Origin: Flavobacteria bacterium RIFCSPLOWO2_12_FULL_35_11
Lineage (GTDB): Bacteria > Bacteroidota > Bacteroidia > Flavobacteriales > Flavobacteriaceae
Direction of reading: 5' to 3'
NCBI GenBank assembly: GCA_001800975.1
Contig: MGWK01000007.1
Location: 1 to 64,000, forward strand
DNA: 64,000 nucleotides
Shown: positions 1-64,000 of the stretch, in pieces
Position numbering within the stretch: position 1 is the stretch's first letter
How the letters are laid out: each line of letters starts with the position of its first letter
Notes under the pieces: generated by a model
What the model was told of the DNA's origin: nothing
What the model saw: the letters and a program-made list of their open reading frames with translations, nothing else
Database searches by the model: none
Made by a program: the position numbers and the translations under genes

Positions 1-1
1 A

Positions 2-82
2 ACAGCATTAACTTTGGTGCAATTCATCAATAAATTTATTTTTGAAAGACCAATTAATAATATTAAAACACAAATAATTTAA
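2..82 (+). CDS. Possible 3' end of an upstream gene (partial)
   Basis: An open frame runs from the window edge to a TAA at 80-82 and reads as 26 residues ending in FERPINNIKTQII. It is too short to assign to a family. Codon use and the hydrophobic/basic mix fit a real C-terminus, but a chance open frame is possible. It would be co-directional with the next gene, 60 bases downstream. Confidence 0.3.
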   Translation, partial: TALTLVQFINKFIFERPINNIKTQII

Positions 83-142
83 TTACACCCAACGGGTTAG
101 TATAAACCAATTTGCTGCATATTTTTAAAATAACAAACAAAA

Positions 143-661
143 ATGATTATTAGAGAATTAAACGGAATAAAACCAATTTTTGGTGAAGATTGTTTTATAG
201 CGGAGACTGCCGTAATTATTGGGGAAGTGATTATGGGGAACCAATGCAGCATTTGGTACAATGCCGTTATAAGAGGCGATGTGCATTACATAAAAATGGG
301 CAATAAGGTGAATGTGCAAGATGGAGCCGTAATTCACGCCACCTATAAAAAATCGCCAACAAATATAGGAAACAATGTATCAATTGGCCACAATGCCATG
401 GTTCATGGGTGCACCATTCACGACAATGTTTTGGTGGGAATGGGCGCCATTATTATGGACGATTGTATCGTGGAAAGCAATTCAATTATTGCTGCCGGTG
501 CGGTTGTCACAAAAGGAACGCACATTAAATCTGGATGTATTTATGCAGGAATGCCTGCTAAAAAAATAAAAGATATCAGCGAAGAATTAATTTCAGGCGA
601 AATAAACAGAATTGCTGATAACTACGTTAAATATGCCGGTTGGTATAAGGAGGGGAAATAG
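143..661 (+). CDS. Gamma-carbonic anhydrase-like hexapeptide-repeat protein
   Basis: A 172-residue left-handed beta-helix protein of the YrdA/PaaY/CaiE group. The hexapeptide pattern is visible from about residue 15 to 135, for example VIRGDVHYIKMGNKVNVQDG (residues 42-61) followed by VIHA, and NIGNNVSIGHNAMVHG around residues 74-89. The His residues of the metal site (in VIHA, IGHNAMVHG) are retained, so a zinc-bound trimer is likely. The C-terminal helix, with KYAGWYKEGK, is typical of the family. Many members lack proven carbonic anhydrase activity, so the reaction is left open. The ATG at 143 gives the usual family length (170-175 aa). It is followed by a 65-base gap and then the convergent lipB. 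Confidence 0.85.
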   Translation: MIIRELNGIKPIFGEDCFIAETAVIIGEVIMGNQCSIWYNAVIRGDVHYIKMGNKVNVQDGAVIHATYKKSPTNIGNNVSIGHNAMVHGCTIHDNVLVGMGAIIMDDCIVESNSIIAAGAVVTKGTHIKSGCIYAGMPAKKIKDISEELISGEINRIADNYVKYAGWYKEGK

Positions 662-726
662 TTATAAGGTTTAAGTTTAAAAAGTATAATCGCAAATCCG
701 TTAAATATTCAATTTTTCAATCTTTA

Positions 727-1422
727 CTAACCTTCAAATTCCGCTTCAAACAATGCTGAGAAATGTTTTAAAATCTTTTCTTTTACTTCTTCCATAGGAA
801 TTTTTGCATTCAATTCGGCTTCCAAAGAAGTCACCGATTTCCCTTTAATTCCGCAGGGAATAATATTGTCGAAATAGCCCAAATTGGTGTTTACATTCAG
901 CGCAAAACCGTGCATGGTCACCCAACGGCTGGTTCGCACGCCCAAAGCGCAAATTTTTCTTGCAAACGGTGTTCCTACGCCAAGCCAAACTCCGGTTTCG
1001 CCTTCACTACGCCCACATTTTAGACCGTATTCATCAAGTGTTAATATGATAACTTCTTCTAAAAATCGCAGGTATTTGTGAATATCAGTAAAAAAATTGT
1101 CCAAATCCAAAATCGGATAGCCAACCAGTTGTCCGGGACCGTGATAGGTGATGTCGCCACCGCGATTTATTTTATAAAATGTGGCGCCTTTTTCGGTAAG
1201 TTGGGTTTCGTTCAGCAATAAATTATTCATATCGCCGCTTTTGCCCAAAGTGTACACATGAGGATGCTCCACAAACAAAAAATAATTTGGCGTTTTATAG
1301 TCGGTGTTGTTTTTTCTGTTCTCGATTTTAAGGTCGATGGTTTCCTGAAAAAGCACTTCCTGATAATTCCAGGTTTCTTTGTAATCTTTTAATCCTAAAT
1401 CAATTAACTTAATTTTCTTCAT
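727..1422 (-). CDS. lipB: Octanoyltransferase LipB
   Basis: Transfers octanoyl from acyl carrier protein to the lipoyl domains of 2-oxoacid dehydrogenases and the glycine cleavage H protein, the first step of lipoate synthesis in the cytoplasm. The signature [18 protein letters not shown] lies at residues 87-104. The catalytic pair expected for the family is present: Lys156 in [10 protein letters not shown] and Cys190 in IIPCGIKG. Length is 231 aa, as usual. The ATG overlaps the TGA of the small YqaE-like gene upstream (ATGA), so the two are probably translated from one mRNA. Confidence 0.96.
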
Positions 1423-1577
1423 CTATTGGGATTGTTATTAATAATTAAAGCTGCAATAACTCCCGGTATCCAACCCAAACATGTTAAAATAAAAACAATA
1501 ATAAATGAGCCACAGCCCTTGTCGATAACCGCCAAAGGAGGGAAAATAACACAAAGTATAACCCTAAAACAGCCCAT
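1419..1577 (-). CDS. YqaE/Pmp3 family small membrane protein
   Basis: A 52-residue protein starting [19 protein letters not shown], with a second hydrophobic segment [20 protein letters not shown]. The two-helix layout, FPPLAV and [10 protein letters not shown] are diagnostic of the YqaE/Pmp3 (UPF0057) proteolipids, which sit in the cytoplasmic membrane and in yeast help control membrane potential under salt or cold stress. The stop overlaps the lipB start by 4 bases (ATGA), so the gene leads a small operon with lipB. Two extra Cys in the N-terminal part (GCF, ILC) are unusual. It can be missed because of its size, and an opposite-strand open frame of 67 codons over it is a shadow. Confidence 0.88.
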
Positions 1578-1629
1578 TTTAAATTTTCTCAAAGGTCTAA
1601 AAAATAAATTTAGTTTACAACGTTTATAA

Positions 1630-1662
1630 TTGGAGCTACATTATAATTAAAATGTATTTTTG
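1630..1662 (+). promoter_or_regulatory. Bacteroidota-type promoter for gldA
   Basis: A TTG at 1630-1632 and TATTTTTG at 1655-1662, spaced by 22 bases, match the flavobacterial TTG-N17-23-TAnnTTTG pattern. The ATG of gldA is 16 bases after the -7 element, implying a very short 5' leader. Confidence 0.5.
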
Positions 1663-1678
1663 TTAAAATTCCTGATAA

Positions 1679-2572
1679 ATGTCTATTGAAGTTAAAAATA
1701 TAACCAAATTATACGGAGAACAGAAAGCGTTGAACAACGTGAGTTTTTCCATAAAAAAGGGGGAGATTGTTGGTTTTTTAGGACCGAATGGCGCCGGAAA
1801 ATCTACAATGATGAAAATAATCACGGGTTATATAAACGCTTCAGAAGGCGAAGTTTTCGTCAATAATTTTGACGTTTCCACCCACAAACTGGAATTGCAA
1901 AAAAGCATCGGTTATTTGCCGGAAAACAATCCGTTGTATTTGGATATGTACGTAAAGGAATATTTGCAGTTCAATGCCTCTGTGCATAAAATTCCGAAGG
2001 ATGAAATTGAAAATATAATCGTAAAAGTGGGTTTAATGCCCGAAGCGCATAAAAAAATAAACCAGCTTTCAAAAGGGTATCGCCAGCGCGTTGGTTTGGC
2101 GGCAGCCTTGTTGCACAATCCGGAAGTGTTGATTTTGGATGAACCAACCACAGGAATGGATCCTAACCAATTGGCGGAAATACGAAGTTTGATTAAAGAT
2201 GTGGGAAAAGATAAAACTGTGCTTTTTTCGACCCATATTTTGCAGGAAGTTGAGGCTGTTTGCGACCGGGTTATTTTAATTCACAACGGGAAAATTATTG
2301 CCGATAAAAATTTAAAGGAATTGACAGGAAATCAGGAGCAGGTAATTGAGGTTGAATTCGATTATAAAGTTGAAAAACAGCTGGTAGCAAACATTCCACA
2401 TTTAAAATCTGCCAACAATGTGCACGACACCATTTGGGAACTGACCTTTGACACTTCAAAAGATATGCGTCCGGCCGTTTTTGATTTTGCCCACGACAAC
2501 GGATTAAAAACTTTGAATTTGACCGCCAAAAACAAAAATTTGGAACGTTTATTCAGGGAGCTTACTGCTTAA
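1679..2572 (+). CDS. gldA: Gliding motility ABC transporter ATPase GldA
   Basis: A 297-residue ATPase of the ABC-2 exporter class. Walker A GPNGAGKST is at residues 35-43, the signature LSKGYRQRV at 130-138, and Walker B with DEPTTGMD at 154-161, followed by the switch-His loop FSTHILQEVE. The C-terminal 80 residues, after EVEAVCDRVILIHNGKII, form the extension found in GldA of Flavobacterium johnsoniae. GldA pairs with the membrane proteins GldF and GldG, which are not in this window, as is common in the family. The gene stands alone between convergent dnaE and divergent yqaE-lipB. A general ABC-2 ATPase remains possible, but length and sequence fit GldA closely. Confidence 0.88.
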   Translation: MSIEVKNITKLYGEQKALNNVSFSIKKGEIVGFLGPNGAGKSTMMKIITGYINASEGEVFVNNFDVSTHKLELQKSIGYLPENNPLYLDMYVKEYLQFNASVHKIPKDEIENIIVKVGLMPEAHKKINQLSKGYRQRVGLAAALLHNPEVLILDEPTTGMDPNQLAEIRSLIKDVGKDKTVLFSTHILQEVEAVCDRVILIHNGKIIADKNLKELTGNQEQVIEVEFDYKVEKQLVANIPHLKSANNVHDTIWELTFDTSKDMRPAVFDFAHDNGLKTLNLTAKNKNLERLFRELTA

Positions 2573-2601
2573 AAGAACCAATAACCAAGAACCAACAAAA
2601 T

Positions 2602-5600
2602 TTAATTCAGCTTAAAATTGATTTCTTCATTTTTAAGAACTTTCAAAAAAGCGTTGTCTACTTTAACTTTTACCGATTTGCTGTGTAAATTTAGGCTTAC
2701 GTTTTCTGCCAAATCATAAACAACGAAATCTAAAGGAACCGTACCTTCATTTTCTTTCAGAATTTTATGAATTTCTTCAATTTTATTTTTGTCAATTTTA
2801 TTGATATCTAAGCGAATGGTTATTTTTTTAGTTTGTTTCTCCAATACATCCTGAAGAATTTGAATGTCGGTAAAATTCACCCTTGGTTCGCTCAGTTTGC
2901 CGTCTTTATTCCGCCATCCGGCAGTAACAGAAACCCTGATTTGACGAAAAGCGTCTTCAAACAAATAAGGTTTAAATTTTAAATAATCGTCCTTAAAAAT
3001 TCTGAATTCGTGGCTGTCGCTGTAATCCACCACTGTAAATGAGCCCCATTCATTTCCGTTTTGGGAAGTTTTATGTTGCACATCTGTCAAAATTCCCGAA
3101 AAAGTCATGGTGGAACCTACATATTTGTTGAGATCCTCTTTAAAAACACGCACTGTCGAATTGCAGAAATAATCGATTTCATTTCTAAATTCATCAAGCG
3201 GATGGCCTGAAATATAAATGCCGACCATTTCTTTTTCTCTAGACAATTTATACATCATTCCCCATTTTTCGGCAGACGGGATTTCTGGCTCCGGAAATTG
3301 AATTTCAGAAGCTTCTCCAAAAAGTGACACTTGGGCGGAGTTTTTATTTTCCTGAAATTTACTTCCATAACGAATAGCACGTTCAATAAAAGAAACTCCT
3401 TTTTCGTCTGGTTGATAATATTGTGCTCGGTGCACATTTGTAAAGGAATCAAATCCTCCGGCCATCGCCAATCCGTCAAAAGCTTTTTTGGTGGCTGCGC
3501 GCAAATCGACGCGTTTGGTCAAGTCGAAAATAGAGGTGTAGTTCTCGTTTTTCTTGCGTTCTTCAACAATGGCGGCAACTGCCGAGGCACCAACCCCCTT
3601 AATGGCGCCCATTCCAAAACGGATGGCACCTTCCTTGTTTACCGCAAATTTGTAATACGATTCATTAATGTCTGGTCCCAAAACTTTTATTCCCGCTCTT
3701 TTGCATTCTTCCATAAAAAAGGAAATTTGCTTAATGTCGCTCATATTGTTCGACAAAACCGCCGCCATAAATTCCGCAGGATAATTTGCTTTTAAATAGG
3801 CGGTTTGATAAGCGATATAGGCGTAACAAGTGGAGTGAGATTTGTTAAAAGCATATTCAGCAAAGGCTTCCCAATCTTTCCAGATTTTTTCCAGCACTTC
3901 CTCAGGATGATTATTTGCTTTTCCGCCTTTTATAAATTGAGGCTTCAATTTCACAAGCAGTTCCAAAATCTTTTTTCCCATCGCTTTACGCAATACATCT
4001 GCTTCACCTCTTGTAAAACCAGCAATTTTTTGGGAAAGCAACATCACCTGTTCCTGATAAACAGTGACGCCGTAAGTTTCTTTCAGAATTTCCTCCATCA
4101 CCGGCAAGTCATATTCAATGGCTTCTTCTCCGTGTTTACGCATAATAAACAAGGGAATGTATTCCATTGGTCCCGGACGGTACAAGGCGTTCATGGCAAT
4201 TAAATCGGCAAACTGGGTGGGTTTTAATGCTTTTAGGTGTTTTTGCATCCCAAAAGATTCATATTGAAATATTCCTATGGTTTCCCCGCGTTGAAAGAGT
4301 TCGTAAGTTTTTGGATCATCTAGAGGAAAATCGTCGGGAACCAGTTCTAGCCCATGTTTTCCTTTTATAATTTTTAGGGTATCTTTAATTAAAGACAATG
4401 TTTTTAATCCCAAAAAGTCCATTTTAAGCAAACCGGCGCTTTCAACCACATTATTGTCGAATTGCGTCACATACATATCAGTATCTTTCGCCGTGGCAAC
4501 CGGAATTAAATTGGTGATATTTTCGGGTGTAATAATTACGCCACACGCGTGGGTTCCCGTATTTCTGACAGAACCTTCCAGCGCACGCGCCTGATTTATG
4601 GTTTGCGCCGCTAAGTCGTCGCCGGCAGCAATTCTTCTGAGTTCATTTACATTTTCTAAATCTTCCGCCCTTAAACCTTTAATGATTGCTTTGCTTTTTT
4701 CGTCTTCCCCAAAAATGTTTTTAAGTTTAACCAGCGGAATCAATTTTGCAATTCTGTCGGCATCGGATAACGGCAAATCTAGCACACGTGCCGCATCTCT
4801 GATAGAAGATTTTGCGGCCATAGTGCCATAAGTGATTATTTGCGCAACCTGGCTTGCGCCGTATTTTTGAATCACAAAATCAATCACTTTTTGTCGGCCT
4901 TCATCATCAAAATCAATATCGATATCGGGAAGCGACACACGATCCGGATTCAAGAAACGCTCAAAAAGTAAATCGTATTTAATGGGGTCAATATTGGTGA
5001 TCCACAAACAATAAGCAACTACGGAACCAGCTGCCGAACCTCGTCCCGGTCCAACAGCAACGTCCATTTTACGTGCTTCCAAAATAAAATCCCAAACTAT
5101 TAAAAAGTAACCCGGATAGCCGGTTTTTTTTATAACTGATAATTCAAAATCAAGCCGTTCAATAATGTCGTCCTCCAATATTTCGCCATATCTTAATTTG
5201 GCGCCTTCAAAAGTCAAATGACGTAAATAGGCATTTTCGCCTCTCACACCGCCATCTTTTTCATCTTCCGGATTTATAAATTCCTGCGGAATGGCAAATT
5301 TCGGCAACAGTACATTACGCGCCAACGTATAAATTTCTACTTTGTCGGCGATTTCCTGAATATTGGTAATGGCTTCCGGCAAATCGGCGAACAAACTTTT
5401 CATTTGTTCCTGGGTTTTGAAATAATATTCACTATTTGGCAAACCATAACGATAACCCCTTCCTTTTCCAATGGGCGTAGCCATTTTTTCACCATCTTTT
5501 ACGCACAATAAAATATCGTGCGCCGTTGATTCCTCCTGATTTGTGTAATACGTATTGTTGGTGGCTATTAATTTTACCTGGTGCTTCTTTGAAAATTCAA

Positions 5601-6978
5601 TAAGCACTTCATTTACGTGATTTTCATTTTCCTGATCGTGGCGCATCACTTCCAAATAAAAATCTTCGCCGAATTGTTCTTTCCACCAAAGCAATGCTTC
5701 CTCAGCTTGTTTTTCGCCAACATTTAAAATTTTACTCGGGATTTCACCAAATAAATTTCCTGAAAGCACAATTAAATCATCTTTGTACTGTTCAATAATG
5801 TTTTTATCGATTCGCGGAATGTAATAGAATCCATCGGTATTGGAAATCGACGACATTTTGGCCAAATTATGATAGCCGTTTTTGTTTTTTGCTAAAATAA
5901 CAATGTGGTAGCCATTGTCTTTTTGAGATTTGTCTGTATGATTTTCACACACATAAAATTCACAGCCCAAAATGGGTTTTATGGGAAGTTTTGCTTCTTG
6001 GCCTTCCGCTAAATTTTCGTTGAAATTTTCGATGGATTTGTTGTAATCCAGCGCTTCTTTTATAAAGTAAAAAGCACCCATCATATTTCCGGTATCGGTT
6101 AAGGCAACCGCCGGCATTTTGTATTTTATGGCAGCTTGAAGCAGGTTGCTTACGCTGGAAGTTGACTGTAAAATGGAAAATTGTGAATGACAATGCAAAT
6201 GCGCGAAATTTGTATTTTCAAGGACTTTGTTTGTGTCTTTAACAGGTTTTATATCTTCAGAATTTTCTTCTGATTTTATTTTTAATTTTTTACTTTCTTT
6301 TTTTAAATCGATATGTTTTAAGCCGATGAAATCAATAGTGGTCGGATTTTTGGCTTCAAACGTTTCAAAATAATCCGAAGAAACTTTAAGTTCTTCTTTC
6401 GTAAAAACCCTTTTCCGAATTAATTCTAAAAAACAACGCGTTGTGGCTTCCACATCGGCAGTTGCGTTGTGCGCTTCGCCAAAAGGGGCATTGAATAAAA
6501 ATTGGTGCAATTCGGTTAAAGTTGGGTATTTAAATTTACCGCCTCTTCCGCCTTTCAGTTCGCATAAAATTGCCGTGGTTTCGGTACAGGTGTCCAATAC
6601 TGGCAAAACATTTAAATTGGTGTCCAATTCTTTTCTGTGAAATTCACAACCCATAATATTAAGGTCGAACTTTACATTTTGGCCAACAACAAATGTAGAT
6701 TTCGCAAGCACCTCATTAAAAAGTTGCAAAACAACAGCTAAATCTTCCCCTTTTTCTTCGGCCAATTGGGTTGAAATTCCGTGAATCTGCTCAACATCGT
6801 AAGGAATATTATAGCCTTCCGGTTTGATCATAAAATCTTTTTGTTCAATTAATTCGCCATACTTGTCATGCAGCTGCCACGCAATTTGAACACATCTTGG
6901 CCAATTGTCAATGTCGGTAATTGGAGCATTCCAATTTTTAGGTAAACCGGTGGTTTCTGTGTCAAAAATTAAAAACAT
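2602..6978 (-). CDS. dnaE: DNA polymerase III alpha subunit with N-terminal DnaQ-type exonuclease
   Basis: The replicative polymerase, 1458 aa, about 300 longer than E. coli DnaE because a proofreading domain is fused at the N-terminus. Exonuclease domain (about 1-190): ExoI FDTETTG with Asp6/Glu8, ExoII GQNVKFDLN at 99-107, ExoIII His170...Asp175. PHP domain from about 257 with HLHCHSQFS. Polymerase: GPGRGSAAGS at 643-652, catalytic PDIDIDFDD at 684-692 and a third Asp in KMDFLGL (854). Then a tandem HhH region (GMGAIKGVGASAVAAI) and an OB domain (MTFSGILTDVQH). Fusions of this kind are known in Bacteroidota, so the cell may not need a separate epsilon subunit. It is transcribed toward gldA with only 29 bases between the stops and no strong hairpin. 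Confidence 0.96.
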   Translation of the reverse strand: MFLIFDTETTGLPKNWNAPITDIDNWPRCVQIAWQLHDKYGELIEQKDFMIKPEGYNIPYDVEQIHGISTQLAEEKGEDLAVVLQLFNEVLAKSTFVVGQNVKFDLNIMGCEFHRKELDTNLNVLPVLDTCTETTAILCELKGGRGGKFKYPTLTELHQFLFNAPFGEAHNATADVEATTRCFLELIRKRVFTKEELKVSSDYFETFEAKNPTTIDFIGLKHIDLKKESKKLKIKSEENSEDIKPVKDTNKVLENTNFAHLHCHSQFSILQSTSSVSNLLQAAIKYKMPAVALTDTGNMMGAFYFIKEALDYNKSIENFNENLAEGQEAKLPIKPILGCEFYVCENHTDKSQKDNGYHIVILAKNKNGYHNLAKMSSISNTDGFYYIPRIDKNIIEQYKDDLIVLSGNLFGEIPSKILNVGEKQAEEALLWWKEQFGEDFYLEVMRHDQENENHVNEVLIEFSKKHQVKLIATNNTYYTNQEESTAHDILLCVKDGEKMATPIGKGRGYRYGLPNSEYYFKTQEQMKSLFADLPEAITNIQEIADKVEIYTLARNVLLPKFAIPQEFINPEDEKDGGVRGENAYLRHLTFEGAKLRYGEILEDDIIERLDFELSVIKKTGYPGYFLIVWDFILEARKMDVAVGPGRGSAAGSVVAYCLWITNIDPIKYDLLFERFLNPDRVSLPDIDIDFDDEGRQKVIDFVIQKYGASQVAQIITYGTMAAKSSIRDAARVLDLPLSDADRIAKLIPLVKLKNIFGEDEKSKAIIKGLRAEDLENVNELRRIAAGDDLAAQTINQARALEGSVRNTGTHACGVIITPENITNLIPVATAKDTDMYVTQFDNNVVESAGLLKMDFLGLKTLSLIKDTLKIIKGKHGLELVPDDFPLDDPKTYELFQRGETIGIFQYESFGMQKHLKALKPTQFADLIAMNALYRPGPMEYIPLFIMRKHGEEAIEYDLPVMEEILKETYGVTVYQEQVMLLSQKIAGFTRGEADVLRKAMGKKILELLVKLKPQFIKGGKANNHPEEVLEKIWKDWEAFAEYAFNKSHSTCYAYIAYQTAYLKANYPAEFMAAVLSNNMSDIKQISFFMEECKRAGIKVLGPDINESYYKFAVNKEGAIRFGMGAIKGVGASAVAAIVEERKKNENYTSIFDLTKRVDLRAATKKAFDGLAMAGGFDSFTNVHRAQYYQPDEKGVSFIERAIRYGSKFQENKNSAQVSLFGEASEIQFPEPEIPSAEKWGMMYKLSREKEMVGIYISGHPLDEFRNEIDYFCNSTVRVFKEDLNKYVGSTMTFSGILTDVQHKTSQNGNEWGSFTVVDYSDSHEFRIFKDDYLKFKPYLFEDAFRQIRVSVTAGWRNKDGKLSEPRVNFTDIQILQDVLEKQTKKITIRLDINKIDKNKIEEIHKILKENEGTVPLDFVVYDLAENVSLNLHSKSVKVKVDNAFLKVLKNEEINFKLN

Positions 6979-7375
6979 GTGGCTGAATTTTTTGCTGATA
7001 AATGAGTTTTTAAAAGTAACAATTTAATAAATTTTTGACTTCCATAGTTTGGTTTTTTTATTAACAATCCTAAATTTTTCTTAAATGTTTAAAGGAAACA
7101 GAAAATGCCAAATGACTTCATACAGAAACCTATAAAATAGTGTAGAAATCACAAAAGAAATCAAAGATTTGTATGATTGCAGTGTAAGATACCATTCCTG
7201 TTTATTCATTTTTGGGCATTAATTTACCGTCGAAAGTACTTTTATGATAAACATTTTTGGGATTTAAAAGATTGGAGTAAAATATGCTGAAATTGAACGT
7301 ATTATTTGAAATTATCTTGTTATATTTGCAACCCTAATTAATAACCAAGGTTTCGTACCTTAAAATTTAAAAAAG
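6979..7375. other. Intergenic region between dnaE and rpsP
   Basis: A 397-base AT-rich spacer between divergent genes that must hold both promoters. On the plus strand TATATTTG (7321-7328) fits a -7 element for rpsP; a -33 TTG at the usual distance is lacking (nearest at 7293-7295, 25 bases away). A short hairpin, AAGGT/ACCTT at 7347-7361, lies in the presumed rpsP leader just before its ATG. No open frame of credible length was found. Confidence 0.4.
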
Positions 7376-7960
7376 ATGCCAGTAAAAATTAGATTACAAA
7401 GACACGGTAAAAAAGGAAAACCATTCTATTGGATCGTAGCCGCAGATGTGCGCTCAACAAGAGATGGTAAGTATTTAGAAAAAATTGGAACTTACAATCC
7501 AAACACAAATCCAGCAACCATCGACTTAGATGTTAATGGCGCTGTAAAATGGTTGCAAAACGGAGCACAACCAACAGACACTGCAAAAGCAATTTTATCT
7601 TATAAAGGCGCTTTGTTAAAAAATCATTTAGCAGGCGGTATTAAAAAGGGTGCTTTAACAGAAGAACAAGCTGAAGCAAAATTTCAAGCTTGGGTGGATG
7701 AAAAGGCAGGAAAAATTGATGCTAAAAAAGACAGTTTGGCAAAAGCTGAAACTGACGCAATTGCGAAAGCATTTGAAGCTGAAGTAAAAATAAATGAAGA
7801 GCGTAAAGCTGCTGTAAATGAAGCTCAAAATGCTGCAATTAAAGCTGAAGCCGACAAAAAAGATGCTGAAAAAGCTGCTAAAGAAGTAGTGGAAGAAGTA
7901 GCTCCTGAAACAATTGATGACGCACAAGCTGCAGCTTCAGAAGAAGGAAAAACCGAGTAA
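7376..7960 (+). CDS. rpsP: 30S ribosomal protein S16 with long acidic/Ala-rich tail
   Basis: The S16 core is residues 1-80 (MPVKIRLQRHGKKGKPFYWI at the start, then VRSTRDGKYLEKIGTYNPN). The core is followed by about 110 residues rich in Ala, Glu, Lys and Asp, predicted to be helical or disordered. Total length is 194 aa against about 80-90 in most bacteria. Such tails are common in Bacteroidota S16 and so are not a fusion artefact. The gene heads an operon with rimM (16 bases downstream) and tRNA-Ser. Confidence 0.96.
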   Translation: MPVKIRLQRHGKKGKPFYWIVAADVRSTRDGKYLEKIGTYNPNTNPATIDLDVNGAVKWLQNGAQPTDTAKAILSYKGALLKNHLAGGIKKGALTEEQAEAKFQAWVDEKAGKIDAKKDSLAKAETDAIAKAFEAEVKINEERKAAVNEAQNAAIKAEADKKDAEKAAKEVVEEVAPETIDDAQAAASEEGKTE

Positions 7961-7976
7961 TTAATTTTTAGCGATA

Positions 7977-8507
7977 ATGCGTAAAGAAGATTGTTTTTAT
8001 TTAGGCAAAATCGTTAGAAAACACAGTTTTAAAGGGGAAGTTGTTATCAAATTAGACACAGACGAACCGGAACTATACGAAGATTTGGAATCAGTATTTG
8101 TTGCTTTAGGCAATGACCTGGTTCCATTTTTTATTGTTGACAGTATTTTGCAAAAAGGAAATCAACTGCGCGTGCGATTTGAAGATGTGGAAAGTGAAGC
8201 AGATGCCGATGCCATTTTAGGATCGGAATTGTATCTGCCTATTGAATTTTTGCCAAAACTGACAGGAAATAAATTCTATTTTCACGAGGTTATTAACTTT
8301 GATATAGAAGATGTCAATTACGGCTATGTTGGTGTAATCACCGGCATTAATGATTCAACTGCCCAGCCATTGTTTGAGGTGAACTCGAACGGGACGGAAG
8401 TTTTTATCCCGATGATTGACCATTTTATCAAAAAAGTGGACAGAGAACATAAAAAAATTACCGTTGAAACCCCAAAAGGTTTAATTGAAATGTATTTGGG
8501 GAATTAA
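7977..8507 (+). CDS. rimM: Ribosome maturation factor RimM
   Basis: A 176-residue 16S rRNA processing factor that helps mature the 30S head around S19. The N-terminal beta-barrel is seen in YLGKIVRKHSFKGEVVIKLD, and the PRC-barrel C-terminal half in VIPMIDHFIKKVD-like sequence (FIPMIDHFIKKVDREHK). Its place right after rpsP is the conserved bacterial order (rpsP-rimM). The stop is only 6 bases before tRNA-Ser, so the tRNA is probably processed from the same transcript. Confidence 0.95.
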   Translation: MRKEDCFYLGKIVRKHSFKGEVVIKLDTDEPELYEDLESVFVALGNDLVPFFIVDSILQKGNQLRVRFEDVESEADADAILGSELYLPIEFLPKLTGNKFYFHEVINFDIEDVNYGYVGVITGINDSTAQPLFEVNSNGTEVFIPMIDHFIKKVDREHKKITVETPKGLIEMYLGN

Positions 8508-8513
8508 CAATTT

Positions 8514-8598
8514 AGAGAGGTGGCCGAGTGGACGATGGCGCACGCTTGGAAAGCGTGTATACGGCAACGTATCGAGGGTTCGAATCCCTTCCTCTCTG
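8514..8598 (+). tRNA. tRNA-Ser (GGA)
   Basis: A class II tRNA. The acceptor stem AGAGAGG (8514-8520) pairs with CCTCTCT (8591-8597), with G discriminator at 8598. The anticodon arm is CACGC-TTGGAAA-GCGTG, giving anticodon GGA. A long variable arm (TATACGGCAACGTA) and the T-loop TTCGAAT are present. CCA is not encoded, as usual in the phylum. Confidence 0.96.
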
Positions 8599-8694
8599 CA
8601 ATAAAAATTTAGTTAGAAAGTTAAAAGTATTTAGAAAAAGCGTTTTTAATCACTTTTAACTTTCAAATCTTCCAACCTTCCAACTTCCAGCTAA

Positions 8695-9405
8695 ATGAAA
8701 CCATTCCAATTCAAGCAATTTGCCATTCAACAAGATAAAACAGCGATGAAAGTCGGTACCGATGGTGTTTTGTTGGGCGCTTGGGTGAATTTGGATTTTA
8801 ATCCGAACAGTATTTTGGATATTGGCGCCGGCACAGGTTTAATCGCTTTAATGATGGCGCAGCGATGTGATGCGGAAACCATTGATGCCATTGAATTAAA
8901 TGATGCTGCTTATGAACAAACGGTTGAAAATTTTGAAAACAGCGATTGGGGAGACAGATTGTTTTGTTACCACGCTTCTTTAGCTGAATTCACCGATGAA
9001 ATTGATGAGAAATACGATTTCATCATTTCAAATCCGCCTTTTTATACTTCCACCTATAAGGAACTTTCAGAAGAACGTGCCATGGCGCGCCATGCAGAAA
9101 GTTTAACGTATGCTGATTTATTGGAATCAACTTCAAAATTATTGTCGGAAAATGGCAATTGTGCGTTTATAATTCCTTTTGAGGAAGAAGAAAACTTTCT
9201 TAAAATTGCCGCAGAGAACCAACTTTATCCAAACAGAATCACAAGAGTTAGAGGAGCCATAAATTCAGCAGTTAAAAGAAGCCTGCTTCAATTTTCATTT
9301 CTGAAAACTGAAATAGCCCTCAGTGAATTAACACTTGAATTGTCAAGACTCAATTATACGGAAGATTATAAAAGTTTGGTTCAGGATTTTTACCTGAAAT
9401 TGTAA
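8695..9405 (+). CDS. trmN6: tRNA1(Val) (adenine(37)-N6)-methyltransferase
   Basis: A Rossmann-fold SAM-dependent methyltransferase of 236 aa in the YfiC/TrmN6 family, which makes m6A37 in tRNA-Val. The opening FKQFAIQQDKTAMKVGTDGV is typical. The SAM motif DIGAGTGL is at 42-49 and the N6-adenine motif NPPF at 113-116. It lies downstream of tRNA-Ser after a 96-base spacer rich in CTTCCAAC repeats. The substrate is inferred from family membership. Confidence 0.9.
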   Translation: MKPFQFKQFAIQQDKTAMKVGTDGVLLGAWVNLDFNPNSILDIGAGTGLIALMMAQRCDAETIDAIELNDAAYEQTVENFENSDWGDRLFCYHASLAEFTDEIDEKYDFIISNPPFYTSTYKELSEERAMARHAESLTYADLLESTSKLLSENGNCAFIIPFEEEENFLKIAAENQLYPNRITRVRGAINSAVKRSLLQFSFLKTEIALSELTLELSRLNYTEDYKSLVQDFYLKL

Positions 9406-9408
9406 CAA

Positions 9409-10779
9409 TTATCCAGTTACACGTTCCGGATTATAACCCAAATAAGGCACTATTTTTTCGTGAAACACAATACCGTTTTCTTCCAGTTCTTTCAAGATTG
9501 GCTCATAAACTTCTTTCAAAATTGGCATTTGAACGCCAGGCGTTTTAATTTCTCCATTTAATATTTTCAAAGTGGCAATTGCAACAGGCAATCCAACGGT
9601 TTTTGCCATGGCGGTATACGTTTGGTTGTCGCCAATGCAAACCATGCTGCTTTCAATTTGATGTTTTTCACCATTTAATTCGTAGCCGAAAAGATGCTGC
9701 ATCACAATCATATCTTTGTCGTTTTCTTTCAAAGTCCAGCTGTCTCTCAATATTTTTTCAAGAATTTGGGCGGGTGTTGCGTTTTTAAGCCCAACCATTT
9801 TTGTGGAACTAAAAATATCCAGTTCGGCCAATTTATCCCAAACAATATCGTCCTGATCAATTTTTAAATAATACCGCAATTTTAATTCAACAGAATCAAA
9901 AGGATTGTAAGCCAAAAAAGAGTTTGTAAACGCACGGTAAGTCATGTGTTCCGAGTTTTCGATGGTATAGCTGTCATCGGTCATTCCAAGTTGAATAAAA
10001 ACATTCCAGGCTCTTGAAAAACCAACACGCCTAATAGTTCCGCGGTACAACGTTAAAATATTGTCCAATCCGTAAACACTTTTGTATTTTAGGGAATCTC
10101 TGTTGGCATATGCTTCAAATTTTCCGTAATTGTCCAAATTCAATATTTCGGTGCGTCTAAATAATTTATGATAAGGAATGTATTTATAAGTTCCTTCCTG
10201 TATGAATTTTGCGGCACCACCTTGTCCGGCCAACACCACATTTCTCGGATTCCAGGTAAACTTATAATTCCATAAATTGTCATCGCTTTCAGGCGCCACC
10301 AAACCACCGCAAAACGACTCAAACAGCAACATTTTGCCGCCATTATCCCTAATTCGGTCTATCACCTTCATGGCGCTCATATGATCTATTCCAGGATCCA
10401 ATCCGATTTCATTCATAAAAACCAGATTTTTTTTCACAGCTTCTTCATGAAGAGCGCTCATTTCATTTGAAATATAGGAAGCTGTTACCATGCTTTTTCC
10501 AAATTCCAGACAATCTTTAGCCACATTAATATGCAAATGGGCCGGAAGCATAGAAATTACAATGTCGGCATTTTTTATGGCTACTTTTCTTTCAGTTTCA
10601 TTTAAAATGTCAAGTGACCTTGCGGTGCCATTTTCATGATTTTTTACTTTGCCTTTGGCAAGTTCCAAGGAAAAATCGGCAACGGTAATGTGAAGATTTT
10701 CACTAAATGATTTATTTAATAAATAGGTTATCAATGAAGAGGATGATTGGCCTGAACCAATTACCAGAATATTTCTCAT
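9409..10779 (-). CDS. Saccharopine dehydrogenase family protein
   Basis: A 456-residue NAD(P)-dependent oxidoreductase. The N-terminal Rossmann motif is ILVIGSGQSSSSLITYLL, followed by ISMLPAHLH and NEIGLDPGIDHMSAMKVID, which are conserved in the saccharopine dehydrogenase/reductase group. I chose the ATG at 10779 because it places the Rossmann strand directly at the N-terminus; an in-frame ATG at 10821 would add a 14-residue leader with no family match. A role in lysine breakdown or synthesis through saccharopine is likely but not shown by neighbours. The stop is 3 bases from the convergent trmN6 stop. Confidence 0.88.
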   Translation of the reverse strand: MRNILVIGSGQSSSSLITYLLNKSFSENLHITVADFSLELAKGKVKNHENGTARSLDILNETERKVAIKNADIVISMLPAHLHINVAKDCLEFGKSMVTASYISNEMSALHEEAVKKNLVFMNEIGLDPGIDHMSAMKVIDRIRDNGGKMLLFESFCGGLVAPESDDNLWNYKFTWNPRNVVLAGQGGAAKFIQEGTYKYIPYHKLFRRTEILNLDNYGKFEAYANRDSLKYKSVYGLDNILTLYRGTIRRVGFSRAWNVFIQLGMTDDSYTIENSEHMTYRAFTNSFLAYNPFDSVELKLRYYLKIDQDDIVWDKLAELDIFSSTKMVGLKNATPAQILEKILRDSWTLKENDKDMIVMQHLFGYELNGEKHQIESSMVCIGDNQTYTAMAKTVGLPVAIATLKILNGEIKTPGVQMPILKEVYEPILKELEENGIVFHEKIVPYLGYNPERVTG

Positions 10780-10852
10780 TCTCGTATTTTTATAGATTAT
10801 AATAAGAATACGAAAATACAAATTTTACTTTAAAATTTGCTGGTTATTGCCA

Positions 10853-11086
10853 TTAATAACTTTCTTCTTCCAAGGTTTCTAAAATCTCTTTTGCTTTCTT
10901 AAAATCAGCGCTGTTAACTTTTAGTTTATAGCCTTCAACAAAAGCAGTTCCTATGGTTGACATTAAATTTTCATCAAAAATAAAACTGCGAATTCCATAA
11001 CTGTTCAATAAGGTTTGGGCGATATGAATTTCGTGGATTAGACTGGAGTTTAAAACCGTAACTAAGGTATCTGAATTGCTTTGCAT
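10853..11086 (-). CDS. DUF2007 domain protein
   Basis: A 77-residue cytoplasmic protein, MQSNSDTLVTVLNSSLIHEI at the start, then IAQTLLNSYGIRSFIFDENL and YKLKVNSADFKKAKEILETL. This alpha/beta layout matches the DUF2007 (putative signal-transducing) family. The start at 11086 is preferred over an in-frame ATG at 11173, which would add a non-conserved basic stretch and run up against the divergent DUF423 gene. Function unknown. Confidence 0.75.
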   Translation of the reverse strand: MQSNSDTLVTVLNSSLIHEIHIAQTLLNSYGIRSFIFDENLMSTIGTAFVEGYKLKVNSADFKKAKEILETLEEESY

Positions 11087-11172
11087 GTTTCTTAAATTTA
11101 TCCTAAATATACGAATTGTGATTTTGAAACCGTGATAAATTTTATCTTTACGCACTAAATCCATAATTACCA

Positions 11173-11541
11173 ATGAAAATAAATTTAGGGATCGCTACAT
11201 TAATAGGTGCATTAACAATAGTATTGGGTGCTTTTGGGGCACATGCGTTGCAAGAGACTTTAACTGCAGATGGCTTGAAGAGCTTTGAAACAGCTGTTCG
11301 TTATCAAATGTACCATGTAATTGTATTGCTGTTTGTAAATTCTTATGCTGAATTTACTTTAAAAACTAAAAATACTGTCAGCTACTTATTTTTTGCAGGT
11401 ATTTTGTTTTTTTCAGGGTCCATTTATGCCATTACTTTAGGCGTAAATCCTAAAAGTATTTGGTTTATAACGCCATTGGGTGGTTTATTTTTTATTTTGG
11501 GATGGTTAAAAATGGGAATTTCCTATTTTAGGAAAGGTTAA
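11173..11541 (+). CDS. DUF423 family membrane protein
   Basis: A 122-residue integral membrane protein of the YgdD/DUF423 family with four hydrophobic segments. The conserved block LGAFGAHALQETLTADGL (residues 17-34) and ETAVRYQMYHVIVLL follow the family pattern. Function is unknown in all species. It is transcribed divergently from the DUF2007 gene. Confidence 0.9.
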   Translation: MKINLGIATLIGALTIVLGAFGAHALQETLTADGLKSFETAVRYQMYHVIVLLFVNSYAEFTLKTKNTVSYLFFAGILFFSGSIYAITLGVNPKSIWFITPLGGLFFILGWLKMGISYFRKG

Positions 11542-11665
11542 ACCGTTAATTTGACAATTAATTTAGAATCCTTTAATTTTTGTTGTCGCACTAAACAAAT
11601 AAATCTATTTTTGCCAAATATTTTTTGAAAGAAATATATTGAAAAAAAGATTTTTTTTCACAAAG

Positions 11666-11683
11666 CACGAAAACGTTTTCGTG
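11666..11683. promoter_or_regulatory. LacI-family-type operator palindrome
   Basis: A perfect palindrome, CACGAAAACGTTTTCGTG, centred on AACGTT. Palindromes with a central CG are the usual operators of LacI/GalR-family repressors. It lies about 150-200 bases before pckA. The regulator is not encoded in this window. Confidence 0.6.
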
Positions 11684-11741
11684 TAAAATGAATCAGCTGT
11701 GAAAATAGTTAAAATGCAGATTGAGTGTAATTTATGAAAGT

Positions 11742-11753
11742 GAAAACGTTATC
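11742..11753. promoter_or_regulatory. Second LacI-type half-palindrome before pckA
   Basis: GAAAACGTTATC repeats the core of the palindrome at 11666-11683 with one change in the right arm. The centres are 73 bases apart, close to seven helical turns, so the two sites lie on the same face of the DNA. Confidence 0.45.
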
Positions 11754-11867
11754 GTAGATAGTCCATTTTTACTGATAAATATCATAAAAGTAACCTTTAG
11801 TTAGTTCGAAATTTGTAATATAAATGAAATGAGATTACCCATAAATAATATAATTAATACTGAAAAG

Positions 11868-13469
11868 ATGAAAAATATTAAAGTTATTCAGGAGTTACAC
11901 AATCTAGGAATTACAGGATATCATGAAGTTTCTTACAATCCAACTTTCGAAGAATTATACCAGGCCGAAGTTTCACACCAACGTGTTGGATTTGAAAAAG
12001 GCGCTTTAACAGATAGTGGTGCAGTGGCTGTTAAAACAGGAATTTTCACAGGTCGATCTCCTAAAGACAGATATATTGTAAAAGATGATGTTACAAAAGA
12101 TACCATTTATTGGGATGAAAAAGTGAATTTTTCAACCACATTAGATGTTTATAACGACTTAAAAGTTTTAGTGCTGAACCAGCTTTCCACTTCAAAAAAA
12201 TTATATGTGGTTGATGCATTCTGCGGAACAAATCCTGACACGCGATTAAAAGTTCGTTTTGTGATGGAAGTTGCATGGCAGGCTCATTTTGTTACCAATA
12301 TGTTTATCAGGCCTTCCATTTACGAATTGGAAAATTTCGGGGAACCAGATTTTATTGTAATGAATGGATCTAAAGTGGTAAATCCGAATTGGAAAAAGCA
12401 CGGATTGAATTCTGAGAATTTTGTGGTGTTCAATCTTACCGAAAAAGTGCAATTGATTGGCGGTAGCTGGTATGGCGGCGAAATGAAAAAAGGAATGTTT
12501 TCTATTATGAACTATTATTTACCACTTCGCGGAATTGCTTCAATGCATTGCTCTGCCAACGTTGGCGAAAAAGGCGATGTTGCTGTTTTCTTCGGATTGT
12601 CAGGAACAGGAAAAACAACGCTTTCTGCCGACCCAAAACGTTATTTAATTGGAGATGATGAACATGGTTGGGATCACAATGGCGTATTTAATTTTGAAGG
12701 AGGATGCTACGCAAAAGTGATTGATTTGAGCCAAAAAAATGAACCGGATATCTGGCGTGCCATTAAAAGAGATGCTTTATTGGAAAACGTAGCCGTTAAT
12801 GAATATGGCGAAGTGGACTTCTATGATCACACAATTACCGAAAATTCAAGAGTTTCTTATCCGATTTATCATATTAATAAAATTGTATTGCCGTCTAAAG
12901 CCGGACATGCAAGTAAAATAATTTATCTTTCTGCCGATGCTTTTGGTGTTTTGCCTCCAGTTTCCTTATTGGATGATGCTCAGGCACAATACCACTTTTT
13001 ATGCGGATTTACTTCTAAATTAGCGGGTACAGAAAGAGGAATTACAGAACCTCAACCATCTTTTTCTCCTGCATTTGGTGAAGCGTTTTTAACATTGCAT
13101 CCAACAATGTATTCTAAAACATTGGTTTCAAAAATGAAAGAACACAATGCCAAAGCCTATCTTGTGAACACAGGTTGGAACGGAACAGGAAAAAGAATAT
13201 CTTTAAAAGATACCCGTGCCATCATTGACGCCATTCTAGATGGTTCAATTGACGAAGCTGAAACAGTTCATATTCCTTTTTTAAATTTGAAAGCACCTAA
13301 ATCTTTAGAGAAAGTTAGTGATATTTTAGATCCTAGATCAACTTATTCCAACGTTGTGGAATGGGAAGAAAAAGCCATAAAATTAGCTGGATTGTATATT
13401 AAAAACTTTGAACAATATACAAATACTGAAGAAGGAAAAGCCTTGGTTATTGCAGGACCGCAACTTTAA
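11868..13469 (+). CDS. pckA: Phosphoenolpyruvate carboxykinase (ATP)
   Basis: Converts oxaloacetate and ATP to phosphoenolpyruvate, the entry step of gluconeogenesis. The kinase-type P-loop [11 protein letters not shown] and the metal/phosphate motif [10 protein letters not shown] are clear, as are [19 protein letters not shown] and [14 protein letters not shown]. The protein is very close to the E. coli type along its whole length. The start at 11868 gives 533 aa and lines up with E. coli (540 aa); an in-frame ATG at 11829 would add 13 residues. Two LacI-type palindromes lie upstream and a strong terminator follows at 13495, so it is a single-gene unit. Confidence 0.97.
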
Positions 13470-13494
13470 GCATAGTAAAATCTATATTGATATT

Positions 13495-13524
13495 AAAGTC
13501 TTCTATTTTGAAGACTTTTTTTTT
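13495..13524 (+). terminator. Rho-independent terminator after pckA
   Basis: The arms AAAGTCTTC (13495-13503) and GAAGACTTT (13510-13518) enclose a 6-base loop, TATTTT, followed by a T run. It closes the pckA unit before nhaA. Confidence 0.85.
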
Positions 13525-13556
13525 GTTTCAAAAGGGGGTATCTTGCGAATTCCATT

Positions 13557-14870
13557 ATGAAGAAAAAAGTAAAAGCAGTTACCGGTTCCTTAAATCACTT
13601 TATGCACTTAGAAACAACAGCAAGTTTGATTCTTTTTGCATTTTCTATTTTAGCCGTAATTTGGGCAAATTCGCCTTTTGGCCATACTTATGAAGAATTA
13701 TGGCATTATAAATTTACCATCGGATTTGCGAACACAAGTTTTCATTTGGAAAAATCGTTGATTTTATGGATTAATGACGGCCTAATGGCCATCTTTTTCT
13801 TCGTTATTGGCCTAGAAGTAAAACGCGAAGTTTTAGCGGGCGAATTAACTACTTTAAGAAAAGCGTCACTTCCTATTTTTGCGGCATTGGGCGGAATGTT
13901 ATTTCCGGTGCTGATATTTTTATTCTTCAATCAGGGAAAAGTTGGGGTTGAAGGTTGGGGAATTCCAATGGCAACGGATATTGCTTTTACCTTGGGAATT
14001 TTAAAATTATTGGGCAAACGAGTTCCTTTAGGATTAAAAATATTTTTAACGGCCTTTGCCATTGTTGACGATATTGGAGCAGTAATTGTCATTGCGGTTT
14101 TTTATAGTGCCAATATTCAATGGGATTTAATTACCTACGCTTTGCTTATTGTTGGCGCAGTCGGTTTTTTAAGTTATAAACATTTCTACTCTAAATACCT
14201 GTATTTCGTGCTGGGATTTGTGGTTTGGTTGTTATTTTTAAAATCTGGAATTCATCCAACAATTGCCGGCATATTAATGGCATTCACCATTCCTATGTAT
14301 CGGGAAATTAAATTAAGTGACTATGAGAAGGAATTAAGCGCTCAACTTGAAATATTTAAAAAATGTAAGTATAAAAATCCGCAATTGCTTAACAAAATAC
14401 AATTGGAAGTTGTTGATGAGGTAGCATCTGTTAGCAGCCGCGTACAATCTCCGCTTCAACATTTGGAACATTCACTCCATGGCTGGGTTTCTTATGTGAT
14501 TATGCCAATTTTTGCATTGGCAAATGCTGGGGTTGTTTTAAGTTTTAGCGGATTGGAAAATACCGGCCATATCACCTTAAATATTGCTTTGGCATTGGTT
14601 TTTGGAAATACAATTGGTATTATGTTGCTCACTTATTTAGCCATTAAATTAAAGCTGGCCGATTTGCCTGAAGGGGTAGAATTTAAGCAATTATTAGGGG
14701 TCAGTATTTTGGGCGGACTCGGATTTACCATGTCTTTGTTTATCACAAATTTGGCTTATAGTGATGAAAGTTTTATCTCGGCCGCCAAAATGGGCATAAT
14801 ATTAGGATCCCTAATTGCAGGATTTATTGGGTATATGGTTTTAAAAATGCAACTGAAACCTAAGAATTAA
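13557..14870 (+). CDS. nhaA: Na+/H+ antiporter NhaA
   Basis: A 437-residue inner-membrane antiporter with about 12 hydrophobic segments. Family landmarks: INDGLMAIFFFVIGLEVKRE in the first third, GWGIPMATDIAFTLGIL, and the ion-binding pair of adjacent Asp in AFAIVDDIGAVIVIA (equivalent to Asp163/Asp164 of E. coli). The insert between about residues 255 and 300 (SDYEKELSAQLEIFKKCKYK) is longer than in E. coli NhaA but seen in other Bacteroidota members. It exports Na+ in exchange for H+, suiting marine or alkaline conditions. Confidence 0.96.
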   Translation: MKKKVKAVTGSLNHFMHLETTASLILFAFSILAVIWANSPFGHTYEELWHYKFTIGFANTSFHLEKSLILWINDGLMAIFFFVIGLEVKREVLAGELTTLRKASLPIFAALGGMLFPVLIFLFFNQGKVGVEGWGIPMATDIAFTLGILKLLGKRVPLGLKIFLTAFAIVDDIGAVIVIAVFYSANIQWDLITYALLIVGAVGFLSYKHFYSKYLYFVLGFVVWLLFLKSGIHPTIAGILMAFTIPMYREIKLSDYEKELSAQLEIFKKCKYKNPQLLNKIQLEVVDEVASVSSRVQSPLQHLEHSLHGWVSYVIMPIFALANAGVVLSFSGLENTGHITLNIALALVFGNTIGIMLLTYLAIKLKLADLPEGVEFKQLLGVSILGGLGFTMSLFITNLAYSDESFISAAKMGIILGSLIAGFIGYMVLKMQLKPKN

Positions 14871-14874
14871 AGCG

Positions 14875-15282
14875 CTAAAAAAACCGCTGCTTATATTTAT
14901 ACTCAACAAATTTAAAATAATTATAAAGTTTATAGTTTACCTCTAAACCATAATCAACATTAAAATCGTAATCTATTTGGTTTTCATAAATATCGCTGCG
15001 ATATCTTAACGGATTTTGGGCCCTAATATTCCATTCTGTAACATAAAACCGATTTTTATTTTCATAATATTCCTGTGAATAAAAATTCATCGGCTTGGAG
15101 ATGGTATTTAAATAAGTTTCAAATCCAATATCCATAATAATGATTTCATATTCCAGACTGTCATTAGCAATCCTAACAGCTCCTTCGGGAAGGTTTGTGT
15201 CATTTGTTTTAGTGGTTTTTGTTGTGGATGAGCATCCAACAATAAATAAACCAATGGCCGCATAATAAAATATAGTTTTCAT
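14875..15282 (-). CDS. DUF6146 family lipoprotein
   Basis: A 135-residue exported lipoprotein. The signal peptide ends in the lipobox FIVGC (Cys17), followed by a Ser/Thr/Lys linker and a compact domain containing SLEYEIIIMDIGFETYLN, YVTEWNIRAQNP and ENQIDYDFNVDYGLEVNYKL. This pattern matches the DUF6146 proteins of Flavobacteriaceae. Function unknown. The stop is 4 bases from the convergent nhaA stop. Confidence 0.75.
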   Translation of the reverse strand: MKTIFYYAAIGLFIVGCSSTTKTTKTNDTNLPEGAVRIANDSLEYEIIIMDIGFETYLNTISKPMNFYSQEYYENKNRFYVTEWNIRAQNPLRYRSDIYENQIDYDFNVDYGLEVNYKLYNYFKFVEYKYKQRFF

Positions 15283-15376
15283 AATCTATTGGTTTTAATG
15301 TACTTAAAAGTACAAAAAGAATGCCAATCTATATGTTAAAATTTCTAAATTAGCGTTTTATTTAAATTGAACTAAA

Positions 15377-15940
15377 ATGGACGAAATACGTTGTGGCTGG
15401 TGCAAAAACGATCCGCTTTATATGGCTTATCACGATACAGAGTGGGGAGTTCCCGTTTTTGAGGACGATAAATTATTTGAGTTTTTAATTTTGGAAACTT
15501 TTCAGGCTGGTTTAAGCTGGATTACCATTCTGCGGAAAAGAGAAAATTTCAGAAATGCTTTTGATAATTTTGATTATAAAAAAATCGCAAATTATACTGA
15601 AGCTAAATTTGAGGAACTTTTGCAGGATGCCGGCATCATCAGAAATAAATTGAAAATTAAAGCCACCATTACAAACGCCATTGCTTTTATGGAAGTTCAA
15701 AACGAATTTGGTTCGTTTTCAAATTATATTTGGAGTTTTACCCAAGGAAAACCAATTAAAAATATAAGAAAAGCCTTGAGTGAACTTCCCGCAACCACTG
15801 AATTGTCAGATGCCATTTCAAAAGATTTAAAAAAACGCGGATTCAAATTTGTGGGTTCAACCGTAATTTATGCGCATATGCAAGCCACCGGAATGATCAA
15901 TGACCACCTAACCGAATGCTTCAGATATCATGAAGTGTAA
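15377..15940 (+). CDS. tag: DNA-3-methyladenine glycosylase I
   Basis: Base-excision repair enzyme removing 3-methyladenine. The N-terminal RCGWCKNDPLYMAYHDTEWG carries zinc ligands Cys6 and His19, and the C-terminal NDHLTECF carries the second His/Cys pair. The core QAGLSWITILRKRENFRNAF and KRGFKFVGSTVIYAHMQATG are near-identical to the E. coli pattern. Length 187 aa equals the E. coli enzyme. Confidence 0.96.
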   Translation: MDEIRCGWCKNDPLYMAYHDTEWGVPVFEDDKLFEFLILETFQAGLSWITILRKRENFRNAFDNFDYKKIANYTEAKFEELLQDAGIIRNKLKIKATITNAIAFMEVQNEFGSFSNYIWSFTQGKPIKNIRKALSELPATTELSDAISKDLKKRGFKFVGSTVIYAHMQATGMINDHLTECFRYHEV

Positions 15941-15965
15941 ACTGAATTTTTGATTTACGATTTTT

Positions 15966-16002
15966 CCTATCCCCAACCCTTTCCAAAGGAAAGGGAGTTT
16001 GA
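15966..16002. repeat. Dispersed palindromic repeat, copy 1
   Basis: A 37-base element whose reverse complement matches 54819-54855 at 35 of 37 positions. The centre CCCTTTCCAAAGGAAAGGG forms a hairpin. It lies in the 147-base spacer between convergent tag and the SRPBCC gene. Elements of this type occur in many copies in Bacteroidota genomes. Confidence 0.7.
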
Positions 16003-16048
16003 TAGAATTTTTAAAAGCATTTAACTTTTTTCCATTCTAACAATAATT

Positions 16049-16087
16049 CCCCTCTTGAGCCTGTACTGAGCGCAGTCGAAGTAGGGG
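16049..16087. repeat. Intergenic repeat with CTGAGCGCAGTCGAAG core
   Basis: CCCCTC...GAGGGG-like ends surround GCCTGTACTGAGCGCAGTCG, a sequence type found as a dispersed intergenic repeat in Bacteroidota. A related form, CCTGTCCTGAGTTTGCCGAA, occurs at 57440-57459 after tRNA-Leu. It abuts the stop codon of the SRPBCC gene. Confidence 0.5.
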
Positions 16088-17101
16088 TTAGTGGGCAATA
16101 GGTATATAAATTTCCGTTATCCATTTGGCCGGATTTGCAGTTTCTCTTGGCCCAACTGTATAAATTTCAAAAGGCTCAGCACCAACAATTTCGGAAAAAC
16201 CTTGGGCAGCCAAGCCATTATAAGCGGCTTCCCATGCATCATTGGCAAATTTATAATCGCCTTTAAAAATAGTTTTAAATGTTTTTTGCGGTTTTAAATA
16301 GCCTGTTAAAACATCGCCGGTATTGATTACCCTTTCTTTAACAGGAATACAGGCTGAAAACATTGCTGTATTATTTACTTCGTCCCATTTATGATTTAAC
16401 GTAAACGGTTTTCCCGAGGCTGCTATATTATTTTTAGCCATATACGCTTCAATTACCGGAAACATTTCATTCATTTTATTTTCAATATCCTGAATTTTGC
16501 AGGAAACTGTTTGGTATAAATAAAATCCGCCGCCATAATCCACCGCGCCTTTTGTTTCAAAAGAATGTTTTTTCAATTCCTTTAAGATGTGTTTTTCCAG
16601 CAATTCCAAACCTCTGTCATAGATTGGAATCGTGTTTTTTTCTATTCCTCCTTTAAAAAGCCAATAAAATTTTTCGCCAAATGAATTTTTACCCCGCATT
16701 CCCCAAGTAACTTCTGTGCCAAGATCAACTTTGGTAAAATTCCAATAAACTTCAGGCTTACTGTCAGAATTAAAGTCAACTTGCTGAATAATTTCTTTGT
16801 TCGGTTTTGCTGAAATGGTTTTCATAGATCCGCTGCCATCTTTCCCTTTCCAACTGTAAGAAGCCCCAACTCCGGAAGTGGTATCGTGATAGGAAGTTAC
16901 TATGGTTGGATCCATTTCAAACCACGGACTCCAATTTTCCCAATTTTTAAAGTCATTCACATTTTCGAAAACAACTTCAACAGGCGCCTTTATGACTCGT
17001 GAACGCTTAATGTCGTAGTTGCCTTCACTAACAGCAACATAAATAGAGAGTATAATTACAACTGCAAGCAGTAAAAAGCCAAGGTATTTTAGATATTTCA
17101 A
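16088..17101 (-). CDS. SRPBCC domain protein with C-terminal GyrI-like effector-binding domain
   Basis: A 337-residue protein anchored by one N-terminal membrane helix (LGFLLLAVVIILSIYVAV). A START/SRPBCC fold follows (RVIKAPVEVVFENVNDFKNW to about residue 170), then a GyrI/AraC-effector-like domain (about 190-337) with FKGDYKFANDAWEAAYNGLA and PFEIYTVGP. Such proteins bind small hydrophobic ligands; no ligand can be named. The promoter region is divergent from the DPP III-type gene. Confidence 0.8.
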   Translation of the reverse strand: MKYLKYLGFLLLAVVIILSIYVAVSEGNYDIKRSRVIKAPVEVVFENVNDFKNWENWSPWFEMDPTIVTSYHDTTSGVGASYSWKGKDGSGSMKTISAKPNKEIIQQVDFNSDSKPEVYWNFTKVDLGTEVTWGMRGKNSFGEKFYWLFKGGIEKNTIPIYDRGLELLEKHILKELKKHSFETKGAVDYGGGFYLYQTVSCKIQDIENKMNEMFPVIEAYMAKNNIAASGKPFTLNHKWDEVNNTAMFSACIPVKERVINTGDVLTGYLKPQKTFKTIFKGDYKFANDAWEAAYNGLAAQGFSEIVGAEPFEIYTVGPRETANPAKWITEIYIPIAH

Positions 17102-17193
17102 AAGAGGAAATTTAGAATTACTAATCTCTAATTTAGGGAATTATTTTGTTATAAAATAGTAAATTTGTCGATAAATTTTAAATTATCAATCAG

Positions 17194-19224
17194 ATGAACA
17201 TTAAATATTTTTTACCGATGCTTTTAACGGCATCAATGTTGTTTTCTTGTGCCGATCAAAAGAAGGAAGAAAAACCAATAGAAGTTGCAACTGAATTTAA
17301 AACTGAAGTTGAACAATTCGCCGATGTGAAAATTCTGCGTTATCAAATTCCGAGTTTTGAAAACCTGACTTTAAATCAAAAGAAATTGGTATATTATTTG
17401 TCTCAGGCCGGAATGTACGGTCGTGATATTATGTATGATCAAAACTATCGCCATAATTTAATAATTAGACGTGCTTTAGAAAATATTTACCAAAATTATG
17501 CAGGAGATAAAACAACTGAAGACTGGAAAAATTTCGAAATTTATTTAAAAAGAGTTTGGTTTTCCAATGGTATTCACCACCATTATTCAAATGATAAATT
17601 TAAACCCGATTTTTCAAAAGAATATTTTGACACCTTGTTAAAAGAAACCAAAACAATTCTAACTGGAGAACCATACGAAGTTATTTTTAATGATAAAGAT
17701 GCCAAAAAAGTAAATCTTGACGAAAGTATAGGTTTGTTGGAAGGTTCAGCCATAAATTTTTATTCACCTAATGTTACGGCAGCAGATGTAGATAAATTTT
17801 ATGCTTCAAAAATTGACAAAAACGATAAAACGCCTGTTGAATATGGGTTGAATTCGAAATTGGTTAAAAATGCCGACGGCTCTTTGGAAGAAAAAGTTTG
17901 GAAAGTTGGCGGTATGTACAGCGCATCTATTGAAAAAATTGTGAGCTGGTTGGAAAAAGCTGTTGGAGTTGCCGAAAATGCAAAACAGGCAGAAGCCTTG
18001 AAATTATTGATTGAATATTACAAAACAGGTGATTTAAAAACTTGGGATGCCTACAATATTGCTTGGGCAACAAGTACCGAAGGTGATATTGACTATATCA
18101 ATGGATTTATTGAAGTTTACAAAGATCCAAAAGCATTTAGAGGTTCTTTTGAATCAACAGTACAGATAAAAGATTTTGATATGTCTAAAAAAATGGCTGT
18201 TTTGGCTGAAAATGCCCAGTGGTTCGAAGACAATTCAACCTTGCAAGCTTCCCATAAAAAGAAAAATGTGGTAGGCGTTTCTTATAAAACAGTGAATGTG
18301 GCATCAGAAGCTGGAGATTCTTCACCTTCAACGCCAATTGGCATCAACTTGCCAAATAATAACTGGATTCGTGAACAACACGGTTCCAAATCTGTTTCCC
18401 TTGGAAATATTATTGAAGCTTACAATATGGCCGGTGGAACCGACAGGTTAAAAGAATTTGCTTTTGATGAAGCCGAAGTTGAAACTGAAATTAAATATGG
18501 CCAGGAAGCCGATAAATTGCATACGGCTTTGCATGAAGTTATTGGTCATGCCAGCGGACAAATAAATGACGGCATTGGGCAACCAAAAGAAACCTTAAAA
18601 AATTATTCTTCAACTTTGGAAGAAGCGCGTGCAGATTTGGTTGGATTGTATTATTTGCCTGACACAAAATTGGTTGAAATGAAAATTTCGCCAAATGCAC
18701 AAGGAATAGGAAAAGCAGCATTTGACAATTATATCAGAAATGGTTTAATGACACAATTGGTTCGTTTAAACTTGGGCGATGACATTGAAGAAGCACACAT
18801 GAGAAACCGACAATTGGTGGCCGCCTGGGCTTTTGAAAAAGGTAAAAAAGACAATGTGATCGAAAAAGTGACAAAAGAAAATAAAACGTATTTTGTTATT
18901 CGGGATTATGCGAAATTGAGAGTTTTGTTCGGTCAATTGTTGAGCGAAATACAACGCATCAAATCGGAAGGTGATTATAAAGCCGGTAAAGCTTTGGTTG
19001 ACAATTACGGCGTTAAAGTTGACCAAGCCATTCATAAAGAAGTGTTGGATCGCAACAGTAAATTTAAATCGGCGCCATACAGCGGTTTTGTGAATCCTGT
19101 GTTAACTGCCGAATTGGATGCTGAAGGAAATATCAAAGATGTAAAAATAGTGCAACCTGCCAGTTTTGCTGAACAAATGTTGGATTATGCAAAAAGATAT
19201 ACCACATTGCCTAACATAAACTAA
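17194..19224 (+). CDS. Dipeptidyl-peptidase III family (M49) lipoprotein
   Basis: A 676-residue zinc peptidase. The N-terminal signal ends in the lipobox LFSC (Cys19), so it is likely membrane-anchored in the periplasm or outer surface. The zinc motif is HEVIGH (His447), the 5-residue-type HEXXGH variant found in many bacterial M49 proteins where eukaryotic DPP III has HELLGH, and the third ligand lies in EEARADLVGLYYL. It would release dipeptides from short peptides. Some databases call Bacteroidota relatives dihydrofolate reductase, which the motifs do not support. TAAATTTG at 17160-17167 is a possible -7 element. Confidence 0.9.
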   Translation: MNIKYFLPMLLTASMLFSCADQKKEEKPIEVATEFKTEVEQFADVKILRYQIPSFENLTLNQKKLVYYLSQAGMYGRDIMYDQNYRHNLIIRRALENIYQNYAGDKTTEDWKNFEIYLKRVWFSNGIHHHYSNDKFKPDFSKEYFDTLLKETKTILTGEPYEVIFNDKDAKKVNLDESIGLLEGSAINFYSPNVTAADVDKFYASKIDKNDKTPVEYGLNSKLVKNADGSLEEKVWKVGGMYSASIEKIVSWLEKAVGVAENAKQAEALKLLIEYYKTGDLKTWDAYNIAWATSTEGDIDYINGFIEVYKDPKAFRGSFESTVQIKDFDMSKKMAVLAENAQWFEDNSTLQASHKKKNVVGVSYKTVNVASEAGDSSPSTPIGINLPNNNWIREQHGSKSVSLGNIIEAYNMAGGTDRLKEFAFDEAEVETEIKYGQEADKLHTALHEVIGHASGQINDGIGQPKETLKNYSSTLEEARADLVGLYYLPDTKLVEMKISPNAQGIGKAAFDNYIRNGLMTQLVRLNLGDDIEEAHMRNRQLVAAWAFEKGKKDNVIEKVTKENKTYFVIRDYAKLRVLFGQLLSEIQRIKSEGDYKAGKALVDNYGVKVDQAIHKEVLDRNSKFKSAPYSGFVNPVLTAELDAEGNIKDVKIVQPASFAEQMLDYAKRYTTLPNIN

Positions 19225-19278
19225 TAACACAAATAATTTTTGTAAAAGTCCGTTTCAATTTATTGAAGCGGATTTTTT

Positions 19279-19464
19279 TTAGTGTAAAGAGAAGGTGATT
19301 AAGGTAAAAATGAGAATGATTAAAATAACTGAAATAAGGACCAGAAATGAGTTTTTATAATACTTTTTATGAATTTTAATGTCTTTTTTATAACTCCAAA
19401 CCATAGCGATTATAAAGGCAATTAAAAAAAAAGCCGCAAAAATAAGTTGTCCTTTACTAAACAT
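19279..19464 (-). CDS. Small two-helix membrane protein
   Basis: A 61-residue protein, MFSKGQLIFAAFFLIAFIIA then VWSYKKDIKIHKKYYKNS and a second helix VLISVILIILIFTLITF. The basic loop between two transmembrane helices is a pattern found widely in Flavobacteriaceae hypothetical proteins. The start at 19464 (MFSKGQ) is preferred to 19488. Function unknown. It is transcribed divergently from the SDR gene 43 bases away, so their promoters overlap. Confidence 0.7.
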   Translation of the reverse strand: MFSKGQLIFAAFFLIAFIIAMVWSYKKDIKIHKKYYKNSFLVLISVILIILIFTLITFSLH

Positions 19465-19507
19465 ATAAATGTGTATATTTAGCTCCAAAAATACGTAAAT
19501 TTTTAAT

Positions 19508-20224
19508 ATGAAAACTGCATTAATTATTGGCGCTTCATCGGGAATAGGGAAAGAATTGTCGAAATTATTGGCCGAAGATGGCTACAAAGTTATCATCACA
19601 GGAAGAAGGGGAAATTTGCTGGAAGAAATTAAAGCAAGCAAACCTGAAAATTTTGTGGTGAAAGTGAATGATGTAACCGATTTAAATGCTTGCGAAACGC
19701 TATTTTCCGACTTACAAAATGAATTCAAAACCATTGATTTAATTGTTTACAGTTCGGGTGTTGGCGATCCAAATTATGAGTTGGTCTGGGAAAAGGAATT
19801 GCCAACTTTGCAAACCAATGTAATTTCAGCGGTAAAAATTTACGGACTTGCCTACAATTTATTCAGAAAACAAGGTTACGGGCATTTGGTGGGAATTTCT
19901 TCTATTGCTTCTATTAGAGGAAACAGACACGTGCCGGCATATTTCGCGTCAAAAGCATTTCAGGCAAATTATTTGGAATCGCTTTGGATGAAAGGAAAAA
20001 GAAGCAAAGCTGAAATTTATGTGACCGATATTCAGCCAGGATTTGTGGATACTTCCTTGGCGTTGGGAACAACTTTTTGGATGGCTTCCGCAGAAAAAGC
20101 AGCCAAACAAATATATGCAGCAATTAAATCGAAAAAGAAAAAATCGTATATTACAAAGCGTTGGAGATTGGTGGCATTTGTGTTGAAAATTGTGCCGTCT
20201 TCATTGTTGTTTAAGTTCACCTAA
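19508..20224 (+). CDS. SDR family NAD(P)-dependent oxidoreductase
   Basis: A 238-residue short-chain dehydrogenase. The cofactor motif is IIGASSGIGKEL (residues 6-17), the active-site Ser lies in GISSIAS, and the Tyr-x3-Lys is in YFASKAF. Arg residues after the first strand (TGRRGN) suggest NADP(H). Substrate unknown. It begins a run with the MazG-like gene (17 bases downstream) and the M13 peptidase. Confidence 0.9.
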   Translation: MKTALIIGASSGIGKELSKLLAEDGYKVIITGRRGNLLEEIKASKPENFVVKVNDVTDLNACETLFSDLQNEFKTIDLIVYSSGVGDPNYELVWEKELPTLQTNVISAVKIYGLAYNLFRKQGYGHLVGISSIASIRGNRHVPAYFASKAFQANYLESLWMKGKRSKAEIYVTDIQPGFVDTSLALGTTFWMASAEKAAKQIYAAIKSKKKKSYITKRWRLVAFVLKIVPSSLLFKFT

Positions 20225-20241
20225 ATTAATTTCTTGCTAAA

Positions 20242-20628
20242 ATGATACATAAACTGAAAGCCGTTCAGGAATTTCATGAATCCTTCGGATTGGGAATTCA
20301 GCACAAACCTATTGCGAAATTGGACGACGATAAATTAAAATTGCGTTTCGATTTAATGGCTGAAGAAAACGAAGAATATTTGGAAGCCGCCAAAAACAAT
20401 GATTTAACTGAAGTGGCCGATGCTTTGGGCGATATGCTTTATATTTTATGCGGCACTATTTTGGAGCACGGCATGCAATATAAAATAGAAGAAGTTTTTA
20501 ATGAAATTCAGCGCAGCAATATGAGCAAATTGGGTGATGACGGCAAGCCAATTTATAGAGAAGACGGCAAAGTATTGAAAGGCCCGAATTATTTTAAACC
20601 GAATATCTTAGAAATTTTAGAAAAATAA
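20242..20628 (+). CDS. MazG-like nucleoside triphosphate pyrophosphohydrolase
   Basis: A 128-residue all-alpha hydrolase. The metal-binding motifs are EENEEYLEA (residues 46-54) and EVADALGDMLYIL (62-74), as in the PRA-PH/MazG group. The C-terminal part NEIQRSNMSKLGDDGKPIYR matches a subgroup annotated as phosphoribosyl-ATP pyrophosphohydrolase-like or NTP pyrophosphohydrolase. The substrate, canonical or damaged nucleotides, cannot be told. It sits between the SDR gene and the M13 peptidase with small gaps. Confidence 0.85.
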   Translation: MIHKLKAVQEFHESFGLGIQHKPIAKLDDDKLKLRFDLMAEENEEYLEAAKNNDLTEVADALGDMLYILCGTILEHGMQYKIEEVFNEIQRSNMSKLGDDGKPIYREDGKVLKGPNYFKPNILEILEK

Positions 20629-20652
20629 AACCTAAACTTAATTATTATAAAT

Positions 20653-22740
20653 ATGAATTCAAATAAATTGTTTTTACTGCTCATAATGGTAGTGTCAATA
20701 AGCTATTCGTCAAGAGCACAGCAAAAAATGAAAGAAAAAAGTTCGCCGGGATTAGAAATAAAAAACATGGACAAAGGCGTAAGTCCGTCCAATGATTTTT
20801 TTAGATACGTAAACGGTGCTTGGTTGGATAAGGCGGAAATTCCGGCCGACAGAACTTCTTGGGGAAGTTTCAACGAATTAAGAAAAAAAACTGATGCTGA
20901 TGTGTTGGAAATTTTAAATGAAGCGATTGCGAAAAAAAATGCTCCTAAATTAAAAGATGCACAAGGAAATTTAACGGCAATGTCAGATCAGGAAAAAGCA
21001 GTAAATTATTATGAATCCATCATGGACACCGAAAAAAGGAACAGTCAGGGCATTAATCCGGTTCTTCCTTTTTTGGCTAAAATTGATGCCGTAAATAATT
21101 TAGAAGATTTGAACCGCCTTATGGTTGAAAGCGCACCTTATGGCGGGGTAGGATTTTATAATTTTTATATCTCCAACGATTTAAAGAACAGCAACCGATA
21201 TGTTGGTTATGTTTCACCGGCAGGATTGGGTTTGTCGCGCGATTATTACGTTGATCAAGATGATAACACCAAACTAAAAAGAGAAAAATATATTGCGCAT
21301 ATTGCCAAAATGCTTCAGTTTTATGGCGATTCAAAAGAAATTGCAAGCCAAAATGCACAACGTATTTTCAATTATGAATACAATTTAGCAAAGCCAAGAA
21401 TGACTAAAGAAGAATCAAGGGATCGCAGAAAATCGTACAATCCGAAAAGTATCGACGAATTAACTGCGCTCACTTCAACTATTCATTGGAATGCTTATTT
21501 TACGGGTATTGGCATCGCCAAAATAGATACCGTTGTGGTTAGTCAGCCAAAATATATGGCAACGATGGACTCCATCATCAAAGCGAGTTCCATTGACGAT
21601 ATTAAATTATATTTAAAATGGAAGGCGATAGACGGCGCCGCAAATATGTTAAGTGATGACATTGAAGTTGCAAATTGGGAATTTTACAGCAAAGAATTAA
21701 CAGGTGCCATGCAACAACTTCCTCGAAATGAAAGAGCTTTAGCCTCTATAAATGGCGTAATTGGTGAAGCATTGGGAAAATTGTATGTCGATAAAAAATT
21801 TCCGCCAGAAGCAAAAGCCAAAGCCATGGAAATGATTAAAAATGTGATGGCTGGCTATGAAATCAGAATTCAAAAATTGCCTTGGATGAGTGATGCCACA
21901 AAACAAAAGGCATTAGAAAAACTACATAAATTAACCGTTAAAATTGCGTATCCCGATAAATGGAAAGATTATTCGGCGCTTGTGGTTGTTGGCGTAAAAG
22001 ATGGAGGTTCTTATTTCCAAAATTCAATGAATGCCAGAAAATGGAATTTCGATAAAAATATCGCAAAATTGGGAAATCCTGTAGACAGAACTGAATGGGG
22101 AATGTCACCTCAAACAGTGAATGCTTATTTTAATGCCACCAATAATGAAATTGTATTTCCTGCCGCTATTTTACAGCCGCCTTTTTACAATTATTTGGCC
22201 GATGAAGCCGTTAATTATGGCGGAATTGGCGCAGTAATTGGACACGAAATTTCACATAGTTTTGACGATTCCGGTTCCCGATTTGATGGTGATGGGAACT
22301 TAGTTGATTGGTGGACTACTGAAGATTTGGAAAAATTCACCGTGTTGGGAACTAAATTGGCCGATCAATACAGTGCCAAGGAAGCATTGCCGGAAGTATA
22401 TTTAAACGGTAAATATAATTTAGGTGAAAATATTGGCGATTTAGGCGGTGTTAATGCTGCTTTAGAAGGCTTGGAATTGTTTTATAAAACAAACGGCAAA
22501 CCAGAAAAAATTGATGGGTTTACAGCAGAACAACGTTTTTTTATATCTTGGGCTACAGTTTGGCGCACAAAAATGCGTGAGGATGCATTGCGCAATTTAA
22601 TAAAAACCGATCCGCATGCACCGGGAATGTTTAGAGCTTATATGCCTTTAACAAATGTTGATGCCTTTTACGATGCATTTAATATTAAACCAGAGGATAA
22701 AATGTATTTGAAACCAGATGACAGGGTTAAAATTTGGTAA
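20653..22740 (+). CDS. M13 family (neprilysin-like) metallopeptidase
   Basis: A 695-residue zinc endopeptidase. A signal peptide (residues 1-22, ending SSRAQ) directs export. The zinc motif HEISH is at 531-535 within GAVIGHEISHSFDDSG; the third ligand is in GENIGDLGG, and the NAYFNATNNEIVFPA substrate-binding segment is present. Relatives are PepO and ECE/neprilysin, which cleave peptides below about 50 residues. It ends in a shared palindromic terminator with convergent nadB. Confidence 0.95.
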   Translation: MNSNKLFLLLIMVVSISYSSRAQQKMKEKSSPGLEIKNMDKGVSPSNDFFRYVNGAWLDKAEIPADRTSWGSFNELRKKTDADVLEILNEAIAKKNAPKLKDAQGNLTAMSDQEKAVNYYESIMDTEKRNSQGINPVLPFLAKIDAVNNLEDLNRLMVESAPYGGVGFYNFYISNDLKNSNRYVGYVSPAGLGLSRDYYVDQDDNTKLKREKYIAHIAKMLQFYGDSKEIASQNAQRIFNYEYNLAKPRMTKEESRDRRKSYNPKSIDELTALTSTIHWNAYFTGIGIAKIDTVVVSQPKYMATMDSIIKASSIDDIKLYLKWKAIDGAANMLSDDIEVANWEFYSKELTGAMQQLPRNERALASINGVIGEALGKLYVDKKFPPEAKAKAMEMIKNVMAGYEIRIQKLPWMSDATKQKALEKLHKLTVKIAYPDKWKDYSALVVVGVKDGGSYFQNSMNARKWNFDKNIAKLGNPVDRTEWGMSPQTVNAYFNATNNEIVFPAAILQPPFYNYLADEAVNYGGIGAVIGHEISHSFDDSGSRFDGDGNLVDWWTTEDLEKFTVLGTKLADQYSAKEALPEVYLNGKYNLGENIGDLGGVNAALEGLELFYKTNGKPEKIDGFTAEQRFFISWATVWRTKMREDALRNLIKTDPHAPGMFRAYMPLTNVDAFYDAFNIKPEDKMYLKPDDRVKIW

Positions 22741-22750
22741 TATAAACAAT

Positions 22751-22778
22751 AAAAAAGGAGCTTTAAAGCTCCTTTTTT
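22751..22778. terminator. Bidirectional terminator between M13 peptidase and nadB
   Basis: A perfect 28-base palindrome: A6 GGAGCTTT, then AAAGCTCC T6. It gives an A-tract/stem/T-tract in both directions. The stop codon of nadB (22763-22765) lies inside it. Confidence 0.88.
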
Positions 22779-24358
22779 ATTAAATCTACATTATAAAATC
22801 CGCCTCTGTTTTCTTTTCTTGCTTTAGAAAATCTTGTGATTAAAAATGCAGTTGTAATTAAGTTTCTGAGTTCACACAAATCCATCGAAAGTTCTGAATG
22901 GTCATATAAACGTTTGTTGTCCTCAAACAACACATGAAGTTTTCTTTCTGCGCGCAATAACCTTTCGTTGGAACGAACAATGCCAACATAATTGCTCATA
23001 ATGGTTTTTACTTCATTTCGGTCGTGTGTAATTAAAATTTTCTCCATGTTTTTTACCACACCGCTGTCATTCCAATCCGGAATATTTTTTGGTGCTTTAA
23101 TTTTATCAAATCTCAGGGTTAAATTTTCAAAAGCCCTGTGGGCAAAAACAATGCCTTCCAACAAAGAATTTGAAGCAAGCCTGTTTGCGCCATGCAGTCC
23201 GGTTCGGGTAACTTCACCGGCACCATATAAGTTTTTAATGGAGGTTTTTCCTTTTTTATTCACATTTACGCCACCGCAAATATAATGTGCCGCGGGTGAT
23301 ACCGGAATAAAATCCTTTCGGACATCAATGCCCAAAGTCAAACATTTTTCGGTAATGTTTGGAAAATGTTTTTTAAAAGATTCATATTCCAAATGTGTGC
23401 AATCTAAATAAACATTGGGCATTCCGCTTTTTTTCAGTTCGTGGTCAATGGCTCTTGCCACAATATCCCGAGATGCCAATTCTTCACGCTCATCATATTT
23501 ATGCATAAATCGGTTGCCGTAATAATCTCTTAAAATGGCACCAGCACCACGCACAGCTTCTGAAATTAAAAAAGCCGGGTATTCGCCTGGATTGTATAAC
23601 GCGGTTGGGTGAAATTGAATAAACTCAACCTCAGAAACTTCCGCCATCGCCCTGTATGCCATTGCGATTCCATCGCCGGTGGCAACTACCGGATTTGTGG
23701 TGGAAAAATAAACTTGTCCGCTTCCGCCTGAAGCCAGCATCGTCACTTTTGCCGCAAATGTATTTACCACATTATTTTTCTCATCCAAAACATAGGCGCC
23801 ATAACAGGTAATTTTTTCTGAAACAGAGGTTTGTCTTTTTTTAACCTGGTGTTCCGTAATCAAATCAATGGCAAATTGGTGCGATAAAAATTGAATGTTT
23901 TTGGTTTTTTCCACTTGTGAAATAAGCGCTCTTTCAATTTCGGCACCGGTAAGATCTTCGTGATGTAAAATCCGGTCTTGTGAATGTCCGCCTTCCCTTC
24001 CCAATGAAAAGCTTCCTTTGGAAGTTTTATCAAAAATAGCACCCCATTCCATCAATTCCCTGAGTCGTGCAGGAGCGTCTTCAACCACCATTCTTACCAC
24101 TTCTTCATCGCACAATCCGTCGCCGGCAATTAAGGTGTCTTCTATATGTTGTTCAAATGAATCGACAGCTTCATTCCAAACGGTGGCAATTCCGCCTTGG
24201 GCATATTTGGTGTTGCTCTCACTCTTTTCACTTTTCGTGATAATGGTAACGGTTGCATCTTTAAAGTGATTTGCTACTTTTAATGCAAAACTCAACCCGG
24301 CGATTCCCGAACCTATAATTAGAAAATCGGAGTTGTATGATTTTTTTTCAGCGTTCAT
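22763..24358 (-). CDS. nadB: L-aspartate oxidase NadB
   Basis: Oxidises L-aspartate to iminoaspartate, the first step of de novo NAD synthesis; NadA uses the product. The FAD motif is IIGSGIAGLSFALKV near residue 14, followed by TKYAQGGIATVW, the flavin-contacting HEDLTGAEIE region, EFIQFHPTAL, and SRDIVARAI. Length 531 aa is normal. It lies just downstream of nadA on the same strand: 12 bases from the ancestral nadA stop, 105 bases from the present TGA. Confidence 0.97.
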   Translation of the reverse strand: MNAEKKSYNSDFLIIGSGIAGLSFALKVANHFKDATVTIITKSEKSESNTKYAQGGIATVWNEAVDSFEQHIEDTLIAGDGLCDEEVVRMVVEDAPARLRELMEWGAIFDKTSKGSFSLGREGGHSQDRILHHEDLTGAEIERALISQVEKTKNIQFLSHQFAIDLITEHQVKKRQTSVSEKITCYGAYVLDEKNNVVNTFAAKVTMLASGGSGQVYFSTTNPVVATGDGIAMAYRAMAEVSEVEFIQFHPTALYNPGEYPAFLISEAVRGAGAILRDYYGNRFMHKYDEREELASRDIVARAIDHELKKSGMPNVYLDCTHLEYESFKKHFPNITEKCLTLGIDVRKDFIPVSPAAHYICGGVNVNKKGKTSIKNLYGAGEVTRTGLHGANRLASNSLLEGIVFAHRAFENLTLRFDKIKAPKNIPDWNDSGVVKNMEKILITHDRNEVKTIMSNYVGIVRSNERLLRAERKLHVLFEDNKRLYDHSELSMDLCELRNLITTAFLITRFSKARKENRGGFYNVDLIKKEL

Positions 24359-24370
24359 TTGATTTGTTTA

Positions 24371-24466
24371 TTATTTTGAAAGTTCCAGCATGCGTTCAAT
24401 TGACACCAACGCTTTTTTTCTTAATTCCTCTTCTACATTAACTTCCGGTAATTCATATTTTAATCA
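24371..24466 (-). pseudogene. nadA: Separated C-terminal tail of nadA beyond an in-frame TGA
   Basis: After the TGA at 24464-24466 the nadA frame stays open for 30 codons to a TAA at 24371-24373. It reads LKYELPEVNVEEELRKKALV, then SIERMLELSK. This is the conserved NadA C-terminus (xLPEV...ALxPIERMLEL). The tail would be lost unless the TGA is read through, so nadA is either recently truncated or there is an error in the sequence. Confidence 0.85.
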
Positions 24467-25363
24467 TAAATACAATTTTTGCATCGTATTCATTTTCATG
24501 TAAAAACATTCGCTGCAATTGCAATTGTCATCGTCAACAGGGGCGGGAATTAAAATTTTATCCGGTGATTCTTGATGCATTTTGTGTAAAATACCCACTT
24601 CAGTTGCCACAATAAATTTTTTCGCCTTGCTAGTTTTTACGTAATTCAACAATCCTGATGTTGAGCCAACATATTTGGCAACTTTTAACAAATGTTCTTT
24701 AGACTCAGGATGTGCAATAATTTCGGCATCTGGATTTTCTGCGTATAATTTCAATATTTTATCTATTGAAAAAGCTTCGTGAACCATACAGGCGCCATCC
24801 CAAAGCACCATATCCCTGCCAGTTTTTTTTATCAGCCAAGCACCTAAATTACGATCAGGCGCAAATATAATGGGTTGGTCTTTTGGTATGGAATTGATGA
24901 TTTTTTCTGCATTTGAGGAAGTGCAAACAATATCGGTCATTGATTTTATTTCTGCGGAAGTGTTTACGTAAGAAACCACCAAATGATTTGGGTGTTGTTT
25001 TTTGAAAGCCGCGAAATCATTGGGCGGACAAGAATCAGCCAACGAGCAGCCTGCCTTTAAATCGGGCAATAAAACTTTTTTGGACGGATTTAAAATTTTG
25101 GCGGTCTCTGCCATAAAATGTACACCGGCAAAAACAATAATATCTGCACTTGTTTTAGCGGCTTGTTGTGCCAAAGCCAAACTGTCACCTACAAAATCTG
25201 CAATATCTTGTATGTCATCTTCTTGGTAATAATGCGCCAAAATAACGGCATTTTTTTCTTTTCTAAGTCGGTTTATCTCCTTTACATAATCAATACTTGG
25301 GGTTTTAATGTCTAAAAACCCTTTTTCCTGAAGTTCATTTTTAGCTTGTTCTAACGTAGTCAT
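24464..25363 (-). CDS. nadA: Quinolinate synthase NadA, shortened by an in-frame TGA
   Basis: Condenses iminoaspartate with dihydroxyacetone phosphate to quinolinate using a [4Fe-4S] cluster. The probable cluster ligands are all present: Cys106 (AGCSLAD), Cys192 (GACMVHE) and Cys286 (SECFYMKMN). [20 protein letters not shown] and the SSGLLNYV-type segment (STSGLLNYV) are conserved. As it stands, the protein is 299 aa and ends MNTMQKLYL. The same frame continues after the TGA with a normal NadA C-terminus (24371-24463), which would make 330 aa. The lost part is the last helix or two, near the active site. Most relatives have a Cys at the TGA position as far as I recall, so a TGT/TGC to TGA change is the simplest explanation. 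Confidence 0.92.
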
Positions 25364-25402
25364 AATTTATTTTTTTGCTGGATTAAGACCAAATAATATG
25401 CC

Positions 25403-25431
25403 AAACAATCGGATGTTACATCCGATTGTTT
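25403..25431. terminator. Hairpin between ilvE and nadA
   Basis: A 13-base perfect stem, AAACAATCGGATG and CATCCGATTGTTT, with a TTA loop. It lies downstream of ilvE on the minus strand and upstream of nadA. The short T run makes it a plausible ilvE terminator; a role in nadA control is possible. Confidence 0.6.
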
Positions 25432-25485
25432 TATAATTTCCATGCAATAAAAGTATGCTTTTTGGCAAAATTATCCTAATTGGAT

Positions 25486-26538
25486 TTATTTTACCTTATA
25501 AGTCCATCCAAATTTATCCTCCGTTTTTTTGCGTTGGATGTCTGTGATTCCTTTTTTTATGATTGCAGCAAAGCTGTTTTCCACAACAGGCAATTCAAAA
25601 TTTTCTCCCTTGCTAGAAAAAGCACGAATAGGGCTAACCACTGCTGCGGTTCCTGCACCAAACATTTCCAACAATTCACCTTTACGGGCAGCTTCAACAA
25701 TTTCAGAAACTTTTACCGGTCTAACTTCAATTTTAATTCCTTTATCTTCAGCGAATTGAACGATACTTTTACGCGTTACGCCGTCTAAAATACGATCGCT
25801 TACCGGTGCGGTCAATAAGGTGTCATTTACCCTAAAAAAGACATTCATCACCCCAGCTTCTTCCAATAGTTCGTGAGTGCATGAATCTGTCCAAACCACT
25901 TGTTGAAAACCTTGCTGATTTGCCAATTTGGTTGGGTAGAAAGAACCTGCATAATTCCCTGCCGCTTTTGCTGCGCCAACGCCGCCATTTGCAGATCTAC
26001 TGTATTTATCGGCAAAAAGCACTCTAACTTCACCTGTATAATATGATTGAACAGGAGAACAAATGATCATAAATTTATATTTGTTTGAAGTCGATGCAGA
26101 TACGCAATATTCTGTAGCAATAATAAAAGGCCTAATGTAAAGCGCATTATCCGCTCCTTTTTTAACCCATTCTTTATCCAATTTCAAAAGTTCGTTTAAA
26201 CCTTCAAAGAAATATTCTTTTGGAAAAGTAGGCATATCCAAACGTTCAGCCGATTTGTTGATTCTTTCCTGATTTTGGTCTGGTCTAAATAACCAAACGT
26301 CATCATTATCATCTTTATATGCTTTCATGCCTTCAAATACGGCTTGGCCATAATGAAAAACTTTTGCAGAAGGATCCAAAGTTAATGGATGGTATGGAAT
26401 AATTTGAGGATTTTGCCATTTTCCATCTTCATAATCACATTCAAACATGTGATCGGTAAAATTTTTTCCAAATGCCAAATTGTTAAAATCAACTTCTGAA
26501 ATTTTTGATTTTGCTATTTTTTCTATATGTAAAGCCAT
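25486..26538 (-). CDS. ilvE: Branched-chain-amino-acid aminotransferase
   Basis: A fold-type IV PLP aminotransferase of 350 aa for Leu, Ile and Val with 2-oxoglutarate. It has FHYGQAVFEGMKAY (residues 81-94), YIRPFIIATE, and the segment GVGAAKAAGNYAGSFYPT that carries the PLP lysine. The C-terminal GTAAVVSPIRAFSSKG is also typical. The longer (about 350 aa) form resembles eukaryotic BCATs and is usual in Bacteroidota. No other branched-chain genes are nearby. Confidence 0.95.
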   Translation of the reverse strand: MALHIEKIAKSKISEVDFNNLAFGKNFTDHMFECDYEDGKWQNPQIIPYHPLTLDPSAKVFHYGQAVFEGMKAYKDDNDDVWLFRPDQNQERINKSAERLDMPTFPKEYFFEGLNELLKLDKEWVKKGADNALYIRPFIIATEYCVSASTSNKYKFMIICSPVQSYYTGEVRVLFADKYSRSANGGVGAAKAAGNYAGSFYPTKLANQQGFQQVVWTDSCTHELLEEAGVMNVFFRVNDTLLTAPVSDRILDGVTRKSIVQFAEDKGIKIEVRPVKVSEIVEAARKGELLEMFGAGTAAVVSPIRAFSSKGENFELPVVENSFAAIIKKGITDIQRKKTEDKFGWTYKVK

Positions 26539-26814
26539 ACTAATTGAATATTTATTTGAGCAAATTTACTATAATTTTTTAATTCACAGTTTTAATTTTC
26601 CCGAAGGTTGCTGTCTTATTTTTAATATATTTGGGCAAAAATATTCATATGAGCAATATGGATAAAATAAAATTGCATTATTGACATATTTAAGGTGATT
26701 TGTGTTATTTTATTATAAAAATAGCGCACTCTAAAATGATGTAAATTTGCTGAAAAACAAGCTGTTAAAGTCAATTTTCTGAATGAAAAACGCACATTTT
26801 TAATTTAAAAAATT

Positions 26815-27486
26815 TTGGAAAGAAAAATAATGATTACTGCCGATGGTTCCACAACCATTCATATTACTGAATGGGACGAACAATACCATTCAAAGCACGG
26901 CGCAATCCAAGAGGCAAAACACGTTTTTATTAAAAATGGCTTGTTACTTTTTGCCAATCGGAAAATAAGTGTTTTGGAAATAGGTTTCGGAACCGGACTT
27001 AACTGTTTCATCACTTTTTTGGAAGCGCCAAAAATGAACTTGGAGATTGATTATGTTGGCGTTGAAGCTTATCCGTTAGCTGCTGAAGAGGTTGAAAAAA
27101 TGAATTATGTGGATCAATTGGAGGCTACTGAATTTTCAAATGTTTTTAACCAAATGCACAAGCAGGATTGGGAAATTAGCGGGAAAATATCCCCTGAATT
27201 TTCTCTCACAAAGCGGAAACAGTTTTTTAATGAAATAAGCGACGAAAACAAATTCGATCTCATTTATTTTGATGCTTTTGGCGCAAGGGTTCAACCGGAA
27301 TTGTGGACAGAAGAAATATTTGAAAAAATGTATAAAGCCTTAAAACCAGAGGGTGTTTTGGTCACTTACAGCGCAAAAGGAAGCGTAAGAAGAGCAATGC
27401 TGGCGGTCGGATTTTTAGTCGAAAAATTGCCTGGTCCACCGGGAAAAAGAGAAATGTTAAGAGCGACGAAAAAGGTTAAAAGTTAA
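26815..27486 (+). CDS. mnmD: MnmD-like tRNA (5-aminomethyl-2-thiouridine) methyltransferase
   Basis: A 223-residue SAM methyltransferase matching the N-terminal half of MnmC, found as a stand-alone MnmD in Bacteroidota. It makes mnm5s2U34 in tRNA. The opening ADGSTTIHITEWDEQYHSKH is diagnostic; the SAM site is LEIGFGTGLNCF and the catalytic-region Asp lies in FDLIYFDAFGARVQPELW. The start TTG at 26815 is chosen because family members begin 5-10 residues before DGSTT; an ATG at 26830 is the alternative. A 45-residue membrane protein follows. Confidence 0.9.
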   Translation: MERKIMITADGSTTIHITEWDEQYHSKHGAIQEAKHVFIKNGLLLFANRKISVLEIGFGTGLNCFITFLEAPKMNLEIDYVGVEAYPLAAEEVEKMNYVDQLEATEFSNVFNQMHKQDWEISGKISPEFSLTKRKQFFNEISDENKFDLIYFDAFGARVQPELWTEEIFEKMYKALKPEGVLVTYSAKGSVRRAMLAVGFLVEKLPGPPGKREMLRATKKVKS

Positions 27487-27556
27487 ATGTTAAAAAGTCT
27501 CTATTCTCTTATCTCGACTCTTTATTCTCAATATTCAATTTTCAATACTCAAAATA

Positions 27557-27694
27557 ATGGAACACAGATTTAAAAAAAGAAAAAAACCGAATTACATAAG
27601 AGGCATCGTTTTGGCAATTTTATTGCTGGTAATCATCTATTTATGGATGAATTTAGATTACTTGGTGAATGCATTTTTTGGCGTGAAATCTTAG
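27557..27694 (+). CDS. Small single-helix membrane protein downstream of mnmD
   Basis: A 45-residue open frame with ATG at 27557: a very basic head (MEHRFKKRKKPNYIRGIVLA), one transmembrane helix ILLLVIIYLWM, and a short tail ending NAFFGVKS. The positive-inside head and helix make a coherent small inner-membrane protein. It lies 70 bases after mnmD on the same strand. Function unknown. Confidence 0.6.
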   Translation: MEHRFKKRKKPNYIRGIVLAILLLVIIYLWMNLDYLVNAFFGVKS

Positions 27695-27722
27695 GTTGAA
27701 ATTACTTTTCTAAGTTCTACTT

Positions 27723-28850
27723 TTATTTTTTAAAACTTCGGCCTTTCCATTCGTAGTTTTTAAAAGCGGACAAACATCCAGTAAAAACAATGAAAAAGGG
27801 ATACAATAAACTTACCGATAAATAATATTTTAAAGATTTTGTGCTTTTCAAATATATGGAAGTCTGGGCAATTAATATAAAATCAACAATGACTTTTAAG
27901 GAGAAAATTAGCATAAAATAAATCCAAAATTCAGTAAATAATAAAATGTAAATTCCTAAAACAAGCACCATTAAATTTTCTAAAAACACAACAATTCCTA
28001 CAAATTTGGCAAACAAACTTGTGTAGGAAGCCGATTTGGATGCCCACCGTAATTGCTGATTTATAAATAGCTTCCAAGTATTTTCGGTATTGGTTTCCAC
28101 AATATTTTCATCCGATTTTAAAAATTTCACTTTTTTCGGGTAGGCTTTCAACATTTTTTCCATCAAAAAAATATCATCGCCGCTTGCAATATTGGTATTG
28201 TTTTCAAAGCCGTTCAGTTCTAAAAAAGCCGATTTTAGGTAACATAAATTGGCACCGTTGCACATAAATGGTTTTACAATTTCGAATCCTCCAATAGTGC
28301 TTCCCATTAAACTTATAAAATTCAGATTTTGAAAATGAAACAAAAAGGAATTTTGTGTGCCGAATTTTACTGGAGCACTTATAAAAATGGGTTTCTCGGC
28401 CTCAATAAATTCATTGAAAAGCTGCAGCCATAATTTTGGAACAATACAATCGGCATCCGTGGTGATTATCCATTCGAATTTTGACACATCGATGGCGGTG
28501 TTTATGGCATCTTTTTTAGGTGAATTTGTTTTTCTTACATTTTGTACCAGCTTCAAGTTTAAGTGTTGATTTTGCTTTGTAAATTCTTCAATAATCAGCT
28601 TAAAATCGTCTTGGGAATCATCGTCCACCAACAAAATTTCAAATAATTCCGTAGGATAATTCAGTGCTGAAAGTGAGTTCAACAAATTTGGTAAATTGTG
28701 CGTTTCGTTTCTGAAGGGGATTATTATTGAAAACTTGTTTTTAGGCACTATTTTTTTGTTTTTGACAATCACACTTTTATTCATGCCAATAATAAAAGCC
28801 ACAATCAGCGATAAATACAAAAGCGAAATTACCAAGGCAGTGAAAATCAT
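27723..28850 (-). CDS. Glycosyltransferase family 2, membrane-anchored
   Basis: A 375-residue GT-A glycosyltransferase. An N-terminal helix is followed by FSIIIPFRNETHNLPNLL, the nucleotide-sugar motif LVDDDSQDDF, and the metal-binding WIITTDADCIVP. The acceptor-side motif (here NQQLRWASKSASY, a QxxRW-type signature of processive GT2 enzymes) is present, and three C-terminal membrane helices follow. The start overlaps the upstream flippase-like gene by 4 bases (ATGA). The likely product is a polysaccharide or glycolipid; the sugar is unknown. Confidence 0.88.
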   Translation of the reverse strand: MIFTALVISLLYLSLIVAFIIGMNKSVIVKNKKIVPKNKFSIIIPFRNETHNLPNLLNSLSALNYPTELFEILLVDDDSQDDFKLIIEEFTKQNQHLNLKLVQNVRKTNSPKKDAINTAIDVSKFEWIITTDADCIVPKLWLQLFNEFIEAEKPIFISAPVKFGTQNSFLFHFQNLNFISLMGSTIGGFEIVKPFMCNGANLCYLKSAFLELNGFENNTNIASGDDIFLMEKMLKAYPKKVKFLKSDENIVETNTENTWKLFINQQLRWASKSASYTSLFAKFVGIVVFLENLMVLVLGIYILLFTEFWIYFMLIFSLKVIVDFILIAQTSIYLKSTKSLKYYLSVSLLYPFFIVFTGCLSAFKNYEWKGRSFKK

Positions 28851-29809
28851 TTGTCGGCGACCATTTTAAAGTTCAACACAAATATACTTCCTATGAATGC
28901 AGGAACGGCGAAATTTAACAGCCACATAAAAGTAGTGATTGACACTATTGTTAGCGGATTTACATGGATAAAATTGAAGATAAATACCGCAACAGAACCT
29001 TTAATCACCCAATCAAAAATGGCAAGGCCGGGAATGATGGATGCGATAAAATAGGTGCTAAAAATAAGGCTCAGGAGCGTAAAATAAGCTGCTTCAATAT
29101 GAAAAAGTCTTAATAAAAAGTAAAACTGATGTGAAAAAACCAGATAGCGAAACAAAGAATAAGCCAATGTTTTCGCCTGAATTTTCAGCGGTAATTCTTT
29201 AGAATAACTGAGAATTTTAAAGGTTAATTCTGTCATTTTTTTTGTGATTCCGAAATACTTTCCAATTAAAAAAAGCAACAATAAAACACTTAAAACAAGA
29301 AAGAATCTGGGTGCGTTAAATGAGAATATTTCAACTTCAAAATAAAAACTCAAAAAGAACATCCCGAAAATTCCGAAAAATACGGTGACGGCTAGCTGAC
29401 TTAAATTTCCGATCAGGTTTAAGACCAAGATTTTTTTTCTCAAATTCTTTTCAAAATATAAGGCTTTTGCACCGTATTCCCCAATTCTGTTTGGTGTAAT
29501 CAGAGAGGCGGTTAAGGATGCAAAACACTGTTCAGAAGCTTCAAAAAACGTGAATTTTTTTTCATTGGAAACCAATGTCTTCCATTTAAATATTTCCAAA
29601 ATCCAATTAACATCTGTAAATAAAAGCAACAGCAAAAGCAGCCAGCTGTTTTTAGAAAAAAGCACAAAAAATTGATGTTTTAGTTGTGTAAATGACAAAA
29701 GTTCATTGTTGGTCAACTGCTGAAATATAAAATAAAACGCGCCGGTAACTATCGCTAATTTTAGCATCAAAAAAAATGGGCGTTTGTATTTGTGTAAGAT
29801 ATTGTACAT
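28847..29809 (-). CDS. Lysylphosphatidylglycerol synthase/flippase-like membrane protein
   Basis: A 320-residue integral membrane protein with about 7-8 helices, of the UPF0104/YbhN group (flippase-like domain of MprF-type proteins). Landmarks are FTDVNWILEIFKWKTLV, ASLTASLITPNRIGEYGAKA and PGLAIFDWVIKGSVAVF. No synthase domain is present. Being translationally coupled to a GT2 gene suggests they act on one lipid-linked glycan. It is divergent from ruvC. Confidence 0.82.
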   Translation of the reverse strand: MYNILHKYKRPFFLMLKLAIVTGAFYFIFQQLTNNELLSFTQLKHQFFVLFSKNSWLLLLLLLFTDVNWILEIFKWKTLVSNEKKFTFFEASEQCFASLTASLITPNRIGEYGAKALYFEKNLRKKILVLNLIGNLSQLAVTVFFGIFGMFFLSFYFEVEIFSFNAPRFFLVLSVLLLLFLIGKYFGITKKMTELTFKILSYSKELPLKIQAKTLAYSLFRYLVFSHQFYFLLRLFHIEAAYFTLLSLIFSTYFIASIIPGLAIFDWVIKGSVAVFIFNFIHVNPLTIVSITTFMWLLNFAVPAFIGSIFVLNFKMVADK

Positions 29810-29833
29810 TTGGTTTTACAAATAAACAACTAA

Positions 29834-30388
29834 TTGAGTACAGAAAAAATCATATTGGGAATTGATCCGGGAACCACCATCATGGGTTTTGGGTTGATAA
29901 AAATTATCAATAAAAATATGGAATTAATTCGGATGGATGAATTGATGCTCAAAAAATATGACGACCATTATTTAAAGCTAAAACTGATTTTTGAACACAC
30001 CATTCAACTTATAGATACGTATCATCCCGATGAAATTGCGATAGAGGCGCCTTTTTTCGGAAAAAATGTACAGTCTATGTTAAAATTGGGACGCGCACAA
30101 GGCGTTGCGATGGCTGCAGGTTTGTCGAGAGAAATTCCGATTACTGAATATTCGCCAAAAAAAATAAAAATGGCCATTACCGGCAACGGAAATTCGAGTA
30201 AAGAGCAAGTCGCCAAAATGTTGCAAAGTTTGCTGAAAATTAAGGAATTGCCAACAAATCTGGATTCCACAGACGGTTTGGCCGCTGCGGTTTGTCATTT
30301 TTACAATGGCGGAAATACAACTTCAGAAAAAAATTATACAGGCTGGGATGCTTTTGTGAAACAAAATGGAAAACGCGTGAATAAATAA
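29834..30388 (+). CDS. ruvC: Holliday junction resolvase RuvC
   Basis: Endonuclease that cuts Holliday junctions with RuvAB. The first catalytic Asp is in ILGIDPGTTIMGFG (near residue 10), the second acidic residue in IAIEAPFFGKNVQSMLKLGR, and the last pair in STDGLAAAVCHFY. Length 184 aa is normal. The start codon is TTG (29834), giving MSTEKIILGIDPG; no ATG exists at a suitable position. Confidence 0.96.
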   Translation: MSTEKIILGIDPGTTIMGFGLIKIINKNMELIRMDELMLKKYDDHYLKLKLIFEHTIQLIDTYHPDEIAIEAPFFGKNVQSMLKLGRAQGVAMAAGLSREIPITEYSPKKIKMAITGNGNSSKEQVAKMLQSLLKIKELPTNLDSTDGLAAAVCHFYNGGNTTSEKNYTGWDAFVKQNGKRVNK

Positions 30389-30410
30389 TTGAAAAATCTC
30401 AATTCCAACT

Positions 30411-30698
30411 TTAAACTATCACATCACATTCGTAAGTTTCGCATTTTTTCTCAATCACCAATTTTCTGTGTTCCCGAAAAAGTTGATATTCTTTGGAAGA
30501 TTCCAACCGGTCTTTATCCTCTTTCGAATTCCAATATTCAACCAAAAAATACTTATTTTCTTCGACCCTGTCTTTAAAAATATGAAAATGATCTAAGCCT
30601 GCGGGTTTTGCCTCTGTCAATTCCTCGAATTTTTGAAGTTCAACAAATGTAATTCCCTCCCCGTCTTTAACCTTAAATGAAACGATATATGCATACAT
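30411..30698 (-). CDS. ABM-type (dimeric alpha/beta barrel) monooxygenase-like protein
   Basis: A 95-residue ferredoxin-like protein. YIVSFKVKDGEGITFVELQ, LDHFHIFKDRVEENKYFLVE and YQLFREHRKLVIEK follow the antibiotic biosynthesis monooxygenase (ABM/YgiN) pattern, including the central Phe-His and the EYWNSKED segment. Substrate unknown. The stop is 22 bases from the convergent ruvC stop. Confidence 0.72.
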   Translation of the reverse strand: MYAYIVSFKVKDGEGITFVELQKFEELTEAKPAGLDHFHIFKDRVEENKYFLVEYWNSKEDKDRLESSKEYQLFREHRKLVIEKKCETYECDVIV

Positions 30699-31165
30699 AA
30701 CTTGTCGGTTTTCTCAAATTTACGACACGCTTTTCAAAAAAAGGGTAACAAAAATCACTTTTCTCAATTTTTTAAAAAGTATAAATTAAAGTGAACATAG
30801 AATTGTAAAAAGAAAAATGGTTTTAAAGTAAATATGGTTTGTTAAAATAAATCATTGAGGTAACGTATTTAAAATTTTCAGGAAATAATGATAGCATAAA
30901 ATGGAATTGAAGTGCTGAAAATTAAATATTTATTTAGAATTAATTTAAATTGATTGTTTTGCCAATTTTTTTTTAATCATTTATTATTTAGATATAAATT
31001 TAATTTTATAACTTTATTATCCCAAATAAAATAATAGTTTCATTTAATTTATTCATTTCCCCAGTTTCACGTCTTTTTAATTTATAAAGCCCCTTTTTAT
31101 GTAAAATTTTAGCGATAGAATTTTATGGTTTAAGGATTGTATTTATTAATTTAATTTTATATATT
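30699..31165. other. AT-rich intergenic region before an unknown lipoprotein
   Basis: A 467-base spacer, about 80 percent A+T. No open frame of credible length, RNA gene or strong hairpin was seen. It must hold the divergent promoters of the ABM-like gene and the lipoprotein; I could not identify a convincing TTG/TAnnTTTG pair for the latter. Confidence 0.4.
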
Positions 31166-32050
31166 ATGAAGAAGTTTAGATTATTTTCAGTATTGCTATT
31201 AAGCGGGTTACTTGCTGTAAGTTGCTCGGACGATGAGATTATTTCGTCAACAGACGATGCGATGAACGTTAAAGGTTCTGAAACATTCGCTAAAGATGTA
31301 GCACTAAGTGGTGCACATTACAACCTTAACATTATAGGTGTTCAGAATCCTAAGACTGCAGTTATGGACGGTTCTAACGGACATGTCATTTTTGTTGGAT
31401 TAGGCAGTAAAAATGCAGAAGATTTTGTTACAACACGAATTTATTTGTATGATAGTGAATTAAGTACCGATTCGGACGCTGATTTTCGGGTGCTTGATGC
31501 TAACGGAACAGATGGAGAAGCTTCATTTGAACTTCCAAAACCTGGCTATGATGCTTATGTACTTCCATCATCTGAACCTGTTATGTCGGACTACTCAATA
31601 TATGTTAGACCGTTAGGAAAACCAGGAGGATGGTCAACAATTACAACTTGTGCAGATCTTATCAATCAAACGGATCTTTTCGGTATGCTTCCTGCCGCTG
31701 ACCAGAAGACTGTTAAGAATGTAACTGATGGTGTTACTGGTGCTTATTGTTCTGTTGAACAAGTAGGTGCAGATGTTACATTGCGCACTAAAGGAAAAAC
31801 TACTTTTGCAAATGTAACGGCAGAGTTAACAAGCATTGTTTTTAAAATTGAAATTTGGATAGATGCAAATGATAATGATGTAGTTGACGAAGGTGAAGTT
31901 ACTATTTATTATGTTCGAGTTCCAATATTTGATGATATGATAGACGGTGAATACTGGAAATATGATAATAATGGATTAAAATTATTACAATGCCGTTTCT
32001 ATCCTTTTGGAACTGATGTATCATTGAGTGACCTTACTTCAGGCTGGTAA
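31166..32050 (+). CDS. Unknown secreted lipoprotein with a Ca-binding-like loop
   Basis: A 294-residue protein not recognised as a known family. The signal peptide MKKFRLFSVLLLSGLLAVSC ends in a lipobox (Cys20), followed by the acidic SDDEIISSTDD, the usual surface-export type start of Bacteroidota lipoproteins. The rest is Asp/Gly/Thr-rich and probably beta-sandwich. IWIDANDNDVVDEGEVTIYY near residue 235 resembles a dockerin/EF-hand-type calcium loop (DxNxDxxxDxGE). Three Cys occur in the mature part. It stands alone between a long AT-rich leader and a strong terminator, so it may be independently and highly expressed. Codon choice (more GCA, GTT, CTT) differs slightly from neighbours. Confidence 0.8.
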   Translation: MKKFRLFSVLLLSGLLAVSCSDDEIISSTDDAMNVKGSETFAKDVALSGAHYNLNIIGVQNPKTAVMDGSNGHVIFVGLGSKNAEDFVTTRIYLYDSELSTDSDADFRVLDANGTDGEASFELPKPGYDAYVLPSSEPVMSDYSIYVRPLGKPGGWSTITTCADLINQTDLFGMLPAADQKTVKNVTDGVTGAYCSVEQVGADVTLRTKGKTTFANVTAELTSIVFKIEIWIDANDNDVVDEGEVTIYYVRVPIFDDMIDGEYWKYDNNGLKLLQCRFYPFGTDVSLSDLTSGW

Positions 32051-32088
32051 TAGAAAAGACATAAACATAAAGTAATTACAATAGAATT

Positions 32089-32120
32089 AAGGGCTGATGT
32101 TTTTCATCAGCCCTTTTTTT
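32089..32120 (+). terminator. Rho-independent terminator after the lipoprotein
   Basis: The arms AAGGGCTGATG (32089-32099) and CATCAGCCCTT (32105-32115) enclose a TTTTT loop, followed by a T run. Strong. Confidence 0.92.
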
Positions 32121-32359
32121 ATCCAATTGGTAATCTGGGGGTTTCTTCATATGGTAACTATATTAAACAAAATACTAACTTAATTTAATCTCCGGTAATA
32201 TAAAATCGAAAAAATTAGGATTGTGTTTTTGACAATAAAAACATATAAAATATTGAAAAGCCCGAGTTGACTCTTTTGTGAATTGTAAAACAAGCATACT
32301 TGTGGTTGTTAATTAGATTATTAAAAAAACGTATATTTAGCTCTTCATAAATAATTATT

Positions 32360-33505
32360 TTGGCTGGAATCTATATACACATACCGTTTTGTAAACAAGC
32401 GTGTTATTATTGCGATTTTCATTTTTCGACTTCATTAAAAAGAAAAGAAGATATGTTGATTGCGATAAAACGTGAATTGGAGCTTAGAAAAGACGAACTC
32501 AATAAGGAGAAAATTGAAACCATTTATTTTGGCGGAGGAACGCCTTCTATATTGAAAATTGACGAATTGCGAATGCTGATCGACACCATTTATGAAAATT
32601 ATGAAGTGGTTGATGATGCGGAAATTACCTTGGAAGCAAATCCCGATGATTTGTCCTCCAAAAAAATTAAGGAACTCGCAAAACTTCCAATAAACCGATT
32701 AAGCATTGGAATTCAGTCTTTTTTTAATGACGATTTAAAATTTATGAATCGGGCGCATACTGCCGAAGAATCGAAAAAATGTTTAACGGAAGCCACCAAA
32801 TATTTCGACAATATTAGCATCGATTTAATTTACGGCGTGCCCAATATGAGCAACGAAAAATGGCTGTCGAATTTAAAACAGGCATTCGATTTTAATATTC
32901 CGCATATTTCCAGTTATGCGTTAACTGTGGAAGAAAAAACAGTCTTGCATAAGTTGATTGAAAAAGGAAAAGTTCCTCCGGTTGATGAAAATTTGGCATT
33001 GGAACATTACAATATTTTGGTTGCGGAAACCGAAAAACGTGGTTATGTCCAATACGAAATTTCAAATTTCGGGAATCCGGCTTATTTTTCGAAACACAAT
33101 ACTTCCTACTGGTTTGGCGATAAATATTTGGGAATTGGTCCTTCAGCACACTCTTTTAACGGTTTTGAAAGAAGCTGGAATGTTTCAAACAACACAAAAT
33201 ACATCAAAGCTTTGCTTGCCGATGAATTGCCTTCAGAAAAAGAGCAGCTTTCAGAAATAAACAGGTTTAATGAATATATAATGACGGGTTTGCGCACCAT
33301 TTGGGGCGTTTCTTTTCAAAAAATTGAAAAAGAATTTGGCGCGATGTATTTGCAAGATTTAAAAAAAAGCGCAGAACGCCATATAAAATCAGGTTTGTTG
33401 GAAATTGAGCTGCGTTCCTTTTCGGGAAAAGTTTTGGTCACCACCAAAAAAGGCAAATTTTTAGCAGATGGAATTGCTTCCGATTTATTTAAAATAAGTT
33501 CTTGA
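32360..33505 (+). CDS. hemW: Radical SAM heme chaperone HemW
   Basis: A 381-residue radical SAM protein of the HemN-like HemW group, which binds heme and helps insert it into respiratory enzymes. IHIPFCKQACYYCDF carries the cluster motif CxxxCxxC (Cys11, Cys15, Cys18), with Cys-x-Phe-type ending CDF typical of HemW/HemN. IYFGGGTPSIL, RLSIGIQSFFNDDL and SYWFGDKYLGIGPSAHSF are also conserved. The start is TTG at 32360, directly before MAGIYIHIPFC; there is no ATG nearby. Confidence 0.92.
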   Translation: MAGIYIHIPFCKQACYYCDFHFSTSLKRKEDMLIAIKRELELRKDELNKEKIETIYFGGGTPSILKIDELRMLIDTIYENYEVVDDAEITLEANPDDLSSKKIKELAKLPINRLSIGIQSFFNDDLKFMNRAHTAEESKKCLTEATKYFDNISIDLIYGVPNMSNEKWLSNLKQAFDFNIPHISSYALTVEEKTVLHKLIEKGKVPPVDENLALEHYNILVAETEKRGYVQYEISNFGNPAYFSKHNTSYWFGDKYLGIGPSAHSFNGFERSWNVSNNTKYIKALLADELPSEKEQLSEINRFNEYIMTGLRTIWGVSFQKIEKEFGAMYLQDLKKSAERHIKSGLLEIELRSFSGKVLVTTKKGKFLADGIASDLFKISS

Positions 33506-33577
33506 TTTATATGTAATTATAGTTACAGAATGCTATTTGTTATCGCTATAACTTTGCCGAAAATTAAATAGTTAATT

Positions 33578-33952
33578 ATGGAAATACAAATAAAATTTGA
33601 TGAAAACGGCAGAATTGTTCCATTTATGAATGGTGCGGAAATTACCATGAATGAATCTCCTTTTTTAATATTTTTGGCAACCGCAGGAATGTGTTCAGCA
33701 GTATTTGTACGATCGTTTATGCAACAAAGAGGATTGCCTTTTCAGGAAGTGGGAATTACGCAAAAAATGAATTACAACAGAATGACCAATATGGTTAACG
33801 ACATTGATATGGTTGTTGATTTACCGGCTAATTTTCCGGAAAAATATGTGAGTGCCATTAAAAATGTAATCGCGCAATGTCCGGTTAAACGTCATTTGGC
33901 AGAACCGCCAACATTTAATGTGATTGCGAATTTAAGTGCAATATCAGAATAA
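33578..33952 (+). CDS. OsmC/Ohr family protein
   Basis: A 124-residue thiol peroxidase-type protein. The two redox Cys expected are Cys39 (TAGMCSAVF) and Cys101 (AQCPVKRHL). The basic pattern matches the YhfA/OsmC subgroup. It likely reduces organic hydroperoxides or handles sulfur compounds. TAACTTTG at 33549-33556 is a possible -7 promoter element. A clear terminator follows. Confidence 0.88.
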   Translation: MEIQIKFDENGRIVPFMNGAEITMNESPFLIFLATAGMCSAVFVRSFMQQRGLPFQEVGITQKMNYNRMTNMVNDIDMVVDLPANFPEKYVSAIKNVIAQCPVKRHLAEPPTFNVIANLSAISE

Positions 33953-33968
33953 TAATTTAATCAAATTC

Positions 33969-34000
33969 AAAAAAAGCAGCTGTTAAAAGCTGCTTTTTTT
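33969..34000 (+). terminator. Terminator after the OsmC-family gene
   Basis: A7 GCAGCT (33969-33981), a loop GTTAAA, and AGCTGC T7 (33988-34000). Symmetric tracts allow bidirectional action, though only the plus strand needs it. Confidence 0.88.
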
Positions 34001-34076
34001 ATACCTAAAACACAAAATATTTTGGTAATTTTAGAGTCTTAGGAACTATTATTGCTAAAAATTTAAATAATTTGGT

Positions 34077-34436
34077 ATGAATATCGAAGAATTTAGGGAA
34101 TATTGCCTTTCTAAAAATCATGTGACCGAAAGTTTTCCTTTTGATGAAGAAACTTTGGTATTTAAAGTAGCGGGAAAAATGTTTGCTTTGGCAGGTTTGG
34201 AGCATCATCCGGCAACGGTAAGTTTAAAATGCGATCCTGAAAAAGCGTTGGAGCTGCGCGAGGAATACGACGAAATTACTCCCGGATATCATATGAATAA
34301 AATGCATTGGAATACCGTAATCATTGATGGCAATTTATCGCATAAATTAATCAGGGAATTAATCGATGATTCTTACAATTTGGTGGTAAAAGGACTGCCA
34401 AAAAAGCAGCAAAAAGATTTTGGGTTGCAAAGTTGA
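34077..34436 (+). CDS. MmcQ/YjbR family DNA-binding-fold protein
   Basis: A 119-residue protein with MNIEEFREYCLSKNHVTESF, then ETLVFKVAGKMFALAGLE, LKCDPEKALELREEYDEITP, and HWNTVIIDGNLSHKLIRELI. This is the MmcQ/YjbR (CyaY-like fold) pattern. Role unknown; the family is widespread and often stand-alone. Confidence 0.88.
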   Translation: MNIEEFREYCLSKNHVTESFPFDEETLVFKVAGKMFALAGLEHHPATVSLKCDPEKALELREEYDEITPGYHMNKMHWNTVIIDGNLSHKLIRELIDDSYNLVVKGLPKKQQKDFGLQS

Positions 34437-34490
34437 AAGCTTAAATAGAATACCTTTAGTCTCTATTCTTTTTTCTAACCAAGAATGAAG

Positions 34491-35342
34491 CTAAGTGGCA
34501 AATTGTTTCCTTCTGTAATCAGAAGGCGTAACTCCTTTTATGGATTTAAACTTCCTGTTAAAATTGGCCAAATTATTAAATCCGGACTTATAAGAAATTT
34601 CGGTGATGTTTAAATCGTTGTTTTTGGTCAGCAATTTACACGCATTTCCTATTCTGATATCAATCAAAAAATTCACAAAAGTTTTGTTGGTTCGCTGTTT
34701 AAAATACCTGCAAAAGGCATTGGGCGTCATATTCGCAATGTCGGCAACATTGTCTAAGGTAACTTCTTTGTGAAAATTATTCATGGTGTATTGAAAAATA
34801 TCGCTCATCCGTTTCCCTTCATCACCATCATATTTTTTTAGGTTTATCAAAGACGACAATGTTTCTTTTTCGGCATCTGAAATTAAAGACAGAATTGATA
34901 AAAATGAGGTAAACTGTTTGTATTTTGAATAGTTATCAATTTTTGTCAGTAACAAGGAAAGTTCCGGTTTGTTGGAAAGTACCTCAAAACCTAAAACAGC
35001 ATCGTAAAAAAAGGCGTTGAAATGTTCAAATTCGGGCAAATTAAAAAAATGTTCTCCGTAGGAATTTTTTGAAAAAAACAAAGATATCATTACAGTTTCT
35101 TGCTCAAAGGCAGCATCTCTTTTAAAAATATGCGGCAAATTTTCACCGATTACAAAAATGTCATTTTTTTTAAATTCCCCTACACAATCGCCTATAATAT
35201 AAGTGCCTTCGCCTTCAACAAATATACTTATTTGAATTTCCTGATGTTGGTGCAGTTTTTCATAAAATGACTCGCCATCATATTTTTGAATGTATAAAGT
35301 TACATTCTCAGGTTTCGGAATTTTAAATGGCAATACCTTCAT
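34491..35342 (-). CDS. AraC family transcriptional regulator of the hydroxyproline operon (proposed)
   Basis: A 283-residue regulator. N-terminal cupin-type ligand domain (about 1-130; HQHQEIQISIFVEGEGTYII, then GDCVGEFKKNDIFVIG) and C-terminal double helix-turn-helix (about 180-283; VADIANMTPNAFCRYFKQRT and ITEISYKSGFNNLANFNRKF, then KGVTPSDYRR). It is divergent from the hydroxyproline operon across 273 bases, so local control of that operon is the best guess. The inducer is not known; hydroxyproline or a pathway intermediate is likely. Confidence 0.9.
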   Translation of the reverse strand: MKVLPFKIPKPENVTLYIQKYDGESFYEKLHQHQEIQISIFVEGEGTYIIGDCVGEFKKNDIFVIGENLPHIFKRDAAFEQETVMISLFFSKNSYGEHFFNLPEFEHFNAFFYDAVLGFEVLSNKPELSLLLTKIDNYSKYKQFTSFLSILSLISDAEKETLSSLINLKKYDGDEGKRMSDIFQYTMNNFHKEVTLDNVADIANMTPNAFCRYFKQRTNKTFVNFLIDIRIGNACKLLTKNNDLNITEISYKSGFNNLANFNRKFKSIKGVTPSDYRRKQFAT

Positions 35343-35615
35343 TTCTGCTAAATATACGTCGAAATTAATCTATTTTTTTGATTAAATGATAAATATAAGG
35401 TAAAATACTATTATGAATAGATAAAAAAAAAGCTAGTGCCATAGCTTAGAAAGTATAAATTTGGTTTTAAAGTTAATAGGTCAGAAGACCGAAGTTCATT
35501 AGTTTTTTGGATACTAGAATAATTCGGATGTCTGAAATGAATATTGGCAAGGAAAAACTTAGCGCTTAAAACTTAAAGCTTACAACTAAAAAAAACAAAC
35601 ATACAATTAAAAGTA

Positions 35616-36521
35616 ATGATTATGAGCATACAATGGAACGGCGTAATGCCAGCAGTTACAACAAAATTCACGGATGAAGATATCTTGGATTTGGTGAATT
35701 TTGAAAAAAATATCAACGCACAATTGGCAGCTGGCGTCAATGGAATTATCCTTGGCGGCACTTTGGGTGAAGCCAGCACACTTACTGCCGATGAAAAAAG
35801 AATCCTGATAAAAAAAACGGTAGAAATTGTAAAAGGCAAAGTTCCGGTGATTATCAATATTGCCGAACAATCCACAACTGGCGCTATTGAAGCGGTTCGC
35901 AAAGCTGAAGAATATGGGGCAAACGGATTGATGTTGTTGCCGCCGATGCGTTACAAAGCCGATTCCAGGGAAACGGTCACCTATTTTAAAAAAATAGCCA
36001 AAAGTACTTCGCTGCCAATTATGATTTACAACAATCCGGTCGATTATGGCATTGAAGTTACTTTGGATATGTTTTCAGCATTGATGGAATGCGAAAATAT
36101 TCAGGCAGTGAAAGAATCTACCCGTGATATTTCAAATGTGACGAGAATGAAAACGCGTTTTGGCGACCGTTTTAAAATTTTATGTGGCGTTGACACCTTG
36201 GCCTTAGAGAGTTTATTGATGGGCGCAGATGGTTGGGTTGCCGGTTTGGTTTGTGCTTTTCCTGATGAAACTGTTGCCATTTATAAATTGGCAAAAGCAG
36301 GAAAAACAAAAGAAGCCATCACCATTTATAGTTGGTTTTTACCTTTGTTGGAGTTGGATATAAACACTAAATTGGTGCAAAATATTAAATTGGCGGAAGT
36401 GGCTACAGGAATAGGAACGGAAAATGTCAGGGAACCACGTTTGCCATTGGTAGGCGAAGAAAGAATTCGAGTTTTGGCAATTATTGAAAAAGCGTTGAAA
36501 AATAGACCGAAAATCAAGTGA
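35616..36521 (+). CDS. 1-pyrroline-4-hydroxy-2-carboxylate deaminase (DapA family)
   Basis: A 301-residue class I aldolase-fold enzyme. The Schiff-base Lys166 (QAVKEST) and Tyr138 (PIMIYNNP) of the DHDPS family are present, as is GGTLGEASTLTADEK. Alone this would only say DapA-like, but the operon supplies the specific reaction: deamination of the cyclic imine to alpha-ketoglutarate semialdehyde. The ATG at 35616 is followed by another at 35622 (MSIQWNG), either of which may be used. It is the first gene of the operon. Confidence 0.85.
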   Translation: MIMSIQWNGVMPAVTTKFTDEDILDLVNFEKNINAQLAAGVNGIILGGTLGEASTLTADEKRILIKKTVEIVKGKVPVIINIAEQSTTGAIEAVRKAEEYGANGLMLLPPMRYKADSRETVTYFKKIAKSTSLPIMIYNNPVDYGIEVTLDMFSALMECENIQAVKESTRDISNVTRMKTRFGDRFKILCGVDTLALESLLMGADGWVAGLVCAFPDETVAIYKLAKAGKTKEAITIYSWFLPLLELDINTKLVQNIKLAEVATGIGTENVREPRLPLVGEERIRVLAIIEKALKNRPKIK

Positions 36522-36573
36522 TAATTTAAGGTAAAAAACACCAAAAAATCCAACATACTAAAATACAAAGCAA

Positions 36574-38157
36574 ATGATTACAGGAAAAAACCACATTGGA
36601 AATCTGCTGGCATCAACAGGGAAAGTAACATTTAAAACATTCAATCCGCAGGAAAACAAGGAGAACGATGTTGTTTTTTCTGAAGCTTCATCAGCAGAAA
36701 TTGAGATGGCAGTTGAGCTGGCATCAGAGGCTTTTAAGGTATTTCGAAATATTTCAGGAGTCAAAAAAAGTGAATTTTTAAACCAAATCGCCAATGAAAT
36801 TGAAGCGTTGGGCGATGAGCTGATAAAAACGTATTGCTTAGAATCCGGTTTGACGGAAGGCAGGGCAACTGGCGAAAGAGGAAGAACTATTTTTCAGTTG
36901 CGCACCTTTGCCAATTTGGTAAAAGAAGGATCTTGGGTGGAGGCAACTATTGATACTGCCGATCCAAACCGTCAACCTATTCCAAAAGTTGACATTCGCA
37001 AAATGTTAATTCCAATCGGCCCTGTAGTTGTTTTTGGCGCGAGTAACTTTCCGTTGGCCTATTCTACGGCAGGCGGAGACACGGCGGCAGCATTCGCTGC
37101 CGGTTGTCCGGTTATTGTAAAATCGCATCCAATGCACGCCGGAACAGGTGAGTTGGTATCTTCAGCAATCATAAATGCTGCCGAAAAAACCGGAATGCCA
37201 AATGGTGTATTTTCAAATTTAAACAGCAGCGGCATTGAAGTTGGCGTTACATTGGTGAAACATCCTCAAGTAAAAGCGGTAGGTTTTACGGGAAGCGTTG
37301 GCGGCGGAAGGGCTTTGTACAATATGGCTTCACAACGCGCGGAACCCATTCCTGTTTTTGCCGAAATGGGAAGCGTAAATCCGGTGATCATTTTACCGGA
37401 AGCCGCAAAAAATAAGGGAACTGAATGGGCAAAGACTTATGCTGGTTCCATCACGTTAAGTTCTGGACAATTTTGTACAAATCCCGGATTAATATTGGGA
37501 ATTAAAGGACCCGATTTAACCAATTTTATTCAAAAATTATCGAAAGAAATTGTCAAAATTGAACCTACTTGTATGTTGCATCCAAACATCATTGGCGCTT
37601 ATGAAACCAAAAAAGCGACCATGCAAAAACAAGTAGGTTTGCAAACTGCGTCAAGTTTTTCCGATGAAATCGCCGCCAATTATGGACGCCAGGCCATTAC
37701 AACTGTTGAAGGCGCCACTTTTTTACAAAACACAGCCTTGCATCAGGAAGTTTTCGGACCATTTTCTATGGTGGTTCAGTGCGAAAATGCACAGCAATTG
37801 GAAGAAATTATTGCCAATTTGGAAGGTCAGTTAACGGGAACTGTTTTAGCCGAAAATGAAGAATTGAAAAATTATAGTAAGGTAATAAATGCCCTTCAAA
37901 ACAGGGTTGGACGCATCATTTTTAATGGCGTTCCAACAGGTGTTGAGGTTTGTGCCGCAATGGTTCATGGCGGCCCTTATCCGGCATCAACCGACAGCCG
38001 ATTTACAGCGGTGGGAATCAATTCCATAAAACGTTGGGTGCGTCCGTTTAGTTTCCAAAGCTGGCCAAACGACTTATTGCCCGATGAATTGAAGAATGAA
38101 AATCCGCTGGGAATTTCACGAATCATTGATGGAAAACAAACTTCTGGTAAAATTTAA
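36574..38157 (+). CDS. Alpha-ketoglutarate semialdehyde dehydrogenase
   Basis: A 527-residue aldehyde dehydrogenase, with catalytic Cys301 in SSGQFCTNPGL, general base Glu264 in FAEMGSVNP, and the NAD(P)-binding FTGSVGGGRALY. The length and the motif FGASNFPLAYSTAGGDTAAA match the NADP-type ketoglutarate semialdehyde dehydrogenases seen with hydroxyproline genes. It oxidises the deaminase product to 2-oxoglutarate. It lies 52 bases after the deaminase and 11 before the DUF885 peptidase. Confidence 0.9.
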   Translation: MITGKNHIGNLLASTGKVTFKTFNPQENKENDVVFSEASSAEIEMAVELASEAFKVFRNISGVKKSEFLNQIANEIEALGDELIKTYCLESGLTEGRATGERGRTIFQLRTFANLVKEGSWVEATIDTADPNRQPIPKVDIRKMLIPIGPVVVFGASNFPLAYSTAGGDTAAAFAAGCPVIVKSHPMHAGTGELVSSAIINAAEKTGMPNGVFSNLNSSGIEVGVTLVKHPQVKAVGFTGSVGGGRALYNMASQRAEPIPVFAEMGSVNPVIILPEAAKNKGTEWAKTYAGSITLSSGQFCTNPGLILGIKGPDLTNFIQKLSKEIVKIEPTCMLHPNIIGAYETKKATMQKQVGLQTASSFSDEIAANYGRQAITTVEGATFLQNTALHQEVFGPFSMVVQCENAQQLEEIIANLEGQLTGTVLAENEELKNYSKVINALQNRVGRIIFNGVPTGVEVCAAMVHGGPYPASTDSRFTAVGINSIKRWVRPFSFQSWPNDLLPDELKNENPLGISRIIDGKQTSGKI

Positions 38158-38168
38158 TTTTTTTTCAA

Positions 38169-39890
38169 ATGAATTATTTAAAATCAATAATTATTTTATT
38201 TTTTATCGTTTTAGCAAGCTGTACTCCGAAAAAAAATGCATCAGAGGAGTTAACTAAAGTGATTGCAAATTATGAAAATCACGAAGGATTTGATAAAAAG
38301 GAATATCCTTTAGGTTTATTTACAAAAGAGTATTATAAAAATGAAGCGGAATATGCGCAAAAAACCATCGATACTTTATCAAAAATCGCGATAGATAATT
38401 TGTCGGAATCTGAAATTATTTCTTTGGAATTGCTAAAATTCACTTTGCAGGAAAATATCGATTTTTATGAGTTTGAAGCTTATTTAAATCCGCTCTTGTC
38501 CGATTCAGGCTTTCATACAAGTTTGCCTTATGAGGTTCGTGCTTTTTCTACACATCAACAATTTGTCGACTATTTAAACAAATTAAATGCCTTCCCAACT
38601 TTTGTTGAACAGCATATTGTTTTAATGCGTGAAGGTTTGGAAAAAGGAATCTCTCAGCCTAAAATTATTTTCAATCATTTTGAAGAGACATACAACAGTC
38701 AGATTGTTGCTAATTTTGAAGACAGTTTTTATTATTCGCCTTTTAAACAATTGCCTGCAAACATTTCAGTTTCCCAAAAAGATTCTTTATTAACGGCTGC
38801 AAAAACGGTAATTGTGGAGAAAGTAATTCCTCAGTTTACAATTATTAAAGCCTTTTTTGAAGATGAATATTTTGTAAAAACAAGGGCTGATGGTGGCGTT
38901 TCAAACCAAAAAAACGGAACAGCTCATTATCAAAACAGGGTAAATTATTATACCACTTCAAAAATTTCTTCAGAAGAAGTGCATCAAATTGGATTGCGGG
39001 AAGTTGCACGAATTAAAGCTGAAATGCAAAAAATTATTGAGGAAGTAAATTTTAAAGGGTCATTTGATGAATTTTTAACATTTTTAAGAACTGACGAACA
39101 GTTTTATGCAAAAACAGGTGATGATTTGTTAAAAGAAGCAAGAAACATTGCAAAAAAAATTGATGCTCAATTGCCCAAATATTTCATCACTTTGCCTCGA
39201 AAACCTTATGGTGTTGCGCCTGTTCCGGAGGTAATTGCACCAAAATATACTGGAGGAAGATACAATCCGTCGGCAAATAACAGCACAGAACCCGGATATT
39301 ATTGGGTAAATACTTACAATTTAAAAAGCAGGCCACTTTATGTTTTACCGGCGTTAACCTTGCATGAAGCTGTTCCCGGTCATCATTTGCAAATTAGTTT
39401 AAGCAATGAGCTGGGTAAAAATTTCCCTAAATTTAGACGCGAATTATATTTATCTGCTTATGGGGAAGGTTGGGGTCTATATGCTGAATTTTTAGGAAAT
39501 GATATGGGGATTTATGAAACGCCATATGAAAATTTCGGAAAATATACCTATGAAATGTGGCGTGCTTGCCGTTTGGTGGTTGATACCGGAATTCACAGTA
39601 AAAACTGGACAAGAGAACAGGCGGTTAATTATTTAAAATCGAATACAGCATTGTCTGTTCACGAAGTAAATACAGAAATAGACCGATATATTTCCTGGCC
39701 AGGACAGGCATTGTCCTATAAAATTGGGGAACTAAAAATTCGTGAACTTAGGAAAAAGGCAGAAAAAGAATTAGGACCTAAATTTGATATTCGGGAATTT
39801 CATGAAATTATTTTAGCAGAGGGAACGGTGACGCTTTCCATTTTAGAAAAAAGAATTCTTAACTATATTCAAAAAATAAAAAATGGGTAG
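38169..39890 (+). CDS. DUF885 family metallopeptidase-like lipoprotein
   Basis: A 573-residue exported protein. The signal peptide ends in a lipobox, VLASC (Cys18). The DUF885 zinc site is LHEAVPGHHLQIS (His399, HExxxGHH) with a downstream Glu in YGEGWGLYAE. The family is a probable gluzincin carboxypeptidase/peptidase group; substrates are not proven. Its place between dehydrogenase and epimerase genes implies it supplies Hyp or Pro from peptides. The last 8 bases overlap the epimerase start (ATGGGTAG), indicating coupled translation. Confidence 0.87.
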   Translation: MNYLKSIIILFFIVLASCTPKKNASEELTKVIANYENHEGFDKKEYPLGLFTKEYYKNEAEYAQKTIDTLSKIAIDNLSESEIISLELLKFTLQENIDFYEFEAYLNPLLSDSGFHTSLPYEVRAFSTHQQFVDYLNKLNAFPTFVEQHIVLMREGLEKGISQPKIIFNHFEETYNSQIVANFEDSFYYSPFKQLPANISVSQKDSLLTAAKTVIVEKVIPQFTIIKAFFEDEYFVKTRADGGVSNQKNGTAHYQNRVNYYTTSKISSEEVHQIGLREVARIKAEMQKIIEEVNFKGSFDEFLTFLRTDEQFYAKTGDDLLKEARNIAKKIDAQLPKYFITLPRKPYGVAPVPEVIAPKYTGGRYNPSANNSTEPGYYWVNTYNLKSRPLYVLPALTLHEAVPGHHLQISLSNELGKNFPKFRRELYLSAYGEGWGLYAEFLGNDMGIYETPYENFGKYTYEMWRACRLVVDTGIHSKNWTREQAVNYLKSNTALSVHEVNTEIDRYISWPGQALSYKIGELKIRELRKKAEKELGPKFDIREFHEIILAEGTVTLSILEKRILNYIQKIKNG

Positions 39891-40893
39891 AAAAACATTT
39901 TTTTGCATTGATGCCCACACTTGCGGAAACCCGGTTCGAGTAGTTGCCGGTGGAGGTCCAAATTTAATAGGAGCCGATATGAGCGAAAAACGTCAGCATT
40001 TTTTGAAAGAATTCGACTGGATTCGTAAAGGATTGATGTTTGAGCCACGCGGACACGATATGATGAGCGGAAGCATTTTGTTTCCGCCGCATCATGAGGA
40101 AAATGATTTTTCGATTTTATTTATTGAAACTTCCGGCTGCTTGCCTATGTGCGGCCACGGCACCATCGGCACGGTAACCATTGCCATTGAAGAAGGTTTG
40201 ATAACACCTAAAATTCCTGGAAAAATAAGGATGGAAGCGCCAGCCGGATTGGTACAAATTGAATACCGAAAAACCGGTAAAAAAGTGGATTGGGTGAAAT
40301 TGATCAATGTGAAATCGTATTTGGCTGCGGAAGGATTAACAGTTGATTGTCCGGAGTTGGGTGAACTTACTTTTGATGTTGCTTATGGCGGAAATTACTA
40401 CGCTATTGTTGATCCGCAAGAAAACTTTAGCGGATTACATAATTTTACGGCAAGCAAATTAATACAATATTCACAAGTGGTGAGAACGCGCATCAATGAA
40501 AAATATCCCAATTTATTTGTGCATCCCGAAAATGAAACTATCAGAGATGTGAGCCATATGTTGTGGACCGGAAATCCGATAGACCCAACTTCTTCAGGTA
40601 GAAATGCTGTTTTTTATGGAGACAAAGCCATAGATCGTTCACCTTGCGGTACAGGAACATCGGCGCGTATGGCGCAATTGTATGCAAAAGGAAAATTAAA
40701 ATTGGGAGAAGAATTTATCCACGAAAGTTATATTGGCTCTAAATTTATCGGTAAAATTGTCGAAGAAACCACTTTAAACGGAATAAAAGCTATTGTTCCA
40801 AGCATTCAGGGCTGGGCAAAAGTTTATGGATACAACACTATCATTATCGATGATGAAGATGATCCGTATGCACACGGATTTCAAGTGTTATAA
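39883..40893 (+). CDS. 4-hydroxyproline 2-epimerase (proline racemase family)
   Basis: A 336-residue proton-shuffling epimerase. The two catalytic thiols are Cys90 (CLPMCGHGTIGT) and Cys255 (DRSPCGTGTSAR). It converts trans-4-hydroxy-L-proline to cis-4-hydroxy-D-proline. A Cys at the second position excludes the trans-3-hydroxyproline dehydratase branch, which has Thr there. Proline racemase is the alternative, but the operon fits 4-Hyp. N-terminal IDAHTCGNPVRVVAGG is typical. Confidence 0.92.
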   Translation: MGRKTFFCIDAHTCGNPVRVVAGGGPNLIGADMSEKRQHFLKEFDWIRKGLMFEPRGHDMMSGSILFPPHHEENDFSILFIETSGCLPMCGHGTIGTVTIAIEEGLITPKIPGKIRMEAPAGLVQIEYRKTGKKVDWVKLINVKSYLAAEGLTVDCPELGELTFDVAYGGNYYAIVDPQENFSGLHNFTASKLIQYSQVVRTRINEKYPNLFVHPENETIRDVSHMLWTGNPIDPTSSGRNAVFYGDKAIDRSPCGTGTSARMAQLYAKGKLKLGEEFIHESYIGSKFIGKIVEETTLNGIKAIVPSIQGWAKVYGYNTIIIDDEDDPYAHGFQVL

Positions 40894-40961
40894 TATAAAA
40901 ATAAGAGCTTATAACAAAATTTATCATCTTAATTAAGGTTGAAATTTAATATAAAACAATT

Positions 40962-43229
40962 ATGAAAACATTTTATGGTTTATCTATTATCACATTATTG
41001 TTGATAATACCAATGCAAATGCACTCTCAAAAATTATCTCAAGAGGATTACAAAAGGGCTGTAAGTTTTATGTATGAAAATTATAATAACAAAACGGCTT
41101 TTAATCTTGACACAAAAGTTAATTGGTTTAAAGATAATTCCGGAATTTGGTTTGTTGACTATAGTAAAGAAGGAGAAACATATAAAACAGTTTCATTTAA
41201 AAATAATAAAGTTGAAGTACTATTTAATCATATAAAATTGGCTAATGAATTAAATAAGCTTCTTGAAGAAAAAGTAAGGCCAAACAATCTTTCTTTAAAC
41301 AATATTGAAAGAACTAAAAGCGGAAATCTTATTATTTATGTAAAAGGTAAAAGGTATATTTATAATACAAAAAAGAATATGCTTCAAATTTCAGAAGAAG
41401 AGAAAAAAGAAGAAGTCAAACCTTTTGAAAGTAAATCCCCAGATGGTAAATGGATAGCCTATTCAAAAGATTATAATTTGTTTATTAAATCTGCTGAAAC
41501 TGAAGAAGAGCATCAATTAAGTTTTGATGGAAAAAAGAATTATGAATATGCGAGTTTTTATGGCTGGTATGATAAAATGGAGGGAGAAAATGGAGAACGT
41601 CCAAAAAACTTTTCTGTAGATTGGTCTAAAGATTCAAAATGGATTTCAACAAACGTTGTTGATTTACGAAATGCTGAAAAAATGTACCTTTTAGATTGGA
41701 GCATAGATTCATTATATAAGCCTAAATTATTGTCCTATTACCGTGGTTCGCCAGGAGATACAACAATGGTGCATACAAAACCTGTTTTTTTTAGTGTTGA
41801 CACTAGAAAAGAAATAAAAACAAGTCTTCCAAAAAATACTCATATAAATAGTGTTTCAGTACAATGGAACCAAGATCCGGGAGTAATTATATCAAACTAT
41901 GCAGAAAGAGGATTTCAAAAGCAATATGTAAAAAGAATTGATTTAAACACCAATACTGAACAGACTTTAATCACTGAAATTAGTAGTGCAAACATTGATA
42001 ATTTTAATTATAGGCTATTAGAAGAGATTCAAAAAATTGCTTTTCTTTCTGAGAGAAGCGGATGGAGACAATTGTATATATTAGATTTAAAAACAAACAA
42101 AACATTCCCTCTTACAAATGGAAATTATTACATACATGATATTAAATATATCAATGAAAAAACGGGAGATATTTACTTTTTAGCTTCAGGGAAAGAAATT
42201 AATAACAATCCTTATCACCAACAGTTGTATAAGACAGATTTGAGCGGGATAGTTACATTATTGTCTCCTGAAAACACACATCACAGTGTGTCTTTTTCCG
42301 AAGATGGAAAATATTTTGCAGATAATTATTCAACAATTGAAATTCCAACAAAAACAGTATTGCGAGAAACTTCTACAGGAAATATTATATCAAAATTAAC
42401 TTATGCCAATGTTGATGAAGCAGTTTCAAAAGGATGGAAAACTCCAGAGGTTTTTAATCTTACGGCTAAAGATGGAAAGACAACAATTTATGGTGCTATT
42501 TGGAAGCCAACTAATTTTGATGCCTCAAAAAAATATCCAATAATTGATCACACATATACGGGACCTCATACACAAGTATTCCCAAAATCATTTGATAGAG
42601 GTTTTATGAATCAATCATTAGCCGAATTAGGTTTTATAGTAATGATGGTTGATGGCCTGGGTACTTTTGGCCGTTCAAAGGAATTCCATAATTATTCTTA
42701 TAAAAATATGGGTAATAATTTAGAAGACCATGTTTTGGCAATAAAATATTTAGGAGAAAAATATAGTTGGATTGATATTGATAAGGTTGGAATTTTTGGT
42801 CATTCAGCTGGAGGTTACGATACAGGAAGAGCTATGTTAGCCTTTTCAGATTTTTATAAAGTTGGAGTTGCGAGTTCTGCAGACCATGATTTCAGAATGG
42901 AAAAGGCATGGTGGCCAGAAATGTATCAAGGTTGGCCTGTTGACTCAACATATCAAAATGTTTCTAACATAACAAATGCTAAAAATTTAAAAGGGAAATT
43001 ATTATTAGTTCATGGGGGAATTGATGATAATGTTAACCCATCTGCAACGTTTAAATTAGCGGAAGCCCTAATAAATGCAGATAAGGAGTTTGATTTATTA
43101 ATACTTCCAAGTCAGAGACATGGCTATCAAGGAAAACATCAAAGTTATTTCACAAAAAAAAGATGGAATTATTTTGTTGAATATTTAGGAGGCAATACGC
43201 CTATATGGAATTTTAATTGGACTTATTAA
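40962..43229 (+). CDS. S9 family (DPP IV-type) prolyl peptidase
   Basis: A 755-residue exported serine peptidase. The signal peptide is residues 1-22 (ending MHSQ). A beta-propeller DPP IV N-domain spans about 60-490 (ASFYGWYDKMEGE, FLSERSGWRQLYILDL), then an alpha/beta hydrolase domain with nucleophile Ser615 in GHSAGGY, and Asp and His in GGIDDNVNP and SQRHGYQ. DPP IV-type enzymes release X-Pro or X-Hyp dipeptides. The gene shows lower GC than its neighbours (more AT-rich codons), hinting at a different history. The stop overlaps the next start by one base (TAATG). Confidence 0.93.
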   Translation: MKTFYGLSIITLLLIIPMQMHSQKLSQEDYKRAVSFMYENYNNKTAFNLDTKVNWFKDNSGIWFVDYSKEGETYKTVSFKNNKVEVLFNHIKLANELNKLLEEKVRPNNLSLNNIERTKSGNLIIYVKGKRYIYNTKKNMLQISEEEKKEEVKPFESKSPDGKWIAYSKDYNLFIKSAETEEEHQLSFDGKKNYEYASFYGWYDKMEGENGERPKNFSVDWSKDSKWISTNVVDLRNAEKMYLLDWSIDSLYKPKLLSYYRGSPGDTTMVHTKPVFFSVDTRKEIKTSLPKNTHINSVSVQWNQDPGVIISNYAERGFQKQYVKRIDLNTNTEQTLITEISSANIDNFNYRLLEEIQKIAFLSERSGWRQLYILDLKTNKTFPLTNGNYYIHDIKYINEKTGDIYFLASGKEINNNPYHQQLYKTDLSGIVTLLSPENTHHSVSFSEDGKYFADNYSTIEIPTKTVLRETSTGNIISKLTYANVDEAVSKGWKTPEVFNLTAKDGKTTIYGAIWKPTNFDASKKYPIIDHTYTGPHTQVFPKSFDRGFMNQSLAELGFIVMMVDGLGTFGRSKEFHNYSYKNMGNNLEDHVLAIKYLGEKYSWIDIDKVGIFGHSAGGYDTGRAMLAFSDFYKVGVASSADHDFRMEKAWWPEMYQGWPVDSTYQNVSNITNAKNLKGKLLLVHGGIDDNVNPSATFKLAEALINADKEFDLLILPSQRHGYQGKHQSYFTKKRWNYFVEYLGGNTPIWNFNWTY

Positions 43230-44470
43230 TGAGTAAAGAAGTTCTAATTATTGGAGGTGGAATCATCGGATTGTGTTCTGCTTATTATTTGGCAAAAGAA
43301 GGCGCTACAGCAACTATAATTGACAAATCTGACATGGCGGATGGCTGTTCTTATGGAAATGCGGGGATGATTGTTCCCAGCCACATTATTCCAATGGCGC
43401 AACCGGGTGTTATTCATCAGGGCATAAAATGGATGTTTAATGCCAAAAGTCCGTTTTACATAAAACCTGCTTTAAGTTTGGATTTGCTTTCTTGGCTGAT
43501 TCAATTTTACAAAAATTCTAATCAAGCGCATGTGGATAAATCCATGGTGCCTTTGCGGAATCTTTCTTTTTTCAGCAAAGAATTGTATCGGGAATTTGCG
43601 CAATCAGCCAACGAATTTGGGTATCAGGAAAAAGGACTTTTGATGCTTTATAATACTGATAAAGTGGGTGAGGAGGAAATAAAAATTGGAAAAGTTGCTG
43701 AAGAATTGGGTATAGAAGTCGATTTTTTAAATCAACAGGAAGTTGCAACATTAGAAAAAGGACTTAAAGTTAATGCTTTGGGCGCCGTGCATTACAAATC
43801 TGATGCGCATTTGTCTCCAAACCATTTTATTGCTTTTTTAAAAGCTGAATTAAATCAAATGGGCGTGAAGATGATTTCTAATTGTTCTTTGAACGATTTT
43901 AAAGTTTCTGAAGGAAGAATTAACGAAATAATCACCAATCAGGGAAATTATAAAGCGGAGGAATTTGTGATTGCCGCAGGTTCCTGGAGCGTTGAAATTG
44001 CCAAAAAATTAGGGGTGAAATTGCATATTTTGCCAGGCAAAGGCTATAGCTTTAATGTAGAAAACCTTTTGGTAAAACCAACGATCCCCACTATTTTATG
44101 CGAAGGAAAAGTGGCTGTAACTCCTATGGGAGAAACTGTGAGGTTTGGCGGAACTTTGGAAATCACCAAAAATAACGACACTAAAATCAATATTAAAAGA
44201 CTGCAAGGAATTGTTGAAAAAGTGAATCAGTTTTATCCGGATATCAAAGTTAGCCTTCCTGAAAAAGAAAAAGTATGGCATGGTTTTAGGCCTTGCACAC
44301 CAACTGGATTGCCAATTATTGAGAAATCTAAAAAAATTAAAAATCTAACCATCGCTACAGGCCATGCAATGATGGGCTTGAGCTTGGCGCCGGCTTCCGG
44401 AAAACTGGTAAGTGAATTGCTCATGGGTAAAAAAACATCTGTAGATATTACCGAATTTAGGAGTTGTTAA
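43229..44470 (+). CDS. FAD-dependent D-hydroxyproline oxidase/dehydrogenase (DadA-like)
   Basis: A 413-residue DAO-family flavoenzyme. The FAD motif is IIGGGIIGLCSAYYLAKEGA near the N-terminus, with a second dinucleotide contact in EFVIAAGSWSVEIAKKLG and the C-terminal ATGHAMMGLSLAPASGKLV. It likely oxidises cis-4-hydroxy-D-proline to 1-pyrroline-4-hydroxy-2-carboxylate, given its neighbours. The electron acceptor is unknown. The start at 43229 shares one base with the preceding TAA; an in-frame ATG at 43217 would add four residues. Confidence 0.88.
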   Translation: MSKEVLIIGGGIIGLCSAYYLAKEGATATIIDKSDMADGCSYGNAGMIVPSHIIPMAQPGVIHQGIKWMFNAKSPFYIKPALSLDLLSWLIQFYKNSNQAHVDKSMVPLRNLSFFSKELYREFAQSANEFGYQEKGLLMLYNTDKVGEEEIKIGKVAEELGIEVDFLNQQEVATLEKGLKVNALGAVHYKSDAHLSPNHFIAFLKAELNQMGVKMISNCSLNDFKVSEGRINEIITNQGNYKAEEFVIAAGSWSVEIAKKLGVKLHILPGKGYSFNVENLLVKPTIPTILCEGKVAVTPMGETVRFGGTLEITKNNDTKINIKRLQGIVEKVNQFYPDIKVSLPEKEKVWHGFRPCTPTGLPIIEKSKKIKNLTIATGHAMMGLSLAPASGKLVSELLMGKKTSVDITEFRSC

Positions 44471-44492
44471 TGTTTTTTGGTTACTTTTGAAA

Positions 44493-44963
44493 ATGGATTC
44501 TATCGAAATTTTAATAAAACTAAGAAGAATTGTGCGTTCCATAAACTTGGAAAGCAAACGAGTGGATAAAGAATTGGGCGTGAGTATTCCCCAATTGTTG
44601 TGCCTGCAATTTTTGGCAGAACAGGAAGATTATCGGACAAATGCTTCTAAATTAAAAGGATTTTTAAATTTAAATGCCAGTACAATTACAGGGATTATTT
44701 CCAGGCTGGAGAAAAAAAGCTTGGTCGTAAAACTGCCTAAATCAACCGACAAGCGAATTACCTTAATTTCTTTAACAGCAAAAGGAATGGCGCTTATCCA
44801 AAATGCCCCAATTACTTTTCAGCAAAAATTAAGTGAAAAACTGCAAGCGCTTCCGCCGGAAAAACATAAAACGATTATTGATGGCATCGACTTATTAACC
44901 GAACTTATGGAAGTTGGTGAAATTGATGCTTCGCCCATTATCACTTCAGAAGAATTTATATAG
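44493..44963 (+). CDS. MarR family transcriptional regulator
   Basis: A 156-residue winged-helix regulator with LRRIVRSINLESKRVDKELG at the dimer interface, VSIPQLLCLQFLAEQ, the recognition helix region NLNASTITGIISRLEKKSLV, and the wing KSTDKRITLISLTAKG. The ATG at 44493 is preferred; a TTG at 44487 is possible. It lies 22 bases after the oxidase and could be co-transcribed with the hydroxyproline operon. The palindrome at 45112-45135, upstream of the bS21 gene, is a good candidate for its operator. Confidence 0.92.
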   Translation: MDSIEILIKLRRIVRSINLESKRVDKELGVSIPQLLCLQFLAEQEDYRTNASKLKGFLNLNASTITGIISRLEKKSLVVKLPKSTDKRITLISLTAKGMALIQNAPITFQQKLSEKLQALPPEKHKTIIDGIDLLTELMEVGEIDASPIITSEEFI

Positions 44964-45000
44964 AAAATTTCAGCATTATTTTATTGGTTTTTTGCTTAAA

Positions 45001-45020
45001 ATAGTTTCTGCAGAAAATAT
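45001..45020. promoter_or_regulatory. Candidate secondary MarR operator
   Basis: ATAGTTTCTGCAGAAAATAT is an inverted repeat with one mismatch and shares the TAGTTTCT half-site of the perfect palindrome at 45112-45135. It lies 40 bases after the MarR stop codon. Confidence 0.5.
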
Positions 45021-45111
45021 GAATATTTAGCATTTTTTATCCAGAATAATAGCTTAAATTGAGTTAAAAGCATATTTTTCCCTTACTTATTGAATTATAA
45101 TAATTAAATTT

Positions 45112-45135
45112 AAATAGTTTCTATAGAAACTATTT
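45112..45135. promoter_or_regulatory. Perfect 24-base palindrome, candidate MarR operator
   Basis: Each half is AAATAGTTTCTA and its exact complement. It covers the -33 region of the promoter whose -7 element is at 45138-45145, so a bound dimer would block transcription of the bS21/GNAT genes. The nearest regulator gene is the MarR just upstream. Confidence 0.65.
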
Positions 45136-45137
45136 CG

Positions 45138-45145
45138 TATTTTTG
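45138..45145 (+). promoter_or_regulatory. -7 promoter element of the bS21-GNAT operon
   Basis: TATTTTTG fits TAnnTTTG exactly and lies 31 bases before the bS21 ATG. There is no good TTG 19 bases upstream; that position falls within the palindrome (TTT). Confidence 0.6.
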
Positions 45146-45175
45146 CATCATAATCATTAAAATAAAACAAGAACT

Positions 45176-45370
45176 ATGCTCATTATACAAGTAAAGGAAG
45201 GCGAAAATATTGACAGAGCGCTAAAGAGATACAAACAAAAAACACGAAGAACAAAACTGATAAATAATTTGAGAGACCAAAAACAATTTATCAAAAAATC
45301 GGTTAAAAACAGGAAGAAAATAGGAAAGGCGATTTACGTTCAGAATTTAAGAATTTTAGAAGACAAATAA
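45176..45370 (+). CDS. rpsU: 30S ribosomal protein bS21, divergent copy
   Basis: A 64-residue basic protein: MLIIQVKEGENIDRALKRYK, then QKTRRTKLINNLRDQKQFIK and KNRKKIGKAIYVQNLRILED. The start is classic bS21 (MLIIPVKxGENIDRALKRYK). The second half is unusually divergent (QFIKKSVKNRKKIGKA in place of the usual Phe/Lys-rich box), and the gene sits beside MarR, GNAT and racemase genes instead of a translation locus. There is no Shine-Dalgarno-like GGAG before the ATG. It may be a paralogue of the main bS21, which I cannot see here. Confidence 0.85.
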   Translation: MLIIQVKEGENIDRALKRYKQKTRRTKLINNLRDQKQFIKKSVKNRKKIGKAIYVQNLRILEDK

Positions 45371-45373
45371 ATT

Positions 45374-45817
45374 ATGAGTACATTTAAAATTTACAACAAA
45401 ATCACAAAACCTTCAGCAGCCGAAAAGGAGGAAGTAATTTCTTTTTTATTTCAGCATTTACAGGAATACGGCGATAAAAAAGAGGAGATTGGCAAATGTT
45501 TCGATTTCGCTATCAAGGATTCAAAAGAAGAACTGGGCGGGTTTGTGCTGATGCTGCTCGGAAATGACGAAATTATGGGCGCAACAATCGTAAATAAAAC
45601 AGGTATGGCCGATTATATTCCCGAAAATATTCTTGTTTACATTGCCGTTCATGAAAATGCCCGAGGCAAAGGTTTTGGTAAAAAATTGATGAATAAAGTC
45701 ATTGAATTGGCCGATGGCGATATTGCCTTGCACGTAGAGCCAAACAATCCGGCCAAATTTTTATACGAAAAATTAGGCTTCGAGAATAAATACCTGGAAA
45801 TGCGACTTAAAAAATAA
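45374..45817 (+). CDS. GNAT family N-acetyltransferase
   Basis: A 147-residue acetyltransferase. The acetyl-CoA loop is VHENARGKGFGKKLMNKVIE (Q/RxxGxG/A form RGKGFG), with ENILVYIAV as the preceding strand and HVEPNNPAKFLYEKLGFENK at the C-terminus. Substrate unknown; amino acids or small amines are likely in view of the downstream racemase-like gene. It starts 3 bases after the bS21 stop, so both are under one promoter. Confidence 0.88.
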   Translation: MSTFKIYNKITKPSAAEKEEVISFLFQHLQEYGDKKEEIGKCFDFAIKDSKEELGGFVLMLLGNDEIMGATIVNKTGMADYIPENILVYIAVHENARGKGFGKKLMNKVIELADGDIALHVEPNNPAKFLYEKLGFENKYLEMRLKK

Positions 45818-45976
45818 TTCAGAAAAGAGGTCTTTTAGGAAAATTTTATTGAAAACAATTCTAAGATTTTTTCTTACATTTTCTGAATTTATAATTCCTT
45901 TTGAATCCAACTCCATTTTTAGGGAGAATTTCACAACTTAAAATTAAAATCTATTTATCAACTAAAAAATATTGAC

Positions 45977-47050
45977 ATGGCATTTATAACGCTCAACAAG
46001 AAATCTTTAGCCCATAATTATTCATTTTTGCAAGATTTGTTTAGAAATCATGGTAGAGAATGGGCGCCAGTTTTAAAGATGCTTTGCGGAAATAAAACCT
46101 TTTTGGAATTTGTATTGTCGTTAGGCGATGAACAGGTTTGCGATGCCAGGCTCACCAATTTAAAAACAATTAAAACCATCAATCCCAGCAAAGAAACCAT
46201 CTACATAAAACCGCCAGCAAAACGAAGTATTTCTCGGATAGTTAAATATGCCGACGTTAGTTTCAATACCGAATTTACAACCATAAAATGGCTTTCTGAA
46301 GAAGCGGTCAAACAAGATAAGATTCACCGAATTATTATTATGATTGAACTAGGTGATTTGCGCGAAGGCATTTTGGGGGAACATTTGATGGATTTTTATA
46401 AAAAAATATTTGAATTGCCCAATATTCAAGTGGCGGGAATAGGCGCAAATCTCAATTGTTTAAGCGGTGTCATGCCCAGCAAAGACAAACTGATTCAATT
46501 AAGTTTGTATGAACAATTGATTGAAGCAAAATTTGGGATGAAAATTGAGTATGTGTCGGGTGGATCATCTGTAATGCTGCCGCTTTTATTAAAAAAACAA
46601 ATTCCTAAAGGGGTCAATCATTTCAGAATTGGGGAAACGCTGTTTTTTGGCATTGATTTATTTACCAATAAAACAATACCCAAAATGAAGAACGATGTTT
46701 TATTGCTTTATGCTGAAATTATTGAAATAACCGAAAAATCTATTGTCCCTTATGGCAATTTAGAAGAAAATCCGTCGGGCGAAACCTTGGAAATTAATCC
46801 TGAGGATTATGGGAAAAGCCATAGCCGAGGGATTTTAGACATTGGGCTTTTGGATATTTCCAAAACCGAATTTATTACGCCTGTTGATGAAAATATTTCT
46901 TTTATTGGTGCCAGCTCAGATATGTTGGTGGTGGATTTGAGCAAAACAACTAAAAAATATAAAGTCGGTGACTTGGTGAGGTTTAAAATGAAATATATGG
47001 GCGCGTTGCGCATTATGAACTCCGAGTATATCGATAAAAAACTGGTTTAA
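45977..47050 (+). CDS. Alanine/ornithine racemase family PLP enzyme
   Basis: A 357-residue fold-type III PLP protein. Lys34 in WAPVLKMLCGN sits where the PLP lysine of alanine racemase does; FNTEFTTIKWLSEEA and IEYVSGGSSVMLPLLL, HFRIGETLFFGIDL follow the ornithine/alanine racemase family pattern. The barrel is present (about 1-240) with a beta C-domain (about 245-357). The substrate is uncertain; basic amino acids are more likely than alanine. It lies 159 bases after the GNAT gene and may have its own promoter. Confidence 0.85.
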   Translation: MAFITLNKKSLAHNYSFLQDLFRNHGREWAPVLKMLCGNKTFLEFVLSLGDEQVCDARLTNLKTIKTINPSKETIYIKPPAKRSISRIVKYADVSFNTEFTTIKWLSEEAVKQDKIHRIIIMIELGDLREGILGEHLMDFYKKIFELPNIQVAGIGANLNCLSGVMPSKDKLIQLSLYEQLIEAKFGMKIEYVSGGSSVMLPLLLKKQIPKGVNHFRIGETLFFGIDLFTNKTIPKMKNDVLLLYAEIIEITEKSIVPYGNLEENPSGETLEINPEDYGKSHSRGILDIGLLDISKTEFITPVDENISFIGASSDMLVVDLSKTTKKYKVGDLVRFKMKYMGALRIMNSEYIDKKLV

Positions 47051-47183
47051 TGTATTGCTTCCTTTCCAGATTGGTTCGTATGGCATTTCATGGCATTAAA
47101 TTTTCTTCAAAATTGATTTTAAAGCGAAAAAACTTCCTTAAATTTAGACTTTTTCAATAGAGAATGTAACTAAATTAAACAGT

Positions 47184-48476
47184 ATGAGATACGCGCAAAT
47201 TCCTTCCTCTTTATTTATAAAAAACAGACAAAATTTTACGGCAAAAATGGAACCTAATTCCATTGCTATTTTAACATCAAATGATGTCATGCCCAACAAT
47301 GCAGATGATGAGATGGGATTTTCTCAGAACAATGACTTGTTTTATTTAAGTGGCGTTGATCAGGAAGAATCTATTTTACTGTTGTATCCTGATGCCGCAT
47401 TGCCGGCAAACAGGGAAATTTTGTTTGTGAAAGAAACCAGCGATCTCATTAAAATTTGGGAAGGCGACAAGCTAACGAAAGAAAAAGCTCTTGAGGTTTC
47501 GGGCGTAAAAAATGTAAAATGGCTGCAGGAATTTGACCTGACATTGCAATATATGGCGTTTGAAGCGGACACTTTTTACTTGGGCCACAATGAACATAAA
47601 AAAACATTGACTTCCGAAATGTTAACCCAGCAAGACCGAATGATTGCCAAGTGCAAAGAAAAATATCCGTTGCATAATTACCAGCGAGCCGCAAAAATTA
47701 CCCGCGAACTTCGTCAAATTAAATCTGAAGAAGAAATTGCCTTGATGCAACAAGCTGCCAATATCAGTGTCGGAAGTTTTAAAAGGGTTTTAAAAGCCGT
47801 GAAACCAAATATGATGGAGTATGAATTGGAAGCAGAATTGACCTATGAATTAATCAGAAATGGCGCAAAGCGCCACGCATTTATGCCAATTGTGGCTTCC
47901 GGAGCAAATGCCTGCGCTTTGCATTATAATACCAATGATACCATTTGCAAAGATGGCGACATGGTTTTGATGGATTTTGGGGTATGTTATGCCAATTACA
48001 ATTCAGACACTACCCGTTGTTTTCCGGTAAACGGGAAATTTTCAAAAAGACAGAAAGAAATTTACAATGCGGTGTTGCATTGTTTAAAAGAAGGATCAAA
48101 ATTGTTAAAACCTGGAGCGGTTTCTGCCGAGTATGAAAAACAAATGACAAGTTTGGTTGAGCAACAATTGATTAAATTGGGTGTGCTGGATGCCGAAAAA
48201 GTTAAAAATCAAGATCATGAAAATCCGTTATATAAAAAGTACTTTATGCACGGAACGGCTCATTTTATTGGCTTGGATGTGCATGATGTTGGCTTGTACA
48301 CCAGACCATTTGAAGCAGGAATGGTGCTCACTTGTGAACCCGGAATTTATATTGCTGAAGAAGGCATTGGCTGTCGTTTAGAAAATGATTATTTAATTAC
48401 CGAGCAAGGAAATTTTAATTTAACCGCAAAAATGCCTGTCGAAATTGATGAAATTGAAGCCTTAATGAGAGTTTAG
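47184..48476 (+). CDS. pepP: Aminopeptidase P family protein (Xaa-Pro aminopeptidase)
   Basis: A 430-residue M24B metallopeptidase that removes N-terminal residues before proline. The N-domain (1-170) has the PepP pattern (RQNFTAKMEPNSIAILTSND). Metal ligands: Asp in MDFGVCYANYNSDTTR (two Asp), His in HGTAHFIGLDVHDVG, Glu in CEPGIYIAEEG and Glu in CRLENDYLIT. It is cytoplasmic, as there is no signal peptide, and complements the exported prolyl peptidases of the preceding operon. Confidence 0.94.
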   Translation: MRYAQIPSSLFIKNRQNFTAKMEPNSIAILTSNDVMPNNADDEMGFSQNNDLFYLSGVDQEESILLLYPDAALPANREILFVKETSDLIKIWEGDKLTKEKALEVSGVKNVKWLQEFDLTLQYMAFEADTFYLGHNEHKKTLTSEMLTQQDRMIAKCKEKYPLHNYQRAAKITRELRQIKSEEEIALMQQAANISVGSFKRVLKAVKPNMMEYELEAELTYELIRNGAKRHAFMPIVASGANACALHYNTNDTICKDGDMVLMDFGVCYANYNSDTTRCFPVNGKFSKRQKEIYNAVLHCLKEGSKLLKPGAVSAEYEKQMTSLVEQQLIKLGVLDAEKVKNQDHENPLYKKYFMHGTAHFIGLDVHDVGLYTRPFEAGMVLTCEPGIYIAEEGIGCRLENDYLITEQGNFNLTAKMPVEIDEIEALMRV

Positions 48477-48848
48477 GAGCCGAATCAAATAACAATAAAA
48501 CATCAACTACAACTTGTAAAAAATCGTTTCCTTTTTCTACTTCTATCACAAAATAGCTTAATTTAGTGAAGAATTGGAAATTCAGGTTTTAGGTTTAACA
48601 TGAACTGTTTCAATTTTGGAAACCGCTTGTCCTAAGACTTAAAAACGAAACAATATTGTAGAATAAAAATATAAATTTATCGTTCTAAATTCACGCCCAT
48701 TGCCATTTAAGGTGTTTGAGTAACATAATTCACGTGCTTTTTATGGTTAAGGAGAATGCAATTAAGGTCGCATACAATAACATTGCGAACCAAAAAAGGA
48801 AATTAAAAAATCCTATTAATTGAAATATTTATCGTCAAAAAATAGATA
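48477..48848. other. Intergenic region before the hybrid histidine kinase
   Basis: A 372-base AT-rich region. I see only a 26-codon open frame beginning at 48743, too short to support, and no obvious terminator for pepP or clear promoter for the kinase. Confidence 0.3.
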
Positions 48849-51071
48849 ATGAAGGAATCTATTCTAATAGGATTATTACAAAATGCAGCTTTATTGATTG
48901 CATTTTCAATGCTTTATCAAAATGTCTGGATTAAGAATGAAGCCTCCAAAAGTATTTCGGCAAAAATTCTTGCGGGACTCGTTTTAAGCAGTATTGGAAT
49001 TATTTTAATGTTTACGCCATGGAAGATGGTTCCTGGGATCACCTTCGACATGCGTTCTGTTTTGCTTTCTGTTTCGGGCTTATTTTTTGGCCCAATTCCA
49101 ACCATAATTGCTATGTTTGTAACAAGTGCAGCAAGGGTTTATATTGGTGGCGATGGTTTATGGATGGGATTGGCTGTGATTCTTTTTTCGGGATTAATTG
49201 GTTTGTTGTGGAGAAAATTAAGACCTAACTGGAAATCAAAAAAGTATTATTTTGAATTGCTGGCAATGGGTTTGGTTGTACATATTATAATGTTGGCTTG
49301 TACCGTTTTCCTTCCAACTGATGAAATATTGCCAACCCTTAAAACAATTGCAATCCCTCTTATCGTCCTATACGCTCCTGTTACCATGTTGCTTGGTATT
49401 TTAATGGTTAAACAATATAAAAACTGGCAAAATGAATTGGCACAATTAAAATTGAAAGAATATGAGCGCCGATTTACACAGATATTGGATAGCGGAAACA
49501 TCGTATCTCTTGTACTGAATAATGACGAAAGCATTAATTTTTGTAACGACTATTTATTGCGAATTACAGGCTATGAAAGGGAGGAAGTATTGGGAAAAAA
49601 CTGGTTTGATTTATTTGTTCCAATTGATGAAAGAGCAGAATTAAGGCAGCTATTTTCTAGCGGAATGCAAATCAAGGAATTTTTAAAAAACCATGAAAAT
49701 AAAATACTCACAAAAGTTGGGGAGGAATTAAATATTTTATGGTACAATATTGTATTAAAATCGAATGAGGGAGAAATATTGGGAACTGCAAGCATTGGCG
49801 TAAATATTACGGATAACAAAATGCATGAAAAAACGCTTGAAGAAAAAAACATTAAAATTGAAGCTCAAAATGAAGAGTACAGAAAAATAAATCAAGAATT
49901 ACAGAAAGCCAAAGAGCGTGCTGAGGAAAGCGACCATTTAAAATCAGCTTTTCTTGCCAATATGAGCCATGAAATTCGCACGCCAATGAATAGTATACTT
50001 GGCTTTTCCGATTTATTGAAAGAATCAAAACACACCAATGACAAGCAATTACAGTATATTGACGTTATTGAGCATAGCGGAAAACGAATGCTCAATATTA
50101 TAAACGACATTCTCACCATCTCAAAAATAGAGTCAGGAATTGCAGATATTCATCAATCCGAATTTAACATAAATGAGCAAATAAAAAGTTTATATGCATC
50201 TTTTAAGGATGAAATTGAGCAAAAAGGAATTGATTTCAGTTATAAAATCACCTTGCCGGATAGTGAAGCTATGATTAAAACAGATGGCGAAAAAATTTAT
50301 GCGATCCTTCTTAATTTGCTTAAAAATGCCATAAAATTCACAAATCACGGTGCCATAGAATTTGGCTATAACCTTAAAAAAGATAGTGAGCCTACCGAAC
50401 TGGAGTTTTTTGTAAAAGATACTGGAGGTGGTATTCGTCAGGAACAAATGGAACTTATTTTTGAAAGGTTTAGGCAAGGCAGTGAATCGCTTACCAGAAA
50501 TTATGAGGGGGCAGGTTTGGGATTGACTATTTCTAAAGCTTTTGTGGAAATGTTGGGGGGTAAAATCAGGGTTGAAAGCAAAGAAGATAACCTGCCTTAC
50601 GGCAAGGAAGGAGGCACTATTTTTTACTTTACCATTCCCTATGATGTAAAACCAAATAAAAAAATGCATATGACATATGTAACTTCTGAAACCGGGAAAT
50701 TGCATCAAGCTAAAAATCTGAAAGTATTAATCGTTGAAGATGATGTTGTCTCAGAAACCATGCTTGAAATAATGATTGAGGATTATTGCAAAGCGCCCTT
50801 AGTTGCCAAGAACGGATTGGAAGCAGTTCGGTTATGCGAAGAGTACCCAAACATTGATTTTGTTTTAATGGATGTTAAAATGCCTGAATTAAACGGCTAT
50901 GAAGCCACAAAAAAAATCAGGGAATTTAATAAAGACATTATTATTTTAGCACAAACAGCCTATGCGCTTCCGGGAGACAGGGAAAAGGCAATAGCGGCAG
51001 GCTGCAACGATTATATTTCGAAACCTTACAGTCAAAGCGAATTGACGGCGTTGATAGAAAAGTATTTTTAA
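48849..51071 (+). CDS. Hybrid sensor histidine kinase with LytS-type membrane domain
   Basis: A 740-residue hybrid kinase. Order of domains: a five-helix 5TMR-LYT receptor domain (about 1-195, with [20 protein letters not shown]), PAS (about 205-325), coiled coil (330-362), HisKA with phospho-His374 in [10 protein letters not shown], HATPase (about 455-605, with [16 protein letters not shown] and [18 protein letters not shown]), and a receiver domain whose acceptor is Asp675 in [12 protein letters not shown]. No output regulator or separate phosphotransfer gene is adjacent, so the receiver may work by phosphorelay to a distant partner. LYT domains in LytS-type sensors respond to extracellular small molecules such as pyruvate. 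Confidence 0.93.
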
Positions 51072-51148
51072 ATAATAAATATATTCATAGTCAAACAATA
51101 ATTAATAAAGCGCTAATTACAATTATTCTAATTCTAAAAATACAACCA

Positions 51149-51724
51149 ATGAAAAAAATACTATTCCTAACAGGAGATTTTACGGAAGATTATGAAACAA
51201 TGGTTCCTTTTCAAATGCTTCAAATGGTAGGTTATGAAGTGCACGCAGTTTGTCCCGGCAAAAAAAAGGGAGAATCCGTTAAAACTGCTATTCATGATTT
51301 TGAAGGTGATCAAACTTATTCAGAAAAACCTGGACACAATTTTACATTGAATTACAGTTTCGACCAGGTGAAAGTCAACGATTATGCCGGATTGGTTATA
51401 GCAGGCGGACGAGCGCCGGAATACTTGCGACTAAACGAAAAAGTAATTGATATGGTAAAGCACTTTTTCTCCTCCAATAAACCTGTTGCCGCAATTTGTC
51501 ACGGCGCTCAGATTTTGACAGCTGCAGATGTTGTTAAGGGAAGAAAATTAACCGCTTACCCTGCTGTTGGGCCTGAAGTTAAATTGGCAGGAGGCGAATT
51601 TCAAAATATCCCGGCAGATGGCGTTTTTGTAGACGGCAATTTGGTGACTTCACCTGCTTGGCCTGCACATCCTAGTTTTATGAGGGAATTTTTAAAAATC
51701 ATGGGCGCAAAAATTGAGATTTAA
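51149..51724 (+). CDS. DJ-1/PfpI family protein
   Basis: A 191-residue flavodoxin-like protein with nucleophile Cys117 and His118 in [10 protein letters not shown], and an acidic residue from DYET near the N-terminus. The pattern [20 protein letters not shown] and [16 protein letters not shown] matches the PfpI-like class I amidotransferase subgroup. Possible roles are protein deglycase, peptidase or chaperone; none can be chosen from sequence. Confidence 0.88.
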
Positions 51725-51812
51725 AGTAGTTTTCAATTTTAGTAATCTTTTAAAAATTGTGTTTTTAGAAATTATTTCTAAAAACGGTATTTCTATTAAT
51801 TAAATATTATCC

Positions 51813-53129
51813 ATGAAGTTTTATAAATCACTATTTTTATTTATCTCATTAAGTTTTACGCTTGTTTCCTGCAGCGTTAAATTGGCGCCGGTTGAAATTT
51901 TAACTTTTGAGCAAAAACTTGAAAACCTTTTTCCAACGGCTGAAATTACCGAAATGGAGGCCAAAGACCATTTTACAAAAGCATTCCAAATTGTTTTGGA
52001 ACAACCGTTGGACCATAAGAATCCTTCAGTAGGAACATTTAAGCATTATGTTTATTTATCGCATACCGACATAAAAATGCCGACCGTTTTAATTACCGAA
52101 GGCTATAATGCGAATCCGAGTACCTATGAATTAAGCAAAATATTCAAAGGAAATCAGGTACAAGTGGAATATCGGTTTTACGGTAAATCGCGTCCTGATA
52201 CCATTCCCTGGCAATATTTAAAAAATGACCAAGCTATTGAAGATTATCACAAATTGGTAACCAAATTGAAAAGATTGTACACCGGAAAATGGATTTCTAC
52301 AGGAATCAGTAAAGGTGGCGAAACCGTGTTGATTTATAAATCGAAATATCCTTGGGATGTTGAGGTTGCAGTGCCTTATGTGGCGCCGCTTATTAATGGG
52401 CAGGAAGACAAAAGAACAGAAGACCATATAAAAGCCGTTGGAAGTGATGCTTGCAGGGCGAAAATTGCCGAATTTCAAAGAATTGCACTTAAAAATAGAG
52501 ATTCAATTTTAGGTGAAATTACAAGCTATACAGCAGCCAAAAATATGAGTTTTACGGAACTTTCTGTGGAAGAAGCTTTGGAATATGCGGTATTGGAATT
52601 CCCTTTTTCTTTTTGGCAATGGGGCGGAAATTGCGATGACATTCCAACCGAAAACGCAACTGCCGCAGCTATGTTTAATTACATTAATGACATTGTAGGT
52701 ATTTCATTTTACAATGACCAAACATATACGGAATTGCTTCCTTCATACTATCAACATTTGACTGAATTGGGCTATTATGGATTTGATACCACGCCGGTGA
52801 AAGATTTGCTAAAAGTTGTCCATGAGCCTACAAATAGGCGTTTTGCGCCTAAAAATGTGGATTTAACTTATAATCCCAATTATATAAATGAGGTGCGTGA
52901 TTTTGTGGAGAATAAAGGAAACAAAATTCTATATATTTATGGGGAATACGATACTTGGGGCGCGTGTGCTCCAAATCCAAAACCTCATGTGAATGCCCTA
53001 AAAATGATTTTAAAGGAAGGCTCCCATAAAACAAGAATAGCCGATTTTTCAAAGGAAGACCAAAAACTTATTTACGATAAATTGCAAAACTGGCTGGGAT
53101 ACAGCGTCACTATTTTTCCGCTTGACTAA
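51813..53129 (+). CDS. S28/S37-type secreted prolyl peptidase (tripeptidyl aminopeptidase-like)
   Basis: A 438-residue lipoprotein. The lipobox is LVSC (Cys20). The body has the alpha/beta hydrolase pattern of the S37 (PS-10, secreted tripeptidyl aminopeptidase) and related S28 families: EQPLDHKNPSVGTFKHYVYL, the oxyanion-side segment YRFYGKSRPD, nucleophile Ser166 in GISKGG, and late LYIYGEYDTWGACAP with His in GSHKTRI. It may cut peptides after proline or release tripeptides. Confidence 0.85.
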   Translation: MKFYKSLFLFISLSFTLVSCSVKLAPVEILTFEQKLENLFPTAEITEMEAKDHFTKAFQIVLEQPLDHKNPSVGTFKHYVYLSHTDIKMPTVLITEGYNANPSTYELSKIFKGNQVQVEYRFYGKSRPDTIPWQYLKNDQAIEDYHKLVTKLKRLYTGKWISTGISKGGETVLIYKSKYPWDVEVAVPYVAPLINGQEDKRTEDHIKAVGSDACRAKIAEFQRIALKNRDSILGEITSYTAAKNMSFTELSVEEALEYAVLEFPFSFWQWGGNCDDIPTENATAAAMFNYINDIVGISFYNDQTYTELLPSYYQHLTELGYYGFDTTPVKDLLKVVHEPTNRRFAPKNVDLTYNPNYINEVRDFVENKGNKILYIYGEYDTWGACAPNPKPHVNALKMILKEGSHKTRIADFSKEDQKLIYDKLQNWLGYSVTIFPLD

Positions 53130-53158
53130 TAACTATCTTTCTGTGAAATCAGGAAATA

Positions 53159-54262
53159 TTAACCAACTACTTTCTTTTGGGCACTATGAAAAGCATCTGC
53201 CTGAAATTGAAAAATTTCGCGCGCTTTTTGCTTTTTGTAATTGTACAATTCCTTTTCGTCGGCCAATTCGTTGTAAATGGCTTCATTGAGCGCAGCATCT
53301 GTATTTAATAGTTTTTCACGCTGATTTTCCTTTTGTTGCACCCAATTTTTTACAGAATTTTCAACATCTTGTGTTTTGAAATCGTACTCACCTTTTGAGG
53401 CGATTAATTTTGCCAAAATTGGTGAAGTTTCGATGGCTAAAAACAGCAGGAAAATAAAAAAGGAAGGAAGCCAAGGCAATTCTTCTAAAGCATTTATCCG
53501 CGCCATTAATCCGTCGAAACCATCAATAATGGGTTGTGTTGCGGTGATTTGAGTTGTTTGCTGTTTGATTAAAGTGGCTATTTGCGTTTCATTTTCAGCA
53601 ATTTTTGCTTTATTTTCTGTTTTTATTTGTTGCAGTTCGGCCAAGGCCGCATCATGTTTTTCTCGTTTTTCTTCATAAACCGGCCCTTTACCGAGCAGTT
53701 TGGTTCCTTTTCTTCCTTCAGCTTCCGCAATGTAAGTTTCATATAAGGCATTGGTTTCAGCTTCTTTGTTGTCAATTTCTTGTTTTAAGCCGGTTATTTT
53801 ATTTTGAATGGCTGTAATTTCAGGCGTAAATTGGTTGGCAATTTGCGCTTTGTTTGCCAACGTTAATTTGTTTTTTTGCGTTAACAAAACCTGGTTGATC
53901 TCTTTTTCAAAAATCTTAATTTCCAAAGGTTTTGAAATAACCACCGCAATAATGATGGCCAATATAATTCGTGGCGTTGCCTGCCAAATTTCTTTCCATT
54001 TGGAATCACTTTTTTTGATGGTGGAAACAATAAAGCGGTCTAAATTAAAAATGAGCAATCCCCAAATAAATCCGAAAAAGATGGCCGTGTAGTAATTGTC
54101 GAAAACGGTAAAAAGTGCATAGCTTGAGGCAATAAAGGCCATTACAGCCGTAAAAAATACCGTGCCGCCAATCCCTGCATATTTGAGTTGTTCGGCTTTG
54201 GAGCTTGTTTTTAAGATATCGGTATCTGCGCCTGAGCACATCCAAAAGAATTGATTAAGCAT
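53159..54262 (-). CDS. DUF4407 family membrane protein
   Basis: A 367-residue protein with four membrane helices (at about 30-60, 60-80, 90-115 and 260-285) around a long coiled-coil region (about 125-245, KITGLKQEIDNKEAETNALY). NLDRFIVSTIKK and KPLEIKIFEKEI are family landmarks. Role unknown in Bacteroidota; a mechanosensing or structural role has no support here. The stop is 30 bases from the convergent S37-type gene. Confidence 0.85.
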   Translation of the reverse strand: MLNQFFWMCSGADTDILKTSSKAEQLKYAGIGGTVFFTAVMAFIASSYALFTVFDNYYTAIFFGFIWGLLIFNLDRFIVSTIKKSDSKWKEIWQATPRIILAIIIAVVISKPLEIKIFEKEINQVLLTQKNKLTLANKAQIANQFTPEITAIQNKITGLKQEIDNKEAETNALYETYIAEAEGRKGTKLLGKGPVYEEKREKHDAALAELQQIKTENKAKIAENETQIATLIKQQTTQITATQPIIDGFDGLMARINALEELPWLPSFFIFLLFLAIETSPILAKLIASKGEYDFKTQDVENSVKNWVQQKENQREKLLNTDAALNEAIYNELADEKELYNYKKQKAREIFQFQADAFHSAQKKVVG

Positions 54263-54335
54263 AACATAGTAGTTTGTTATGCAAATAACGTAAAAGTTTT
54301 TGAAATATTTTCTTAAAGAATTATTAAATTTAAGG

Positions 54336-54372
54336 AGTACTTAAAGTGCCTAAAGTTTGAAGTACTTAAAGT
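54336..54372. repeat. 12-base direct repeat before DUF4407
   Basis: AGTACTTAAAGT occurs at 54336-54347 and 54361-54372, with a related CCTAAAGT between. This short tandem-like pattern sits about 75-110 bases upstream of the DUF4407 start. Confidence 0.5.
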
Positions 54373-54583
54373 TAAAAAAGCTTTTCAAATTTAAACAATC
54401 TTTAGTATAATTTAAATGGCGGAAAATTAAAATAACAGCAGAATTGGATTTTTATTGCATATTCAATGATGAAAAAGTTACTAGTAGTGACTGGTTGCGA
54501 CCAGTTTATTCTAGAAGTCAAAAAAGGAGTTTCTATAATTAAAAACATTATTGTCCGATTAAATTTCGCAAAACTTACAGGTT

Positions 54584-54718
54584 GCCCTGAAGGGGCTTCA
54601 AATACTGAATTTTTTCATTTTTCTACAAACATTTCGCTCCTATGGAGCTTTATTAGTCCCCGCGGGACGAGCTGTCTGTAGAAAAATAGATTTTCAAAAA
54701 AACAAGCCCCATCGGGGC
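54584..54718. repeat. Cluster of four small hairpins inside an inverted repeat
   Basis: Hairpins: GCCC...GGGC (54584-54596), GCTCC-TAT-GGAGC (54636-54648), GTCCC-CGC-GGGAC (54656-54668) and GCCCC-ATC-GGGGC (54706-54718). The second and third lie between inverted arms TTTTTCTACA (54618-54627) and TGTAGAAAAA (54677-54686). The pattern resembles REP-like elements of Bacteroidota; no RAYT gene is present here. Confidence 0.6.
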
Positions 54719-54818
54719 GAGCTGTTTATCAAGTCCCATTTAGATTGAGAATATTTAATAACTATGAATTTTTACCGGACAACAATGAATTAAAAAATAT
54801 CTTTCTCTAATGGCTTAA

Positions 54819-54855
54819 TCAAACTCCCTTTCCTTCGGAAAGGGCTGGGGATAGG
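54819..54855. repeat. Dispersed palindromic repeat, copy 2
   Basis: Reverse complement of 15966-16002 with two differences in 37 positions. The centre, CCCTTTCCTTCGGAAAGGG, forms a hairpin. Confidence 0.7.
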
Positions 54856-54860
54856 CTTTT

Positions 54861-54946
54861 GCGTTAGGGAAGGCAGTGAAAAGCCCGCAGGCACGCTTTT
54901 GGGCGTGACGAGGGCTTGCAACGAACTGCCCGACCGAAGGGAACGC
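54861..54946. repeat. GC-rich nested hairpin element
   Basis: Four nested stems: GCGTT/AACGC (54861-54865 with 54942-54946), GGCAGT/ACTGCC (54872-54877 with 54925-54930), AAGCCC/GGGCTT (54881-54886 with 54912-54917) and CACGC/GCGTG (54892-54896 with 54903-54907, loop TTTTGG). The exact nesting argues for a folded or cruciform element. It follows copy 2 of the 37-base repeat directly. Confidence 0.65.
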
Positions 54947-55021
54947 CCAAAAACGCTGATTTATAGAAGAGGTTGCGATTGCTATTTATTAACCGTAGTT
55001 TTGCGTTTTTAAAAACACAGT

Positions 55022-55603
55022 ATGGGAATATCGAAAAAATTAGATGCTCGCAGCGGTTCTAAATGTGAATTGTGCGGTTCGACAGAGGATTTAAGCGCTT
55101 ACGAAGTGCAACCTGCAAAAAACAGAAATGAGGATGACTGCGTGGTGGTTTGTGCCACTTGCAGCAATCAAATTGAAAATCCGGATGCGGTTGACGCGAA
55201 TCATTGGCGTTGTTTAAACGACAGTATGTGGAGTGAAGTTCCGGCCGTTCAGGTAATGGCTTGGCGTATGTTAACACGTTTAAAAGCAGAAGGTTGGCCA
55301 CAAGATTTATTGGATATGCTGTATTTGGATGAGGAAACTTTGGCTTGGGCGAAAGCAAGTGGTGAAGTTGAGGTTGCCAGTGATAAAATTGTGCACAGAG
55401 ACAGTAACGGCGTGATTTTGGAAACTGGAGATACCGTGGTTTTAATCAAGGATTTACCGGTAAGAGGATCGAGTATGGTTGCAAAACGGGGAACTGCCGT
55501 GAGAAGAATTTCTTTGGACCACGACAATGCCGAGCATATTGAAGGTAAAGTGGACGGGATACAAATTGTGATTTTAACGAAATTTGTGAAGAAAATGGCG
55601 TAA
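55022..55603 (+). CDS. PhnA domain protein (YjdM-like)
   Basis: A 193-residue protein. An N-terminal zinc ribbon has CELCGS and CATCSNQ (two Cys pairs), a middle region WRCLNDSMWSEVPAVQVMAW, and a C-terminal PhnA domain with GDTVVLIKDLPVRGSS and VKRGT-like AKRGTAVRRI. The PhnA name comes from early phosphonate work; the family is not required for phosphonate use. The middle extension is common in Bacteroidota. Function unknown. Confidence 0.88.
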   Translation: MGISKKLDARSGSKCELCGSTEDLSAYEVQPAKNRNEDDCVVVCATCSNQIENPDAVDANHWRCLNDSMWSEVPAVQVMAWRMLTRLKAEGWPQDLLDMLYLDEETLAWAKASGEVEVASDKIVHRDSNGVILETGDTVVLIKDLPVRGSSMVAKRGTAVRRISLDHDNAEHIEGKVDGIQIVILTKFVKKMA

Positions 55604-55673
55604 AGTTGGGAGACCGAAGTCAGAAGTCCGAAGACTGAAAAAATAAACAATTGAAAATTTACACAATTAAATA

Positions 55674-55718
55674 AAAAAAGAAGTCCAAATTTGTTTTGCA
55701 AATTTGGGCTTCTTTTTT
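55674..55718. terminator. Bidirectional terminator between phnA-like gene and M20 dipeptidase
   Basis: An A-rich tract with AAGAAGTCCAAATTTG (55678-55693) pairs with CAAATTTGGGCTTCTT (55699-55714) with one G-T wobble, a 5-base loop TTTTG, and a T run. It ends at the stop codon of the M20 gene, so it serves both convergent genes. Confidence 0.85.
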
Positions 55719-57103
55719 TAGGACATCTCCACAAAATATTTATAAAATAAAGGAATGGTCTCAATGCCTTTCAGGTAATTAAAAATTCCAAAATGTTCAT
55801 TTGGCGAATGGATGGCATCGCTGTCCAATCCAAATCCCATTAATATAGTTTTGCTTTTCAGTTCTTTTTCAAAAAGCGCCACAATAGGAATACTTCCGCC
55901 TGAACGTTGCGGAATAGGAGCAACGCCAAACGATTCTAGGTACGCTTTGCTTGCGGCTTTGTACCCAATCGTGTCAATTGGCGTTACATAACCTTGTCCG
56001 CCATGATGCGGTATCACTTTCACCTTCACCGATTTTGGCGCAATTTTCTCGAAGTGATTTTTAAACAATTCAGTAATTTCCTGCCAATCCTGGTTTGGCA
56101 CTAGTCGCATAGAAATTTTTGCGTGCGCTTTGCTTGCAATCACCGTTTTTGCGCCTTCTCCAATATAGCCTCCCCAAATTCCGTTGACGTCCAAAGTTGG
56201 ACGGATGGAATTCCGTTCGTTGGTGGTATAACCTTTTTCGCCGTAAACTTCTTCAATGTCCAATGCTTTTTTATAGTCTTCCAATGAAAACGGCGCTTTT
56301 GCCATTTCTGCCCGTTCTTCTTTAGACAAATCTGCTACTTTATCATAAAATCCCGAAATGGTAACTCGGTTGTTTTCGTCGTGCAAAGAAGCAATCATTT
56401 TTGCCAGAATATTGATAGGATTTGCCACGGCACCACCGTACAAACCTGAATGTAAATCCCTGTTTGGACCGGTAACTTCAACTTCAACATAACTCAATCC
56501 GCGCAATCCCGTGGTTATTGAAGGCTGTGAGTTTGAAATCATCCCAGTATCGGAAATTAAAATAATATCGTTGGCTAATTTTTCCTGGTTGCGTTCCACA
56601 AACCAGGCCAAACTTACGGAACCAATTTCTTCTTCCCCTTCAATCATAAACTTCACATTGCAAGGAAGTTGGTTTGTTGAAACCATATATTCCAATGCTT
56701 TCACGTGCATATAAACCTGGCCTTTATCGTCGCAGGCGCCTCGGGCAAAAATAGCGCCATCGGGATGGATTTCTGTTTTTTTGATCACCGGCTCAAATGG
56801 TGGCGAATCCCAAAGTTCAATTGGGTCGGCAGGCTGCACATCATAATGTCCGTAAACAAGAATGGTCGGCAATTTTTTGTCGATTATTTTTTCTCCGTAA
56901 ACGATGGGGTTTCCTGGGGTTTTGCATATTTCAACTTTGTCGCATCCCGCTTTTTCAAGCGCATTTTTTACGGCATCGGCAGTTTTTAAAATGTCTTTGC
57001 TGAAAGCTGAATCGGCGCTCACTGAAGGTATTTTAAGCAGTTCAATTAATTCGGCAATAAATCGGTCTTTATGCTGATTTACGTATGATTTTATATTTTC
57101 CAT
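55718..57103 (-). CDS. M20 family dipeptidase
   Basis: A 461-residue zinc peptidase. Metal-site motifs: GHYDVQP (His86), RGACDDKGQ (bridging Asp near 125) and IEGEEEIGS (catalytic Glu near 157-158), with a distal His in DAIHSPNEHFGIFNY. The domain layout matches the carnosinase/CNDP-type M20A dipeptidases. It is cytoplasmic (no signal peptide) and probably hydrolyses dipeptides released by the exported peptidases. Confidence 0.94.
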   Translation of the reverse strand: MENIKSYVNQHKDRFIAELIELLKIPSVSADSAFSKDILKTADAVKNALEKAGCDKVEICKTPGNPIVYGEKIIDKKLPTILVYGHYDVQPADPIELWDSPPFEPVIKKTEIHPDGAIFARGACDDKGQVYMHVKALEYMVSTNQLPCNVKFMIEGEEEIGSVSLAWFVERNQEKLANDIILISDTGMISNSQPSITTGLRGLSYVEVEVTGPNRDLHSGLYGGAVANPINILAKMIASLHDENNRVTISGFYDKVADLSKEERAEMAKAPFSLEDYKKALDIEEVYGEKGYTTNERNSIRPTLDVNGIWGGYIGEGAKTVIASKAHAKISMRLVPNQDWQEITELFKNHFEKIAPKSVKVKVIPHHGGQGYVTPIDTIGYKAASKAYLESFGVAPIPQRSGGSIPIVALFEKELKSKTILMGFGLDSDAIHSPNEHFGIFNYLKGIETIPLFYKYFVEMS

Positions 57104-57178
57104 GAGAATAAATTTATAAGTTCAAATTTACGCAATTTTTATTTGATTGAATTTATTGAAAAAAGAGTACGATGTACT

Positions 57179-57207
57179 TTGCAATTTGTAAGTATTGTGT
57201 ATATTTG
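57179..57207 (+). promoter_or_regulatory. Bacteroidota promoter of tRNA-Leu
   Basis: A TTG (57179-57181), 18 bases, then TATATTTG (57200-57207) fit the TTG-N17-23-TAnnTTTG consensus closely. The tRNA starts 14 bases after the -7 element. Confidence 0.85.
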
Positions 57208-57220
57208 CACCCACAATAAT

Positions 57221-57302
57221 GCGGGCGTGGTGAAATTGGTAGACACGCCAGACTTAGGATCTGGTGCCGCGAGGTTTGAGAGTTCGAGTCTCTCCGCCCG
57301 CA
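57221..57302 (+). tRNA. tRNA-Leu (TAG)
   Basis: The acceptor stem GCGGGCG (57221-57227) pairs with CGCCCGC (57295-57301), with discriminator A at 57302. The anticodon arm CCAGA-CTTAGGA-TCTGG gives anticodon TAG. The long variable arm (TGCCGCGAGGTTTG) and T-loop TTCGAGT confirm class II. CCA is not encoded. Confidence 0.97.
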
Positions 57303-57496
57303 CAGAAAGCTCTTCGGAAACGAGGGGCTTTTTTTTATTTTACCAGAATAAGTTTGAAAATATAAAAGGGGGAGAGACGAGAAGTTTATCCCGAGCCTGC
57401 CTGTCCGGTAGGCAGGCGGAGCCGAGGGAAGGATTGTAGCCTGTCCTGAGTTTGCCGAAGGGGCCGCACAGAAAGCGCTGTGGGAAACGAGGGGCT
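57298..57496. repeat. Direct repeats at the 3' end of tRNA-Leu
   Basis: The tRNA 3' end plus terminator, CCGCACAGAAAGC (57298-57310) then GGAAACGAGGGGCT (57316-57329), is repeated at 57464-57496 as CCGCACAGAAAGC and GGAAACGAGGGGCT. The intervening 150 bases hold a hairpin GCCTGCCT/AGGCAGGC (57396-57418 region) and a CCTGTCCTGAG repeat. This looks like a duplication or att-like scar. Confidence 0.6.
57306..57336 (+). terminator. Terminator after tRNA-Leu
   Basis: AAAGCTC pairs with the 3' GGGGCTTT region (one wobble) around a 10-base loop, followed by a run of T. It is partly repeated at 57472-57500. Confidence 0.65.
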
Positions 57497-57530
57497 CTTT
57501 TAGAATCTCATTTTTTTAAATTGTGAAGAA

Positions 57531-58139
57531 TTAATACGCTTTCATTCCTTGTTTTTGTCCACTGCCTTTTGAACGTTGCCCACTCCCTTGCATTTGCGAA
57601 TTTTCAGGAGTTTTGGGCTTTAATTCATTGTGTTTTTTTTCTTGATATTTTAGCCAGGAATTATATTCTTTTGGCGTCAGCGCTGTTTTAAAAATTGAAT
57701 TTATGAAGACCTGCTGCTCCTGAACTTTTTCTCTTATTGGCTTGAGCATTTCATTTGCTTGAATTTTAGCATCTTTCAAAGTGAGATTATCCTGATTTAG
57801 CATCGCTTCATTTCTTTTTTTATCTAAAAAAGTTTTAACATTGGAAAATGTTTCATAATTAAATGCTTTTAGTTCATTTATTTTGTTGTTATACTTAGTA
57901 ATTGCTTTTGTGATTACTTGTTGTTTTGTGGTTTCTTTGACTTTTATTTTCTTAAGGACTTCATCAGAATCGTACATAAATATTCCTGCCATATTTTCCG
58001 GATTCATTTGAGGTTGCGCCATTTGGCTACCCTGTCCTTGGTGTGAAGAATTTTGTTTATTGCCTTTTTGTTGGGAAAAGAGTGTAGTTGCATTTCCTAG
58101 AATGCAAAAAAGGATTAAAAGAAGGGTTGTTTTTTTCAT
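57531..58139 (-). CDS. Secreted helical protein, Spy/CpxP-like (uncertain)
   Basis: A 202-residue exported protein; the signal peptide ends about NATTLFSQ (residue 22). The mature part has a Gln/Met/Ser-rich N-terminus, a helical core (about 55-170; ETTKQQVITKAITKYNNKIN to LTPKEYNSWLKYQEKKHNEL) and a Gln/Gly/Ser-rich tail. The ALTPKEY motif and the helical arrangement resemble periplasmic Spy/CpxP chaperone-like proteins with LTPEQ repeats, but the match is loose. It is divergent from galK across 251 bases. Confidence 0.65.
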   Translation of the reverse strand: MKKTTLLLILFCILGNATTLFSQQKGNKQNSSHQGQGSQMAQPQMNPENMAGIFMYDSDEVLKKIKVKETTKQQVITKAITKYNNKINELKAFNYETFSNVKTFLDKKRNEAMLNQDNLTLKDAKIQANEMLKPIREKVQEQQVFINSIFKTALTPKEYNSWLKYQEKKHNELKPKTPENSQMQGSGQRSKGSGQKQGMKAY

Positions 58140-58390
58140 AAGCGGTAAACTAAATTTTTATAAGTTTTAGGTATTTTAACAATCGTTGTTTATTGGGATG
58201 ATTTTTTAATTTTCAAATCTAATGTTTAAATGAAAAATGAAATGTAACATTGTTATTGTTCACATTTTTTAAACCAATTTTTTCTGTAATTCTGCTGTAA
58301 ATTCATTTTAATAATAAGGCATTTGGTAACGATAAATTTAGTATGTTAGCGTACTAATTTATAAAACAGTTAGATAATTTAGCCCTGTTA
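58140..58390. promoter_or_regulatory. Divergent regulatory region with a palindrome before galK
   Basis: A 251-base AT-rich spacer. An imperfect palindrome, TAGTATGTTAGCGTACTA (58339-58356), pairs at 7 of 9 positions and lies 35 bases before the galK ATG, a plausible operator. No promoter box could be assigned with confidence. Confidence 0.35.
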
Positions 58391-59530
58391 ATGAAAGAAA
58401 TTGATTTTATCGGCTCCGAAAACGTTGTAATTATAGAATCTCCAGGAAGAATTAACATTATTGGGGAGCATACCGATTATAACAATGGATTCGTTTTGCC
58501 CACTGCAATCGACAAAAAAATTAGATTTAAGTTTAAAAAAAATGACAGTCTAAATAATTGTAGTGTTTACAGCAAAAATTTTGAGGCCGGATTTGCCATA
58601 AATCTTGCGCATATTGAGCCAAGTGAAAATCAGTGGGAAAATTATATTTTAGGTGTTTTGCACGAAATACAAAAACTTACCGATAGGGTTCGGGGCTTTG
58701 ACTGCGTTTTGAAAAGTGACATTCCAATTGGTTCGGGAATAAGTTCTTCTGCGGCCCTGGAATGTGGAGTTGCTTTTGGCTTGAATGAGTTATTTGAGTT
58801 GGGATTTTCAAAAAAAACAATCGTGGAATTGTCTCAACGTGCCGAACATAATTTTGTGGGAACAAAATGCGGAATTATGGACCAATTTGCTTCAGTAATG
58901 AGCAAGAAAGGGCATGTGATTCTGCTGGATTGCCGATCATTGGAATATGAATATGTTCCAATAAAAATTGAACCCTATAAAATTTTGTTGTTAAACACAA
59001 ATGTTACCCATAGCCTGGCTTCGAGTGAATACAATAATCGCAGGAAAGAATGTGAAACCGGGATTGCCATTATCAAACAAAAATATACAGAAGTAAATTC
59101 TTTGAGAGATGTTTCTGAAGGAATGTTAAAGGAATTTCAAGCCTTCATGCCACCCAAAGTATTTGATAGATGCACTTATGTAATTGAGGAAAAAACACGA
59201 GTATTGAAAGCTGTTGAAGCGCTAAAAAACAATCAGTTAAATGTTTTGGGGGATTTGATGTATGAAACGCATAATGGGTTGCGGGATTTATATGAAGTGA
59301 GCTGCCCTGAGCTTGATTTTTTAGTCGATTTTTCTAAAAAATATAAGGAAATCATTGGGGCGAGAATGATGGGCGGCGGTTTTGGCGGCTGTACCATAAA
59401 TATTATACATTCAGAGAATGTTGAGAGTTTTACATTAGATGTATCAAAAGCCTATTTTGACAAATTCAGCAAAAATTTAACTACTTTTGAAGCTATGCCA
59501 AGTGAAGGAACAAAAAGAATCAATAACTAA
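58391..59530 (+). CDS. galK: Galactokinase
   Basis: Phosphorylates galactose at C1 (Leloir pathway). GHMP kinase motifs: sugar-binding PGRINIIGEHTDYNNG (18-33), ATP loop PIGSGISSSAALECG (112-126), and C-terminal MMGGGFGGC (326-334). The Asp of the active site lies in FVGTKCGIMDQFAS. Length 379 aa is normal. It is followed after 16 bases by a sodium/sugar symporter gene, forming a galactose uptake/phosphorylation pair. Confidence 0.96.
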   Translation: MKEIDFIGSENVVIIESPGRINIIGEHTDYNNGFVLPTAIDKKIRFKFKKNDSLNNCSVYSKNFEAGFAINLAHIEPSENQWENYILGVLHEIQKLTDRVRGFDCVLKSDIPIGSGISSSAALECGVAFGLNELFELGFSKKTIVELSQRAEHNFVGTKCGIMDQFASVMSKKGHVILLDCRSLEYEYVPIKIEPYKILLLNTNVTHSLASSEYNNRRKECETGIAIIKQKYTEVNSLRDVSEGMLKEFQAFMPPKVFDRCTYVIEEKTRVLKAVEALKNNQLNVLGDLMYETHNGLRDLYEVSCPELDFLVDFSKKYKEIIGARMMGGGFGGCTINIIHSENVESFTLDVSKAYFDKFSKNLTTFEAMPSEGTKRINN

Positions 59531-59546
59531 ATACTAATAAAATTTT

Positions 59547-61199
59547 ATGACAGCACATTTCGGATTTTGGGATTATTTCGTTTTTATAGCTTATGCTGTA
59601 TTAATTTTAGGGGTGGGTTTATGGGTGTCCAGAGACAAAAAAGGACATCAAAAAACCGCCGAAGATTATTTTTTGGCAAGTAAATCTTTGCCCTGGTGGG
59701 CCATTGGTGCGTCATTAATAGCCGCAAACATTTCGGCAGAACAGTTTATTGGAATGTCAGGTTCTGGTTTTGCTTTGGGATTGGCAATCGCCTCTTATGA
59801 ATGGATGGCCGCCATCACCTTAATTATTGTGGGAAAATTCTTTTTGCCCATTTTTATTGAAAAGGGATTGTATACCATACCCGAATTTGTGGAAAAACGA
59901 TTTTCTACCAATTTAAAAACAATTTTAGCCGTATTCTGGATTGCACTTTACGTGTTTGTGAATTTAACTTCGGTTTTATATTTAGGGTCATTGGCTTTAG
60001 AAACCATTATGGGAATTCCTATGGTTTATGGCGTTATTGGATTGGCATTGTTTGCGGCTGCGTATTCTTTATATGGCGGACTTTCAGCAGTTGCCTGGAC
60101 GGATGTAATTCAGGTAGTGTTTTTAGTTTTGGGAGGATTGGTTACAACTTATCTCGCCTTAAATATGGTTTCTGGAGGTGAAGGCATGTGGGCTGGTTTA
60201 AAAACAGTGTATGAAGCGGCTCCTGAAAGATTTGTGATGATTTTTGATGAATCAAGTCCTTATTATGATAAACTGCCTGGAATTGGCGTATTGCTTGGCG
60301 GTATGTGGGTAGCGAATTTATATTATTGGGGATTCAACCAGTATATTATTCAACGAACATTGGCGGCTAAATCACTAAAAGAAGCCCAAAAAGGGATTTT
60401 ATTGGCTGCAGGATTAAAATTAATAATTCCATTAATTGTAGTAATTCCAGGAATAGCTGCTTATGTTATGGTGAACGATCCCGAGATTATGGCAAATTTG
60501 GGTGTGGCTGGACTTAAAAATTTGCCAACTTTAGAACAAGCAGACAAAGCCTATCCTTGGTTGTTGCAATTTTTGCCTACCGGATTAAAAGGCGTTGCTT
60601 TTGCAGCTTTGGCAGCCGCAATCGTATCTTCTTTGGCTTCTATGTTGAATTCAACTTCAACCATTTTTACCATGGATATTTACAAACAGTACATCAACAA
60701 AAATGCGAGTGATAAAAGCACGGTGAACATGGGAAGAATTTCTGCAGGTATTGCGTTGGCGATCGCTTGCGTCATGGCACCTTTATTGGGTGGAATTGAT
60801 CAGGCTTTTCAATTTATTCAAGAATATACAGGTATTGTGAGTCCGGGAATTTTAGCCGTATTTATTTTGGGATTGTTCTGGAAGAAAACAACCAATAGAG
60901 CGGCAATTGTAGGTGCTTTAACCTCCATTCCAATAGCCATGTACTTTAAAGTTGCACCTAATGGATGGTCTTCAAATCCAATTTTTGTGAATATTCCTTT
61001 TATGGATCAAATGGGATATACGGCAATACTTACCATGATTGTTATCGCCATTGTGAGCTGGACTCAAAATAAAGGAAAAGATGATGAAAAGGGTATTCCC
61101 CTTTCAAAAGCATTGTTTAAAACAAGTCCGGAATTTAATATTGGCGCCTTTGCCGTGATGATTATTTTAGTGGTGCTTTATTCATTTTTTTGGAAGTAA
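59547..61199 (+). CDS. Sodium/galactose symporter (vSGLT-like, SSS family)
   Basis: A 550-residue inner-membrane protein with about 14 helices. VGLWVSRDKKGHQKTAEDYF, SLIAANISAEQFIGMSGSG and YTIPEFVEKRF are very close to vSGLT of Vibrio parahaemolyticus, including the sodium-site Ala/Ser region (AAAIVSSLASMLNSTSTIFT). It couples Na+ entry to galactose uptake. Its place 16 bases after galK supports galactose as the substrate. A terminator-like hairpin follows about 100 bases downstream. Confidence 0.95.
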   Translation: MTAHFGFWDYFVFIAYAVLILGVGLWVSRDKKGHQKTAEDYFLASKSLPWWAIGASLIAANISAEQFIGMSGSGFALGLAIASYEWMAAITLIIVGKFFLPIFIEKGLYTIPEFVEKRFSTNLKTILAVFWIALYVFVNLTSVLYLGSLALETIMGIPMVYGVIGLALFAAAYSLYGGLSAVAWTDVIQVVFLVLGGLVTTYLALNMVSGGEGMWAGLKTVYEAAPERFVMIFDESSPYYDKLPGIGVLLGGMWVANLYYWGFNQYIIQRTLAAKSLKEAQKGILLAAGLKLIIPLIVVIPGIAAYVMVNDPEIMANLGVAGLKNLPTLEQADKAYPWLLQFLPTGLKGVAFAALAAAIVSSLASMLNSTSTIFTMDIYKQYINKNASDKSTVNMGRISAGIALAIACVMAPLLGGIDQAFQFIQEYTGIVSPGILAVFILGLFWKKTTNRAAIVGALTSIPIAMYFKVAPNGWSSNPIFVNIPFMDQMGYTAILTMIVIAIVSWTQNKGKDDEKGIPLSKALFKTSPEFNIGAFAVMIILVVLYSFFWK

Positions 61200-61296
61200 A
61201 ACGAAATATGAATTGTATAAAAAGGAATATTATTTCTAGGGGATTTTTTCTACTTAATTGTAGACTGTTTCAGAAATAATAATATTAGTATCAGTT

Positions 61297-61329
61297 AAAA
61301 AAGAGTTGGCTATTGTCAACTCTTTTTTT
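61297..61329 (+). terminator. Terminator of the galK-symporter operon
   Basis: AAAAAAGAGTTG (61297-61308) pairs with CAACTCTTTTTT (61317-61328) around an 8-base loop, with a T run. It separates the galactose genes from hypD. Confidence 0.9.
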
Positions 61330-61372
61330 GTATATTTAAGATGATTTAATCTTCCATACAGATGCTTCTTAA

Positions 61373-61433
61373 AAAGAACATATCAAACTTAACAAAAACA
61401 TACAGAAAGCTGTTTGAATGTTTGATGTTCTTT
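61373..61433. promoter_or_regulatory. Long hairpin in the hypD leader
   Basis: AAAGAACA-TA-TCAAAC (61373-61388) pairs with GTTTGA-TGTTCTTT (61420-61433), 14 base pairs with a 2-base bulge. An inner stem AAACA/TGTTT (61396-61400 with 61411-61415) lies in the loop. It is 94 bases upstream of the hypD start and could be regulatory RNA structure or an operator. Confidence 0.45.
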
Positions 61434-61527
61434 GAGCTGTCCTTTTAATTCACTTTTTAAAATTAGTTCAACTTATTGTATTATTATATTCAGTTTAAAG
61501 CTGAAATTTAATTCATATTCTTAAATT

Positions 61528-63981
61528 ATGGAAACAAATCAAAAAGTATTAAAACCAGAAAGACCAGCATCAGCACAAGGTAATTTTTATCAACCAATAA
61601 CCAATGCTATTGGACCAGGAATGAATGAGCGCATTCAAAAACTTCGAAAAATAAGTTTTGAAACAGAGCCTTCATTATCTATTGAAAGAGCCCTAATTCA
61701 AACACAATTTTATAAAGAAAACTTCGGAAAATATTCAACTCCAGTTTTAAGGGCGTTAAATTTTTTAGAAACCTGCAAACAAAAAACAATCTATTTGGGT
61801 GAAGGTGAATTAATTGTTGGAGAACGTGGGCCAAAACCAAAATGCGTCCCAACTTTCCCGGAATTAACTTGCCATAGTGTTGAAGATTTTAATGTGTTAA
61901 ACACGCGTGAAATGCAGCGTTATACCATTTCTCAACAGGATATTGATATTTACGAAAAAGAAGTAATTCCATATTGGAGCGGAAAAACAATGCGAGAACG
62001 AATTTTTAGTCATGTACCAAGTGAATGGTCTAATTTGTATGAAGCAGGTTTGTTTACTGAGTTTATGGAACAACGTGCCCCAGGACATACAGCGTTGGAT
62101 GGAAAGATTTATGAAAAAGGAATGTTGGATTTTAAACAAGATATTCAAGAAAGGTTAAATAAACTCGATTTTTTAAACGATCCTGAAGCAACCGATAAAA
62201 AAGAACAGTTAGATGGTATGGCAATTTCTTGTGATGCTGCTATTATTTTTGCAGAACGACATGCAGATTTTGCAGAGGAATTGGCTTCAAAAGAAAATGA
62301 TATCCAACGAAAAAAAGAGTTATTAAAAATTGCAGAAGTTTGTCGCTGGGTGCCTGCAAATGCTCCAAGAAATTTTCATGAAGCTATTCAAATGTATTGG
62401 TTTGTTCATTTAGGAACCATTACTGAATTAAATGGTTGGGATGCTATGAATCCTGGTCATTTTGATCAACATTTAACACCTTTTTACGAAAAGGAATTAT
62501 TAGAAGGAACCTTAAATAAAGAAGAAGCAAAGGAATTATTAAGCTGTTTTTGGATTAAGGTAAACAATCATCCAGCCCCTCCAAAAGTTGGAATTACAGC
62601 CAAAGAAAGTGGAACGTATAATGATTTTACAAATATTAACATTGGTGGCGTAAAAAAAGATGGCTCTAATGGTGTAAGTGAGGTTTCGTACATAATGTTA
62701 GAGATTGTAGAGGAATTGCACGTACTTCAACCTGGAAATTCGGTGCACATCAGTTCCAAAACACCAGATCGTTTTTTAAAGGAAGCATGTAAAGTAATTC
62801 GCCAAGGGCACGGCTATCCTTCTATTTTTAATCCAGATATTTATATTCAGGAAATGTTACGACAAGGAAAAACATTGGAAGATGCTAGAGAAGGTGGTTG
62901 CAGTGGTTGTATTGAAGTTGGTGCTTTTGGGAAAGAAGCCTACATTTTAACAGGCTATTTAAATGTTCCAAAAATTATTGAAATTACATTGAATAATGGA
63001 ATTAATCCAGTTACTGGTAAACAAGTAAGTGTTAAAACTGGAGATCCAAGAGATTTTAAAACGTATGAAGAATTGTATGATGCATTCCTAAAACAGCTGA
63101 ATTACATAGTAAACCAGAAGGTTTTAGTAAGTAATTATATTGATAGAATGTTTGCAAAATACAGTCCAGCAACATTTTTATCAGTAGTAATTGAAGATTG
63201 TATCACAAAAGGAAAAGATTACTATAATGGCGGACCTAGATACAATACAAATTACATCCAATGTACAGGTTTGGGAACGGTGACAGATAGTTTGTCGGTT
63301 TTAAAGAAACACGTTTTTGAAGACAAAACTTTTTCAATGAACACGCTTTTAAATGCAGTTGCCAATAATTTTGTAGGTGAGGAAATTTTAAGGCAAACTA
63401 TTATCAATAATACGCCATTCTATGGAAATGATGATGATTATGCCGATGACATTGCGTTGCAAGTGTATAATAATTTGTTTGATGCCATTGATGGTAAACC
63501 AAATATAAAAGGCGAAACTTTTCATTTAAATATGTTATCTACAACTTGCCACGTATATTTTGGAAAAGTAATGGGAGCAACACCTAATGGACGTTTGGCG
63601 CAAAAATCAATTTCTGATGGAACTTCACCATCACATGGTTGTGATGTTAATGGGCCTTCAGCAGTTATTAAATCATTGTCTAAAATTGATCAGGTAAAAT
63701 CGGGTGGAACTTTGTTAAATCAACGTTTTTTACCAAGTTTATTAAAACGAGATGAAGATATTATGAAGTTAGGACAATTGGTTAAAAGTTATTTTGCCTT
63801 GGGAGGACATCATATTCAATTTAATATTGTAGATACTGCTACTTTATATGCTGCACAGGAAAATCCAGAAGATTATAAAGATTTATTGGTGCGTATGGCT
63901 GGTTATAGTGATTATTTCAACGATATGAATATCGATTTACAGCAAGAAGTTATTGAAAGAACAGAAAATGAATCGTTTTAA
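61528..63981 (+). CDS. hypD: Trans-4-hydroxy-L-proline dehydratase, glycyl radical enzyme
   Basis: An 817-residue glycyl radical enzyme of the pyruvate formate-lyase superfamily, HypD type. It removes water from trans-4-hydroxy-L-proline to give 1-pyrroline-5-carboxylate. Catalytic Cys461 is in GGCSGCIEVG; the glycyl radical site is Gly792 in VRMAGYSDYF. Residues that I recall as the active-site set of C. difficile HypD are all kept at a constant offset of 27: Phe179, His187, Asp305, Ser361, Asp366, Phe367, Cys461, Glu463 and Tyr477. The N-terminal extension of about 27 residues (METNQKVLKPERPASAQGNF) is not in the clostridial enzyme. The stop abuts the next ATG, which starts a probable activase. 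The enzyme requires strict anaerobiosis once activated. Confidence 0.92.
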   Translation: METNQKVLKPERPASAQGNFYQPITNAIGPGMNERIQKLRKISFETEPSLSIERALIQTQFYKENFGKYSTPVLRALNFLETCKQKTIYLGEGELIVGERGPKPKCVPTFPELTCHSVEDFNVLNTREMQRYTISQQDIDIYEKEVIPYWSGKTMRERIFSHVPSEWSNLYEAGLFTEFMEQRAPGHTALDGKIYEKGMLDFKQDIQERLNKLDFLNDPEATDKKEQLDGMAISCDAAIIFAERHADFAEELASKENDIQRKKELLKIAEVCRWVPANAPRNFHEAIQMYWFVHLGTITELNGWDAMNPGHFDQHLTPFYEKELLEGTLNKEEAKELLSCFWIKVNNHPAPPKVGITAKESGTYNDFTNINIGGVKKDGSNGVSEVSYIMLEIVEELHVLQPGNSVHISSKTPDRFLKEACKVIRQGHGYPSIFNPDIYIQEMLRQGKTLEDAREGGCSGCIEVGAFGKEAYILTGYLNVPKIIEITLNNGINPVTGKQVSVKTGDPRDFKTYEELYDAFLKQLNYIVNQKVLVSNYIDRMFAKYSPATFLSVVIEDCITKGKDYYNGGPRYNTNYIQCTGLGTVTDSLSVLKKHVFEDKTFSMNTLLNAVANNFVGEEILRQTIINNTPFYGNDDDYADDIALQVYNNLFDAIDGKPNIKGETFHLNMLSTTCHVYFGKVMGATPNGRLAQKSISDGTSPSHGCDVNGPSAVIKSLSKIDQVKSGGTLLNQRFLPSLLKRDEDIMKLGQLVKSYFALGGHHIQFNIVDTATLYAAQENPEDYKDLLVRMAGYSDYFNDMNIDLQQEVIERTENESF

Positions 63982-64000
63982 ATGAGTACAGGTTTAATTT
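63982..64000 (+). CDS. Start of probable glycyl-radical-enzyme activase (partial)
   Basis: ATG at 63982 directly follows the hypD stop; six codons are visible (MSTGLI) before the window ends. The position fits HypE, the radical SAM activase needed to form the glycyl radical of HypD. The identity rests on context and cannot be proven from six codons. Confidence 0.5.

Follow-up and report, generated by a model that had tools for sequence, protein, structure and literature searches.

Hydroxyproline is abundant in collagen, and the locus studied here raises the question of how a marine, Lutibacter-like flavobacterium might break it down and what sets the level of the enzyme. The locus lies at the end of a stretch of 64,000 nucleotides, called the window below, and holds a gene for an oxygen-sensitive glycyl radical enzyme (GRE), the start of an activase gene and a small ORF upstream of both.

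Identity of the enzyme and its activase

The ORF at 61528-63981 on the forward strand (817 aa) is a trans-4-hydroxy-L-proline dehydratase (HypD) according to the NCBIfam equivalog model (1212.8 bits, cut-off 1100), and the next best NCBIfam family reaches 600 bits. Its closest solved relative is HypD from Clostridioides difficile (6VXC; 1006 bits, 52% identity). The alignment of the two proteins is gap-free and covers 787 residues, with 407 identities and a constant offset of +27, and the window protein has an N-terminal extension of about 27 aa. C. difficile F152, H160, D278, S334, D339, F340, C434, E436, Y450 and G765 correspond to F179, H187, D305, S361, D366, F367, C461, E463, Y477 and G792 in the window. 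R156, W277, K326 and T645 (C. difficile numbering) are likewise conserved. Thus, all 14 catalytic and substrate-site residues of the published C. difficile HypD (PMC7077986) are kept, among them the catalytic CXE, the Gly radical site, Asp278, Asp339, Ser334, Phe340, Thr645 and Tyr450. The first-pass annotation had read the protein as HypD with Cys461, Gly792 and the substrate-site residues at +27, and the alignment confirms it. Across 119 HypD rows these positions are invariant wherever a row is not gapped (no position has more than 3 gaps); in seven other GREs, between 3 and 11 of the 14 agree. C. difficile HypD (PDB 6VXC/6VXE) shares the fold and requires a radical SAM activase (PMC7077986). 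HypD also ranked first in a fold search with an AlphaFold model of mean pLDDT 75 (25 rows; several active-site loops below 50; not reliable for the N-terminal extension), which served this search only.

A GRE tree had been chosen beforehand as the test of this assignment. It places 89 HypD rows, including the window protein, on one side (SH-aLRT 98), apart from seven other GREs, three of them CutC; it was built by a quick method with few, partly long outgroups. Among 120 candidate rows, 6 were outside the length limit, 15 failed the motif filter (L033, L094, L097-L101, L104-L109, L111, L118) and L049, L066 and L079 were identical to other rows. Window HypD sits in a clade separate from that of C. 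difficile HypD; 28 differences between the clades are nearly fixed, and the window protein has a Cys458 close to the Cys loop. Several other identities were rejected: sulfopropanediol dehydratase (584.5 bits, far under the HypD score, with residues and tree in agreement), HplG (7vua, 379 bits versus 1006), N-methyl-Hyp dehydratase (8iof 462 and 8id1 436 bits versus 1006), and diol dehydratase, CutC and PFL (on score, residues and tree). The window ORF is HypD by sequence, a new member of an already known family, and is predicted to convert trans-4-hydroxy-L-proline to P5C.

The activase gene (302 aa, forward strand) begins at the base right after the hypD stop, at 63982, and runs past the end of the window to contig position 64890. 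The protein has a radical SAM domain containing CNLQCKWC, together with two Cys groups of ferredoxin type (Fer4). Its best model is NF043069 (HypD activase; 338 bits, under the cut-off of 425), and it is above the cut-off of TIGR02494, which covers GRE activases in general. The first ferredoxin group lacks one Cys that 59 of 71 aligned activases carry. The downstream gene is therefore an activase, as had been anticipated. proC, expected to follow it, is located on another contig; the next ORF is aldo/keto reductase-like (a name read from sequence) and on the opposite strand. In C. difficile, by contrast, proC is reported to be adjacent. An activase was found in 72 of the 80 named hypD loci, mostly no more than a few hundred bases from hypD (by offset, 63 lie downstream and 9 upstream, 8 of the latter on the strand of hypD and 1 on the other), and in 7 of the 8 loci without one the available sequence stops less than 1 kb after hypD. 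The first-pass annotation had assigned the pathway to proline production, which is only one possible outcome: the genome encodes both proC and P5C dehydrogenase. In 5/80 named loci the latter is encoded no more than about 3 kb from hypD (one copy tested), which points to glutamate as end product there.

HypD is described in PMC7077986 as among the most abundant GREs of the healthy human gut. The earlier view of it as mainly an enzyme of gut Firmicutes did not hold: 24 of 395 sampled Bacteroidota genomes are above the HypD cut-off, and close relatives come, by record title, also from Desulfobacterota, Verrucomicrobia and other groups. HypD had further been called unexpected in Flavobacteriaceae. 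This stands for the family, where it is rare (6/349 genomes and 5/237 genera, own genome counted), but not for this genus, where 11 of 38 genomes are above the cut-off and 3 further ones have fragmentary copies, in a patchy pattern.

It may be asked whether the enzyme prefers another hydroxyproline-like substrate, either D-hydroxyproline, as HplG does, or an N-methyl-hydroxyproline. An identity of only 52% to a characterised HypD, the 28 clade differences with Cys458, and a hydroxyproline epimerase gene in the same window would fit this, but we regard it as very improbable in view of the 14 retained residues, the far lower scores of HplG (379) and the N-methyl-Hyp dehydratases (462/436) against HypD (1006), and the top rank of HypD in the fold search. 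A study of clostridia also speaks against it: C. scindens, with a HypD that shares 55% identity with that of C. difficile, consumed most of the hydroxyproline it was given, although the authors allow another route (PMC9044972). There is a similarly slight chance that the host is an aerobe in which hypDE is carried along silently. The genome encodes two oxidases, one cbb3-type and one CtaD-like (the CtaD-like one under its cut-off), HypD is its sole PFL-like GRE, a search of the genome for NrdD found none, and hypD is patchy in the genus. Against this, the frames are intact, the active site is complete, the small ORF upstream is conserved, and the genome encodes a B12-type RNR, for which oxygen is not required. 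Lutibacter atrimaris isolates are reported as facultative anaerobes (PMC11129491).

A conserved small ORF directly upstream of hypD

A small ORF at 61362-61448 on the forward strand encodes 28 aa, MLLKKNISNLTKTYRKLFECLMFFELSF, and is named here conserved hypD-linked leader peptide. It contains the stretch KTYRKLFECLMFF, and the core consensus of its relatives is K-x-Y-R-x-L-F-x-C-L-M-F-Y. It was characterised by an alignment of upstream regions, HMM searches, codon tests and a pattern search across Flavobacteriaceae. This ORF was absent from the first-pass annotation.

Of the 97 loci of the window's HypD group, 52 have the small ORF immediately 5' of hypD; the group comprises all loci outside the 17 of C. 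difficile type and includes L042 without an assigned tree position. In contrast, it occurs in 0/17 loci of the C. difficile-type clade (the locus of C. difficile itself is not among them). All 15 Flavobacteriaceae loci in the set from genome searches carry it upstream of hypD, and so do L046-L051 and L113. An HMM search of 66,572 fragments from 200 overlapping loci gave 92 matches at E<5, of which 73 immediately precede hypD; away from hypD, the best match had an E value of only 0.17. A pattern search of 397 Flavobacteriaceae genomes gave 8 matches in 7 genomes, every one preceding hypD. The direction of transcription is always that of hypD. Desulfobacterota matches are weaker (E 3e-6 to 0.006). 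A hypD on a Parabacteroides distasonis plasmid, outside the training set, is accompanied by a divergent copy, MLHKGYRMLFNCLMFYL. A search of plasmids with a 25-aa query returned no match and missed this copy, so a plasmid search with such a short query can miss copies. Viral contigs had no exact pattern match. The small ORF had no match in Pfam and NCBIfam, its best match in PHROGs had an E value of 0.24, and Rfam had nothing above gathering score at its leader. No publication describing it was found by title or abstract among the matches listed, in a search that left subscription literature mostly uncovered. The small ORF family is, on sequence grounds, a new element present in Bacteroidota (marine and gut) and some Desulfobacterota, thus in at least two phyla.

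The small ORF is a translated-type sequence under amino-acid selection, as judged from its codons. Among 26 motif-selected cores, variability at codon positions 1, 2 and 3 is 0.147, 0.064 and 0.349, and the core has a pN/pS of 0.076 in frame, while the two other frames give 0.92 and 5.85. The shortest copies, counted from the nearest ATG, have 15-17 aa with the conserved part C-terminal. In most copies the stop follows the core by 0-4 residues, but L091 has 6 and L064 has 11 residues there; the copies in L044, L077 and L079 lack the last core residues. Because the stop position is not fixed, arrest at the stop cannot be universal. The gap from small ORF to hypD ranges from 7 to 256 nt. Since 45/97 loci are without the small ORF, HypD does not need it.

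A terminator-like hairpin of 14 pairs with a T tail (61297-61328, forward strand) would end the upstream galactokinase/sodium-symporter unit; a terminator consensus scan found 1, versus a mean of 0.0 in shuffles. It is followed at 61331-61338 on the same strand by TATATTTA, which is 31 nt before the small ORF and differs at 1 base from the sigma-A -7 box of flavobacteria, TAnnTTTG. The exact box occurs in the 80 nt preceding the small ORF in 30/37 loci (3.7 expected), the window locus being one of the 7 without it, and between small ORF and hypD in 1/32 loci (2.4 expected). This count excluded Desulfobacterota and Chloroflexota loci, copies without ATG, L082, duplicates, and L003 with its short upstream sequence. 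The small ORF is thus probably at the 5' end of the hypDE transcript, as far as promoter-like sequences tell.

Possible roles of the small ORF

We lean towards the reading that hypDE is one transcript for anoxic hydroxyproline breakdown, with the small ORF as its cis-acting leader peptide. By analogy with the enzyme family, the activase would install the radical on Gly792, and a Cys461 thiyl radical would abstract hydrogen from C5 of trans-4-hydroxy-L-proline with loss of water. The resulting P5C would go to proline via ProC or to glutamate via P5C dehydrogenase. The conserved C-terminal residues of the small ORF may act before the peptide leaves the ribosome, or at the end of its translation, and thereby determine the hypDE level; the likeliest signal would be hydroxyproline or a hydroxyproline product. 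A narrower proposal, put forward tentatively, is that the peptide of the small ORF arrests the ribosome on sensing hydroxyproline (or P5C/proline) and thereby turns on hypDE, and that at least two phyla share this mechanism. If true, it would be the first hydroxyproline-sensing nascent peptide and the first leader-peptide control of a GRE.

TnaC and SpeFL are leader peptides that sense tryptophan and ornithine, respectively. The small ORF is like them in being a short ORF, probably at the mRNA 5' end of a catabolic gene, with conserved residues toward the C-terminus. It differs in phyla and downstream enzyme, and its signal and stalling are only hypothesised. We know of no sequence resemblance between them. 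For Flavobacterium psychrophilum, PMC9723704 reports strong indications that leader peptides cause attenuation ahead of operons for amino-acid biosynthesis, which favours the leader reading. According to PMC9044972, two clostridia expressed hypD more strongly with hydroxyproline, whereas C. difficile and C. scindens did not.

The small ORF might instead encode a free, trans-acting microprotein, for example one that associates with HypD or the activase or protects it. Some GREs, such as benzylsuccinate synthase and 4-hydroxyphenylacetate decarboxylase, have small extra subunits, and the strong amino-acid conservation, the Cys in the core and the constant co-direction with hypD agree with such a role. 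We consider it rather unlikely, however, because copies of 15-17 aa exist, the gap to hypD is so variable, none was found away from hypD in the 397 Flavobacteriaceae genomes (best other fragment match E 0.17), and 45 of the 97 loci do without it. It is far less likely still, indeed hardly credible, that the stretch is conserved as an RNA structure or a DNA operator, with an open frame only by chance. The window leader does fold better than shuffles (z -2.28, 4/200 as good), KNI codons in Lutibacter are complementary to LMFF codons in a stem with a few compensatory changes, and in 10 of the 44 gaps separating small ORF from hypD there is a stem matched by at most 2/60 shuffles, a result that also counts for the leader-peptide reading. 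A weak inverted repeat between small ORF and hypD in the window, TTCAGTT-taa-AGCTGAA at 61489-61505 (forward strand), has a stem with p = 0.23 in the window and 0.00 in L007, and similar repeats occur at several Lutibacter loci. Nevertheless, the low pN/pS is found in one frame only, third codon positions are the most variable, single-sequence folds outside Flavobacteriaceae, judged by eye, have no common stem, and no Rfam family reached gathering score. A shared RNA fold of the leader was sought and not found (consensus energy -3.97 kcal/mol, compensatory changes at 2/16 pairs), and folding of the 44 gaps gave a mean z of -0.86 with stems at differing places, which weighs against the leader-peptide reading as well.

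Two predicted hydroxyproline routes in one genome

Besides hypDE, the window encodes a second hydroxyproline route, an oxidative cluster at 34491-44470, 17-27 kb from hypDE. An AraC-type regulator lies beside it (34491-35342, reverse strand; PF12833 above cut-off), and the other genes are on the forward strand. The ORF at 35616-36521 belongs to PF00701 with DHDPS as best solved relatives, and context suggests its specific role. The aldehyde dehydrogenase at 36574-38157 (PF00171; solved relatives 1eyy and 3v4c) is under the NCBIfam KGSA-DH cut-offs and is a probable alpha-ketoglutarate semialdehyde dehydrogenase. A 4-hydroxyproline epimerase is encoded at 39883-40893 (NF010578, 589.5 bits, cut-off 376). 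The FAD-dependent D-amino acid dehydrogenase at 43217-44470 (PF01266; best NCBIfam model D-amino acid dehydrogenase, under cut-off) is a probable D-hydroxyproline dehydrogenase. In marine Colwellia, the oxidative pathway is described in PMC7883544 as epimerase, D-Hyp dehydrogenase, deaminase and KGSA dehydrogenase, and the window cluster likewise has an epimerase and a candidate for each other step. Such a pathway relies on an oxidoreductase and does without a glycyl radical, so that the window cluster is separate from hypDE and forms a second route. HypD and epimerase occur together in 4/38 genomes of the genus, which is no significant mutual exclusion (Fisher p 0.18). hypDE may serve under anoxic conditions and the epimerase/oxidase cluster under oxic ones. 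This genome permits oxic and anoxic hydroxyproline routes to be compared within a single organism, and the proposed conserved leader peptide before hypD is a concrete, testable candidate switch in Bacteroidota and some Desulfobacterota.

HypD and its activase

The first-pass annotation had assigned the reading frame at 61528-63981 (+) to HypD, trans-4-hydroxy-L-proline dehydratase, a glycyl radical enzyme (GRE). This frame was as described, and so was the following gene, which starts at 63982. The protein aligns with C. difficile HypD over 787 residues without a gap, 407 of them identical, and the ten residues previously named at a constant +27 offset are all in place. The catalytic and substrate-site residues were compared with those published in PMC7077986; once R156, W277, K326 and T645 are counted, 14 of 14 published residues are kept. 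These are invariant wherever a letter stands in a 119-row HypD alignment (at most three gaps per position); CutC and three further GREs share 3 to 5 of them. The window protein scores 1212.8 bits with the NCBIfam HypD equivalog model (cut-off 1100; next family 600). Its best solved relative is 6VXC (1006 bits; second, 503), which also came first, at 52% identity, in a fold search with a moderate-quality model.

The activase predicted directly 3' of hypD was found: it begins right behind the hypD stop codon, with no base between, and carries CxxxCxxC and two ferredoxin-type groups. The HypD-activase model fits it best, although the score is under the cut-off of the model. An activase is present in 72 of the 80 best named hypD loci. 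The identity of both proteins is well supported. At one position of the first ferredoxin-type group, the window activase (L002:2983-3891) has Ala; of 71 aligned activases, 59 have Cys there and 9 have Ala.

In a GRE tree of 96 rows, made by a quick method with few and partly long outgroups, 89 HypD proteins including that of the window split from seven other GREs with an SH-aLRT of 98, as the annotation would have it. Window HypD lies inside a 72-row clade (support 99), separate from a 17-row clade of C. difficile and 16 Bacteroidota sequences (support 81). There are 28 nearly fixed differences between the window clade and the other HypD clade, and 94 of 100 rows of the former have a Cys at position 458. 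A GRE from a deltaproteobacterial bin, Ww513 (L176:1453-3846, +), has 11 of the 14 HypD residues, lacks the Trp277-Asp278 pair, scores 776.6 bits with the HypD model, under the cut-off, and among solved structures is no clearly closer to HypD than to glycerol dehydratase. It is possibly an undescribed GRE subfamily.

Occurrence of HypD

HypD had been regarded as mainly an enzyme of gut Firmicutes and as unexpected in Flavobacteriaceae. The first view is too narrow, as shown by genome counts and by the taxa of named loci, and the second holds, since HypD is rare in the family. The HypD cut-off was exceeded in 11 of the 38 genus genomes (three more have fragments), in 6 of 349 genomes of the family (5 of 237 genera) and in 24 of 395 genomes of the phylum. 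Of the five closest named relatives, four bear Lutibacter titles, and the genome is accordingly called Lutibacter-like. The 80 best named loci carry titles from Desulfobacterota, Verrucomicrobia, Kiritimatiellia and further groups; many are metagenome bins whose taxon labels may be wrong. L066 has an Ignavibacteria title and is identical to L043, a locus that the genome search placed in the window's own phylum. Window HypD adds a member to a known family, and its host is unusual but not unique.

A conserved small ORF ahead of hypD

An alignment of flavobacteriaceal DNA 5' of hypD revealed a conserved block, which in the window is a 28-aa reading frame at 61362-61448 (+). A profile built from 16 family copies was searched against the 500 nt ahead of each of 117 hypD genes, with 53 forward matches at E<0.1; the reverse strand of the same regions gave none below E 0.25. 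One of the 53, L082, was removed for want of the core, so that 52 copies remain, among them the 16 used for training. With three loci of less than 110 nt upstream excluded, 52 of the 97 loci that fall outside the C. difficile-type clade have the small ORF and 0 of the 17 within it do; some genomes were counted twice through different searches, and the distinct peptide cores number 41. Matches outside Bacteroidota are three Desulfobacterota loci (L067, L071, L096; E 3e-6 to 0.006), and one more lies in a bin titled Anaerolineae (L056). All 15 family loci from the genome search carry the small ORF, as does a Parabacteroides distasonis plasmid hypD that was outside all profiles; the incomplete gene table of that plasmid lists no gene there. 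When the core profile was run against all fragments of 200 loci (66,572 fragments; 1.53 Mb with overlaps), 73 of 92 matches at E<5 were directly upstream of hypD, the best elsewhere having E 0.17. A strict DNA pattern found eight matches in seven of 397 family genomes, all in front of hypD. Genome G084, of the same family, has two hypD genes (contigs C192 and C259; L020 and L199), each with one small ORF; this genome is 82% complete with 6% contamination, so one of the two may be foreign.

The small ORF is coding. Among 18 distinct family copies, core pN/pS is 0.076 in frame, while the two alternative frames give 0.92 and 5.85; the N-terminal part has 0.52. Picking the copies by a six-residue motif lowers pN at these residues, but, as noted, none of the 15 family loci from the genome search is without a copy. 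It probably lies in a 5' leader. The flavobacterial sigma-A -7 box is TAnnTTTG according to PMC9723704. Of 37 distinct loci, 30 have this box in the 80 nt that precede the small ORF (expected 3.7), 25 of these at 23-46 nt ahead of the start codon; it occurs between the small ORF and hypD in 1 of 32 (expected 2.4). The window has TATATTTA at this site, one base different from the box, and the preceding galactokinase-symporter unit is closed by a terminator-like hairpin. From the box placement and this hairpin, the most likely transcript begins some 20 nt ahead of the small ORF and continues through hypD and the activase.

The shortest copies have 15-17 aa from the nearest ATG, and conservation is concentrated in K-x-Y-R-x-L-F-x-C-L-M-F-Y, which ends at the C-terminus or close to it and follows a variable N-terminal part. 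These features would suit a product acting as a nascent peptide inside the ribosome, and the small ORF is most likely a leader peptide with a putative regulatory role. A free microprotein is a serious rival. Evidence from folding on a downstream switch is mixed: the window leader fold beats most shuffles (z -2.28) and 10 of 44 gaps between small ORF and hypD hold a stem matched by at most 2 of 60 shuffles, but stems vary both in position and in sequence, the consensus folds weakly and z averages only -0.86. If the small ORF is a leader peptide, the choice of hydroxyproline as the sensed signal is a guess that starts from the enzyme it would regulate. As a coding and conserved part of hypD operons, the small ORF had no match in the families searched, and no description of it was found among the papers listed by searches on it or on HypD.

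Hydroxyproline metabolism and lifestyle

HypD is the only PFL-like enzyme of the genome and no NrdD match was found there, so HypD may be its sole GRE. The genome encodes B12-type ribonucleotide reductases, a cbb3-type oxidase and a CtaD-like oxidase, the last under its cut-off; these match a facultative life, and Lutibacter atrimaris is facultatively anaerobic according to PMC11129491. A second, shorter B12-type reductase of 574 aa lies on contig C7 at 132450-134108 (L182, L188), and 4 of the 38 genus genomes have matches of its strength (679-694 bits).

The window also holds a hydroxyproline epimerase (589.5 bits, cut-off 376) surrounded by a candidate deaminase, aldehyde dehydrogenase and FAD dehydrogenase. 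Oxidative and radical hydroxyproline routes therefore both appear present. At least one route is found in 27 of 38 genomes of the genus and both in four, one with a fragmentary hypD; this overlap is no different from chance (p 0.18, 38 genomes). Epimerase and NrdD seldom co-occur in the genus (both in 1 of 38; Fisher p 0.0015, kinship not corrected). An epimerase gene remnant with several stop codons (L145, G010:C1:1322196-1322694) suggests that one species lost the oxidative route.

Four gut or rumen Bacteroidales loci (L098, L108, L104, L118) have hypD without the small ORF, an Xaa-Pro-aminopeptidase-like gene just 5' and a common short protein (cluster 7), whose tested copy had no NCBIfam match at 1e-25; L098 and L108 also have P5C (pyrroline-5-carboxylate) dehydrogenase. 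Among the 80 named loci, an Xaa-Pro-aminopeptidase-like gene is near hypD in eight (tested copy under the model's cut-off), a second cluster read as similar to it in three (no NCBIfam model matched at 1e-25) and P5C dehydrogenase in five (tested copy above its cut-off). In the genome of the window, ProC and P5C dehydrogenase genes are located elsewhere. The recurring neighbours of hypD fit a degradation of hydroxyproline peptides to glutamate.
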